A DNA stretch of 64,000 nucleotides from Syncephalis fuscata. Lineage: Eukaryota; Zoopagomycota; Zoopagomycetes; Zoopagales; Piptocephalidaceae. Shown piece after piece: positions 1 to 64,000 of this stretch; positions within the stretch are counted from its first letter, which is position 1; each line of letters opens with the position of its first letter. The DNA lies in the NCBI GenBank assembly GCA_025786725.1, contig JAHLTZ010000015.1:372001-436000 (forward strand), read 5' to 3'. The position numbers were made by a program, and so were the translations under genes. The notes under the pieces were generated by a model. That model ran no database searches, was not told the DNA's origin, and saw only the letters and a list, made by a program, of their open reading frames with translations.

Positions 1-3000
1 AACGCCAACTTATTAAGTGTATCACGTGTACAATCACGGGCATCTTGTGTTTTATACCGTAATGATTGACATAGAATAACCACTAATCCAGGTAATTGAA
101 TACGTAATGATGTTTCGGGTAATTGACGTAATATCTTGGCTAATGATAAGGCCATGGGTACACGCATCCTTACACTTTCTTCATCTTTAGGACGTATAAA
201 TGTCATTAATTCAGGCAATAGACGTGTAGTCAATAGCGTGTGAATACGCGTGGCCATTTCAACTGGTACAAATGAACCTGAAGAGGCATCCATAAATACA
301 TCTTCCGCGTCATTTTCTTCCTCCTCTTCATCCACCGTATCATTATCTACTTCTTTATCTTTAGATTCTGGTTCTGGTTCTGGTGCTGGCTCCACTTTAT
401 ACTTTTTCATCGTGGCTACATTAATATCGACTTCTGCTTTGCTTAAATCAAAGTGGAAATGTTCAAGTGTGGACATCAGTGCACGGACCATAATACGTTC
501 GATATCCGGTTTTGTCTTAACTGCTCGTAAGAATTTACGTATTTGTCCATAGTAGGCACTCCATGGAATGGATCCAGCTGCTTCACCCACTGTAATAATC
601 GTGGCATTAATCAGATTGTGATCAGCAATACGATCCGTGTCAAATAAAAAGTGATCTAATAATGGCAAAATAAGCTGAGTGAGGATCATGGCGGATAATC
701 GACCCTGTTGACACATTTGGCCCAATCGTTGAATAGCACGAATACGTCGATGTAATTGAATATGATAGACATTATGAAGAAAACTTGCTTCTTCGTCACC
801 ATCGGCTAATAAACAAGTCATACTAGCAAATAGTGGTAATGATGCTAATTGCTGTGTCATATGAGCAAGTACTAACACGGCTTCTTGTCGAACTACTTCA
901 GCCCGGGTCTTTAAGGCGCGTCTTACACCCGAATAGACAATACGAACGAGTAGTGTTTGCCATGCCGATGATACAGTCGCATCATCTAAATGCAATTTAA
1001 CCTGATCTATAAATCGACGTAATCCATAGGCAGCACTGCCTCGAATGGCCAATTCTTCTGTATCATGCATAGCAAATAAATAACAATAGAGCAGTGGTGT
1101 CCATTGCTGTGTCGACAGTTCAGCGTATAGATGATCATTTACTCGACTGAATGCTGCTAAACGACGCTCAAAATCCGGTTCACCCAATCGTCTACCAGTA
1201 AAAGCGTTTAATTCACCGACAAGTTCGGCCATTGTGGTAAGTGATGGATCGATTTGCGCAAACTTCATCATCACTTCCGCAAGTAGTAGACGGCAATCAC
1301 GCGTGGATAGTCGCGCCAATAATGTAGCAAATTCATTGTAATAACGATTAAATAGAGCGGGCTGTGTACGTAATGCGTCAATTAATGGTAAGAAGCCAAC
1401 AACAATACGAAGAATATCTGCTTTAACATATTCTGGTACATGTCGATTTGGTTTACGCAAGAATGGTACGAGTAACTCGACCAGCTGTTGTACTTGATGT
1501 TCACCATCAACTAGACTTGCCACTCGTGACAAAATACTAATCTCGCGTCTAATTAATGCGGTATCTGATGTTTTATCCGCCGTTTGTCGAACAAGCATAG
1601 TATTGAACTCTACTAATAGCTGTGGTATATAAGGCTTTAGAATACGCCGAGTAAGTGATGAAGCAATATAACTAGCCATTCCTTGTGGTTCATCTACATC
1701 TTTATCAATCAACATAGCATCCAATTCGGGCAAGTCAAGTAACTGTTCAATCAATGTTAATACTGCCGATATCACTGACAATTGAACCTTCTTAGCCGAT
1801 AAACAACTTAGACACTTTGCAATAACTTGATTGTTATAGTCGATCAAATAACTAGCATATTCCGATGTAGATGACCAGGCTACAAACATTTCCAATACCG
1901 CCGATGGTGACTGGGTACTTTCCACGTCAAGTTGTTCAACACGTTCTGATAAAAAGGCTGAAAACATAGCCGGCATGTATTGTTGATAACTTGGCAGTAT
2001 AACATTAAGACGGAAGAAATCAACAAATCGTCGTAGACTTTGTTGGCGTATCTGTTTCATTTGTTCTCGTTCGAATCTATCCTCTTCGTTATCTTCATTG
2101 GAGAGTGATATCATACGTATATGAGCATGTCTAGCTAGATACATTACTATGGAGAATAGCATGGGTAGATGCGGAGTAAGACGGGCACCCAGTTGCTTTA
2201 GCACATCCTCTAAAGCAATTAATAAGCCTATTTGACGACGTAAAGGTATGGCATAAAGTGCTTCAGCTGCTGTTTCATCAAATTCAAATCTATCATTTGA
2301 TGTAGTATCTAACATAACTACCGTTCTAATTTCCGTAAATGGTTCCAACATTAGATCAATAAACATTAGTAATTCCTCTGGTTGAAACGATCCTAATGCT
2401 GCTAGAATAGCCGTTCTACGTGCACCCATACTTGTCTTGGCCGATCCTCGTCCTTTCCTGCCCACCATACGTCCATAGAGAATACGTATAACATAGGGCA
2501 TCAATGGTGATCGATGTTCGCCATGAATAGCTCCTTCTTCGCCAGGTGCCAATGAAAAGGCCGCCAATTCATCACGGAACTTGTAATCATCAAGCAAGTT
2601 GCGTAAATGATCGGCGTAATCAAGTACATTCTTGGGTCGCCACATTAATAAGCAGTCAAGGGCCAGTCCTTGTATCTTCTGTTCCCCTTTACTTAATAGC
2701 TGCCAGTAAATGGCGGATAACTCAGTTGATTTATACAATGAACCAGGATTACGTATTTTGCCAAATAACTTTAAGAAATGAGTCATTCGATCGTGTGTTA
2801 CTCGGGCCGATCTCTCGAGTAATAGTCCTTTGTGATGATTTGTCTCTTCTGCGTCATCTTGTTCAAGTGATGGTCGATAATCTTCTCTATAAAGACGTAA
2901 AAACATGGGCACAAATCCTCGTGAATGTTTCTCGGCCAGTGTAGGCAATTCCGTAAGTGATAACAGTAATTGACGGTAATAATTCCAATAATCAACTCGT

Positions 3001-3424
3001 TCACCCGATAATTCACAATTGGTAACAAAAGCTCTGTAGTAAGCAGTATGTAAATCTTTTGTATATCGACTCTGTGTTAATTGATGAGCCACAGTTAATC
3101 GGGTTAGATTAGGACATGATAATGATAGACCGCCTTGACCAGCTGCCGTCTCTTTGACTGGATGTAATTGTCGTATTTCATTACTAGTCAAGTTATTGCA
3201 AATAGCCAATAGTTCAGGCTTTAAATTGTTTTCTGCTAGTTGTGTTTCATCTTCAAATCGAGATAACTGTTCAATAATAATACGCCACACTATTTCACCA
3301 TCATGAATGGCAACTCTTTTCAAAGCAGCTATTGATTCAGGCCACAACACACTAAGATTAACCGTAAACATGCCTATATATATTTATATATTTATATATG
3401 TATATATGTATATATCATTGTTAA

Positions 3425-3477
<53 letters not shown>

Positions 3478-6400
3478 TATTACCAACCACTTACCTATAC
3501 ATAATCTACTTAAGGCTTCCTCGTATATGGGTGGTAGTCGACCCATCTCGGCTATACTGGCCCATTTACGTAAATAAACAAATTTACCTCGATAATCCCG
3601 AACTGTATTGGGCACTTGTTCCATAAGGGCACAGTCATTAAGTAGTTGACATGGTTCGTTAGATTGACTACTCTGTTCTGTAGCCAGTAATGGAAATTGA
3701 TCATAAAGTGCTAATATTTCAACTGCATATTGACGGGATGCTTGTATAGTCGATGAAAGGGTGAGTTTTAATCGATCAAACTGTGCCACCAGCATATCAG
3801 ATGATAACAATTGAGGATATCTATAATATACATTACTATATTAATATACATATATATATATATTAATGTTATACTATCATTACCTTAACTTCATTAATCC
3901 TAGAAACTGCCCAGTGGCCTTTAATACAAGTGGATTATTTCTACATTGAGGTAGACATTGATGAATCGTATCATTTAATGTATATAGATCTTTAAAGGCT
4001 GTTTCTGTGTTATCACGTTGACATGCTTCAATAACTAGTACGAGTGATTGACCTAACAAGTTCTGTAATAGAGCAGTAGGATTACGTTGTACAAAGGTGC
4101 CGGTATACGTATCATCAATGGACAACTGTAATGTCTCAATAAGTTGTTGTATAAATACTTTTAATGATGACCATAATTGACGCCATGGAATAGCTATATG
4201 GCCCACTAGTTGAAGTAATAATGATAGTTGTGTAATAATAGAATGTGAAGATGTCATCTAATAATATGATTAATAAATATGTATATGGTTATAGTTATAG
4301 TTATGGTTATAGTATTACTTACTTCAATATGGACATCATTCATCATAGTCATTTCACTACTCCAATCGCGTGGTTCTACTAGAAATGATAATAGTGATTC
4401 AATCATCATTTGACGTTGACCTTGACTATCTTTGTTTGGTAATCGTAATTGACCTTGAGGTGTAACAACCGCAGATATGGTGCCTTTGGTTAAATTGAAG
4501 TAATTATACTGTAGAGCCATTGACCAGAATAATAAACAACGATCTTGATCTTGTTTCATATATTGGGCCGTATAACTATTATATATTAATATTAATATAT
4601 AACTATTAATATATAACTATTAATATAACTATTAATACTTACTTGATCATGGATGTTAATAGTAATTGATGACAATGTGGCCATTCTAATCGACCAAGTG
4701 TTTCACAGAATACTAGAATATTTGATGGATGCTATTATTTGATTAGTATTATACTATATATATTATATTATATTATATTATATTATATTATATTATATTA
4801 CTTACTGCATATTGAAATATACGGTCAATGATTGTCTTGCCATTGGATAGAATAACTGACCATGGTGTATACATCAATACAGGAACAAGTAATGAAAGGA
4901 ATGTTGAATGAGATAGAGATGTTTCATTTCCTTCTGTAGTAGATAGTAATTGTTCAGAGATACGTTTTAATTGAATCAATAAAGGTGTAAAATCTATTAA
5001 ATAGGTTAATATATATTATATAATATACTATACTGTAATTTATACTTACCAAGTACACGGCTTCCTTTTCTTACACCAACATATACTCTTAATAAATCCA
5101 TACATCTTAATAGACTTGTAATATTTAATGGTAAAGTTGTACTGGTCTTCTCCAAAGTACTTAGTAGTAATTGCCATAAAGGATCAATATGTTCTCTTGG
5201 TGTATTATGTTCAATCAATAATATGGTTCTACTTAGCATTTGTTGTAATGGCGATACTATTAAATAGATAAGTATTAAATAGATAAGTATTAAATAGATG
5301 AGTATTAAATAAATAAGTATTAAATAAATAAGTATTAGTTAAACTTACCAAGTTGTTGATTTATTAATTCTTGTTCTAATAAAGCATCTATTAATACACC
5401 GAGTATCATTGCAGTACGGGAATGTAACCGATTATCAACATTCTATTATATAATATTAGTATATTCGTTAACTACTATATTATAACATAGATATATCTAT
5501 ATGTAGATTACCTTAACACATTCATAAAACATAACTGCCACGCCATTAATTAATTCAGGATCGTTGTTTGATTGTAGACTTGATAGAATGACTTCAACTA
5601 CTGATCGATAAACATCACCGCGTGCTTTACGTAATAGAAATGAAAATGATTCAGCTGCAAAGTTACGAATATAGGCTCTATTATCATGAGCCTGTAATAA
5701 TGGTTCAATTAGACTAGCGTTTAATTAATTATTAGTAATGTATTCTATATTTATTGTATTACTTACTGATAAGTAGGAATAAGATCAGCCACTAATGATT
5801 TGGATAGATGTTTATACAAATAAGCAATAGCATTAAATGACCACTATATTATAGTTATATATAGTATATTAATTAGATAAATAAATTATATATTATATAT
5901 TATATATTATATATTATATTTATCACTTACTTCAACTACTTCTACATCACGATATTTTAATAGTTTAACGATACACGCCAATACTCGAGGGAAATATGGA
6001 TAAAACTCTTCTTGGAGATCTTTTGATAATACAGTCAAAAGACTATATAATACAGTAATTAGACATTAAACAATATATATACGATATATATATATATGAT
6101 ATATATGATATACAACCAATTACCTAAGAAATGGTTCCAATGCTAATCCATCATCAGCATCAATGAACTGCTCTAGTAAATCTACTATTTTCTCTTTATG
6201 ATATAGTAATTGAGCCAGACTAATAGTATATGGTTCAACTTGCTTCGTAAATTGTCGAAATGCAGTCGTTAAATTCAAATCCTTCCATTCTTCTAGCGAT
6301 TCACGAAAGAATGAATCGCTTTCCTATATAGTATATTATATTAGTATTAGTATTACTTATTATGTTATTAATACATACTTCTGGTGTATCTTGTACTTGA

Positions 6401-6572
6401 TGTACGCGATGTACAACATTAAGTTTAACACTATCGATTCTTGTTTTAAATGTTTGAAACTATAGCAAAGTAATTGGAAATGAGTAACATACTAGCTATA
6501 ATATATTGTAAGTACCTTGAATCGTCTAGAGCCTTCGCCCTTATTGAGCTCCTTCGCCACGTTTCCTCTCAT
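1..6572 (-). CDS. UTP20: U3 snoRNP / SSU-processome protein UTP20 (3' end outside window)
   Basis: UTP20 is a giant HEAT-repeat scaffold of the nucleolar small-subunit processome, needed for 18S pre-rRNA maturation. The start MRGNVAKELNKGEGSRRFK, then FQTFKTRIDSVKLNVVHRV, LLYHKEKIVDLL and RNFAAESFSFLLRKARG, follows the N-terminus of the yeast and human proteins as I know them. I read 14 exons with consistent phase: 6516-6572, 6379-6459, 6324-6323 junction side 6124-6323, 5931-6042, 5767-5843, 5512-5713, 5349-5442, 5050-5256, 4806-4993, 4643-4731, 4323-4575, 3884-4257, 3495-3820, then 3373 down to base 1. That is 5,495 coding nt, 1,831 codons. The family is about 2,500 residues, so roughly the last quarter lies beyond base 1. 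Introns cluster at the 5' end and the last visible exon exceeds 3.3 kb. The start is the first ATG of the open frame. Confidence 0.93.
3374..3494 (-). repeat. UTP20 intron with (ACT)n microsatellite
   Basis: This intron separates the exons ending at 3495 and starting at 3373. It carries an uninterrupted trinucleotide run of about 17 units at roughly 3426-3476, beside a short TATATA-rich stretch. The run is intronic, so length changes should not alter the protein. Confidence 0.85.
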
Positions 6573-6802
6573 GATCAGCTAACAAGATATATATATGTAT
6601 ATATATGTTTAAATGGGTGTATGTCTGATATAGAGAGGAGAGGAGTGAAGAGTGGAAACAACACAGTAAAAAAAAGAAGAAAAAACTTGTAAAAATAATA
6701 CATTTTATTGGTCGGTGATTTTTGTTACTTAGTGTATTGTTAATAATAATAAATATATTTAATATTTTAATATTTTATTTAACATTTATTGTAACTTATG
6801 TC

Positions 6803-8562
6803 ATGTGGCGTATAAATAGTCTCCATCACCGATTACTTGTCAGTTCTACGCGCTGCTCGTTTAGTACGAGTGTAGTGGCATTGAGGCGAGTTGATCGACT
6901 ACGTACACCCAACTTTTCTTCGTTGAATAAGCACCGAGCACCTAGTCATTTAACTGGCTATCAATTACGAAAGAAAGCCCGTGAAGAGCAAAAGTATAGT
7001 AAGACGCCGGTTAGTGAAAAGACACGCGGGTTTATTCCCGTACGATTTAAGCTACAACCAGTGGTGTCAGATGTTGTTAAGCCAAAAAATAATAGTAAAT
7101 CGATAACAAAAAACGTAAACAACTTAAAGAAAGCAGACACAAAAACACTAGCTACTATTGAACATGGTAAATCAGTAGAACAGGGGAAAGCATTTGAAGC
7201 ATTGACGACACTTCATCCAGAACTACACAATGGATTAACGATGTTATTACGTGATGCGGGTACACTTGCTGATGATGCTACACCTCGACCGACACCTATT
7301 CAATCACTTGCACTGCCCATACTATTGAAACAAACAGATAATGAACCACGCGATATGTTACTTGCAGCCGAGACGGGTACCGGCAAAACACTGGCCTATT
7401 TACTGCCATTGATTAATAGTTTAAAAATGGAAGAATTAGCGGCTAATAGCGATAAGCAGCGCTCTGTACGTCGTATAGGATGTCCACGTACTATCATACT
7501 CGCCCCTAGTCGACATTTAGTGGATCAAACATTGGCAGTGGCCAAGAAGCTATCTCATTACTGCAAGTTTCGTGCCATAGCGGTTACGCGTGGTGCGCCT
7601 TCCGTTCGACAGGCTTTTGACCAACCGATTGATGTTGTTATCGGTACACCAAAGGCTGTAGCCGATATGCTACGACAGCAAGTATTTACGCTAAAGAAGT
7701 GTCAATGGCTAGTATTTGATGAAGCAGATACGCTGTTCGATAAAGACTTTTATAAAGAGTGCCGCTATTTAGTTGAAACACTACGCAATGGTGATAATGC
7801 TGATGTTGACCAGGTCGATGCATTTGCCACTGATAAACCAGCAGTACCGGCGGTACCAGCAGAATTGGCTACACCATCAACTGGTACTATACTTTTAGTG
7901 GCGGCTACCGTACCTAAAGCGGTTATGGATCGATTGCCTGAATTAATGCCTAATCTTGTACGAGTAGCGACGCCAGAACTTCATCGGGCACGACGTCGTC
8001 TACATCAAAACTTTGTCGATATAAAACAGTTTGGCAGTAGTCGCAATGCCGCTTTAGTATCGACGTTAAATCAGTTTGGCGAAGTAACAATGATATTCTG
8101 CAATCGACGTGAAACATGTGACACAGTTCATGCTATGCTTAAAGAACGAGGTATTGCATCGGCTCTATTCCACGGTGGTGATATTAACGCGGCTCATATG
8201 ACCGAAATGATTGGTGGCCAACGAACACTTCGAGCAATACGTAAGGCAAAAGAGGCTAAACAAGCAGAACTAGCCACAAACAATACAAAGTCCGGACCGG
8301 CACCAGTAACAACTTCAACAACCGCATCACTGCCAGATGTAATTATTTGCACAGATTTAGCCGCCCGTGGACTGATACAACACGAGTACGCCATGTTATT
8401 CTATATGATTTCCCAACAACAGTGGTTGATTATTTGCATCGTATTGGACGTACAGGACGTGCTAATCAGAAGGGACATGTTACCGCACTTATAGGCAAGA
8501 AAGATCGTCAACTAGCTGATAGAGTGCGTCGATGTGTTCGCGATCATGCTATTCTTTCATAA
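6803..8562 (+). CDS. MRH4: Mitochondrial DEAD-box RNA helicase, MRH4/DDX28-like (one apparent frameshift)
   Basis: ATP-dependent RNA helicase, probably acting in mitochondrial ribosome assembly like MRH4 or DDX28. Single exon of about 586 residues. The N-terminus (MWRINSLHHRLLVSSTRCSF...) is rich in Arg and Ser and poor in acidic residues, like a mitochondrial presequence; this ATG is the first in the open frame. Helicase motifs in order: Q-motif region PTPIQSLALP, motif I AETGTGKT, Ia APSRHLVDQ, Ib GTPKA, II DEAD, III AATVPK (SAT in most members), IV MIFCNRRET, V DLAARGL, VI HRIGRTGRA. Between motifs V and VI the frame changes by one base at 8372-8375: the upstream frame reads CTG ATA, whereas sharing the G (CTG/GAT) continues into DTTRVRHVILYDFP. 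One base is probably missing. It is divergent from UTP20, with 230 bp between the two start codons. Confidence 0.86.
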
Positions 8563-8609
8563 TAGACGTATTGTCTTTTATTAGAACCATTATAATAAAT
8601 ACAATAGAA

Positions 8610-9952
8610 TCAGCTCGTAAATCCAAAAATACTAATGGCCCCCTCATTATGTTTTTCATCTTTGGGATAATCACCCGAATAAGCAAGTAAATACTTTGAT
8701 GGATGCCAGGAACACGTATTAATAGTGGCCACTACGGGTATTTTATAAACTGAATCACCCGTCATAACACACGACTATTGTTGTAAATACGTAAATATTA
8801 GATAACTAGCTTATAAATGACTTACAATATTAATGAATTTATCCTCTGATGCTGACGCAAGAAATTGACCATCAAATGTAAAACTAATGGTTCTTACAGG
8901 CCATCTAAAATGTATTACACAATCAATAGCCGTAATCTAACATAATTAGCCAATTAGCTTACTCCAATTCACAAAATGTATTAACACATAATGACTCTGT
9001 CAAATCCCATAGACTAACAATAGCATCAGCGCTACCTGTTGCCATATATCTAAAATAATATTAATACTCGATTACACAGACTTTATCTACTAATACTCAC
9101 CGTCCACTTGAATCAAAGTCAAGACAGTAGCAATTAGATGTATGAGCGGAAAGTGTCGTTACTTCATCAAGGCTGGGATAGGACAAGATCTTTACTTGAC
9201 CGAGATTGGTGGTAAGAAAGAATTGATCACCAGCACGATTCCATCCAATTTCATTAATCTTTATTAATCCAATTGGGTAAATAGTTAATAGACTGATGTA
9301 GTAAACAAATGAGAGACTTACTTCATAATCTTGTTTAGTTGTTTTATGTATAATTTCATATGTATTTGTATCAATAAATGTAACAACATCATTCTAATCG
9401 ATTATCGCTAAATAAATACTTGAAATTGTGCTATATTGTTATTTACCTTATTGCCAACGGCAATCTGTTTGCCATCAGGACTCCAGCAAATATTAATATT
9501 TTCACCATCAGTAGGAATAATACGTGAACAGCGCGTTGCTATATCCTTTTTAATATCGTATCATACTATTGCACTACTACTACTGCTACTACTTACTACG
9601 GGCATCCCAGATACGCACTGTTTTTATCGCCAGATGCTGTAGCTAAACGGTCTGGGTCGGTAGGACTCCAGCATAGTTGGTCAACCGTATCTGTATGACC
9701 TTTAAGTACAAATGAGTTATGTGGATCCGTCTAGATCGCTGGCCCGTAAGTCTAGTGCTTTTATCTATTACTAGCACTGCTTACTGAACGTTCAGGATAC
9801 CAAATACGCGCCGTTCGATCATGAGCACACGAAGCAAGTCGTCGACCGTCTTGACTCCATCGCACCGACTGTACCCGACTTGTATGGCCTCGCACACATT
9901 CCCGCGTATGTAATCGGTCAAAGATTCGCTGTTTCTGCTCAAGTGAACGCAT
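8610..9952 (-). CDS. THOC3: THO complex subunit 3 (THOC3/TEX1), WD40 protein
   Basis: WD40 subunit of the THO/TREX complex, which couples transcription with mRNA export in the nucleus. Eight exons give 317 residues: 9785-9952, 9597-9730, 9447-9538, 9322-9393, 9101-9258, 8963-9049, 8826-8904, 8610-8774. Segments such as RGHTSRVQSVRWSQDGRRLAS, DGENINICWSPDGKQIAVGNK, VKILSYPSLDEV and ATGSADAIVSLWDL run parallel to human THOC3. Exon 2 has one base too many: the T5 run at 9621-9625 (A5 on the coding strand) must be A4 to read GDKTVRIWDAR, otherwise the WD repeat is lost. The upstream open frame has no ATG before 9952, so MRSLEQKQRIF is taken as the start. The next gene upstream (10169) is on the same strand. 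Confidence 0.92.
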
Positions 9953-10168
9953 CTTAACTGAATCCTCGTATAAAAGTGGAGTAATACGACGAAAAGTAAC
10001 GTGAATTAGAATCAAAGTGTTGTAAATACTAAATAAACAATCAAATACTGTGTGTGTAACACTATTTTAATACAAATTGTGATCATTTAATTAATTCAAA
10101 ATTTTTAAAGCACATTTTTATTTACAAGGTGCTATCAATGAAAAGAAAGACTACTATAGTCTATTCCG

Positions 10169-11045
10169 TTAATTCTCCGGTGGGGCTACCACGTTGGCAG
10201 ACATTTCATGGCTATTGGTTGGATGAATAGTAGCACTGGTATCAACATTGCTGCTTTGTCCAAGTCCCAACCGCTGCTTGGCCCAATCGACATAAGGAGC
10301 AGCCAAATCATGTAACATGGCCGTGTTTAAAATACTACTTGGAAATCCTTCACTTCTTCCAGATCCGTTTTCGCCTCCATCGGCTGTTGATGTAACAGGA
10401 TGATTGTTACCTAGAACACTGCCCAAAGCGACCCAGCCTTGAAAAGCAGCTGGACGTATCAGATTATTGACAAGCCAGCCAGCAATGGGGAATCGTGCCA
10501 CCGTATCGGCAATGGCCACATTATCGACTTGTCGATCAATGCGAACACAGCCACGTAGTGTGTTACGTAATTCCAATGTGCTTACTTTACAAAGTGGCAC
10601 TTTAACAAATGGAATCATTTTTGGTATGATTGTATGGCGTGTTGTCACTATAGCACGTAAATCACTATATAATAATTAAGTTATTAATTAATTAATTAAT
10701 TAATTAGTGCCACTAATAACACATAATAGTAAATTAATACTTACTCAATTAGAATATCTTGCACTTGACATTCATCGTGAAATAGGGAAGTCCATGTATC
10801 TTGGGCCTTTACAATATTATCGATACCGGTACACACCATCATTGGATGCTCATATATGGCATCTTCGGTATAAGCACGATAGATGGCATCTGACTGGACA
10901 TGCGGATCAGCACTACTCATGTCCAAAAAGACGTCTAATATAATACAATACGGATGTAAATAGGTAAATATAAAGCTATAAGGTAATTTGTCAGTAAACT
11001 ATCCTACTTACTCATCAATATATCTCTTAAATCGGTACGCTTCAT
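10169..11045 (-). CDS. NTF2-like / SnoaL-like fold protein (SigF-like family)
   Basis: Three exons (11012-11045, 10745-10934, 10169-10664) give 239 residues. The N-terminal 110 residues look like an NTF2/SnoaL-like fold: MKRTDLRDILM, then YRAYTEDAIYEHPMMVCTGID and a DECQVQDILIE strand, followed by TRHTIIPKMIPFVKVP. In many fungi similar short proteins are annotated as SigF-like NTF2 proteins of unknown role. The tail is Ser/Gly/Asn-rich and low in complexity. No catalytic residues can be assigned. It shares a 346-bp divergent spacer with the CWC21 gene. Gene structure is well supported by phase; function is not known. Confidence 0.72.
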
Positions 11046-11391
11046 AATGATAAATGATAACCAATAAAAGTTGCTAAATTGAATAGAAAAGAAGAGAAAG
11101 TATAAACGACTACCCCACCTGGCCTACAAGTAACCAGGCTTTATAATACTTGTGGCCATCTTTAATGTGAATCATTTACATAAATCAAATGTGACTGACA
11201 CATATATGGTTCAGTTTATTAATAGGGACATCATCACTGACCCCAAACTGGATCCATAAAAATATACTTTGAAGAACAGCGGTGTTATTCAACGAACAAA
11301 ATAACTACCACCTTGCTCATTTAAGCCATAGCCGTTCCTTGTTTGTTTGTATATCCTTTGTAAAAGTACAACAAACGTTGATCGGACTATA
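11046..11391. promoter_or_regulatory. Divergent promoter region, NTF2-like / CWC21
   Basis: The 346 bp between the two start codons hold no open frame of note. The sequence is AT-rich without a clear TATA box, so I infer a shared bidirectional promoter from gene layout only. Confidence 0.45.
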
Positions 11392-12950
11392 ATGTACAAC
11401 GGTATTGGTCTGACCACCGCCCGTGGTTCTGGTACCAATGGCTATGTTGTACGCAATCTATCTGCGATCCAACATCGGCGCGAGCCGGTAAAGCAGTTCC
11501 ATGAACTGGAAGAAGAACATCAAGATCGATTCCGCGAAAGAAAGCCAAATGAAGAGATTCTACTCCACGAAAGAAAGCGCCAGGTCGAACTACAATGTAT
11601 GACATTACAGCTCGATTTAGAGGAAAAGAATAAGTAAGTTATTGAACCGTATACAATAGCACTAATAACACCATCTAGTTTAACTGAGGAACAAATAGAA
11701 GAGAAGGTTAATAAATTACGTCAACAGCTACTGTCCGAGTTGGAAGAAGTACAACTAAAGAATGCCAAACTATTAAAAGACCATCAAGTCCATCAATTGC
11801 AGAAAGCAAAAGAACAAGAGAATATACGAGTAAAGGAGCATTGGGCATATCATCGGAATATGTCGAAGGGCAAGCATTTGATCGTGAGTTACAAGAAAGA
11901 AGACGCATAGAACGACGTGAAGCACGTGAAGAACGTGAAAGAGAAAGAGAAAAGGAAGTACAACGACGTCGTAAAGAACGTGAAAGAGCAGCTCGTAAAA
12001 AAGATCGAGAACTAAGACGTAAAGATCATAAAAGTGATAGTAATAATAGTAATACAATTAATAGTAATAATAGTGGTGACCATAGTAAACGTAGTAAACA
12101 AAGTCGTCGTCGTAGACATCGATCACCATCATCATCTTCTTCTTCTTCGTCATCTTCTTCATTATCTGAATCAGATTCTGATACGAGTGGATCTGGTGTA
12201 GCTTCATCATCAGACAACTCTTCAGATGAAAGTGATTATAGTACAAAACGACAATCGCGTTCGGTATCTAAACGCCGTCAGAATAAACGCCGTCAAGTAT
12301 CAAGATCATCTCGTCGACAGGAGAGTCGTACACGACGTACTTCGATATCTCGTCAACGTGATCGTCAAAGTCGTTCAAAGGATCGATCTGAAGGTGAATT
12401 ATCCGCACCACGTTCTCGTTCTCGTTCTCGTTCTCGTTCTCATGTATCGACGGTGGTGAATAGACGTCGATCAACGACACGTTATCGATCACGTTCACCA
12501 GAACCAGTAAATCGATCACGTTACAGTCGTAGATCTCGTTCCAGATCACGTTCACCTGTAACAAGGGATCGTCGTACATCTCGTAATAATTATTCTCGTT
12601 CTCCTAATCGATTAGATCGAGATGCTTATCGTCGTCGTACTTCAGAACCACGTAATAATACAGAAGTGGCATTACCACAGTCATCTCTAGCACCGCCTGT
12701 AGCTGCACCATCAGCCAGACTTTTACGTTCACCACGACGTGATGCAGATGGTGATGTTAAGATGTCACCCGCTAGCCACGCCTCTCCTCCTTCATCGCCT
12801 GTACATCACGATCATCGTGAACGTGATAGAGAACGGCCTGAACATGAACGTAATCGTGACCGAGTACGCCGTCGACCCTCCCTTTCACCAGACTCGTCTA
12901 ATGACAGTGGAACAGAGCGTAGCAGACGTGGCCGTTCAACAAGATCATAA
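11392..12950 (+). CDS. CWC21: Pre-mRNA splicing factor CWC21/SRRM2-like, with RS domain (one apparent frameshift)
   Basis: Spliceosomal protein of the activated and catalytic complexes. The first residues, MYNGIGLTTARGSGTNGYV, are the near-invariant CWC21/SRRM2 N-terminus, followed by the cwf21 helix (HERKRQVELQCMTLQLDLEE...EEQIEEKVNKLRQQL) and the LGISSEYVEGQAFD segment that matches SRRM2 LGISDSYVDGSSFD. Exons are 11392-11633 and 11679-12950, about 504 residues. After a charged Arg/Glu coiled region comes a long RS domain with Ser runs and RSRSRS stretches, unlike the very short yeast protein. The frame changes by one base at about 11836-11839 (GAG CAT must read GAG then GCA), just before LGISSEYVEG; one base is probably missing. 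Several antisense open frames here are by-products of the RS codons. Confidence 0.93.
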
Positions 12951-13146
12951 TAGGATATTAATTGTGTGTGGGTGGGTATGTTTTTGTGTGAAGGAAACAA
13001 GACAAATCGATGAATACATTAAATGGTTTAGTCTTTACTAAAGAAAAAATATGGTTTACTAAACGTGTTTTTCTTCTCTTTTTGTCCATGGTTAACCCAA
13101 GTATTATGTGGTAGTAGTAGTAGTAATAGTAGTAGTAGTAGTAGCA

Positions 13147-13182
<36 letters not shown>

Positions 13183-13317
13183 GCAATACTAATAACTACA
13201 TCAATAACTACTGCAACTGTAAAATAGTCTTTTGACTAATACTAATTGTTTGTAGTAGTTTGTATGGATAAAAAGAAATAAAAAATAAAAAGCTATTAAG
13301 AATAGATCATTTAAATC
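12951..13317. repeat. Convergent 3' spacer with GTA/AAT microsatellites
   Basis: Spacer between the 3' ends of the CWC21-like gene and the striatin gene. It holds an imperfect (GTA)n run followed by an (AAT)n run at about 13110-13181 and AATAAA-like polyadenylation signals. No further gene is visible. Confidence 0.8.
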
Positions 13318-16300
13318 TTAGGAGAATATCTTGATAACTGAATCAGCTCCACCGGTGGCCAGCCAAGATAACGTTGGATGGAAGCGTACCTGTAGGACAC
13401 CTTCATCAAGCTTTCGACGATGCGTGCCTACTTCTTGAATACATTTGAAGTTACGCATATCCCATAGTTTGACTGCACCGTCATGTCCTGTTAACACGTT
13501 AATTAGCGATGAATTAGTCTAATTAATAGTAAATATAATTAAAAATGGCTTACCTCCTGTAATTAATGTGGTACCCGTAGTATGAATATCAACACTAGAT
13601 ATAGCATCGCTGTGTGCTCTAGTCGATTGAATACATTGACCTATTACAGTATTAACTGAAGTGTATTTATTAATATATTATATTTACCTGAATTAAGATC
13701 AAAACTACGTAAATATTGATCCTCACTAACAGTAATAGCTACAGATGAGGTGGGATGAGTAATTACTCGATTGATTTGGGTGTCAGGTGTACGATCTATT
13801 AATTAACATAAAACATTAATAAATGTAATGTGATTAATACTAATTACTTACCACAGGTGTCGGGTGTTTGACACTCGAGTAATAATTTACCGGTTTCAAT
13901 ATCAAACAGTCGTAATGATGCATTACCATAAGCAACAATCATTTGGTTTGTATTTTGATGACTGAAATCAACCGATATTGGGTTAATGTCACGAGCTAAA
14001 TAGAAAGATGATTAACATTCATATCCCTAATAATATACTAACTTACTGAGATCGTTATCACCGCTTTCTGCTCCTTCATAACTAAATGAGTTACGTAATG
14101 GCGAATGCTCTTCATAAGTATCCCATAGCTTTACAGTTCCATCTGCTGCTGCTGATGCGATTAATTGACGTGTATCATGTTCGAAAGATGATGGCTGTAA
14201 TCGAAGATCCCATATAATATCAGAATGGCCAATAAATTGAGTCCTTAATACCGTTGCATCTATTAATTAGGGAATCAAGTAATCAAGTAATCAATTAGAT
14301 GTTAATATATCATTTATGTCAATTTTAATAAATAATTACCATGAGGTGAATAGAGTTCTGAATTGGTTCCAGGCATATTCCAAACCATAATAGCTGTATC
14401 AGCACCGGCTGAAAAACATTTATTCTGATTGCCACAAATCTGTACAGCATGGATTGCTCCTTGATGACCACGCATTGTTGCACGCGGTTCATATTCCGTT
14501 CTATTCAATAATTAAAATTATAGTTATATATATATATATATATATTAGCTTACGTTCTAGATATAGAAGTGGCCAATTCAGATAAATTCCATATCTTAAC
14601 TAGACCATCTTCGGATCCACTAGCTAAAATAAAATCACGTTCATGGAAATCAATGGTGCGTACTGTATCTAAATGACTAATTATTGTATTATTATTAATA
14701 ATAATTAAAGTTAATATATATATATATATATACCTTTGAAGAATACATCGTTGTCGCCACAACTTTTGTCCGTCTTCCGCATCATCGGTACCGTTAATCA
14801 TAGTCTAAGAATAATAATACATATTAGTTATTATTGAATATTATACCAGGATTAAGTTATATCTACCTGGTCCAAAGTAATTTCTTCAACAGTATCATAA
14901 TCAAAGAAATCGGATGCTTGTGGCGGATTTTTGTGTCCATTTCTCTCGATAACTGTTGTTACGCCACCGCTTGTTTCTGAGGTGAATTTATTATCCAATT
15001 TACCGCTATTATTGATATTCATCGACTGATCTGATAGATAGTTGCCTAGTAGTTGTTTATTATGATAAATAAATGAATAAATTAAAAAGTACTTGCAACT
15101 TACCACTGCATCTTCAAGCATGTTCTCATCATCGATTTCATCAACTTTAACACCAGCTAGAATAGGCGATCTTGGTGATTGTGCTATAATAGTGCTAGAA
15201 GGATGGTTACTGCCACCACTGCCTGTACTATTAGTGTCACCAGCCGCTCCTTCAGCCATAACATCGACATCAGCCGGTATAAATATAGTTTGTCGTTTAC
15301 GGCCTGAATTATAGTCATTTGTGCCGGCGAACGCACTTACACCGTCTAGGGACTTTGATGTAAGTTGAGGCGGTGAACGAATACCAGGCTGGTCGTCAGG
15401 TGTTGGATTAGAGGGACGTCGTGGACGTCGTTGGTTACCATGTGGTGGTGGCGGTGATCCAACTGTACCTATACCGCCACTCTCACCACTATTACTATTA
15501 CCACTGAGGCTGGCATCGACATCAATACGCGGTAAGCGCACCGTAGGTGGTGAATCAACTGGTGGCAGTGTAGGTGACGTTTCCTCGGACAGTTGTGTAT
15601 CATCACGAGCACGTAGACGATATTTGGCATCAATGGCCGCTAGAGTGGCATTTCTAGTCGCCGCATCTACATTAGGTCCTAATCCATTTACAGTGAATTC
15701 GTCCATTGGTAATACAATAGAGCCGGCCGCTGCCGCAGAGGTTGCATTTGTTAATTGTTCATTGCAAAAGCTTGTTAATTGATCCACTTCTTGTAAACAA
15801 CTACATTCAATTATATTTAGTGCGTATTTAGTATTGATTCAATAAACTTACAGTTTTAATACATCTCGACTTTTTACACGCGATTTCTGGGCAGATAGTG
15901 CCGTTTTAATTGATGCATTACTGCCAGACAATGGAGCTGCATCTGAACTTTTAGTACTATTTTCTGTAGCTGGTGTTATAGGAAGCATTGTTGAATCACG
16001 CGCTATTTAATATTAAAATATCCATTAATTAACAAATAGCTATATTAAATTGCATTCACGTACTTAGTGCTAATGATTCTGCTCCCAGTGTTGGCGGTGA
16101 TAAGGCCGATTCAACAGTTGCAGAAGATAAATCTACATTTCCTGACTTAAGTTGTTTGACTCTAATAAATACATAATACATAATACATAATATTAATATT
16201 AATTGAATCACAAAAATGTATTAAATAAATATATGATAATTAAAGTTACTTACCGTTCTAGTCGTAACACATGTTCAAACATCTTAATACGCCGTACTAA

Positions 16301-16568
16301 ATCAATTTTAATTGTATCTTGGCCGCGGCACTCTCCCTCCAGTACCATCACTCGAGCCTAACATGGATACTAGTTAGATAGGCATGTACAGTCGCTAATA
16401 GTCCATACTTGCCTTTAGTTCTGCTCGTTCTATCTCCCACTCGTTGCGTTCACGTTCGAACCGTCGCCATTCTTGTTGCAAATAGTGCAATACTCCTGGT
16501 AATGTATAGGTGGCGGGACCGTTCTCGGAAATCGACGATTTGTGCATATGCGATTGCGTGTGCAACAT
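13318..16568 (-). CDS. STRN: Striatin (STRIPAK regulatory subunit, PRO11/FAR8 family)
   Basis: Striatin is the B''' regulatory subunit of PP2A and scaffold of the STRIPAK complex, which in fungi controls cell fusion, development and septation. The N-terminus [20 protein letters not shown] followed by a coiled coil ending [19 protein letters not shown] is diagnostic; this part also carries the caveolin-binding-like segment. A poorly conserved Ser/Pro/Asn linker follows, then WD40 repeats from about residue 478 to the end (813 residues). Exons: 16413-16568, 16254-16357, 16064-16161, 15852-16002, 15104-15800, 14867-15025, 14734-14804, 14554-14676, 14340-14500, 14047-14259, 13852-13995, 13688-13795, 13554-13640, 13318-13487. 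The first intron uses a GC donor. The 78-nt intron at 15026-15103 has no in-frame stop and may be retained. Confidence 0.95.
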
Positions 16569-17297
16569 TGCTGTTTATAAAACAGAATAGACAAGTAAGT
16601 GTTGCGTGTTAGCTGATGGCTCGTTATAGTCGTGTATACTAAGTGAACAAAGATTCAAAGGTAGTGGTTGAAAAAGGGCTTGTTGTAGATAGAGTTTAGT
16701 CGACTAAAAGACAGATGACCAGTCTATATACCGCCTTCACAAGCTGATCCTCCATCCCGCTCTATCATCGCACTTACCTAAGGCACAGAACACCGTCTGT
16801 AGCAGTGGTTAAAGGTGGTTAGAGATGTTTTAGTTGAAGGAATAGCAAGTAGCAGAGATGTATACAAAGATAAACTAAGCAGCAAAAAGAGTTGGGCAAT
16901 GACGTAAAAGTATATTCATTCAGCCGCAGTAAAAGTCATTGAATGCTTTTGGTTTACTATTGGCAAACAGCCGTGTTCTAGCTGGGTGCACCGTCCAAAA
17001 GAGAAGTAGCAACGGTTCTGGTTGTAAAGAATAGCTACAGCAAGTATAGTGAGAATCAAAAGAAATGAAAAACTATCTGGTAAAAGTTTATTGGACCAAA
17101 GTATGACCTCCAGTCTAAAATAATGGTAATACGATGAACAATGATAACAATAATAAACACGCTGGCATTCGTATTAATAGTGTTAATGATGTGCTTATCA
17201 ACATAATCAATTATATTGATTAGTATTTTTCATTTCAACTTTTGTATTCTTTCAACGCTTCTTTACACTCTATCTATCTATCTATCTATTTATCATC
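16569..17297. promoter_or_regulatory. Divergent spacer, striatin / TBCB
   Basis: These 729 bp separate two divergent start codons. I see no gene. A (CTAT)n pyrimidine-rich stretch at about 17270-17295 lies just before the TBCB ATG, probably in its 5' UTR. Promoter function is inferred from layout. Confidence 0.5.
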
Positions 17298-18263
17298 ATG
17301 TCAATCGTTATTCTGATGGTGACTAGTGATGCGTCGCATTCTGAGCGACGCTTTAATAAAAGCATGTCTATTGAGGAATTAAAGGTAGTTAACGAGATGG
17401 CTATAAGAAATGCCCAGTAACTAACAGTTGGTCTTAGACTCGGCTAGAGCCCATCACTGGCATACCGTCGAGTTCTCAGACGCTTTCTATTTACGATAAG
17501 AATCGTTTGGTAGCAAGTGTGGTCGGAGACGATCGTATGTTGGGCTATTTCTCTCCCGAAGACTATATGGAACTCCGAGTGAGTATGACATAGTAGTTGG
17601 CCATGCTATCATTAATCGATACAAAAATAGGTGGGCGACACGCGGCCTGTAAGTGTACGTGAACAATATACGGACGTATCACAAGTTGAGAAATACGAAA
17701 TGCCTGATGAAGAGTACGCTAAACGATCGGGTAAGATTATATTAGTATAATAAATAAAATATTATTAATAACGTAAATTAATGTATCTATTATTATAATA
17801 TAGATTCAATGTTGGCATTTAAACGACGTAATAAATTGGGTCGATTTGCTGATGGTGCAAGTATGTCTTCGATGGGAAGTACTGAAATGGATGAAAATTT
17901 CGGTGAAAAGGAAGCGAGTGAGATTAGTGTTGGTGATCGGTGTCAAGTAGATTTATCGGGCGGAGGCTATCTTAAACGAGGTGTCGTTCGCTTTGTAGGT
18001 AAGTAAATATTCTTTTATTATGTAAATACAAATACGTTTATTTCTAATTATTATTGGTAACAATAGGTAAAACTGAATTCAAGTCAGGCTATTGGATTGG
18101 CATACAATATGATGAACCAGTGGGCAAAAATAATGGTACTGTGCAAGGAAAAAGCTACTTTGAATGTTTGCCCAATTACGGCTCTTTTGTAAGACCGACA
18201 GCGGTAACTGTAGGCGATTTCCCCGAAGAAGATATCGATTTAGATGAATTGGATGAAATTTAG
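17298..18263 (+). CDS. TBCB: Tubulin-folding cofactor B (UBL + CAP-Gly)
   Basis: Cofactor B captures alpha-tubulin leaving the chaperonin and, with cofactor E, takes part in tubulin folding and turnover in the cytosol. Five exons (17298-17384, 17438-17578, 17631-17730, 17804-17998, 18067-18263) give 239 residues, close to the usual 240-250. Residues 1-85 form the ubiquitin-like domain ([20 protein letters not shown] ... [18 protein letters not shown]). A linker with [15 protein letters not shown] precedes the C-terminal CAP-Gly domain: [37 protein letters not shown] and YGSFVRP, with GKNNG in place of the usual GKNDG. The end is acidic ([12 protein letters not shown]), as in other TBCB proteins. 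Confidence 0.95.
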
Positions 18264-20474
18264 ACAATCGATTGGGTTGCTTAGCATGTTTTAAAAAATA
18301 AAATAAATATTTCTGAAACATTCTAATGGAATATGCTGCTTTTTTTACGTGATTTCAAATTACGAAAAGAATACTAAAACTGCACAATAACTGTTCAATA
18401 AGACGATAAACGACCAGACATGGTATATAATTAGAATAATTGTTTTATTAATGACTTTTTATATTGATATAACTAGTGCTTCTTTTTATTCGCAACTATG
18501 TATAAATACGTAATATATCTATTAGCCTAATAAAACATTGTTATATTCTTCAGAGCTTAAAAAGCTCCATTTTCAAACAATTTTAGGCTGTAACATTTTA
18601 TAAATTATTACTTTTACTATAAGTAAATTAGCTTACTTTGCTATTGTGACTACATACATTTGTATGATTATTTCGAGTAGTTCATTGATTGAAGCCAAGT
18701 ATACAGAAATTGGTAGTAAGCGTTTATATGTATATTATATTTTACAGCTATTTTAATAATGTTTGGTAGCTAAATTTAGAACTACTGGGCCTGGATATCA
18801 ATATCTAAACAATTCTACTAACCAAAAAATACACAAACTAACGAGAATTGATTGGGGTGGTAGTTTTAATTCAGTAAATATTGCTGATGCTACATGGGAT
18901 AATCAACACAGATTTCTTAAATGTGCATGGGATTCTGAAGAAAATGATACTTTTGAGTAAGATACTATTATTATTATTATTTATAAATACTGAGTTATTT
19001 TACTTTGAGTCCCATACTGTTGTATGCTGCATGTACATATAGTTGCTAAATGAATGAGATGAATGAGTTAAGATTTATTAATAATCTCTCTAAACCAAAA
19101 TAATAACTGCAGTAGCTAACACGTATTTACTAGACAATAAATTAGTATATGATTTAAGGAATATGTGATACGGAGTGCCGATTAGCAATGTTAAAGTTAT
19201 TGAGCATATATGCATAAGCAGATGGCTGACATAAGTCGGAATTTTTAATAATAAGCTAGAACAAAAATAAAAATAGCATTGGATAGAGGGAGGCTAAATA
19301 AGTATAAAATGATATAGAAATAATAAACATATGGTAAGTATAAAAATGATATCAAAGTTATAGTTTATATAGCGTAATGAGGGAATAAATAAATCATATA
19401 AGGACATACAATGAACAGAATGTGTCTAGTATATCATAGAGTAATATATAATAGTATAGTATAGGACGGGAATGATATAGCTGAATAGAGTATATATGCA
19501 TACTGGATAATAATCTACAATAACGAGTATTTGATGACTGATGTCACTCACCACCCATCATCATGTTCAATAGATTGGATGTTATTAAATGTTATCTTTA
19601 TTTAATTAATAAATAATGTAGTATATACAAGTCATAAATTGAATCGCATTGTACATATAAAGACTGTGAATAAATTGAAATACAGATGAGGGAATTGTTC
19701 AAGTAATGGAATAAAAGAAAGAATAAAAAGCAACCGCATAAAATCAAGTATAGTTATAGAATAATGTCATTAGTAAAACAATGACAGCATTACCAAAAAG
19801 AGTATTTTGTAGATTAATATCTAAAAATCACTGTTGCATAACACTTTTAAGGCAACATAGTTAAAATTTGACATCAATACATTCATAAAATTAATGTAAT
19901 GTTCTACTAGCTATATAAATAATTAAAATGGATACATTTTAATAGGTCTGAGTTCATTACAACTGTGTACACGCACTATTTGGCCTTTCAAAAATAATTA
20001 CAATTTATCAATAAAAATACATGTAATGATAAAGCGATAATTCTTACATCAGTATTCTACAAAGTCATGCAAAGTATGCAACAGTTGTTATAAATGATAC
20101 AAAGATATAATGTGTAAAATTAGTATTAGTAATGTTGAAACATATGTTTTTATTGAAGAAAAAATACAAACTACAAACGAAACATCTATATAGAAAAGAA
20201 AACGTTTATTAAAGAGTGTTTAAGCTGTAATGAACGCCATTACAAAAAACGAGGTGCGATATAAGAAAAAAAGGATTTAATTAATAAATAATGTTTTGTT
20301 TTTAAAATTTAAAACAGTCTATTTTGGTAAATTCACCAACTTTCTTCGTGTACATTTAAATTATTACAGAAACAGTTAAAATTATTTTAAATAGTATAAA
20401 AACTATATAAACTAAACATTTGCTTTATTGTTGCAGTTATCGCATTGCTCAAACTGGTAATTGACATATCAAGT
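18264..20474. other. Convergent intergenic spacer with diverged dispersed repeats
   Basis: This 2.2 kb lies between the 3' ends of TBCB and the M49 peptidase. It is AT-rich with no conserved gene. The stretch TTTTACTTTGAGTCCCATA near 18997 and ATGTCACTCACCA near 19541 recall motifs of the element at 30984-32044. Bases 19471-19530 also resemble 35264-35323 at roughly 75-80% by eye. I read it as old remnants of dispersed repeats. Confidence 0.5.
18763..18960 (+). CDS. Unassigned open frame, doubtful
   Basis: An open frame of about 65 codons without an upstream ATG, containing GPGYQYLNN, RIDWGGSFNSVN and HRFLKCAWDSEENDTFE. The composition is more protein-like than the flanks, but I recognise no family and no convincing upstream exon. 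It could be the 3' exon of a gene fragment or a chance frame. Confidence 0.18.
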   Translation: MVAKFRTTGPGYQYLNNSTNQKIHKLTRIDWGGSFNSVNIADATWDNQHRFLKCAWDSEENDTFE

Positions 20475-22402
20475 TTAGTCGTCGTTGCATTCTAACACGT
20501 CGTAGATTGGCTGAATGTCGATGGGCACGCTAGAAAGATGATTTAGCGCATCTTGTGTATAGTCGCGATTAATACCATATTTAGATAGGAATGCTTGAGC
20601 ACGTGATTTGTCACCATCTCCTTGAATGAGTAGAATTTCGCGAGTAAGTGCACTGACGGCTGCTTCCATACGACTGAAGTTGACGCGGAATCGCTTAGTA
20701 GCAGCATCATACTCAAAGCCACCCTGATCGATCAAAAAATTAAGCTGGGCAGCTTGCCCACGGCCATGTGCTTCGAGTAAGCCAAAACGAATAGAACGGA
20801 ATGCCGATGCCAAATAGGTGACGTAGAAAGATTCGAGTGTAATGCCTGTAATAATGCCCTTCTTCAACAAATAGGCAGCAGCAAACAAACCGGTAATATC
20901 TAATTGGCTTTAATCAATATTATTATGTTAAATAAATAAATGGTACCAACCTGCTTTTGCTTCCTCTAATGTGCTATGCAATTCTTGTAGACGACTGCGC
21001 ACAGTCACATCTGGCTTATTAATAACATGATGTGGACCATTGCTGTGAGCTACTTCGTGCAACAGAATGTGAGTGAAGAAAGCGTCAAAGTTAACGTGCT
21101 TTAATTGATCCTCGGCCAGAACAATACGGGCAATTGGTTCTAGAATACGCGAAAATTTGCCTATATATACTAATTAGTGTTTTTATCTATACTAATATCA
21201 AATTAGTTACCTTCTTGTACATTTTTGATAATTACTAGTTTGGAGCCACCTTCCTTAATAGCACGCTCGTCATTTGGCAAGTTGTAGGCAGCAGTCATAG
21301 GAACGGCAGTGTCTCCAGATGCATAAAGCTGGTTGACAACAACAATGGGTGTAGCGCGCAAATCAGTATTCTTGTAGTTATCGGGTATGGGCAGTTGTTT
21401 TTCCACGTCGCTTAGTGTGTCCGTGAATTTGTGTAGCATGGCAGAGCTTTTAAAATCACGAGCGTGAATGTACATTTCATAGGCTGATTTGTAGGCAAAT
21501 AGAGCATCGGTATATACTTCGTATGGTCCACAGGTAACTAGTGGCGATGGTCAGTATATAGGTATGGTTAGTAAAATGGCCATCTTACCTTCTAAGGCGC
21601 TGTCGTTGCTAATGCTTAACCAGTCAATTTCACTGGGCAAATAGTTGTTGCTAATAAATGCCTCGCCACGGGATGCAAGGAATTTACGTAATGATGCATT
21701 GGATACAGTAGTAGATGCCTCCTTCATTAGTTTGGAGGCAGGTGCAAGAAATTCAGCGTATTCTTGTGAGAATGGCTTTAGATGTAGCTTGCCTGCGGCG
21801 TCGCGGCGAACAACATGATAAAATCCTTGTGCTTGATCACGCTCTGTTGGGCTAAGTGTAGCTGTCCAGCTTTCAAATTCTTCACGTGTCATATCCTCTG
21901 GGTAGAAGTTGCCACCATCGGGACGGGATGGAATACCCGGCAAGAATGGCTCATTATGCTCAACTCGGTCCCAAGGACCTTTGAAAAGGCGGAAAAGCTG
22001 CAATGCTTTCGTATCATTGCCATGTTCTAAGTTCTTTTCAAGTGCCTCGTTGCCGGACCATGCTTGATGAAGATAAAGCTGATTGAGCAATTTTCCTGCT
22101 TTGACCAACTTGCGAATGGCCGCCCGGTCCCCGCTTGGTAAAGTTTTAAGGTCGATACCAAAATGAACTGGTGAAAATCGAGCTAGACGTTGACCGATAG
22201 TAAGACTCATGGTGGCGGCAGAGTTATTTAAAGTAGAAAGCGGTTGACTTGAGACGTTTGGGAGAAAGGCCATGGGTGTTACGCAATAGGTTAAGGCGGA
22301 AAAGGCGGCGGCTGAAGCTAGCCAAGTGACGCACCGAGCCAGACGGTGGCTTTTGGCCATAGAAGTGCGGTGTAGCTGATTTATATGGACGCTTTTCTCC
22401 AT
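20475..22402 (-). CDS. M49-like zinc metallopeptidase (DPP III superfamily, plant/bacterial type)
   Basis: Four exons (21589-22402, 21211-21537, 20951-21160, 20475-20899) give 591 residues. The zinc motif is HEVAH (His415, Glu416, His419) followed by SNGPHH, and the third ligand is probably in LEEAKAD (about Glu446/447). This matches the M49-like proteins of bacteria and the peptidase half of plant NUDT3 (HECCHGIGPH, LEEAKAD), not the six-residue HELLGH of classical DPP III. The segments YEVYTDALFAYKSAYEMYI and NLPNDERAIKEGGSKLVIIKN are also family-typical. Expected activity is dipeptide or oligopeptide hydrolysis. Unusually, residues 20-50 contain a hydrophobic stretch (CVTWLASAAAFSALTYCV), suggesting a signal anchor or organelle targeting. 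A later start at MSLTIGQRLARFSPVHFG would give a cytosolic form. Confidence 0.9.
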
Positions 22403-23530
22403 TTTAAAAACAGCTAATAATAAGTATATACGGCGAGGATAACAGATAGTAAAATAGCCAAAGCAGTTTTACAAACACTGAATGTTAAGGCTAATTGATT
22501 TGCACAAAGTATCAGCAAGAACTACGGGCTAATTTAGTAAATAAAACGATATTACTTGTCGGAACAAACGTAGTGTTTAATATCGTAAAGAGGAAGACGT
22601 TGGTGAATATCTCAGACAACAGAATATTTTACTTGTTATTTATGAGTATGAATGACACAGTGGTACATTCAAAGAAGGCATGCTCGTGGTGATACAAGAA
22701 ACCGGTTCTGTAGCCACCAGCTTAATCATTATAGCTGAGCAAATTTAGCCTATAGCAATATTAATATTAATAATATGTTATGTTTGTATTGCTATGTGAT
22801 AATGTCTGCACTGTTATAATTTAATCAATTTAATGTGTTGTTGGTAAGGCTGTAGTAAATATAAAATTTATACTAAATCTAAAAACATAATTAAAAGCAA
22901 TATAATTCTTTATCAATGTTCTTTTCGGCTTAGTACCACCATTCTGTGTACTACAACAGCGCTACCGCACCGGTTATTACCGCTTTGTGTTTTCTTGTTA
23001 TAATGCTACACTTTTGTTACCAGAATAAAGCAAAAACAATATAAACACTTTGGATAAAACACAGTAAATATTAGAAAGTAAGACAAAAAAATGTTGATAT
23101 GAATAAAGTATATTGTTTATTATTCGGTTTAAAATATTGTTTAGCATATATTATAACTATAATAAAGGCAAGACAAAAACGTTATATAATATCAAAAATA
23201 GACATCTACTCATTAGGCAATATTTAAATGACTAAGGTAAATATAATAAAGTTAATAGCATTGTGTTAATGATACTTTTATGTCATCTGGTGAGCAAGTA
23301 GTTTAGTCACAAAATATAGCGTGTTTATATTCGCTATTTTAGCTGTCTTACTAATATTGCATGTTGGTAGCTAACACAAGTGGTTGGTAAAACTAGCGTT
23401 GCGCTGTCATATGATTGTTGTTAAAAAATTAATTCAATGCAAATTGAGTGTTTAACTCAATATTTTTTAGTCTTATCTCCTATTGGATCGAAGGTATAGC
23501 CGTAAGCTAAAAAAACTATATAGCTAACTT
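22403..23530. other. AT-rich intergenic DNA
   Basis: Between the M49 peptidase start and the first repeat unit of the secreted-protein cluster. I see no supported gene or repeat. The peptidase promoter must lie at its left end. Confidence 0.5.
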
Positions 23531-23787
23531 TTTACATTGTGTTCATAATATATAGTAACAAAAATAAACATATAATGCTTTTTATAAATAACGTGTAATG
23601 CTGTATTGCCATTTACCTTTAATAATAAGGCAGTGTATCAGTGCAATACTATGATTTTAATATGAAATACTATAGCTGGTATATGCATGTATTTTTGAGG
23701 TACTTTTGTGCTTAAAATAGATCAATATCAATAGTCGTTTCAAGCAAATATTAATAATTTGGCTGCAAAACACTTTAAAGGCTACAG
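23531..23787 (+). repeat. Upstream module, unit 1 of the secreted-protein triplet
   Basis: This 257-bp segment is almost identical to 26088-26344, differing at only a handful of positions, and recognisably related to 26835-27095. It lies about 1 kb upstream of the first secreted-protein gene and marks the left end of the duplicated unit. Confidence 0.9.
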
Positions 23788-24640
23788 CACTAGCTATAGC
23801 CTAAACTATATTTCACTCAGTGCGTTAAAGTATAATGTATGGCTGTGTAGCCAAACTATTGTTTTGACTATTGGTATTAAAATGCCAATATTTAAAAAAA
23901 CTATTTTATAATGTATTAGTAACAAAACTGTCAGCTTACAATTAATAGTTTAATGTCTTTAATCAATAGCTATTGCATGATTCAAGCTATAAACATTAAT
24001 GTTCCATCACATTTGTTATTGGTGTACTATACACTTTTCAATTTGTTAAAAGGTAGGTGGCGCTATAATATGTCTATTTTATTTGCCAAGAATATAAAAA
24101 TATAACATCGTTTAGACCAGTTAAAAACTAGTTGATAGTTGATAGTATGATGCTTTCCGACCCAAGGCCCTGCACAGCAAGGTAAGCCATGAAAAAATAG
24201 AAATCTATAAATATTACATCACAGTAGCCAATCAAATAATAAGGATTTTGTAAAACAGCCCTTATCCGTTGCATTGAAAATTCTGACGCAGCTCTAGACC
24301 TTTATTCTAAGAAGTAACAGTCGCTGCCTTGCGTAATTTACTAGCAACCAAAATGCACTATTATCAAATGTAAACAAATTTATTAGTATGTTGAATACTT
24401 TAGAAATTTATTATCTCAAATGCAGCATAAACACTAAAATTACCGTTAACAAATAAAAGCATTAACTCAACATTTATATATATATTGTTGCATTACGTCT
24501 ATAATCCAAATTTAATTATATTTTTGGAATAGGCAATACGATGCATGGATTGCTAAAATTAAATTTCATGTTTGATGATATGAATAGATAGCTGTAAATA
24601 AACAGATCTAGTTTAGTTTATCAAGCTCGCTTACACTGGC

Positions 24641-24648
24641 TATATAAA
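24641..24648 (+). promoter_or_regulatory. TATA box of secreted repeat gene A
   Basis: TATATAAA in the context GGCTATATAAACCC, 128 bp before the ATG. The same motif and context lie 127 bp before gene B (27970-27977), so the core promoter was duplicated with the gene and kept. Confidence 0.75.
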
Positions 24649-24768
24649 CCCGGACTTTCGGTATTTTTTTAAACCATTATTCACAGCAACCTCTCATTTA
24701 AGCACATTATCAAGATTTAAACCACTTTTTTGACCATTTTCTACTAAATTTAGCTAAATTTTAACAAA

Positions 24769-25824
24769 ATGAATCCAAATACTTTATCATTAGCCTCCGC
24801 TGCACTTATCGTGCTTGCATGCATATCCTCTAATGCTCAATTGGCACAGGCTATGCCCAATTATCCAACTTATCCAGATTATGGTGGCTATCCAGTATCT
24901 TATCCTCCAGTAACTACTACTGGTGCAGCCTCCTATCCTCCGGTAACTACTACTGGTGCAGCTTCCTATCCTCCAGTAACTACTACTAGTGCAGCTTCAT
25001 ATCCTCCAGTAATCACTACTAGTGTAGAACCATATCCTCCAGTAACTACTACTGATGCAGCTTCCTATCCTCCAGTAACTACTACTGGCGCAACCTCCTA
25101 TCCTCCAGTAACTACTACTGGTGCAGCTTCATATCCTCCAGTAATCACTACTAGTGCAGCTTCCTATCCTCCGGTAACTACTACTGGTGCAGCTTCCTAT
25201 CCTCCAGTAATCACTACTAGTGCAGCTTCCTATCCTCCGGTAACTACTACTGGTGCAGCTTCCTATCCTCCAGTAACTACTACTGGTGCAGCTTCATATC
25301 CTCCAGTAACTACTACTGGTGCAGCTTCCTATCCTCCAGTAACTACTACTGGTGCAGCCTCCTATCCTCCGGTAACTACTACTGGTGCAGCTTCCTATCC
25401 TCCAGTAACTACTACTAGTGCAGCTTCATATCCTCCAGTAATCACTACTAGTGTAGAACCATATCCTCCAGTAACTACTACTGATGCAGCTTCCTATCCT
25501 CCAGTAACTACTACTGATGCAGCTTCCTATCCTCCAGTAACTACTACTAGTGCAGCTTCATATCCTCCAGTAGTCACTACTAGTGTAGAACCATATCCTC
25601 CAGTAACTACTACTGATGCAGCTTCCTATCCTCCAGTAACTACTACTGGCGCAACCTCCTATCCTCCAGTAACTACTACTGGTGCAGCTTCATATCCTCC
25701 AGTAACTACTACTGGTGCAGCTTCCTATCCTCCAGTAACTACTGCTAGTACAACTTCCTATCCTCAGCCCACCAAATACTCAGCTTCTCGTTCTCCAGTA
25801 AACGCTTACCAAGCTCAATATTAA
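24769..25824 (+). CDS. Secreted Tyr/Pro/Thr tandem-repeat protein A
   Basis: Single exon of 351 residues. Residues 1-28 are a signal peptide (LSLASAALIVLACISS, cleavage probably after NAQLAQA). After a short YPTYPDYGGYP segment comes an 11-residue repeat, consensus SYPPVTTTGAA, about 26 times (33-bp DNA repeats), with variants ITTSVEP and TTTDAAS, then a short non-repetitive tail ending NAYQAQY. Such Thr/Pro/Tyr arrays are typical of extended, O-glycosylated or cross-linked wall or extracellular proteins. No GPI-anchor signal is evident at the C-terminus. It is paralogous to the gene at 28097 with the same signal peptide. No enzymatic domain and no family name I can assign. Confidence 0.82.
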   Translation: MNPNTLSLASAALIVLACISSNAQLAQAMPNYPTYPDYGGYPVSYPPVTTTGAASYPPVTTTGAASYPPVTTTSAASYPPVITTSVEPYPPVTTTDAASYPPVTTTGATSYPPVTTTGAASYPPVITTSAASYPPVTTTGAASYPPVITTSAASYPPVTTTGAASYPPVTTTGAASYPPVTTTGAASYPPVTTTGAASYPPVTTTGAASYPPVTTTSAASYPPVITTSVEPYPPVTTTDAASYPPVTTTDAASYPPVTTTSAASYPPVVTTSVEPYPPVTTTDAASYPPVTTTGATSYPPVTTTGAASYPPVTTTGAASYPPVTTASTTSYPQPTKYSASRSPVNAYQAQY

Positions 25825-26087
25825 TATTCAACATTTATCGGTGACATATGCAAGGTTTATATTCTAATTACAAATCACTAGTCGCACAAGTAATCGTTTT
25901 TATAAATTTGCATACACTTTGTTTTGGAATTTGACTTTTTATTTGTCGTATGTCTTTTTGATTGATTCAAATATTTGGTGATTATAATCAAGTTTTAAAA
26001 TAAATGCTCATTTAAAGTAAAAAAATGCCATGCTTATTAGTACAGCTTTAATAATATTATTACCAGTAAATTACACTAAAGTCTTTT

Positions 26088-26834
26088 TTACATTGCGTTC
26101 ATAGTATATAGTAACAAAAATAAACATATAATGCTTTTTATAAATAACGTGTAATACTGTATTGCCATTTACCTTTAATAATAAGGCAGTGTATCAGTGC
26201 AATACTATGAATTTTAATATGAAATACTATAGCTGGTATATGCATGTATTTTTGAGGTACTTTTGTGCTTAAAATAGATCAATATCAATAGCCGTTTCGA
26301 GCAAATATTAATAATTTGGCTGCAAAACACTTTAAAGGCTACAGTTTTATTATTTTAAAAGCAACATAAAAACTAGGATAACTTTTAAAAAATAAATGTA
26401 TTAAAAATCTTATTGTACTACACTTATAAGTTAAATTTTAATTACAATTTTTAAGGCGAAAAATAAATGTATGAATTACTAAAATAAACATATACATAAT
26501 GGAATGTACAATGACTCAGATCCTCGTCATCCAGGCGCCACCTATACAGTTCCTTCCCCCAGACTCTATTTACCCAACTAAATGTTAATAGCTGGCTCTT
26601 ACCAGTGTCATAAAAAAACTTATGCTTTAGTTTCAAGTCACTATTGATACGGGGGATCATCTTTATAAATGTGTACGCGTTCTATTTGAAATTTGATGCA
26701 CCGTTTATTGTACGCTCTTTTGGTCGATTCAGATATCTACTAAGCATACTTTAGTTTTTAAAATAAACGCTCACTTAAAGTAAAAAAATACTGTGCTTAT
26801 ATTTTTAATAATGTTATTACATTGCATTACACTA
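26088..26834 (+). pseudogene. Collapsed middle unit of the secreted-protein triplet
   Basis: The unit starts with a 257-bp copy of the upstream module (26088-26344). About 26345-26480 resembles part of the promoter region of gene A (AAAAGCAACATAAAAACTA and following bases). From about 26648 on it matches the 3' flank of gene A (25910-26080). The TATA box, signal peptide and repeat-coding region that should lie between are missing. I read this as a third tandem copy that lost its coding part by internal deletion. Short open frames here are not conserved. Confidence 0.7.
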
Positions 26835-27095
26835 AAAACTATTTCTATATTATATCCACATCTTAATGTATAATAATATAAACATATGTTATAATTTCTA
26901 TGGATAATGTATAACACTACATTGTTATCTATATTTAATTGTCTACTGTTATACTAGTGCAGCCACTGTAACATTTAAAAAATACTATACCCGGTGCATG
27001 CACGTATCCTTAAGGTACTTATGTGCCCAAAACAATTCAGTATTAATGGCTGTTTCAAGCAAATACTAATAATGTGATTGCGAAACACGCTAAAA
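26835..27095 (+). repeat. Upstream module, unit 3 (diverged)
   Basis: A diverged counterpart of 23531-23787, recognisable by TACTATA..GGTGCATGCACGTAT, AAGGTACTTATGTGC and GCTGTTTCAAGCAAATA. It precedes the promoter of gene B by about 1 kb, as in unit 1, and is older than the unit 1/unit 2 pair. Confidence 0.75.
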
Positions 27096-27969
27096 CACCA
27101 AGAATAATGCAATTTAGAGTTGTGTTTAGCGCTGTAGCTTTTAAAATGTAATGCATGGCTATATAGTTGGATTGCTGTTTTAAATATTAGTATCGACTAT
27201 TAATATACATAAAAAGAAGCAATTTTACAACATAATATTAAAAAACTGCCAGTTTATATTACCAATCTAATGGTCCTAAGCAACAAGCATTGCATAATTC
27301 AAGTCATAGGCGGTAGTGCATTATTACATTCGTTATTAGTTTGTTATACACTTTCTTCATTGGTTGACAGATAGATGGCGCTATAGATAGGCTTGTTTTA
27401 TTTGCCATGAATATAGAAACCCCCCATTTAAACCAATAAAAAACTAGTTGATTATTTATAACTTGGCATTTTTTAATTCAAGCCCTTTCATAGCATGTGG
27501 AATACGAAAAACATCAATGATGATATAGGAATATTACATAAAATAGCCAATCAAATAATAGGGACACTTGTGAAACAGGCCTTATTTTTTGAACTGGAAG
27601 CTCTAGTGTAGTTTTAGCCCCTTATTCTAGGAAATGACAGTCATAGCATTGCATACTTTACTATTAACCAAAAGAAACATTATTATAGAATTTAGACAAA
27701 GATATTAGTATATTGAATACTTTTAAAAAGCCTAGTTGTCTTAAAAGCAGCATAAAAACTAAAATCACTATTAACGAATAAAAGCATTAATATTCAATAT
27801 TTGTTATAGATGTTATTGTATCACATATATAAGCCAAATTTAATTACAAAATTTGAAACAAGCGATACGATGCACGAGTTGCTAAAACCAAATTTCATGT
27901 TTGCTAATGTGAATAGATAGCTGTAAATAAACAGGTTTAGTTTAATTTATGAAATTCATTTATATCGGC

Positions 27970-27977
27970 TATATAAA
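27970..27977 (+). promoter_or_regulatory. TATA box of secreted repeat gene B
   Basis: TATATAAA in the context GGCTATATAAACCC, 127 bp before the ATG at 28097; same sequence and spacing as in gene A. Confidence 0.75.
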
Positions 27978-28096
27978 CCCAGATCTTCGGTATCTTTTTA
28001 AATTATTATATGCAATAGCTTCTCATCCAAGCACACTAGCAAGATCTAGACCAGTTTTTAATCATCTCTTACCACATTTAGTTGAGCTTCAGCAAA

Positions 28097-29731
28097 ATGA
28101 ATCTAGGCATTTTATCGTTAGCTTCCATTGCACTTATCGTGCTTGCATGCATATCCTCTAATGCTCAATTGGCACAGGCTATGCCCAATTATCCAACTTA
28201 TCCAGATTATGGCGACTACCCTTCAACTTATCCGGATTCTGGCGATTATCCTTTAACTTATCCAGATTCTGGCGACTATCCAACTTATCCGGATTCTGGC
28301 GACTATCCAACTTATCCAGATTATGGCGACTATCCAGTATCTTATCCTCCAGTAATCACTACTAGTGTAGAACCATATCCTCCGGTAATCACTAGTGTAA
28401 AATCATTTCCTCCGGTAATCACCACTGGTACAACCTCTTATCCTCCTGTCGCCACCACTCGCATAACTTTATATCCTCCAGTCACCACCACTCGCAAAAT
28501 CACCACTACTAGTGCAACTTCTTCCCCTCCTTTCACTACCACTCGCAGAATCACCATCACTCGTACATTCACCAACACCCGCACAGCTTCTCCTCCTCCA
28601 GTCACCACTACTAGTGTAGCTTCTCCTCCTCGCATTACCACTCGCACAATTACTAATACTCGTACATTTACCAACACCCGCACAGCTTCGCCTCCTCCAG
28701 TCACCACTACTAGTGTAACTTCTTCTCCCCCTGTCATCACTTCTATTACAACTTCTTCTCCAGTCACCACTACTAGTGTAACTTTTTCTCCTCCTCGCAT
28801 TACCACTCGCACAATCACCAACACCCGTACAATCACCAACACTCGTACATTTACCAACACCCGCACAGCTTCGCCTCCTCCAGTCACCACTACTAGTGTA
28901 ACTTCTTTTCCCCCTATCATCACTTCTATTACAACTTCTTCTCCAGTCACCACTACTAGTGTAGCTTCTTCTCCTCGCATTACCACTCGCACAATCACCA
29001 ACACCCGTACAATCACCAACACTCATACATTTACCAATACCCACACAGCTTCGCCTCCTCCAGTCACCACTACTAGTGTAACTTCTTTTCCCCCTATCAT
29101 CACTTCTATTACAACTTCTTCTCCAGTCACCACTACTAGTGTAGCTTCTTCTCCTCGCATTACCACTCGCACAATCACCAACACCCGTACAATCACCAAC
29201 ACTCATACATTTACCAATACCCACACAGCTTCGCCTCCTCCAGTCACCACTACTAGTGTAACTTCTTTTCCCCCTGTCATCACTTCTATTACAACTTCTT
29301 CTCCAGTCACCACTACTAGTGTAGCTTCTTCTCCTCGCATTACCACTCGCACAATCACCAACACCCGTACAATCACCAACACTCATACATTTACCAATAC
29401 CCACACAGCTTCGCCTCCTCCAGTCACCACTACTAGTGTAACTTCTTTTCCCCCTGTCATCACTTCTATTACAACTTCTTCTCCAGTCACCACTACTAGT
29501 GTAACTTCTTTTCCCCCTATCATCACTTCTATTACAACTTCTTTTCCTCCAGTCACCACTACTAGTGTAACTTCTTCTCCTCGCATTACCACTCGCACAA
29601 TCACCAACACCCGTACAATCACCAACACTCATACATTTACCAATACCCACACAGCTTTTCTTACTCCAGTTACCACCACTTTCATGGTTTTTGATGTCCC
29701 AGCCCCCACACACCTAGCTTTTCTTTCTTGA
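28097..29731 (+). CDS. Secreted Thr/Pro tandem-repeat protein B
   Basis: Single exon of 544 residues, paralogue of gene A. The signal peptide (ILSLASIALIVLACISSNAQ) is nearly the same as in A, followed by five YPTYPDYGD-type units and a few SYPPVITTS units. The body is a 60-residue block (ITNTRTITNTHTFTNTHTA, PPPVTTTSVTSFPP, TSPVTTTSVASSPRITT) repeated at an exact 180-bp period near 28801, 28981, 29161 and 29341, with a partial copy after that. The density of Thr and Pro suggests heavy O-mannosylation and a wall or adhesive role, which is inference. The start is the ATG at 28097, which aligns with the start of gene A. The long antisense frame across the repeats is a composition effect. Confidence 0.82.
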   Translation: MNLGILSLASIALIVLACISSNAQLAQAMPNYPTYPDYGDYPSTYPDSGDYPLTYPDSGDYPTYPDSGDYPTYPDYGDYPVSYPPVITTSVEPYPPVITSVKSFPPVITTGTTSYPPVATTRITLYPPVTTTRKITTTSATSSPPFTTTRRITITRTFTNTRTASPPPVTTTSVASPPRITTRTITNTRTFTNTRTASPPPVTTTSVTSSPPVITSITTSSPVTTTSVTFSPPRITTRTITNTRTITNTRTFTNTRTASPPPVTTTSVTSFPPIITSITTSSPVTTTSVASSPRITTRTITNTRTITNTHTFTNTHTASPPPVTTTSVTSFPPIITSITTSSPVTTTSVASSPRITTRTITNTRTITNTHTFTNTHTASPPPVTTTSVTSFPPVITSITTSSPVTTTSVASSPRITTRTITNTRTITNTHTFTNTHTASPPPVTTTSVTSFPPVITSITTSSPVTTTSVTSFPPIITSITTSFPPVTTTSVTSSPRITTRTITNTRTITNTHTFTNTHTAFLTPVTTTFMVFDVPAPTHLAFLS

Positions 29732-30126
29732 GTCAGCTTTTACCAAAATCAGTATTAGTAGCCAATCTCTACCAGTGGCTTATTTAAAACTTATAAGATC
29801 TAATTACCTTCTATTATTAAAATAAATGCCTTTACAATGTAAAAAATCACGTTTATTAATGTATTTTGATAATAATAATAATAATAATACCAGCATATTA
29901 AATTAAAATTATTTCTACATTGTATTCGTATATTAATGTAAATCTTATACTACACGCATAAACGTTTAACGAATCATTATTCGACACAGAAAATAATTAT
30001 GTAAAAAAATTATGTAAATATTTCCCACGATTACTTTAATTTAATTTCCGAAAAGCTTGTAAATGTTACACAAATCCTTTTTGGTTTTATTGTACTTTGA
30101 CTCCCATATCTGGAGTCCCCAAAATA
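29732..30126. other. 3' flank of the secreted-protein cluster
   Basis: The first 220 bp match the 3' flanks of units 1 and 2 (AAAATAAATGC.. and the run up to TTATTTCTACATTG). The rest is AT-rich. TGTACTTTGACTCCCATA near 30091 resembles the edge motif of the mobile-like element. Confidence 0.55.
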
Positions 30127-30512
30127 GCAAATCTTTTTACGCAATCAATTGTAATGCTTTGGATAGCTGAATTACGTTTAAAGCATTATTCACAATAAAT
30201 ATTAGCGTAGTATAATAACATTATCATTTCCATAGAATAGAATTGATTAGATGTAACAGAACATTGTATTAGTAATAATTTTAAGCATTTAAATAAACAA
30301 TGCAACATACTATTTGATTTTTTTGAAACATTTGAGACTAATTATTGTCGTTTGCCATGCGCAGAAAGATTGATCGAATATTAATAAAAGCCATTGATCG
30401 CAATTCCATGTCGTTCCGCATTTGTTGTTATTGCATCTACATACAGCATGGATTCTTGCGCTTAAATGGTCTCTTTTATTTTACAATATGCTACTATTGC
30501 ATTTTGGGCATA
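30127..30512 (-). repeat. Left arm of a 386-bp inverted repeat
   Basis: Reverse complement of 31720-32105 with two differences seen by eye (both transitions). It is an extra, inverted, partial copy of the 3' part of the 1,061-bp element. On the minus strand it can encode a CPKC...CRCNNNKC motif broken by a stop. Confidence 0.92.
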
Positions 30513-30983
30513 TTTGCAATGTAAAATACTTATCTATGGTGGCAAAAAATTAGAACGACTAGCGTTTCTGACGCTTACAATTCTCTTGAGAATTATTGGT
30601 ATCAAATTGGTAGGCGCAGTCTCTTTGCTAACCATTGATGAAGCAAATGGCCTTCACCATATGCAATAATGATAGGTTGAGTGTCTTTACCAGAAAGATC
30701 TTGTGGCGACAGTTGTAACCAGATGATACGGCATGCCGTTGAGGTTACTTGAAAAGATATTAGTGTAAAATAAGAGAAATAAAGACTAGGGATTGATTAA
30801 TATTTTTTATTGATATTCAAATACGCATGTTATTTGTATGTTATATTTAGCATTATTGTGTAATATATTACTGAATAGAACAATAAGATAGTAATAAGAA
30901 AAAAATAGTGAAATGAGTCAATAAAGAATGTGGAAGTCAAAGTACAGTAGCTCCCCTTTTTAACAAAATATTATTTTAGAAGC
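30513..30983. other. Unique AT-rich DNA inside the inverted repeat
   Basis: Sequence between the left arm and element X copy 1, not found elsewhere in the window. An open frame near 30466-30669 starts inside the repeat and has no recognisable domain. The motif GTCAAAGTACAGTAGCTCCCC near 30937 could be an old element terminus. Confidence 0.4.
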
Positions 30984-32044
30984 TATTTTACTTTGAGGTT
31001 CTATCCTTAAACTTAACGACAGAAAAATTAATAATTCGAATAATAAACCGCCGATCAGTTTTTACTACTGAAAAGTGCTATTTGTTGAAGCGTGTCATAT
31101 CAACTCCGATTGAATTAATCAGTTTTGATTAATTTGCACTATTTTCAATATTTGATATAGTGTTAATAAATGTTAAATAGTATTTCATGTCACTTACAAT
31201 AGAATATAATAAATAGATAAATGTTAATATATGTTATTGTTGCTGTAAAGTATTCAAAGCAGTATAATTGATATCTAATGTCACTCACCATCAGTTCCGT
31301 GTTTAGTAGAATAACAAATGTGTAGCTCAATCAAGTAAAAAATGTCAATTTTGATCTTTTGACACTAAATCACATGAGTCTACCAATAAAGTATTTAATA
31401 TATGGAAGTTATTATACGTTGACTCCTACGTTTTTTATTTACGCATTTCACTCCTTTTCTTTAAATACAATTAAACACTTATTCGTCACTATAACATGTA
31501 TAATATTGTATCCAACATTAATTGAGTCATGTGTAATTATCAATACAATAGTGTAATTAATTAGTTATATTTATTATTGCTTTAATATATATATATATAA
31601 TGTCATTATAATACTAATTGTTCAAAATGTCATTTATTTAGTTAGATTGGCTATAGGAAAGTGGTTGTTTAATAAACGACTTTATAATAATTATATTAAT
31701 ATTGATGTTACAGCACAAGTATGCCCAAAATGCGATAGTAGCATATTGTAAAATAAAAGAGACCATTTAAGCGCAAGAATCCATGCTGTATGTAGATGCA
31801 ATAACAACAAATGCGGAACGACATGGAATTGCGATCAATGGCTTTTATTAATATTCGATCAATCTTTCTGCGCATGGCAAACGACAATAATTAGCCTCAA
31901 ATGTTTCAAAAAAATCAAATAGTATGTTGCATTGTTTATTTAAATGCTTAAAATTATTACTAATACAATGTTCTGTTACATCTAATCAATTCTATTCTAT
32001 GGAAATGATAATGTTATTATACTACGCTAATATTTATTGTGAAT
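30984..32044 (+). mobile_element. Mobile-like element X, copy 1
   Basis: A 1,061-bp segment repeated in opposite orientation and equal length at 40719-41779. It begins at TATTTTACTTTGAGG. In the plus strand near 31630-31890 a broken frame reads RLAIGKWLFNKRLYNN, CPKCDSSIL, stop, then ARIHAVCRCNNNKCGTTWN. The RL..G..n.rL plus Cys-pair pattern recalls the C-terminal zinc region of non-LTR reverse transcriptases or a transposase zinc ribbon, but is too short and broken to assign. No intact transposase and no clear target-site duplication are visible. Class is unknown. Confidence 0.7.
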
Positions 32045-32105
32045 AATGCTTTAAACGTAATTCAGCTATCCAAAGCATTACAATTGATTGCGTAAAAAGA
32101 TTTGC
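31720..32105 (+). repeat. Right arm of the 386-bp inverted repeat
   Basis: Pairs with 30127-30512 around a centre of about 1.2 kb. It overlaps the 3' part of element X copy 1 and extends 61 bp beyond the segment shared with copy 2. Confidence 0.92.
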
Positions 32106-32207
32106 TGCCCCAGGGAGATTAACATAAATGTCAGCCACTGAAGATAATACAATAATAATTATTTGTTTATTTACTTTGATATAACTAACTACAAATGTAA
32201 CGTATTA

Positions 32208-34583
32208 TTAATGTTTAATCTCGTCGAGAAGTACTTGATCCGGATTAAGTGCACGGAATAGATCAAAGTCAAAGGAATTATCCTTGGGACGGATTAAGCG
32301 TTGGCACATCATATCAATGGCCGTCACACTAAGTATTGTCTGAACGTAGGCATCAATAAGATCATCAAGACCAACACCCAATTGATTGAAATCTTTTCGA
32401 TCCATTAACATAAGCCGAGAAGACTCTGTAGTCCATGAACCGTCGGGAAGCTTAAGACTTAGATTAGTGCCTAACATTTCCCATGAAGTGGCTAATTAAT
32501 TGCGAAAAGTGAAGTAAAATATTAATATTGTAATAAAGTATAGATTATTATTATTGTCACTTACCATTTGGGTCATCATCAAGGTGACGAAGCAATGGTT
32601 TGCGGGCACGTCTTCCGTAAATGGCAATTGGACGAAAGCCAGCTTCATCACCAGCAACCATAACGCGTAGATCGTTGGCAAACGTATGGTTCTTTCGGTT
32701 AGGTACAGTGCCGACGTGATAAAAACGACCAGAACGTGTTTGCGACGACCAACTTGCATTACCAACAAGCGATTGAACAATAAATTTTTGGTATTTATGC
32801 TTTAACGACATAAACATATCAAGTTCATTTTGATTTGTAATGGTATACACGCCTTGTCCTAAATTTTCATGATAATATTGCATTAGAATGCTACACATAA
32901 TAAAACAAATACACTGTAAACAGTATGCTCGATTCTTACCTGCATTGCTATATGGCACCTTAATAACAGCATGTCCACCAAAGCTTTTGACTAATAGTGG
33001 AATTTCTTCAAGAGTAACATTACGTTTTGTAATAGGCGTGCGTACTTGTAGGCCAGTACCATTAAGTTCAGCATTAAGAAATTCATAGGCAAGGGCGGCA
33101 ATTTGTTTGTTACGGCCACCGGCAAGACACACCAGCGCACTATTTAATATTTGTGTGCGCGTCCTGATTGGAATACGTGTCCATGGACGTTGAGTTACAT
33201 AGCGGAAACAAGCACGAATAGCATGCCACTCTATTGTGTATAGTAAATTGATGATGGATAGTAAATAATAAATGATTAGTAATTTTTATTATTATTATTA
33301 TTATATTTACCGTTATTTTCATCACGAATTTCCATCACAGCATCATCCGTCCATCTAACTGGTGGATCTGGGTCTGTTTCCAAATATTCAACAAGCCAAA
33401 CACGCTCATTATATACATCAGCCATTGCGGCCGCATAGCCACTTGCTTCCATTGGATTTTTGTCAAATACAACGGCCAAATCACCTTCAACTTCCTTATT
33501 TAGGTACTTGGAAGGAGTAGAATCGGAATCAGTGGTGGCGGCCGTTGTGCTATCGGGCAGTTTGTCCATTACACGGGATAATAAATGACGAAAGGCTGTA
33601 CGCATAACAGTGCCATAGCCTCCAAGTTCGTCTCCTTCATGAAGTAGCGGCATTGATTTCTGTCCAGATGGGCAACTATTCGTCTCGACAACAATCATTT
33701 GTCGTTTGCCATTGGCAGTTGTTACATTAAATAAATCAGCACCTAATTTCAATGCATAAATTCACAAATATATAAACAATAGAGTAATGAAGCTGTACTT
33801 ACCTCCCCACATAAAATATTGGGGCTGATAGGCGAGGGCACGACGGAGCGTTACAATATCTACATTTGGATTAAGATGAGCATATCGATGCAGTATACGC
33901 TCATTGCCCAACGAGAAGAAGGAACCAACTAGCGGATGGATACCGGCATTAAGTACTCGTGGATAAAAATGCTTTTCAGGCTCAAAATCACCTGCCATAA
34001 TTGCTTTAGTATGGCATGATTTTAACGATGAAGCTTTGCTAGTAGCGTCGTTTATCTTGTCTTTTGGACTGACCGTCTCGGGCAAAGGATGTGCCCAATG
34101 AATTTGACGATGTGATTGAGTGGCCGGATTATCGGGTGCTTCAACAGGGCAATTACTTGTAAGTAGGCGTGGATGGCGTTTATTAGTTGATTCCGGATAA
34201 TAGCCTGTACTTGTAACTGACGATCCAGACTGTGGCTCTATATCGTAGCTGGCCATTTCACTATCGCTACTCATGGGCGATGTCGTTGACGCTGATGACA
34301 CTGTCGAAGAAGTACGTGCGTGGCCACCATTATCGTTGCCGTGGTATTTATGATGGTGATCCAAAACGACAGAGGCTGCAGCATCTTGCATCTCTTGAAA
34401 ATCGGCACCGGGCACATTGTGCGATATTAACGGCAACTGATGCTGATCCGTATCACCTTGAAGATTAAGTAAAGAGGACTCGCCATCGGTTAGGCTCTTT
34501 TTGCGCTCATCGCTCCAACTAAGCGCAGCCAATGTAAGTGCGAGATGTTCATCGATATGGTGTGGCTCTTGGTCATTCGACAT
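32208..34583 (-). CDS. Uncharacterised ATP-grasp-like protein
   Basis: Five exons (33803-34583, 33311-33742, 32940-33230, 32565-32858, 32208-32491) give 693 residues. Residues 1-200 are Ser/Asp/His-rich and variable. The conserved part includes LVGSFFSLGNERILHRYAHL, FNVTTANGKRQMIVVETNSC plus [43 protein letters not shown] and NDLRVMVAGDEAGFRPIAIY. The order (nucleotide-binding Lys strand, small-residue loop, acidic and Asn-containing metal-site strands) suggests the ATP-grasp superfamily, which joins a carboxylate to an amine or thiol using ATP. The substrate cannot be inferred and I do not recognise a named family. Start: first ATG of the frame giving MSNDQEPHHID. It is convergent with element X. 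Confidence 0.72.
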
Positions 34584-35569
34584 GATGCAGAGTAAAGGGA
34601 AATACGTTTTGCTTGAACGGTAGTAGTCCAATAAGGCGGGCAGTACTATACGAATATGAAACCTTGTTTATCAGCAATCTTTTTTTCCCTATTGATCTTC
34701 TGCTTGTGTTTTTTACCGTGCTGGGAACCACTTGTTGCAGAAAAACCAACAAGGTTTTACACTAGTTAGAATCAGCAAGTGAAACATTTTTATATTAATT
34801 TTATTTACCAATAGTAATAATGTTTAATAGCTTAGGTGGCTAAAATTATACTATGGAGAGAAGACTAAAGATAACACAGTTTACGTCGATTAATACGTAT
34901 CTTTTATAGTATAAATTGACTGACTAATTTATTTATATTATAATTAATTACATTTTATTGGATGGAGATAGATAAGCGAATTGTTATGATGTCACAGTCG
35001 TGTACCAATCATTTAACATCCGCTTATCTATCTCCATCCAATAAGATGCCTAAATGATTACTAGTATACTATTTTTAAATGATGGGGCGCGTATTGCAAA
35101 AATATCGTCACGTAAGAGAAATAAGCTAAGGCAATCAATACTCGTTATCCTAAACTTGTTATCATTCCCATGCTATATTCATTCTATCTTTTACTAATTA
35201 TGCACCATTAATAAAGCTGTTTATTATCAAACGTATTTATCATAAATGTTGAGTATAAAATAGTAATGATATAGATGGATAAAGCATATATGGGTACTGG
35301 ATAATACATCTACAGCAATGAATACTATTTATTATTATTTAACAAATTCATAGTGCTAGCAATAAATTATTAATACTTGTAAATAGTTACAAATAAAATT
35401 CTACCTTTCAATTAGTAAAACGCTATCTATTTTGTAACTTCTTAACACTAGCTCCATTTATTTCTATCGTCTCACGTACTTTTTTATTTAATTCTAGTTT
35501 GCACTTCATTGGTATTAATCATCACATGTTAATATAGTGACTGCAGTAATAAAAACTATCTTCATTTAT
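34584..35569. other. Intergenic spacer with foldback element
   Basis: Contains the promoter of the ATP-grasp-like gene, the hairpin at 34951-35048 and, at 35264-35323, a segment resembling 19471-19530. I see no gene. Confidence 0.55.
34951..35048. repeat. 98-bp foldback element with 28-bp arms
   Basis: Arms 34951-34978 and 35021-35048 are inverted repeats of 28 bp with one mismatch (24 perfect), read inward as TTATTGGATGGAGATAGATA plus AGCG, around a 42-bp loop. The length and structure fit a MITE or a large transcription-termination or cruciform hairpin. The flanks show no obvious duplication. No second copy is in the window. Confidence 0.85.
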
Positions 35570-37775
35570 TTAATTAGGCAGTCGGTCTCGTAGCCATTGC
35601 ATAATTTCATCGGTACCTCGTTGGATAACATCGCGTCGTGGTAAACGAAGAGCATTTCCCTCAATCGACAAATGTTTGATGGTTTCACACCGGCCTAATT
35701 CAAATGGCAGCGATTGGAGGTCGTTATCAGCAAGATCAAGTGCGTGTAAACCGTAACAGCCTTGTACGTCCAATTCGGTCAAATGATTGCCGCGCAGTTG
35801 TAATGTTTGTAGACGTGGCACCAGCAAACTATTGGGTGTTCGGCCAGTCAAACGATTATGGCTAAGGTTAAGAATGGTCACTTGAGGAAAGACACGAGAG
35901 GCAGCAGCCGCATCTGGAAACTGGGTAATCTGATTACGCGATAGATCAAGTTGTCGCAAATTATACATTGGTGCTAATGAAGCATCAGAGGGGAATTTAG
36001 TTAATCGATTGTGCGTCAGCGATAGCGAGGTAAGTGTCGACGCAAATTGTGAAGCAAGTGCTGGAAAGCTAGTAAACAGGTTATAGTTAAGCACTAGACT
36101 AACTGGCTCGAATGGCAATGGTGGAAGAATGGGGGCACGTGCTGGGTCATCATCAGATAGTTGAAGCCGTATAAGTTTTAGTGTATGTGACACCATGTCG
36201 GGGGGACTAATATCGATTTCAACATTAGGTGGACCGGAAGGAATAACTGGTTTAGTGACCACAGGTACTGCAGCTTCTTCTTTTACAGCTACAGGTGGGG
36301 TAGGTGTTGATTCAGTGGCTTTTTGATTGGTTACTGGTGTTGGATTATCATCTACAATAGTTACACGAGTAGTGGCTTCTACTATTGTTTCAACTTCATT
36401 GCCTGCGGTGGATTGGTGGGCCGATGGAGTCGGAAGTGAGGCCGGTTCTCGAGGTGCAATAACTGGCGGTGAGTTTTCCTCTAATGCAATAGTTAGTACA
36501 AAGTGGAAAGTAACACAGTTAAGGCCACTTACCTCCTTCAGAGATTCTATCGCGTAATCGTTCGAGTATTGCTTGAGCACCTGAAGCACGTGGTAGAACA
36601 CGAATTGGATTACCATCGAAAAGAAACGATTTCAGCGTTTCTAGCAAGCCAAGATGCGGTGGTAAATTAATAAACTCATTGGATGAGATATCCAACCGAT
36701 TAAGCACAGATAGTTTAAAAATACCGGCTGGCCATTCACTAAATAGATTCTGGTGTATATCCAACGTTAAAAGCTTGTGTGTTGTAATGAGTATATCGTC
36801 AATATGATATAGTCGGTTGGCAGATAGAAACAATTCTTGTAATTCTGGTAGTTCGATTGGTGCTGCTGCATCGGGTCTAGTTAAACTAGTTAAGCGGTTT
36901 CGACGTAGATCAAGATGCTGTAGTCTGGCAAACTGTAGTGGCTGGCCATTCGATACGTCAAAGGCTGCGGTAAGCTGATTAACGCTTACGTTAAGTACTC
37001 GAAGCGAATTAGCATTGGTTAAACTGTAAGGCAATGGTGTTTTCAATTGATTATTATTCGCTTGAAGATGCGTAAGCTTGTACAGTTTGCCGATAGCTTC
37101 AGGCAATGCTTGGAATCGGTTATGGCTTATATTTAGAACTTGCAACGATTGTAATTTTCCTAAATAATCATTATCTAACATCTCGAGTTCGTTGTTTTGC
37201 AGATCAAGATTTACTAATGGCAGAGAGTAGACTTCAGCGGGCAATTCTCGTAACTTGTTATTTGCCAAATTGATGTAGGTCAGGTTTTTCAATTGGCCAA
37301 TAGAAGCTGGTAGCAATTGAATACGATTGTTATGAAGCTAAGTTACATTTAGTATTGTGTAATGTCATTCACCTTATACTTACATCCAAATGTACTAGCG
37401 TTATAAAATTGCCTATTTTTTCATCAACTGATTCGAGCTCGTTATCGGCTGCGTTTATCGTTTCGAGGTCAACGACATCCCACCAGTTATTATTTGTGCT
37501 TTTACTAAGGTCCACTTGACTTTGTTCTTGACTGGCACTTGGGTCGTGCATATTCCACACAGTATCAGGAATAGTTGTTAGGCCACGATTAGAAATATTG
37601 AGCTTGCCTAATAAATATAATGTTTATCAACAGTGCTAAGCATTTGAATTCAGCGCTACGAACCTGTTTGGCGCGCTTGTTCAATAATACGCGGATGGAC
37701 ATGGCCTGCAACATTATCAACTTGTGCACCGCCAAATGCACCTTGATTGCCGGCTTGTTGTCTAAAACGCGACAT
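35570..37775 (-). CDS. LRRC40: Leucine-rich repeat protein LRRC40
   Basis: Four exons (37664-37775, 37384-37607, 36533-37337, 35570-36480) give 683 residues. The start MSRFRQQAGNQGAFGG, the segment ARQTGKLNISNRGLTTIP, WWDVVDLETINAADNELES and the C-terminus LRLPRRDVIQRGTDEIMQWL then RDRLPN follow the human LRRC40 layout, including the two LRR blocks that each end in an ILERLRDRI or IMQWLRDRL cap. Between the blocks lies a Thr/Pro/Val-rich linker specific to this organism. LRRC40 is conserved from plants to animals but its cellular role is unclear; LRRs suggest a protein-binding scaffold. It shares a 384-bp divergent spacer with SND3. Confidence 0.95.
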
Positions 37776-38159
37776 GATAATCAATAGTCTGAGAGTAAGC
37801 GGCTTGGTGATAGATGAACAAAACGGTAATGGTGATTGCAATATTGCTTGTAGATGAATTTGTCCATGCAGCTGGTACAAGTTCATCGACCGTTTAAATC
37901 GCAATATGACTTGGCTCGATGTACATCGATAGAAAGTGAATCTATCATTGTAAATGTGTACGCTTCCATTTCTCATTGGCTTAACTAAAACCAACCGTTG
38001 CATGTTAGACATATTGATTGCTCGCCTGTCGTCCTTTCTTCGCTTTACCACGCTTCTTTCTTTCTTTTTTTACCTGTATCAGCTATTTATCTGCTGTTTC
38101 TAACGTTTCTTTGCTCTGCTCCTACGGTGACTAGCTACGATTAAGTCGAAAACAACACC
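37776..38159. promoter_or_regulatory. Divergent promoter region, LRRC40 / SND3
   Basis: 384 bp between two start codons. It contains a pyrimidine-rich strip (TTTCTTTCTTTTTTTACC near 38062) toward the SND3 side and no gene I can support. Confidence 0.45.
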
Positions 38160-39057
38160 ATGGCCAATCCTGTACGTGTCTTGTTGTTGTTTCAGCATTC
38201 TTGCTTAGTCCAACTATACTTAACAGTTAACCATTGTATTTATGAACTTTGAATTGCTTATAGATGATCAATGTTGTTATGATGCTGGGTATTATGCAGC
38301 TGGTAAGTGAATACAACTAGGTTTAAGGAATAAAATAAACTCAATATTATTTTATAGACAAAATGGTTTGATATGGAAGATCCATCTACTATCTTGTAAG
38401 TCTATAATATTTGATTAATAGCATTAGTTATTTATCAAATGATATTAGCTATTTCCGTATACTTTATGTATCGGTCCAAGCTACACTTTGTTTGGTTGCA
38501 TTAGCAATGATTAAGAAAGTCCAAGCAAAAAACGACCAAACACCACTGCGCTATCAAGAGGCACAACAGCCATTCTCGCAAGAGTAAGTGCAATAGCAGA
38601 TAATCACGGCCATAATACTTATATTATTATAGACCTCCCAACTTTATTACCACCACTGTATGCGAGTATGATCAACAACAGTTCTGGCAACAAATTAAAC
38701 AAGTAGGAACTTCGGTGGCTTTGCTCGGCTTTATTCACTACAAGTGGGGATACGTCCAGCCGCTTTTGCTGCAGTCTATTCTACCAGTCAAGTCTCTATT
38801 TGATAGCCCGGCCATTCAGGTGCATTTGCTAGGAAAACCAGCCGAGGGCGAACTTAAACGTCCCTGGAAGGCTGCTTCACCATTTGGGTAAGTATTATTA
38901 GGTGTGCAATGTAGCTAAAATAGTAACTAACCTTTTATGCAGTGCTTTCGGTAGCGGTGCTGCGGCCACTAATCCTACTGGAGTCGATGGCGTTGTTGAT
39001 GAGCGCAAGGCACGCCGAAAGGTGCAACGGGATAACAAGTCCAAGAAAGAAGAGTAA
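38160..39057 (+). CDS. SND3: SRP-independent targeting protein SND3/PHO88
   Basis: ER membrane protein of the SND pathway, which delivers proteins with internal membrane segments to the ER without SRP; it is also known as PHO88 in yeast. Six exons (38160-38171, 38264-38302, 38358-38395, 38449-38583, 38633-38887, 38943-39057) give 197 residues. MANPMINVVMMLGIMQLTKW then FDMEDPSTILYFRILYVSV parallels the yeast start. LLLQSILPVKSLFDSPAIQV and LLGKPAEGELKRPWKAASPF are the conserved C-terminal core, followed by a basic KARRKVQRDNKSKKEE tail. Two or three membrane segments are likely. The first exon is only 12 nt (four codons), joined by a GTACGT donor, and exons 2 and 3 are 39 and 38 nt. Confidence 0.93.
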
Positions 39058-40230
39058 ATCACACTTTAAAAGTTTTTGCGTTAAATCGGGCACAATGTCG
39101 TTTAACATGTTCTACTTGTTCTTGCTGTAGAGCTAACAATGGCAAATAAATAACAAATTTATTCATAATAATGCAAATATCATAATGTTGTGACAATTAA
39201 TAAATAATTTAATTGTTATTTTTAATGTTTATTATCCTAAATGCTCTAGTCTTGGATCAAGCAGTAACAAGCTAATTTAACCAATATTTATAGCATTTGC
39301 CATATAGACAATATACTACCTTTATACAGGCGCGGTCTACAGACAAGCAACTCACTCATCAAGTACTATTTTTCTCAATATTCTAACTAACAAAGTCATT
39401 AAATAATGCTTTTTTGTAACGCATTGTAATAATATTATTAAACTATTAATAACACCACCTTTTTACTTTGCATAAACATTTTATTTTTCAATTAAAGTAT
39501 ACTCACCAGATATTTGAATTGCTCGAAAAAGCATGTGATAGATAAAAAATTAATGTCAAAAATAAAGTGAATGTCTATTTAGAAAATAATTCCTAATATG
39601 AATGGTAATCTGAGCTTGGAGTAAGAATTGTTAGGTGGCTTGAACTAGTAGAAGATACTAAATCATAAAAGCTGGTGAAGGCTGGCCATTGATAATCAGT
39701 CAAATAACCGGGCACAACTTGTGTCAATTAAACTCTAAAGATGCAGACAAGGATAGATCGTTATTGAATCGTTTTTATTTTTTTTACCATTTATTACTAT
39801 TATTACTACAAGGTACAAACCGCCATGCTTTTTCTAATTATATATATATTCATAATAAACAGCATTGTCTTAACTGCTTATATTCGCACAAGCTCGCTAT
39901 TACTATTTTTTTTCGCATTGCATTCTTATTCAATCACAGCATTGATTATAAAGTAAACTTTGTCTTTCGCCATCATCTTCTTGGATGTGCTCGCCTGTCT
40001 AGCAGCATTAAGTGCTATTATTGATGTTTTAGACCTAACACCATGAACCTCAAAGACCGTCAGTATTGGTGCTTAATACAAACGAACTCTTGTCCTATCA
40101 TATCTGCTGATGTGCATTTGAAAGTAATTAAAAAACATATGCTTTTCTAGCTCTTTCAATTGGAGCTGTCTTTGTATTAACAATACTGCAATTAATGCTA
40201 CACAATATATACAATTTATTTATTTTTCAG
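39058..40230. other. Intergenic DNA without a supported gene
   Basis: AT-rich. A 111-codon open frame at 39689-40024 is hydrophobic and low in complexity with no domain, and I reject it. The right end (TTATTTATTTTTCAG up to 40230) is a good acceptor-like sequence. Confidence 0.5.
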
Positions 40231-40489
40231 CGCGACTTGGAACAGTACACAAAAAAGTGGAAAAGTTTTGGTATTTGTGCTGAAGGGTGCCGCAGATAAT
40301 TTGTCCGTGTCACAATGCACGAATATCACGTTCAATTCGACGGACAATTCTGCCACTGATTCATTGCCTTCGGTTAGTTCTATCTTTGATGATGTTGGCG
40401 CACGTGAGTTTGATTTTGAAATTAAGGGAATCAGTTACCGTATCGTTGCCTCAGTTGCCATGACTATGACAGCAACTATTAATTTATAG
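40231..40489 (+). CDS. Possible orphan 3' exon of an unknown gene
   Basis: Directly after a strong polypyrimidine/CAG acceptor the frame ATWNSTQKSGKVLVFVLKG runs for about 85 codons to a stop at 40487-40489, through NLSVSQCTNITFNSTDNS and FDDVGAREFDFEIKGISY. Composition is protein-like with several N-x-S/T sequons. I could not find a matching upstream exon, and an insertion of element X follows only 230 bp downstream, so this may be a gene fragment. Family unknown. Confidence 0.27.
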
Positions 40490-40718
40490 CGGTAGACCTC
40501 CATGCACATAAGTTCATTTATTCATTTAACTATTTTTAATTTAGTAATAGCTGTAAACTAAAAATAAATGAATAAACCATTATAAATTTGATTTGAAAAC
40601 TGTTTACCAATCAATATAGCAATGATCTAACTTTTAATGTTATTTACTGAACATAAATAACTACATAAACGATTTAAATAGATGATGAGTCTATTGAATT
40701 AATTTGTGTTTAAATCAT

Positions 40719-41779
40719 ATTCACAATAAATATTAGCGTAGTATAATAACATTATCATTTCCATAGAATAGAATTGATTAGATGTAACAGAACATTGTAT
40801 TAGTAATAATTTTAAGCATTTAAATAAACAATGCAACATACTATTTGATTTTTTTGAAACATTTGAGACTAATTATTGTCGTTGGCCATGTGCAGAAAGA
40901 TTGATCGAATATTAATAAAAGCCATTGATCGCAATTCCATGTCGTTCCGCATTTGTTGTTATTGCATCTACATACAGCATGGATTCTTGCGCTTAAATGG
41001 TCTCTTTTATTTTACAATATGCTACTATTGCATTTTGGGCATATTGTGCTGTAACATCAATATTAATATAATTATTATAAAGTCGTTTATTAAACAACCA
41101 CTTTCCTATAGCCAATCTAACTAAATAAATGACATTTTGAACAATTAGTATTATAATGACATTATATATATATATATTAAAGCAATAATAAATATAACTA
41201 ATTAATTACACTATTGTATTGATAATTACACATGACTCAATTAATGTTGGATACAATATTATACATGTTATAGTGACGAATAAGTGTTTAATTGTATTTA
41301 AAGAAAAGGAGTGAAATGCGTAAATAAAAAACGTAGGAGTCAACGTATAATAACTTCCATATATTAAATACTTTATTGGTAGACTCATGTGATTTAGTGT
41401 CAAAAGATCAAAATTGACATTTTTTACTTGATTGAGCTACACATTTGTTATTCTACTAAACACGGAACTGATGGTGAGTGACATTAGATATCAATTATAC
41501 TGCTTTGAATACTTTACAGCAACAATAACATATATTAACATTTATCTATTTATTATATTCTATTGTAAGTGACATGAAATACTATTTAACATTTATTAAC
41601 ACTATATCAAATATTGAAAATAGTGCAAATTAATCAAAACTGATTAATTCAATCGGAGTTGATATGACACGCTTCAACAAATAGCACTTTTCAGTAGTAA
41701 AAACTGATCGGCGGTTTATTATTCGAATTATTAATTTTTCTGTCGTTAAGTTTAAGGATAGAGCCTCAAAGTAAAATAA
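40719..41779 (-). mobile_element. Mobile-like element X, copy 2
   Basis: Reverse-oriented copy of 30984-32044 with the same length and only scattered single-base differences (for example GGCCATGTGC against TGCCATGCGC). Both copies contain the same 65-codon open frame, but it starts at TTG and its conservation merely reflects identical DNA. The copy ends 215 bp before the 3' end of the MMSDH gene. The near-identity indicates recent movement or gene conversion. Confidence 0.72.
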
Positions 41780-41993
41780 CTCCATTTCCAATAAACATTA
41801 AAGTATGATATCGGTGGATAACTATTATCAAATGACTACATTTGATACCCAAATTGCTCTAAATAATTGTTCTAGATTTTATTCAACATGTGGTCTGAAC
41901 TATAAAGCTCACTATACTACTTTAATTACTATGACATTAATGATGAAATGTTATAATATCTGTTTATTAATAAACCAACTAAAAAGCAAATAT

Positions 41994-43527
41994 TTAGTGC
42001 ATCCATGACTTTTCCGTTGGCACAGTCCACTTTGTAGTGACCTTCTTGCGTAGCGTAAAGAATTCGACACCACCATCGCCTGTAATATCCATATCACCGA
42101 AACTACTGGCATTGATGCCGCCAAACGAGAATGGCTCACGTGGCACAGGTACACCAATATTCACACCCATCATACCGGCTGAAAAGCGTTTAGTAAACCA
42201 TTCAGCAACAGCACCGCTGCTTGTATAGATACAGGCAGCATTGCCATATGGATTGGCATTTTCAATTTCAATTGCTTCGCTCGCCGATTGACAAACATAG
42301 ATCGAAATGACTGGGCCAAAGATTTCGTCGTGAAGTGCACGATCTTTAGGCGATTTGTGCAGAATTACAGTTGGTCCAACCCAGCTGCCTGTGCGACTGG
42401 CCCAGCCACGTCCATCAACAAGGATCTGTGCACCTGTCTTTTCGGCTTCATCGATATAGCCGATGATACGGTCGCGTGATAATGGGTCAATAACTGGACC
42501 CACTTGACGAGGTCCAGTACCTGGTTGGAGAGAACTAGCCTTAGCACAAATACGTTCAAGTAGCTCAGGTTGTTCGCCAACAAGCAATAGTACCGATGCG
42601 GCCATACAGCGCTGACCAGCACAGCCAGAGAATGAATTGACAACATCCTGTGCTGTCATTTCAAGATCACAATCTGGCACGGCAACCAAATGGTTCTTTG
42701 CGCCGCCCAAAGCCAAACAGCGCTTGCCCAATGTTCGGCATTGGCGTGATACGATGTCTGCAACGGCTGTCGTGCCGACAAAAGTCACTGCTTTTACTTT
42801 GGGATGCTCGATAAGAAGCTGCGCTGTATCTTTATCGCCATTAACCAAGTTGATAACACCAGGAGGAAAGATTTTCGAGGCAATACATGCAACGCGGTTA
42901 AGTGTAAGTGGTACTTTTTCCGATGGCTTTAAAACTACAAATAATAATAAATCAACTACTATTATTACTATTGCTATTACTACTTACCAATAGTATTGCC
43001 ACATCCAACAGCAATGGGCAGTGTCCACATAGGCACCATGATAGGAAAGTTAAATGGTACAATCGATACGACAACACCTACAGCATCGCGTCGCTCTTGG
43101 CATTGAACACCGCGACTGACTTCGGCCGCGCGACCAGCAGCCACCTGTGGCAAACCAATAGCATACTCAACAGTCTCGATGCCTTTACGTACGCTGCCAA
43201 TAGCCTCGTCCTTTGTCTTGCCATGTTCTTTCACGACCAGCTCAGCAAGTTCGTCCTCATGAGCAATCAGCGCTTGATGAAAACGAATAGTATACTGGGC
43301 GCGATCCTTGAAGGTACGGTTGCTCCATGGGATGAAGGCATCAGACGCTGACTTCACAGCCGCGTCAACCTCGGCCTTCGTAGACAAAGGCACTTGAGTT
43401 ATAACATCGCCAGTATGTGGTGTTGTAACATCCAAATAACGCTTCTTTTCATCATCAATAGAGCTATCGAGCGGTACAAACTGATTGTTATAAAAGTTGG
43501 AAGTTGTTGAGGAATGTCGGCCGTCAT
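41994..43527 (-). CDS. ALDH6A1: Methylmalonate-semialdehyde dehydrogenase (ALDH6 family)
   Basis: CoA-dependent aldehyde dehydrogenase that converts methylmalonate semialdehyde to propionyl-CoA (and malonate semialdehyde to acetyl-CoA) in valine, pyrimidine and inositol catabolism. Exons 42988-43527 and 41994-42934, about 493 residues. Diagnostic segments: IVPFNFPIMVPMWTLPIAVG, SGCAGQRCMA with catalytic Cys290, IFGPVISIYVCQSASEAIEI, and PREPFSFGG. In exon 1 the ATG frame (MTADIPQQLPT) and the conserved frame (FYNNQFVPLDSSIDDEKK) differ by one base in the T4/A4 run near 43491-43494, so one base is probably missing. The N-terminus does not look like a mitochondrial presequence, although this enzyme is usually mitochondrial; an upstream targeting exon cannot be excluded. 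Confidence 0.94.
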
Positions 43528-44665
43528 TTTGTTATGGCGTTGAAAGCAGTAGTAAAGTGATAGTATTGTAGTAGAATAATGAGCAAAGATACAGGAACGA
43601 TAAAACGAAGAAGAGCGAAAGGCGTACGTATGCAGAAGACTTGACCCTGACGTACATGTCTTGTCACGTGATCGTGTCAGTGAGAAATGTGAGTTTTATT
43701 GATTGGATACTAAATGTATATGGAGATAAACAAACAAATTACCAATGTTGTTCTAATATAGCTGTATTTTATCTCTGTTAATTTATATAAAATAAAATCA
43801 ATGAATCTTTTATAAAACAAGATTTATTTTGAATTTTAAAAATGATAACTTTGAGAATAATTATAATTTTAAGATTGTATTGCAATGCTACCATAAAATC
43901 ATAGATTGGTGAGAATGTGTCAAAATTTTAACATTGATATCAACCCACGATTCCGTAATTCGGCTTTGACGTATTTTGGTTTAAGTTATTGCTGATTTTG
44001 ATGCATAAATTTATAATAAGCCATTATAATTATGCTAAATAAATTATTATTAATTAAGCTATGCTAAACAAGTAATTCTTGCATCAGATCACCACTGCTT
44101 TGTATGTTATAAACCATCTCTATACATTCAGAATCAACTAAATGATTTGATAAATAAATTTAGTGTCTTTACATTACTTCATAATCAATTGCCAAATTAA
44201 TACTCAAGTCCAATGCTTCATTATTGGGAATATCACTATGGAACAGCCAATAATTAATAACAGGAATTGACTGATGGCGGTAAGGCTTGTATTAATGATT
44301 GGTAGCACAGGGCTAGAAATAAACCGGTAATTCTTGTAGTTAAGCTGCAATGGCAAGTAGAATGATCACGTGAACCAATCAATATATTGCATGATTTAAT
44401 CATTGTAACTGGCTTATGCACAACAGTGTAAGCATGCAAAGAAACTCAATTTATTAATGTTGCTTTTGTATATGTGTTGTGCAGTTTGAAAGAATAATAA
44501 ATGGCTTTTATTTACCGGCTATTAATAAACCTTGTAGTCATCTATAAAATGAAGAGAATGCAGTTTGGTGTCAAAACAGACCTAATTCCATAAAAAGATT
44601 ATATCGGGGTTTGTTCAAAGGCAATGCACTATCTTACGAGTTATGCGCAGCTTGAAAGGATGTAG
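43528..44665. other. AT-rich intergenic DNA before the satellite
   Basis: Upstream region of the MMSDH gene followed by DNA with no supported gene or repeat. Short open frames here are not protein-like. Confidence 0.5.
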
Positions 44666-45742
44666 ATATTGGGGATTAAAATGTTTTGGTGAAGACAACA
44701 GTAAAAGCACAAAGATGCATCGTCATTGCCTTCGTAGAACCCATAAATTTAGTCTGCGTTGTATGGTTGAATCATGCACAGCATAGTAAAGAATAGTACA
44801 CGGATTTCTACCATAGATGTACCGAATAATTGAAATTGCCGCGTTCTTTGTTCAAATGACAAACAGGTTGAATTAAAAATACAGCAACGGGCCTCATCAT
44901 TTTCGTAGAACCAATGAATTCTGTTTGCGTCATATGGTCGAGCTGGGGATTAATTTTTCGGTGAAAGCAATAACAAAACACAAAGACGTACCATCATTGC
45001 TTTCGTAGAACCAATGGACTCGGTTTGTGTTGCATGGTCAAATCATGCACAGCACAGTAACAACTAGCATGTGGATTTTTTACCATAAATTTATTGGATG
45101 ATTGAGATTGCCGCGTTCTTTGTTCAAAAACCAAACAGGTTGAATTAAAAATACGGCAATGGGCCTCATTCTTTTTGTAGAACCAATGGATTTAGTTTGT
45201 GTCATATGGTCGAGCTGGGGATTGATTTTTTGGTGAAGGCAATAACAAAGCACAAAGACGTATCATCACTGCTTCTGTAGGACCCATAGATTTAGCCTGC
45301 GTTGCAACCCATAAATTCAGTTTGGGTTGCATGGTCAAATCATGCACAGACAGTAAAGAATAGTACACGGATTTCTACCATAGATGTACCGGATGATTGA
45401 GATTGCCGCGTTCTTTGTTCAAATGACAAACAGGTTGAATTAAAAATACGGCAATGGGCCTCATTCTTTTTGTAGAACCAATGGATTTAGTTTGTGTCAT
45501 ATGGTCGAGCTGGGGATTGATTTTTGGTGAAAGCAATAACAAAGCACAAAGGCATATCATCACTGCTTCTGTAGGACCCATAGATTTAGCCTGCGTTGCA
45601 ACCCATAGATTTAGCCTGCGTTGCATGGTCAAGTCATGCACAGTACAGTAAAGGCAAGTACACGGATTTCTACCATAGATGTACCGGATGATTGAGATTG
45701 CCGCGTTCTTTGTTCAAATGACAAACAGGTTGAATTAAAGGC
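44666..45742. repeat. Satellite of about 295-bp units (3.5 copies)
   Basis: The landmark GATTGCCGCGTTCTTTG recurs at about 44834, 45106, 45401 and 45696, giving periods of 272, 295 and 295 bp. Each unit contains GAATAGTACACGGATTTCTA, GTTGAATTAAAAATACGGCA and TCATATGGTCGAGCTGGGGA. Inside a unit there are two related half-blocks (TAGAACCCATAAATTTAGTC and TAGAACCAATGGATTTAGTT, each followed by TGCGTTG or TGTGTCA and a ATGGTC..A motif), so the unit itself is an old dimer. The last two units are the most alike. The sequence is less AT-rich than its surroundings and does not encode a conserved frame. Confidence 0.9.
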
Positions 45743-46104
45743 TTGGTTGCACATTAGCATGTCATTAGTACATTGATATACGCATACTTCAAATCATCAT
45801 GTGAATACCTTTGAAGACTACCGTTGCATGTATAGAATGCACACTACAGCTATTCATCCATGCCTGCTAAATCGTCATATTAATGTATTTTATTGGTTTA
45901 CACTGTATTCAATGGTATATTCAATAGAATACACTGCTGGTGCTTCACAATAAATTTAATATAAATAGCCCACAAAATACACACAACTAACTAGCAGTAT
46001 CATCATCACATTCTGCTTTCTGCCAAATACTCACTCTACCTACTTTGCACCAAACATACTCTGTCGTTCACTCTACTTGTTTGTCTTAACAAATCAATCT
46101 CACC
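45743..46104 (+). promoter_or_regulatory. Promoter and 5' UTR of the micro-exon gene
   Basis: A TATA box (TATAAATA, 45960-45967, before GCCCACA) lies 145 bp before the ATG, at nearly the same distance as in the two secreted repeat genes. It is followed by a C/T/A-rich leader (CACTCTACCTACTTTGC and similar), typical of a strong RNA polymerase II promoter with a long pyrimidine-rich 5' UTR. Confidence 0.6.
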
Positions 46105-47662
46105 ATGAAGCTTTCTATTGCCGTCGTCTGCACCGTCTCGTGGCCCTTGTAGCCAGTACAGCCATGGTGGATGCTAAGCCAACTTTGGTTCGTCGTGGTA
46201 TGTTGTAGTCATAATAAATTTGATATGTTTACTAACACTATGTTCAACCAACGATGGTATTAGCTGGTAAGTTGTGATTAGGGATCATTGTTCCAGTGCT
46301 TACCGTATGTTATACAAATAATGGACATGGCAAATAGTTGGTAAGTGTTGATTGCACATAGTTATTGGCACAATAATTAATTGTTGTTTTTAATGTAAAA
46401 TAAATAAAATAGCACCATTGGCTAAAAGTAGGTTTAATATAAAACAAAATTATATTGCTGATACTAATATTGCCTATCTATACTAATAGGAGGTAAATAG
46501 CAATAAGAATAACTAATTAATTATGCACTAAATATATATCGCACATTTTGTATTTAATAACTTGTATTAATAGCTCGTAAGTGACATTGTACATTTATTA
46601 ATTATACACTAAATATATACTGTGCACTTTGGTGTTTGATAACTCGTATTAATAGTTGGTAAGTGGTATTGTATACCAATTAACTACGCACTAAACATAT
46701 ATCATTAATCGTGTATGGTTGGTGACTGTATTAATAGATCGTAAGTGGTATTGTATATTAATTGACTATACATTAAACATATACCATACATTTTGTATTT
46801 GATGAATTGTATCAATAGGCCGTAAGTAGTATTGTATACTAATTGACTATACACTAAATATATACCGTGCACTTTATGTGTTTAATGACTTGTATTAATA
46901 GGTGGTAAGTAGTATTGTATATTAATTGACTATGCACTAAATATATACCGTACATTTTGTATTTGATCCCTTGTATTAATAGGCCGTAAGTAGTATTGTA
47001 TACTAATTGATTATACACTAAATATATACCGTGCCTTTTGTATTTGATCCTTTGTATTGATAGCTCGTAAGTGGTACTATATTAATTAACTATAGGCTAA
47101 TTATATACCGTACATTTTGTATTTGATCCCTTGTATTGATAGGCCGTAAGTAGTATTGTATATTGGTTGACTATACACTAAATATATACCATGCACTTTA
47201 TGTGTTTAATGACTTGTATTAATAGCTGGTAGGTGGTATTGTATATTAATTGACTATGCACTAAACATATACCGCACATTTTGTATTTAATAACTTGTAT
47301 TAACAGCTAGTAAGTGCTATTATATATTAATTGTCTATGCGCTAAATATATACCGTGCACTTTGTGTGTTTGATGACTTGTATTAATAGCCAGTAAGTAG
47401 AGTTATATAATGTTAACTTATACGCTAATCGCATAATATTTTATATATGTATCGGCACTGATAGTATAATTGGACTGCAAGTTATATATATTTTAGGTAT
47501 ATATTCGGCAAGAATCAAGATCATTTGACAACTACGCCATTCAGTCCATTCATATATCAAGTTCCATCCAATGCCCCGGTTTATTCAACCCTTAATCGAT
47601 GGACTCCTTATATTGCCAACATGTTTCTATTTTTCTGTACATGCTCAGCTATGCAGACTTAG
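46105..47662 (+). CDS. Micro-exon gene for a small secreted pe​ptide (candidate)
   Basis: Exon 1 (46105-46197) encodes a signal peptide: MKLSIAVVCTVS, then, one base out of frame, VALVASTAMVDAKPTLVRR; one base is probably missing near 46140. Spliced onto it are CTG (46264), TTG (46338), a possible 15-nt exon (46413-46427), GAG (46490), and then CTC, TTG, ATC, GCC, GTG, GCC, CTC, GCC, CTG, CTA and CCA at 46574, 46656, 46738, 46819, 46902, 46983, 47064, 47143, 47226, 47307 and 47390. Every one is preceded by AG and followed by GTAAGT or a close variant. The last exon starts at 47465. Continuing the signal-peptide frame gives AVAPLAKR, ALDRR, GPRPATI and a stop at 47467-47469: a propeptide with dibasic (Kex2-type) sites. 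The alternative frame from ATG 46171 gives a hydrophobic leader (LLIAVALALLP) and a 66-codon final exon ending at 47662. Function unknown; splicing is predicted, not shown. Confidence 0.55.
46574..47392 (+). repeat. Tandem array of intron plus 3-nt exon units (period about 81 bp)
   Basis: Eleven 3-nt cores occur at steps of 82, 82, 81, 83, 81, 81, 79, 83, 81 and 83 bp. Each unit reads donor GTAAGT, TATTGTATATTAATTGACTA or similar, CACTAAATATATACC, CATTTTGTATTTGAT, a TGAC/TAAC branch-like motif about 12 nt before the end, and TGTATTAATAG. Introns are 76-80 nt in the array. The acceptor AG is invariant and the donor is GTAAGT in all but one unit (GTAGGT). The array lies wholly inside the micro-exon gene. 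Confidence 0.88.
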
Positions 47663-49469
47663 TAATAAACATATGGTTTCATTTTAATTATGTTTGATTA
47701 AGCTATTATAGCTGTGTTTATATTCTATTTGCTTACAAAGACTAACATTAATTGATTAAATATATTGACAATAAACTTGTACAAATGCGCTATGTTAGTG
47801 AACAATGTAAACTAAAGTAATTGTAATAGCATTATTATTCAAATAGCAATTAGTATGTAGTCATTATTACTGAATAAAGTCGTCATTTGATTAACACAAA
47901 ACCACTACTAAATTACTGCTTATTCACGAACGATATAGATTGTATATAACAGCGTTACTATATCATTTGACTTGAATGTATGCAATGTTGTGAAATAGAT
48001 ACTGTATCATTGAACATTGTATAATTGGCACTTTTATGCTATTGGCTATAATGTTATTCAATTTAGCTAGTTAAACAATTGTATATTAAATGGACTGAGT
48101 GTGCGTACTAGTCAATGATACTGCTAGAGACAAAGGATATTAAGTGGAAAGGAAGCAAGATGGATGAAAATGAACAGTGAATGTCATTGGAATGAATGAA
48201 CAACGCAAGTAGTCGAATATCACTAATCAATATGCTGTAATTAAGTATAAGAAAACGAAATATTACATTGTAACTTTAATAACACTTTTACTTTTGTAAA
48301 TAAATTCTACTGAAATGCAAATGTTAATAATTAAAACAATTTTATATTATTTATCAGCTCAAATAAAAAGTAGACAAATGACTTGTAGGCTTGTATTGCT
48401 ACTATAAAACTCATGATATATTGTGTAAGAACATAGAAAACTGCTACAATGAAATGCAAATAGCCATTTTAGCTGCACATGACTAGTTGTTTGTTCATTT
48501 TTGAATTCAATAGGTTTTATTATGCTTTATACCTCAATAAGCTAATTATTTATTTACCAGCAGAATTAAAACAACATGGCTTTATCAACAATTTACAACA
48601 TCGGACCTAGACAACCATATATAATTCTACAATTATCCAGTACGTAATAAACAGATATTTTTATACATACTCGATTTACTTCATAATGATATTGAATTGC
48701 TATAGATGAATCTATCTTATACATGCTTATTCTATTACTTTGCACGTACTTTATGAATAGATACAATTATCATATTAATCCGATCTATCCCAGCCACTAT
48801 GATAGTATTGTATATCTTTGTTGATATCATTAACAAAATACTAGCAGTATCAGTTATATGTTGACATAAAAGCACTACTACCATATAACAACTCATGGAT
48901 CCTGATAATGACTAGTCTATTCATACAATACTTTTATTTCTCTAATTCTTTATTCATTTCCCTCCCTTGTATATTCATTCTATTATATATCGTTCTATCC
49001 TGTACTGACCACACTCTATTTAAAACTACGTTTGTATAATTCTAGCCTTATTTGCTATAAACTTTGACTCATGTCGCTCATTGAGCCATATAAATTATAG
49101 CTTCTTTTATTCATTCATTCCGTTCTATGCTATCCTATGCCTCACCAACTATTAATTATTAATAAAGGCTGTTTCTTTGTCATTAGTCATATTCTTTGTA
49201 GAATTCAACATGGTCCACTTAAATATAGTATACTTTATTATTAATAGCTATACTTTCTTTAATTATTCGCTTAACTATATATTGTTTTATTTTTCGCAAA
49301 ATAAAATGTGAGTCTCTAATAATGATTATAAAGCATACCATAAATAAATATCAAACACAATCTATTTAATTATACAAATTATAAAAAAAGAATACAACAA
49401 CAAAGTTTAATAAAGGCGTCTTTTTCCATATTAACGATAGTTCTACACGTCAGGATAAACCATCTTCTA
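47663..49469. other. AT-rich intergenic DNA
   Basis: AATAAA directly after 47662 is a probable polyadenylation signal of the micro-exon gene. The remaining 1.8 kb up to symplekin shows no supported gene and no repeat shared with the rest of the window. Confidence 0.5.
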
Positions 49470-52400
49470 ATGACCGAACAGCGTTGGCCCGATAGTAATC
49501 CTCCATTCCACGTCGGTATCATTGTTGATACGTCGATAGACGACGAGAAACGATACCGTCGGTCTCTTTCACTACTGGCTCGTCTTGAAAGTTCGGGAAA
49601 ACCGCCCGAGCCAGAGGAATTAACCGAGTTTGCCGAAGCATTGCAAGTGGTTAAAGACACAGCAAAGCGGGGCAAGATTATTACTGAAGATGTTATACCA
49701 CTCTGTGTTTGGTGGTTATCGTTAGACTCAGTCGCACTATGGTGGCTATCGATATTTGAACAAGAAGCGGAAAGTTTAACGGCTGTTGGTAAGTTAATGG
49801 AACCAAATATGTATTTAGTATATTAAGTATAATCGATAGCGTTAAAGAAGGGATTTATTCATTTACAAAGCCTTATTACTGAACTTGCCGATACTAGTTT
49901 ATCTGAGATTGCTATTACAGCTATTCGCTGTGCTCACAAACTAGTACCGCACGCCTTTCTACGCTGGTAAGTTATTACAATACATATTGATGTTATAGTT
50001 ATTTATGTATTTATATTTAGTTGTGTGGCAGATGATGATGACGGCAAACTATGGCATATTGTACATCAAGTCTATGAGTCAGTTAAATTACGTGTACGTT
50101 CTCGGAACCCACAGATGCAACTTGTAGCCATACGGTTTATTACACTATTTGCACAAATATTTACACAGCGACTTACAAATCCTAGAGTAAGTCGAGTGTT
50201 GCATTAACAATAATAATAATACAAATTAACTATTGATGAATCAATATTAAAGATGCGTCGCTATCCACATGATGTATCAATTGCTCTTTACAAAGGTGGT
50301 AATCAAGGATTTAAAACGGCCAAGTGTGAACAATATGCAGAAACGATATTAGATGAATTACTGGCATTTATATGTGATCCTGGCGTGTAAGTATAGTCGA
50401 TGAGTAGCTATAGATGACAATTATCTTATTATTGATTATTAGTACTTATCCAACGGGTATTATTAATTGTGTATTTATCTATGCACGTTCACGTTGGAAA
50501 CATGCTGTTGCGGCAATTGAAAGTCTTTTACATATCTGTAAAAATATGCCCATTCACTGGTCTACAATGCAGCGTCGATGTGTTAGAAGAACAATTCTGG
50601 CAGGATTTAGCACGTTATTTCGGTATGGATCATAAAGTATTCAATATATACCTAATCACTTACATTGCCCTATTTAGATATGCAGTTTCAAGATCCGATA
50701 GAAAAACACGAGACTTTATATTAAAAGCGATTGAGGAGATTGAGGAGACAGCTCTTGTAAAAACACTTATACTATGGGAGGAAGGCAAACGACGTGGGCA
50801 CGCCTATCCAAGTACGTATAATATGAATAGATAACTTTTCTTTAATGTTTATATACACCATTGAACAGGCTCGAATGAAGCAACTACCGCTGAAATGACA
50901 TTAAACGGCGATTCTATTACGAGTAAAAATGAACGAATAGGTATTGGATCACGATCAGGCCGAGTAAACGCCACGGGGAATAATCGAGCCTTTGGTAATC
51001 GTGAGCCAAGTAACCTGATATTTGTAAATAAGCGAGATCCTCGACGTAAAGATGGCCGATTCTACGGTCGCTTGCATGTAGTCGATCCTTTTAAACAAAA
51101 GGGAAAAAGAAAGAAGCCTAAAGATAAAAAGGCAACGCTTGATGAAGATACGCTTAAACCATCTGAATCTAGCAATTCTATAGCTGAATCAATTCCCGAA
51201 ACACCCAGACCAATCATTGGCATGTCCTATGATCATTGCATTTTATTTATGAAGAGTACTATTGATCGGATTCTATATGGCCGACTTGTATCACTAATTG
51301 TGCCATCACATCTCAATTGGCGGGTGGCACTTGATCGATGCGCTGCCTTTCTCATAAGCCGAGGCGAAGAAAGTGACGAGGCACTAGCTTTGGTGAACAA
51401 CGAGGAGGATCTTGATATAGCACGTACCCATCTGGCTCAGTTTTTTGCTAGTGGATTTAATGATTGGTAGGTTGATTAGTAATCAATAATAGCTATTGAT
51501 ATATCAATGCTTTATATTTAGGCACCAGCATGCTTTATACTGGCTATATCTAGAGTGGTATGAAGATAAAGAGGTAATTGCTAGAGAGAGAGAGAGAGCT
51601 GACTATTAAGTGTTAATAAGCTATGAATTAACTAGGCTTATAATCAATCATTATGCCTGCAATTAAAACTATTGTTTGAAAATGAGACATTCTCAGAAAT
51701 TGTTGTTGGACAATTTATTCTAGGTATTCCAGAACTAACTAATGATGCTGGATATTTACTGCAAACATTCTGTAATAATATAAATTGGTAGGATTGTATT
51801 AGGTAACATTAAGTGTATTAATTAGAGCTATTAAATAGGTGTTATATGATATTGCAATGTCTACGCCGATGGTCATTAACTCAAGGAAACTCAATGTCGG
51901 TAGCATTCCGTCAGTTTTGGATACTTAGTATACAGCAAGGTAAAATTACATATTAAATTATGTTTATTATGCAGCATAACCAATTAATATTCTACACAGA
52001 TACTGATGAAATCCGGTTTGATGTCAATCGTGAGATTACACGTTGTATAGAGCGTAATCCACGTGCTATAATAGAAGCAAAACAGTTAGCTGAACTTGGT
52101 CTAAAAGCCATGACCAACAATGAAAATAGCATATTAATTGACTGGATAAAAGAATTAGAAAATAGATCAGAAAAGACAATGTTATTTGCTGAATCAAATG
52201 ATGAGCAAAAGCTAGATATAAAGGATAATAGAGAAGATAGAGAACAGAAGATGGTAAAACACTTTTTAGATATTATATTTCGTACTATGACACGGCGAGT
52301 CAATATTATTACACCGTATGTAATGAACACCTTTCCTACGATTTACACTGATCACTATACAATTTAATATCATTAGACTACTTCAGCACTATGCAAACTA

Positions 52401-53510
52401 TTCAATACGAACACAAATGGCCATTAAGGCCGGTATTATAGAAACAGTATTAGAGATTGGTCAATCGTGTACAGAATTAATATCGACTCTTTGTGAAGCG
52501 CCAAAAGATGCCAATGACTTGGTAGCATGGATTATTCGACTATTTGTTTCGGATGGTAAGTGCTAGAGGGTGAATACTAATGTTATTGGGCATTAAGTAT
52601 TTATTATAATTATAACTAATAGGTCGTCCGAGTCAAGAGTTGCGTAATGCTATTCTTGATATGGAAGCAAGAGAAGTCGAAGGGGCAGCCATTATCTCCT
52701 GGATGTTAGTAACGGCAGTTGATCATGTAAGATTTATTTGATACAATGAAATGAATAAAATACTTGAATCTAATGAATCTGATCATAGCATCACATTGAA
52801 TCAGCCGTATTAAAAGTACTAGGTGCAGCTAATAGTATGGATCAACTGCCTAGTATGATACATTCTATGATATTTTGGCTTGAGCGAGATTTAAATATTA
52901 AATCAAGTGATTTATTTTTAATGACTATTAAGAATACTTCTCGACAGAATGCAAAGCGAATTGGCAAAGGTAATTTTTAAACAAAATTGAGTAATTAATC
53001 AATTAATTAGTTATTATTATTATCAGTGATTGATCAATTTATTCTTATGTCTGATATATTTGATCGAAGTGTTATTCAAAATTCTCTAACCCGAGCTTAT
53101 AATATTCGGCAACCACCTGTGCTATTAATGCGTGCCGTAAGTATAACAATAGCATTTGATTACATTATTTATTCATTTAATTAATATTTTATTTTAGACT
53201 ATGCAGATTATGCGTGCCTATCCAGAAATGCTTGATGTTTCCCTTGATTTAATGGATTCACTTATCCAACGACCAGTTTGGGAAGTACCACAATTTGAAT
53301 CAGGCTTTATTAGATTTGTTAAAGTAAGTGATGATTTACTTATAATGGTTGTATTAACTCTAATACAATACAATACAATATAATACTTAGATGTGTCAAC
53401 CACGATCATTAAAATTGCTAAAAAGATTATCAATTAGCCGTAGAAATAGATTGCTTGAAGAACACTCTGACCTGAAAACTGCTTATTTGTTTAATGAACG
53501 TCTCTCATAA
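49470..53510 (+). CDS. SYMPK: Symplekin/PTA1, mRNA 3'-end processing scaffold
   Basis: Scaffold of the cleavage and polyadenylation factor, linking CPSF, CstF and the Ssu72 phosphatase; HEAT-repeat protein. Seventeen exons give 1,032 residues: 49470-49788, 49840-49966, 50021-50186, 50253-50386, 50443-50622, 50678-50811, 50869-51466, 51522-51573, 51636-51787, 51839-51939, 52000-52315, 52377-52555, 52623-52726, 52789-52969, 53027-53136, 53198-53323, 53391-53510. N-terminal similarity: INCVFIYARSRWKHAVAAIE and NMPIHWSTMQRRCVRRTIL (human NIARQRP...NLPPTLAKSQVSSVRKTL). The C-terminus PPVLLMRATMQIMRAYPEML, SLIQRPVWEVPQFESGFIRF and CQPRSLKLL parallels human LLMRTVIQSLTMYPRL...QVWKYPKVWEGFIKC. A Lys-rich linker lies near residues 415-440. 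All junctions keep phase, without a frameshift. Confidence 0.88.
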
Positions 53511-53713
53511 CTATATATATACGCACATACACATACATAATTCTAATGGATCGGCATTGAAGCATTAATAAATACCATAGCATGACGTCATTAGCTAAAA
53601 CAAGCACAGTGTAACTTAAAGTGGTGTCTTATCTATTTGGCTTTTCTCCGTCCTTCGTATTTGCCAGTCTCTTTATTTTACGCTCTCTTCACTTATCTGT
53701 ATTACTGTCTACC

Positions 53714-54482
53714 ATGGAATCACGTACCGTTGTAGTTGCTTTAAATGACTCACCCGTTACACTCTACGCTCTAAATTGGGCTCTTTCTCATGTGTTTCGT
53801 GTCTCAGATGACACTTTACAATTGCTTCATGTTGTCAAATTACCTGAAGAGCAGTCAGAAAATAGCGATTACTGCATTATAGGTACCTATTTCAGTGCTA
53901 TTAGTATTTTATATTCTATTAAGAGTATATAGTGCTGCTGTTGTCAATGATGCTAATAATACAAATGAATAGCAACACCTAGGCCACCAGCCGCATCAAA
54001 GCGTACCTCGCTACAACGATCCACTGTCCAAGGCTATGAGATCATTCAACGTGGCGAGTCTGTCGTTAAAGCAGCATTTCCAGACACCACTGTAAGTATT
54101 GTATAAGTACCTTTTTCTTTTACTATATCATTATTATAGATCAACTATAAAACGGAAATTGTTTACAATAATAGTATAGTCAATGGAATATTGGATTTTG
54201 TTCACAATCCACAGCAGACATCAATTCTTGTACTAGGGAAAAAGGAACTACCGTATGTATATGAGTGAGACGCAGCTATTAGAGGTCAGCTAATGAAATA
54301 GGCTAATGAATAGACACGATACACAGTCATCATTTACACAACAACAAAATACAATCAAGTTTTGTGTTCATAATGCGCACTGTCCAGGTAAATAATTCAT
54401 TTGATACTTAAACTATACAAAGTAATAATTTTCGTTTTTACTATTCTTCATAGTTGTTGTAGTACGCGAGCAAAAGAAATAA
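53714..54482 (+). CDS. Universal stress protein (UspA-like)
   Basis: Five exons (53714-53882, 53973-54091, 54140-54252, 54314-54387, 54454-54482) give 167 residues. MESRTVVVALNDSPVTLYAL, NWALSHVF, LQLLHVVKLP, INYKTEIVYNNSIVNGILDF, TSILVLGKKEL and CPVVVVREQKK reproduce the five-strand UspA order (strand 1 VALND, helix, strand with HVV, ...LVLG, ...VVVVR). The usual ATP-binding Gly-rich loop after LVLG (GxxGx9GS) is not present; the corresponding stretch is PHDTQSSFTQQ, so this may be a non-ATP-binding member. The role is inferred as a stress-related small adaptor. It ends 22 bp from the acylphosphatase gene, tail to tail. Confidence 0.85.
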
Positions 54483-54504
54483 GTTTTATTTTATTGCATC
54501 AACA

Positions 54505-55057
54505 CTATTGTTTGTATCGAAGAATATCAAATGCAGTGAATGTACATTCTTCAATCTCTTTTTCTTTATATTCAGTACTTGTCACTTGCGATTCTGGACT
54601 GCCTTTGTTTCTAAACCAAATTTTCCTTTTTAATTAACATACCGGGATATTAGTATTAGTAGTATGTGCAAGTAGTTTATATCTTTATACACAATGTATA
54701 TATTGATATGATACTTACATTGTGTGGATCTTGTCGGCTGGTCCTTGTGCTACGCCTTCTACCGTACCATAAGCTTATCAATATTATTATTAATAAATAA
54801 ATTTTATTAGTTTAGTGTTAGTATTAGTGTTATTAGCTTTACTAAGTCCATTGTCGTCTTTTAATACTTACGTGTATTGCGTATCCAACCTACTAGACCA
54901 AGTGTACTGGCGCGGTTAGCCGTGTATCTACGATAATAGACACCTTGTATAGTAAAGTATAATAAGCGACAAATAGTTGTAGTCATTCAACTCAACTGAA
55001 CTGCATACCTTGTACGCGACCAAATATTTCATAGTGTAACTCAACTAACGCTGTCAT
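54505..55057 (-). CDS. ACYP: Acylphosphatase
   Basis: Small enzyme hydrolysing acyl phosphates such as 1,3-bisphosphoglycerate. Four exons (55009-55057, 54872-54943, 54719-54773, 54505-54625) give 98 residues, the usual length. The signature GRVQGVYYRRYT carries the catalytic Arg21, and GLVGWIRNT the catalytic Asn39. GTVEGVAQGPADKIHTM and FRNKGSPESQVTS complete the ferredoxin-like fold, ending in FDILRYKQ. All four exons were too short to be seen as single open frames but join in phase. Confidence 0.95.
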
Positions 55058-55200
55058 AGTGTAATAATGATAGTGATAATAAAAGAAGAAACAAATAAAA
55101 CATGAATATTCATAAATCCTTTTATTTATTAACGACAAAAAGAAAATCATCATTTATTTGTATAATGATGTGATAACAACAGGTATTACTATTATTATGA

Positions 55201-58200
55201 TTACGCTTGAGTCATAATGATTGTTTCTTGAGGAGCACGTTCAACAGGACCACGAATCATACCAATGGCCTTGCCGTGTAAGAAGCTTTCCATTTCTTCA
55301 AGTGTACGTTTTTGTACACCACCAGATACCGGCAAACGTGACTCACCCGTAAGTGCTCGATCAACTTCTCGTGCACATTGTCGTCCTTCATTGATGCCCC
55401 AAACAACTAGGGACTGGCCACGACGACAATCGCCTGCGGCAAATACCTTGGCTCGACTTGTTGCGTAGCCACCCTCGCTACTTTGTTCTGATGTACGAAT
55501 GTTTGTACGGGCATCTTGTGCCAGACCCAGCTGCTTAACAACCGATTCCTCAGGACCAAGGAAACCCATAGCTAGCAGTATAAGATCGGCTTCAAAGAAC
55601 TCTTCAGTACCTTCTAATTCGCGCATTTGCCAGCGACCTTGATCGTCGCGGGTCCATTCAACGCGAATGGTATTAATACCACGTACATTGCCTTGACCAT
55701 CCGAGACAAATTCCTTACTAAGTACGCAGTATTCGCGTGGATCACGGCCATGCTGTACTTCAACTTCAGCGTGGCCATAATCCACCTTAAACGTACGCGG
55801 GAACTGTGGCCATGGATTATCCTTAGCACGGGTAGCCGGTGGCTGTGGCAGTAATTCGAAATTAGCGATTGATACGGCACCGTGACGTAATGAAGTAGCA
55901 ATGCAATCACAGCCAGTATCACCGCCACCAATAACGACGACACGTTTACCGCGAGCACTTAAGTAGCGTTCATCGGTAAGCTGTGAGTCGAGTAGACTTT
56001 GAGTATTACGTTGTAAAAATTCCATAGCATAGTGAATACCATTTAGATCACGATTAGGAATGGCCAAGTCACGTGGCCATGTCGCTCCTGTAGCTACTAC
56101 CATGGCATCTACTTTATTAAGTAGCTCTTCGGCATTGATGTCCACGCCAATATGAGCATTTGGTACGAATTCAATACCTTCAGCAGCCATTAAATCGATA
56201 CGACGTTGCACAACCTTCTTATCGAGTTTCATATTTGGAATACCGTACATTAATAGACCGCCCATACGATCATTACGGTCATAGACGGTTACCAAATGGC
56301 CAGCTCGATTCAATTGATCAGCTGCGGCTAGGCCGGCTGGTCCACTGCCAACAACAGCTACTCGTTTGCCGGTGCGTGTCTTGGGTGGTTGTGGTGCTAG
56401 CCAGCCTTGTTCGTAGCCATAGTCAATAATGGCAGCTTCAATGCTTTTGATGCTGACTGGCATTTCATTAATGCCTAAGACACAGGCGCCTTCACACGGA
56501 GCTGGACAGACACGGCCGGTAAATTCAGGGAAGTTATTCGTCAATAACAGTCGATCAAGTGCATCGCGCCACTGATCTTTAAAGACAAGTTCATTCCATT
56601 TTGGAATAACATTGCCAATAGGACAGCCTGAGTCTGACTGGCAGAAGGGCACACCACAGTCCATACAACGAGCTGCTTGTACTTTAAGCGCATCAGCATC
56701 TAAACGAGCACTAATCTCCTCCCAATCCTTGACACGCTTCCGTGGATTACGGTATGGATCACCACGACGTTTATACTTCATAAATCCACGTAGTCGATCA
56801 ATAACTTGAGCTCGCTTCTTGGCCATTTGCTCATCTACCATGGCATCTTCAATATCGCCAAGTGAAGACGCATTGGCGGCCGTTACTTCAACCTGCTTCT
56901 CTTTTACTTCTTCAACAATCTTCTTAGCGCTAGCCTTCTTCTGTTCTTCTAATACAATCTTATAATCGATTGGCATAACTTTAACAAACCGTGTTACTTC
57001 TTGATCAAAGTTGGCTAATAAACGAGCAGCAACTTCAGAGCCTGTATAGATATGATGTTCGTTGATTAATCCACGTAATTGAGCAATCTCTTCTGTATCT
57101 TCAAGCTTTTCTAACTCAACCATTTCCATATTGCAACGTGATGCAAATTCGGTATCTACATCAAGTATGTAAGCAATACCGCCGCTCATACCGGCAGCAA
57201 AGTTACGGCCAGTTGAGCCAAGAATAACACAGCAGCCACCAGTCATATACTCGCAGCCATGATCACCGACACCTTCAACGACGGCAATAGCACCCGAGTT
57301 ACGTACACAAAAACGTTCAGCTGCCAATCCGCGGAAGAAAGCCTTGCCACTGGTTGCACCGTATAAACATACATTGCCGATGATAACGTTCTTTTCAGCG
57401 GCAAATGTTGATACGCGTGGTGGATAGATGATAAGTTGGCCGCCCGATAAGCCTTTACCAACATAGTCGTTGGCATCACCTTCAAGCTCAAGTGTAATAC
57501 CCGATGCTAGGAATGCGCCGAATGACTGGCCAGCCGATCCTTTAAGATTAACATGTACTTGGTCGGCTTCAAGTCCTTTCTCGCCATGTCGACGTGATAC
57601 ATGGTAGCTAAGCGTAGTACCTAAAGCACGATCGGTATTGACGACTTCAGCATCAATCTGTACACGCTTTCCTTCGAACAATGCCGGCTCAGATTCGGCA
57701 ATAAGTCGATTATCAAGTCGCAAATGTAGCATGTGCTCTTGTTTGCGTACATTGAATGTAGCAACATTTGGACGTAATGTATGTGCCGGTGTCAGAATTG
57801 GCGATAAATCAAGCTGGCGTGTTTTAGCGTCCATGGCCTTAGTATTAACTACTAGTCGATCACAACGACCGACCATTTCGTTAATAGTACGGAAGCCTAG
57901 ACGGGCCATGATGGTACGTAATTCTTCAGCCACATAATAGAAGAAGTTAACGACGTGTTCTGGACTGCCTTTAAACTTTTCACGTAATGCTGGATCCTGT
58001 GTGGCAATACCTACTGGACAGGTATTCAAATGACATTTACGCATCATGGTGCAGCCAAGTGCAATAAGCGGCGTAGTGGCAAATCCCCACTCTTCAGCAC
58101 CAAGTAAACAAGCAATGGCTACATCACGACCAGTCTTAATTTGTCCATCGGTTTGGACGACAACACGGCCGCGTAGATCGTTAAGGACCAGTGTTTGGTG

Positions 58201-61200
58201 CGTTTCAGCCAATCCTAGCTCCCAAGGAAGACCGGCGTATTTGATACCGGTCCAACGAGAGGCACCTGTGCCGCCGTCATGGCCTGAAATAAGAATATGG
58301 TCGGCTTTGGCTTTGGCAACACCAGAAGCAATGACGCCAACACCAACTTCCGATACAAGTTTAACAGATACACGGGCTCGTGGATTTGAGCATTTAAGAT
58401 CGTAAATCAATTGCTTCAAGTCTTCAATTGAGTAGATGTCGTGATGTGGCGGTGGTGAAATAAGGCCAACACCAGGCGTAGATTTACGAGTATCTGCAAT
58501 GGACTGTGACACTTTGTAGCCAGGTAATTCACCACCTTCACCTGGTTTGGCACCTTGGGCCATCTTGATTTGAATCTCGTCAGAGTCACTCAAATACCAG
58601 CTGGTTACGCCGAATCGACCTGAAGCGACCTGTTTAATAGCTGATCGCAATAGATCGCCATTTTCATCGGGTACACTTGAACGACGTGGATCTTCACCAC
58701 CTTCGCCGGTATTGCTTTTACCGCCAAGTCGATTCATTGCAGCGGCAAGTGCTGTGTGCGATTCGTATGAAATACTGCCATAGCTCATAGCACCGGTACA
58801 GAACCGTTTAACAATTTCAGTCCATGGCTCAACTTCATCAATAGGAATAGCTCTGGCTTCATTGAATTCAAATTCAAGTAGGCCACGAAGTGTACAGCGT
58901 GCTACCTGAGCATGTGCATTACGTGCATAGTCCTCGTAGGCACGTTGGTTCTTGCGACGCACTGCATCTTGTAGACTGGCAATGCCAGCTGGGTCGTTAA
59001 TATGTGAATCACCGCCATCACGCCAATGATATTCGCCCGATTCAGGCAGTGTCATAGTGTGCACTGTATCGCGCGTAGGATAGCCAAACTCATGCAAAGT
59101 AATAGCATCAAGCGCTAAACTTTCAAATCCAATACCTTTAATACGTGAGGCAGTACCGGCAAAGCAGCGATCGACAACAGTTGCATCAATACCAAGTGCT
59201 TCAAAGATTTGGGCACCTTTATACGATTGCAGCGTTGAAATACCCATCTTCGACATAACTTTAAGAATGCCGTTGTTGCTAGCCTTTTTGTAATTGGCAA
59301 CAACCTTGGATTCAGGTAGATTATCGCGTAGTGCATTCTCTCGACGTAGTTTAAGCATTGCCTCGATGGCCAAGTAAGGACAGATGGCATCAGCACCATA
59401 GCCAAGCAGTACACATAGATGATGTACTTCACGTGCTTCACCTGTCTCGACAATAAGCGCCACCTTATTGCGTTGCTTATTACGTACAAGATAATGATGG
59501 ACAGCACCTAATGATACTAGTGTTGATATAGCTACACGGTCCTTCGACATCATACGATCACTTAAAATGACCACTTTATAGTTGTCGAGTATAGCTTTCG
59601 ATACTTGAGCACAGACTCGTTCAAGACCGTCCATATAGCCGGCATGGCCTGCTTCACGGGGAAATGTAATATCAATCGTAATAACTGGCCATTTTGGCAT
59701 AAACCGCTGCATGTTACGAATGCACTCAATCTCCTCTAGATCAAGTATAGGTGAGCGCAACAGAAGTCGGTGACATTGATTAGGACTCTGTTCTAGAATG
59801 TTGCCACCTGGGCCGACGTAGCACTCAAGTGACATAACAATCTCTTCACGGATTGGATCAATAGGTGGATTCGTTACTTGGGCAAATAGCTGTCTAAAGT
59901 AATCGTATACCAAGCGTGGTTGACGTGATAAACAGGCCAACGGCGAGTCGTTACCCATCGATCCTAGTGCTTCTTTACCGTCATTAGCCATAGGTGAAAT
60001 AAGTAGATTCAGTTGTTCAAGTGTATAGCCATAGGCTAGCAAACGTGGATCTTGCGCTACACTTGTTGTATCCAATAGGCCGCGTGGCCATTGATTGCTA
60101 CGACGGGCCCAATCACATAGATTATCGAGTGTAATCATTTGCTCGTTGGCCCATTGAGCATAAGGGCGACGACGGGCCACGGTCATTTTAAGCTCACCGT
60201 CATCGACAATACAGCCTTCTTTCGTGTCGACAAGTAGCATTTTACCAGGCTGTAGACGACCTTTGGTCACCACTGTTTCTGGCTCAATACGAATGGTACC
60301 AACTTCTGATGCACAAATCATTGTATCGTCATTAAGAACGTAGTAACGACAAGGACGTAAACCATTACGATCAAGGCAGGCACCACAATAACGTCCATCG
60401 GCAAATGTGAAAAGAGCTGGACCATCCCATGGCTCCATTAAACAAGCAGCCCATTCGTAAAAAGCCTTCTTTTCTGGATCCATATCTGGATTATCTTGCC
60501 AGGCCTCAGGTACCATCATCATAACGGCTTCAGGCATAGAAAGAACGCCGTTAACAACAAGTAATTCAAGCACATTGTCGAATGAGGCCGAATCCGATCC
60601 ACCTTCTTCAATAATTGGATAGAGCTTCTCCAGATCCTTGTGGAAAAGCGATGAGCGCATTTCACCTTCACGGGCACGCATCCAATTGATGTTACCGCGC
60701 ATGGTATTAATTTCACCTAATTATTAATAATGATAATAGTGTATTAATAATTAATTAATTAATAAAACTGTATAAATAAATTACCATTATGTGCACACCA
60801 GCGCATTGGTTGAGCTCTGTCCCAACTGGGAAAAGTATTGGTTGAGAAACGAGAATGCACTAAAGTAAAGTGCGTTTCATAAGCTACATTACGTAAATCG
60901 TAAAAGTAGTTGTAAACTTGACGTGGTGCCAATTGACCTTTGTATACAATATTGCGCGAAGAAAGCGAACAAACATAGAACCAGTCTGTCTTTGGGATAC
61001 GATGCGTGGCATGTTTACGCAATACGTATAATTGGCGTTCAAATAAAGCTGGATCAAATTCCTCCGAATCAAGCACAACAAATGGCTGTTCCATCGCTGG
61101 TTCACGAGACTTTGAAGTAGGGCCGAGAATAGTCGAATCACGAGGGACAGAACGCCAGCCAAGTACACGAAGGCCATGATCACGAGCCAATCGTGCAAAT

Positions 61201-61643
61201 GTGAGTTTTGACTTTTGACGCACATCATCTTGTGGTGACAAATAAACAATACCAACGGCATATTGACCAGGTGCTGGCAATTTAACACCAAGTTCACGAT
61301 CAGCTTCTTGTGCAAAAAACTTGTGTGGTACACCTGTCATGACACCGGCACCGTCACCATCGCGGAAATCAGATCCAACTGCACCACGATGCGTCATATT
61401 ACATAGAATTGACTCGGCTTTGTCAAGCAATTTATGCGATGCTTGTCCCTTAATATTGACGATAAATCCGACACCACAGGCATCTTTCTCTAATGCAGGG
61501 TCATAGAGACCTTGCTTGGCCGGCAACGACTCGGCCCATATCGTCTTATCACGCACAACATTTTCTGCCGTATCCACTGTTGATACAGCTTCAATGGCCG
61601 ACTTCATTTCCTTTAATGATAGTGAAGATGATGGCTGGATCAT
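55201..61643 (-). CDS. GLT1: Glutamate synthase [NAD(P)H], single-chain GOGAT
   Basis: Makes two glutamates from glutamine and 2-oxoglutarate using NAD(P)H; central to ammonium assimilation. Exons 60785-61643 and 55201-60716 give 2,124 residues (yeast 2,145). Cys56 in [10 protein letters not shown] is the class II amidotransferase nucleophile, so a 55-residue propeptide is expected to be removed. Next come the central domain, the FMN-binding synthase domain with [12 protein letters not shown] and GHDGGTGAS, and the 3Fe-4S motif CHLNTCPVG near residue 1180. The GXGXG beta-helix and then the beta-subunit part follow, with 4Fe-4S cysteines (CMDCGVPFC near 1637, CPAPCEGAC) and FAD and NADPH Rossmann motifs ([14 protein letters not shown] near 1736, [11 protein letters not shown]). 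The alpha-beta fusion is the fungal and plant/protist arrangement. No frameshift in 6.4 kb of coding DNA. Confidence 0.98.
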
Positions 61644-63249
61644 GTATAGCAATGATGATATTCGTTATTACTTAACAATGAATAGCTTCAATAAATGAAA
61701 CAAGTTGAATTAACTATTCACTATTTAACGAGTATTGTGAAATGAAGGGTGGTAGCTTAAACAACCAATTGAATGACACTTTTACGCCACACAAACAAAC
61801 ACAAACTAGAGTAGTAGTAGTAGTAGCACTGCAATGATTAATAATAATCCTCAAAGCAGGCAATAACAATAAGTTTTCTTGTAAACAATAACAATAGCTG
61901 ATTTGAATGATTTAAATCAAATCCAAATTACGTTTTTTGTAGTAGTGTTGCTATTTATGTGGCTCGTTAATCGACAGAGCGATGCTTCAGTGTGTTGCTG
62001 CACTTTTGTGAAATAACAAAGCACAGCGTTTTGATGTAGAATAGAAGGATGTGTAAAGTGTTTAAAGAAGGGCAAACAATCCACACAGTAGTTTGATAAG
62101 ACAGTGTAGACAATAATACTGCCACTGCTAGTAGAAAGCCTTCTTTTTTACGCAAGTAGATACGTGAGTGTATGAATATGGGTATGTGAGTGGGGTGTGG
62201 GTGTGGGTGAGCGTGCGTATCTCGATACTACAATACAAGGAAATGAGAACGAGACAGATAGAGTAAGTGAAGTGACAAGAGAACAGTCCGGCAAATAGCT
62301 TGTTGCTGCTGCTGTAGTAGTTAAGTAATAGGTTAAACCATAGTCGTGGCAAATGTATCAGGTTAGCCAAGACAGAATTGTATCACATATTGGTTACTTA
62401 CCACGTAAGAAACAGTTCGGTAATATCAACTAAGTGCAATAAATGAAAGTAAGGAGCGCAGAAGGTAGCTATGCAAAAGACAACTACGCCGAAAGACTAA
62501 GAGTTACAAAGAAGTGAAAGGCAGATTGGTTTACAGCGTATGAGCGTAGAATACGACTAAAAGTAATCGTTTAGAAGAAGAAGAAACTAGATAAGCTGGG
62601 GAAGTAGACAAGTCAATAAGTGGAGAGTACTTGGTTAAAGCAACGTAGTAGCAATAAAGTGCGTATTTGCACTAATAACAGTAGAATAAATGGTAATTGG
62701 GTTGGGTTGTTAGTGAACGTAGTAGCAATAGTGGTAGAAGAAGAAGAAATAAAAAGCCCCGAACCAGAGTCAGGCAGTAGGAAACAAAAGCGAAACTCAA
62801 ACTTTATCGGCAACTTGGTTAAGTATTTATACAAGATAACGATAATAGATAATGAGAAGTGCCGAGGGCGGTGATAATTTATTGATATTGATGATGATGA
62901 TGCTGATGATGGTGGTGGTGATGATGATGATGATTTCTGATAACATCTCTGTGATGTGTGTTTGCTGGGAACGGCACTGATTGCCGAATCTAGTAGCAGT
63001 CCATTTAATGTTTGCCAATGGAGGCAATGGTCGAATAAAAAACGCGTCAGTCCTTCGGTCACACGCAACTATACATATACACACATGCTCTTTTAGTCTA
63101 ACTGATTGGTTCATCGGCAGATAAGCATGTGATATACGTTGGAAAACAAAAATGCTCATCACTATTCTCCGTCTCTTTACTTTGCCGACATATTCACCGA
63201 ATAATACTCGCTCTCTTTCTCGCTTCCTCCATTCTAGAGCTCTAGGCCT
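61644..63249. other. Intergenic spacer upstream of GLT1
   Basis: The long upstream region of GLT1 contains short repeats: (GTA)n near 61812, a GTGGGTGTGGGTG-like strip near 62190, and imperfect (GAT)n and (GGT)n at about 62886-62937. Low-complexity open frames across these strips are not genes. No conserved coding region is visible. Confidence 0.55.
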
Positions 63250-63363
63250 ATGGCTTATCGCTTTAATTATGGGGAAATAAAGCGTGGTAATAAACTACTG
63301 GGTTTATCAGCTATTGGATCAGTAAATCTAGAACCATCGGAAGATCTCGGAACACTGGTTTGA
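63250..63363 (+). CDS. Possible 37-residue small protein, doubtful
   Basis: An ATG-started frame reads MAYRFNYGEIKRGNKLL and GLSAIGSVNLEPSEDLGTLV and stops at TGA 63361-63363, immediately overlapped by AATAAA. It is basic then acidic and not low-complexity, but I recognise no family and cannot exclude chance. Confidence 0.2.
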   Translation: MAYRFNYGEIKRGNKLLGLSAIGSVNLEPSEDLGTLV

Positions 63364-63596
63364 AATAAAGTCGTGGTGGGTAAGGTGCTCGAACAATGGC
63401 CAGCCCCGATTTTACCCGAGTTGGACAGTCGGTAAAACGACTTTTCCTGCCAATACGCTAATCAACTCCGCCTGTTTTAGTTGGAATCTTGCTCATATGA
63501 CCATGAGAATAAAATATGACGATCTTTGTATAATAAAATAATGCCTATTGATAAGCAATCTATGTAACAACGTATATAGAAAATGTCTTTATTAAA

Positions 63597-64000
63597 CTAA
63601 AGAACATGTTGATTGGGTGCAAGACAAGCTTGCTCCCATCCTTGTAATACGCGAACAATACGATTATTAACACGCAATTGCTCGACGCCATCAACAGCCT
63701 GCACAAACGTTGATGGTTCATAGACACCAACAACAATTCGACGAATCCACGGTGTTGCGAGTAAGCGCTGTGTGCAGCTTGGCTTACCAGAAAGACGATG
63801 CACACATGGCTCCATAGTTGTATACATGGTAATAAAACTTGAACCATCAGTTGTAACGGATGCTAATGCTATTTTGTCGACTATATCGGATGATAGCTTT
63901 AATAAACAGCATTCCTCAGCGTGCGTATTACCAGGCAATTCACGTGAATAGCCTGTGGATACTATTGTCATAGAGTATTTATCTTTTTCCAACTGGCACG
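63597..64000 (-). CDS. RIB2: RIB2-type pyrimidine deaminase (5' end outside window)
   Basis: Cytidine-deaminase-fold protein; the closest family I recognise is the fungal diaminohydroxyphosphoribosylamino-pyrimidine deaminase of riboflavin biosynthesis. The visible 133 residues carry STGYSRELPGNTHAEECCLL (zinc His and catalytic Glu), TTMEPCVHRLSGKPSCTQRL (the two zinc Cys in PC...C, with RLSG typical of this family), RRIVVGVYEPSTFV and a C-terminal RVLQGWEQACL. The frame stays open to the window edge with no ATG before an internal Met, so the N-terminal part, possibly with a pseudouridine-synthase-like domain as in yeast Rib2, lies to the right. A stand-alone deaminase is the alternative. Confidence 0.84.
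   Translation of the reverse strand, partial: CQLEKDKYSMTIVSTGYSRELPGNTHAEECCLLKLSSDIVDKIALASVTTDGSSFITMYTTMEPCVHRLSGKPSCTQRLLATPWIRRIVVGVYEPSTFVQAVDGVEQLRVNNRIVRVLQGWEQACLAPNQHVL

Follow-up and report, generated by a model that had tools for sequence, protein, structure and literature searches.

Candidate arrays of one-codon micro-exons in a putative secreted-peptide gene family of the fungus Syncephalis fuscata

Known micro-exon genes and the Syncephalis family

Micro-exon genes (MEGs) of schistosomes and tapeworms encode secreted proteins, carry a signal peptide and contain consecutive micro-exons mostly divisible by three; they diversify strongly and are poorly annotated by automatic methods (PMC10526429, PMC7653826). 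The 35 genes covered by one of these sources have exons of 6–81 bp (3–81 bp in its abstract), mostly 15 bp, with 10–20 per gene and introns of 0.1–5 kb (PMC10526429), in line with an earlier note on the DNA analyzed here, which had described schistosome micro-exons as longer as a rule. The other source defines MEGs by at least seven exons, at least half of them micro-exons divisible by three, and a run of at least four (PMC7653826). Aphid bicycle and megacycle genes likewise belong to a large family of rapidly evolving putative effectors, whose many small exons share one phase; bicycle genes are described with ∼17 exons on average, the internal ones almost all in phase 2, and megacycle has more than 100 micro-exons for ∼2000 residues (PMC9168663), so its exons must be far longer than three nucleotides. 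Exons of 1–3 nt can be spliced and are reported singly, with 1 nt in Arabidopsis APC11 and in Fusarium CYP621A, the latter case backed by an intronless relative, and 3 bp in Drosophila homothorax (PMC12940212, PMC4674806, PMC7392893).

The window, a stretch of 64,000 nucleotides from the genome of Syncephalis fuscata (Zoopagales, Zoopagomycota), contains an array of AG-NNN-GT units between positions 46105 and 47662 of the forward strand. We consider it highly probable that this array belongs to a family of secreted-peptide genes whose mature peptide is encoded at about one codon per exon. The earlier note had described a single gene; in our analysis this gene has many relatives, which together form a large family, and a single member can contain as many as 84 modelled micro-exons. 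All 19 array models have the exon structure of MEGs, with 10–84 predicted micro-exons each, and the family encodes a signal peptide on its first exon, the window copy being frame-broken there. By analogy, the fungal arrays would work like flatworm MEGs, being more extreme in exon length, number, and regularity. Exon skipping is a further source of protein variation in MEGs; in the arrays, as the earlier note had pointed out, it would leave the frame intact. Unlike MEGs, they consist with few exceptions of 3-nt exons, up to 84 modelled per gene, in phase 1 and separated by mutually similar introns of ∼78 nt in tandem, and they have intronless sister genes. Aphid bicycle genes would be the nearest functional parallel. 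APC11, CYP621A, and homothorax have one ultra-short exon each, whereas the fungal genes have tens in a row and form a large family. Introner elements, by comparison, are many similar introns in one genome, located singly in many unrelated genes. Array introns differ from these in that, in the stretches searched, they are found only as arrays in one gene family: at an E-value of 0.1, the family intron profile matches nothing in the rest of the window and nothing in a small sample of other sequence, 48 kb from contigs C3 and C10.

The one-codon-exon architecture has no earlier description in the literature that we searched, single exons of 1–3 nt being already known. No published account of such arrays was found in the titles and abstract starts among the matches listed, with subscription journals thinly covered, and no paper in that literature joins “microexon” with “Zoopag”. 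If transcripts confirm the tens of consecutive one-codon exons, these would be, to our knowledge, the most finely divided genes known.

We searched the S. fuscata assembly (28.95 Mb, 299 contigs) for further copies. The motif TATTAATAGNNNGTAAGT (TATTAATAG-NNN-GTAAGT) occurs at 1519 strict sites, compared with none for the reversed control. When gaps of 0–24 nt are allowed, only 35 sites are added (1554 in total, with three for the reversed control), such that 97.7% of the gaps (1519 of 1554) are exactly 3 nt long. The signal-peptide exon of the family matches at least 150 places (150 scored among 336 candidates); the matches encode a MKLSIAVVCTIVVALVASTAMVDA-like peptide, whose nature as a signal peptide was judged by eye. 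At an E-value of 0.01, 14 database proteins (among 672 candidates) belong to the family, all named S. fuscata and none from flatworms, and no Pfam family scores above cut-off for 10 family proteins. Four public gene models (P0001, P0002, P0007, and P0010) keep the signal peptide and then appear to read into the first intron; this suggests that array genes are misannotated in public models and missed by standard annotation. By rough extrapolation, the genome may contain several thousand one-codon exons, perhaps ∼5,600. We selected 20 genes (11 intronless, 9 of the array type) mainly for long open reading frames, and no genome-wide ratio can be derived from this sample; the length of the open frame proved unsuitable for typing genes, since long frames are found in array genes as well. 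From the signal peptides recognized by eye, the array products are predicted to be secreted. Syncephalis species are obligate mycoparasites (PMC6784888), and a role of the peptides against or toward the host fungus would be a guess from this way of life. Were the architecture real, it would represent a new route for a parasite to diversify its secreted peptides.

Anatomy and predicted splicing of the array genes

We read 19 array genes, that of the window and 18 more. Because four pairs are near-identical, this leaves 15 non-redundant arrays, 10 of which are from contigs C1 and C2. In the architecture we propose, exon 1 would encode the signal peptide, mostly with an Arg-Arg end, and would stop in phase 1. 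It would be followed by 3-nt exons (6 nt in rare cases), about 10 to 84 in number, separated by GT-AG (rarely GC-AG) introns of ∼78 nt, and in many genes the last exon would open at or near the stop codon. In 11 of the 15 arrays, exon 1 encodes MKLSIAVVCTIVVALVASTAMVDANPALVRR-like residues, and its phase-1 end is followed by GTATGT (for L081 and L082, exon 1 was read in L063 and L067). The other four are irregular: exon 1 is out of frame in the window copy and has no recognized donor in L042, and a pattern search of the fetched stretches of L038 and L039, perhaps further decaying copies, recognized no exon 1 with an ATG. The earlier note had given each exon one codon's worth of sequence. This holds for its length of 3 nt, and the phase amends it, each triplet completing one codon with two bases and opening the next with its third base. 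At the 3′ end, homology to intronless genes starts no more than 3 nt from the predicted stop-adjacent acceptor in 6 of 14 arrays (L081 was left out, as its stretch ended too early), and thus the stop codon often marks the start of the last exon.

Introns between adjacent triplets have a median length of 78 nt. Donors in 354 typed links are GTAAGT (310), GTAGGT (17), GCAAGT (10), GTGAGT (7), GTAAAT (5), and others (5), with GC donors in 11 of the 354. We also linked adjacent introns by an intron-interior profile that excludes the first 8 nt behind the donor and the last 18 nt ahead of the acceptor; AG-N3-GT or AG-N3-GC is found in 400 of 412 such links (356 with a stricter motif), the profile interiors having come from modelled introns, which makes this linkage test less biased, not independent. 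With the donor written as G[TC]A[AG], an exon length of 3 is found in 384 links, 7 in 111, 0 in 48, and 1 in 28, and no other length up to 15 occurs in more than 12 links; most length-7 links are length-3 sites for which the second GT of the donor was taken as its start. Eight 6-nt exons occur among the 412 links. Those in L032, L036, L042, L052, and L082 have a TTAG acceptor, are often found early in the array, and in several genes add a cysteine where the intronless sisters predict one. The arrays to which the splice-site models were applied had also served to train them. Our first micro-exon models missed 6-nt exons and exons with GC or weak donors, and have been replaced by the final models. 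By eye, the longest array, L043 (84 modelled exons), is predicted to encode a probably helical, nearly Cys-free protein, in contrast to the Cys-rich products, and L040 and L041 appear similar. A protein search of the genome with the L043 product returned no compact copy, an empty answer that is uninformative without a known match.

The array introns have the GT-AG borders and the branch-like site of spliceosomal introns; 187 CTAA motifs are located 40–44 nt from the 3′ end in a set of 379 introns. Two ordinary introns in the window (53 and 68 nt) have the same GT-AG borders. These features bear on the idea that the units are excised from DNA, for which the internal eliminated sequences of ciliates are a precedent, and that such joining also gave rise to the intronless genes. 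Three of six tested intronless copies do share ∼1 kb of upstream sequence with the arrays at 79–81% identity, as this idea would predict, but the canonical borders, including the rare GC-AG pairs, and the branch-like motif speak for the spliceosome, and we regard excision from DNA as extremely improbable.

Exon definition cannot span three nucleotides. In our preferred reading, that of spliced micro-exons, the introns would be taken out one by one via intron definition, generating a short mRNA. Intron definition with stepwise splicing has been proposed for the 1-nt exon of APC11 (PMC4674806). By analogy, this scheme would fit the arrays, with their strong GTAAGT and TAATAG signals and introns of ∼78 nt, near ordinary intron size. 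RNA hairpins bridging the introns were not seen (mean z is −0.24 for 80 of the 379 introns, compared with mononucleotide shuffles). If true, the arrays would test the spliceosome on exons far too small for exon definition.

Coding constraint across the introns and intronless sister genes

We analyzed the reading frame in the 15 non-redundant arrays (428 triplets, 394 neighboring pairs), with the phase set by exon 1. As a control, the order of the triplets was permuted within each array in 5000 trials. Since permutation leaves the triplet content unchanged, any signal lies in which triplet follows which across an intron. In phase 1, we count one stop codon versus 17.4 in permuted arrays (the minimum is 6, and 0 of 5000 trials were as low) and 40 Cys codons versus 21.2 (the maximum is 33, and 0 of 5000 were as high). 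The phase-2 frame carries no such signal, with 41 stops versus 42.0 and 17 Cys codons versus 19.8. An earlier model set led to the same outcome. Phase-1 stops are absent from 14 of the 15 models, and the L043 model keeps one near its end. Genome-wide, T|AR (stop) is found 4 times in phase 1, compared with 186 for V|AR, 71 for T|AY (Tyr), and 172 for V|AY. This T|AR deficit corresponds to an odds ratio of 0.05 (Fisher p = 1.2e-15), a p-value that is too small because duplicated arrays are counted repeatedly, whereas the difference between the two frames is unaffected. Phase 2, as the control, has no deficit of TA|R (67) relative to TA|Y (38), which fits a first-position purine frequency of 0.64.

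A minisatellite inside one long intron, with exon 1 joined directly to the last exon and AG-NNN-GT as a by-product of the repeat, would account for the tandem units and for the window copy, which alone (12 of 14 triplets modelled) has no coding signal. A repeat of this kind should have no frame constraint across its units, which is not what we find in the arrays: a by-product would not shun stops in one frame only across introns of 78 nt. In addition, the triplets are only 0.28 identical within arrays, though the introns of the units are 83% identical, and the array peptides resemble those of intronless sisters. We thus consider a minisatellite very improbable. Judged from the sequence, it is very probable that the triplets are spliced as one-codon coding exons and that the encoded peptides are secreted and often rich in cysteine.

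The intronless sisters come from 19 fetched loci, 18 of them distinct and used as the comparison panel. They contain the exon-1 peptide followed by a mature part that is Cys-rich in most loci, and most of them are alike in 3′ sequence. The predicted spliced product of L081 aligns with intronless L076 with a score of 96 (82 before splice-signal exons were added), compared with a maximum of 52 in 1000 permutations, and the two share ACNxPSRGG and CTYSEC.KCKT. Spliced L050 shares CKCxDxDGxCTSC with L059 and L051 (score 69 versus a permutation maximum of 49), and 34 of 40 bases are identical between L050 and L059. Five of the 15 arrays (L032, L042, L050, L052, and L081) score above all 500 triplet permutations, L052 narrowly (46 versus 45); inclusion of its 6-nt exon raised the L052 score from 39 to 46 and changed its best partner from L076 to L061. 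The remaining 10 (the window copy, L034, L036, L037, L038, L039, L041, L043, L044, and L082) fail to exceed their best triplet permutation. Residue shuffling, which keeps the Cys count, is a stricter control, and L032, L050, and L081 beat all 500 shuffles (2 of 15 arrays in the earlier models); the other 12 do not, with 6 of the 500 shuffles reaching the score of L042 and 18 that of L052. The likeness between spliced arrays and intronless genes would be as near to cDNA evidence as a genome alone allows. The earlier note had read the triplets as coding micro-exons of 3 nt that link a signal-peptide exon to a final exon. At the level of the family, this proposal is strongly supported by the frame-specific avoidance of stops, the enrichment of cysteines, the genome-wide counts, and the resemblance of several arrays to intronless genes.

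The spacing C-x2-C-x3-C-x(8–15)-C-x3-C is present in 2 of 15 spliced arrays and in 4 of 18 intronless genes. The motif CX3C-Xn-CX3C, which was picked post hoc, is found in 5 of 18 intronless genes and 3 of 15 spliced arrays (the permutation mean is 0.006); peptides with CX3C...CX3C and two helices are known as cysteine helical-hairpin peptides. An AlphaFold model of P0006, built from three sequences only, has helices at residues 34–48 and 52–62 (mean pLDDT is 63.5).

Some loci lack introns altogether and encode peptides of a similar kind. The upstream stretch common to arrays and three of the six tested intronless genes measures 993–999 nt. Among the other three, L058 shares 166 nt upstream, L055 a distant patch, and L059 has no match. 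The three genes that have ∼1 kb of upstream sequence in common with arrays are unlikely to be simple retrocopies. The simplest idea would be that a resident gene was converted by cDNA of its own transcript. If transcripts confirm the splicing of the arrays, the array and intronless versions would represent a natural experiment on intron loss.

Divergence between paralogs and the copy in the window

Four recent paralog pairs, L031/L032 and L033/L034 on contig C1 and L035/L036 and L040/L041 on contig C2, are ∼18–57 kb apart, with opposite orientation in three of the four; they differ by point changes, and one pair also by whole units. In these pairs, we find differences at 2 of 1416 splice-site positions, 134 of 8193 intron positions, and 6 of 354 triplet positions. 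Splice sites look held by selection (p = 1.5e-7 compared with introns). The triplets change at the intron rate (p = 0.83), and purifying selection on triplets is not visible between recent paralogs. Within arrays, introns are on average 83% identical and triplets 28%, which is near chance (296 unit pairs); in 13 unit pairs with introns more than 90% identical, triplet identity rises to 64%. Either the triplets diversify fast, or introns are homogenized while triplets are kept. In our model, the triplets would be free to diverge while the splice sites stay fixed.

These counts also bear on whether the arrays are relics, with splicing and coding once selected, most array genes now dying, and the intronless genes active. 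Triplets changing no slower than introns in near-identical paralogs would fit, as would the 4 of 15 arrays, the window copy included, that have no regular exon 1. The regular exon 1 in the other 11, the absence of phase-1 stops from 14 of 15 models, and the conservation of splice sites in recent duplicates (2 of 1416) point the other way, and relics appear rather unlikely to us.

Each unit of ∼81 bp contributes the equivalent of exactly one codon, so adding or dropping units should change the peptide by entire residues and preserve the reading frame. The alignment of L031 with L032 has gaps of 82, 79, and 321 nt, corresponding to about one, one, and four units; at the last two (79 and 321 nt), L032 has five extra residues with the frame kept. 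Such whole-unit indels fit growth of the arrays by duplication of units. The opposite history, in which introner-like elements inserted after every codon of an intronless ancestor, could explain why one profile finds the introns of all arrays searched and why upstream sequence and 3′ regions are common to array and intronless genes. Insertion at each third base and in one phase is, however, hard to imagine, the profile has no match elsewhere in the stretches named above, and the L031/L032 indels comprise whole units; we find this origin improbable. We tentatively suggest, as a possibility we hold with less than even confidence, that the one-codon-exon genes form a codon-by-codon system, in which unequal exchange of ∼81-bp units lengthens, shortens, and changes the peptide residue by residue and always in frame, splicing possibly varies single residues, and cDNA of the genes themselves sometimes makes compact intronless loci. 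We know of no precedent for a eukaryotic diversity-generating architecture of this kind.

In the window, the start codon and signal-peptide region of exon 1 are located at 46105–46197 (+ strand, as all features below), ending CGTCGTG before GTATGT. The predicted intron 1 (46198–46263) runs from GTATGT to GGTATTAG and contains a TACTAAC-like branch site. Fourteen triplets follow: CTG (46264–46266), TTG (46338–46340), GAG (46490–46492), CTC (46574–46576), TTG (46656–46658), ATC (46738–46740), GCC (46819–46821), GTG (46902–46904), GCC (46983–46985), CTC (47064–47066), GCC (47143–47145), CTG (47226–47228), CTA (47307–47309), and CCA (47390–47392). All 14 are present as the earlier note had placed them, in the context AG|NNN|GTAAGT except for GTAAAT donors at 46490 and GTAGGT at 47226. 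AG precedes each of them, and the exact upstream string TATTAATAG, which had been reported for most, precedes 7 of the 14. The reported regular period of about 81 bp is seen by Tandem Repeats Finder (81 bp over 46514–47400; periods 81, 164, and 324 for the array of intron-plus-triplet units at 46512–47400), with an actual spacing of 79–84 bp from 46490 on. The family intron profile has 11 matches in 46513–47368, and all seven occurrences of TWATAGNNNGTARGT in the window are inside the array, compared with 0.04 expected from 100 shuffles.

The putative final exon and 3′ UTR occupy 47465–47662, a region in which GTATATATTCGG is conserved in paralogs. The usual final acceptor of the family (AAATACAG|NATAAT) was not recognized by eye in the window copy, for which the acceptor at 47465 is a plausible substitute. 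Phase-1 reading passes through the modelled array (12 of 14 triplets) without a stop and meets one directly after CCA, in the putative final exon. Upstream of the gene, a TATA-like ATATAAATAGC at 45959–45969 may act as a promoter element; an akin string, TATAAATAG or TTAAATAG, is found 5′ of many array and intronless paralogs. The signal-peptide exon proposed earlier is valid for the family and out of frame in the window, where exon 1 lacks one base relative to 10 aligned paralogs, which breaks the frame inside the signal peptide. The window copy may be a dying gene, or exon 1 may contain an assembly error. Compared with the intronless panel, the window array scores 22 (the permutation mean is 20.4, and 156 of 500 permutations reach or exceed the observed score) and alone has no coding signal; the finding of one-codon exons is carried by the family, not by the window copy.

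Other repeats are present in the window. Directly 5′ of the micro-exon gene, at 44704–45739, we located a tandem repeat of 272–295 bp with about three copies. Two adjacent predicted secreted proteins, encoded at 24769–25824 and 28082–29731, are built of 33-bp and related repeats of the SYPPVTTTGAA and TITNTRT types, and are alike in their signal peptides.
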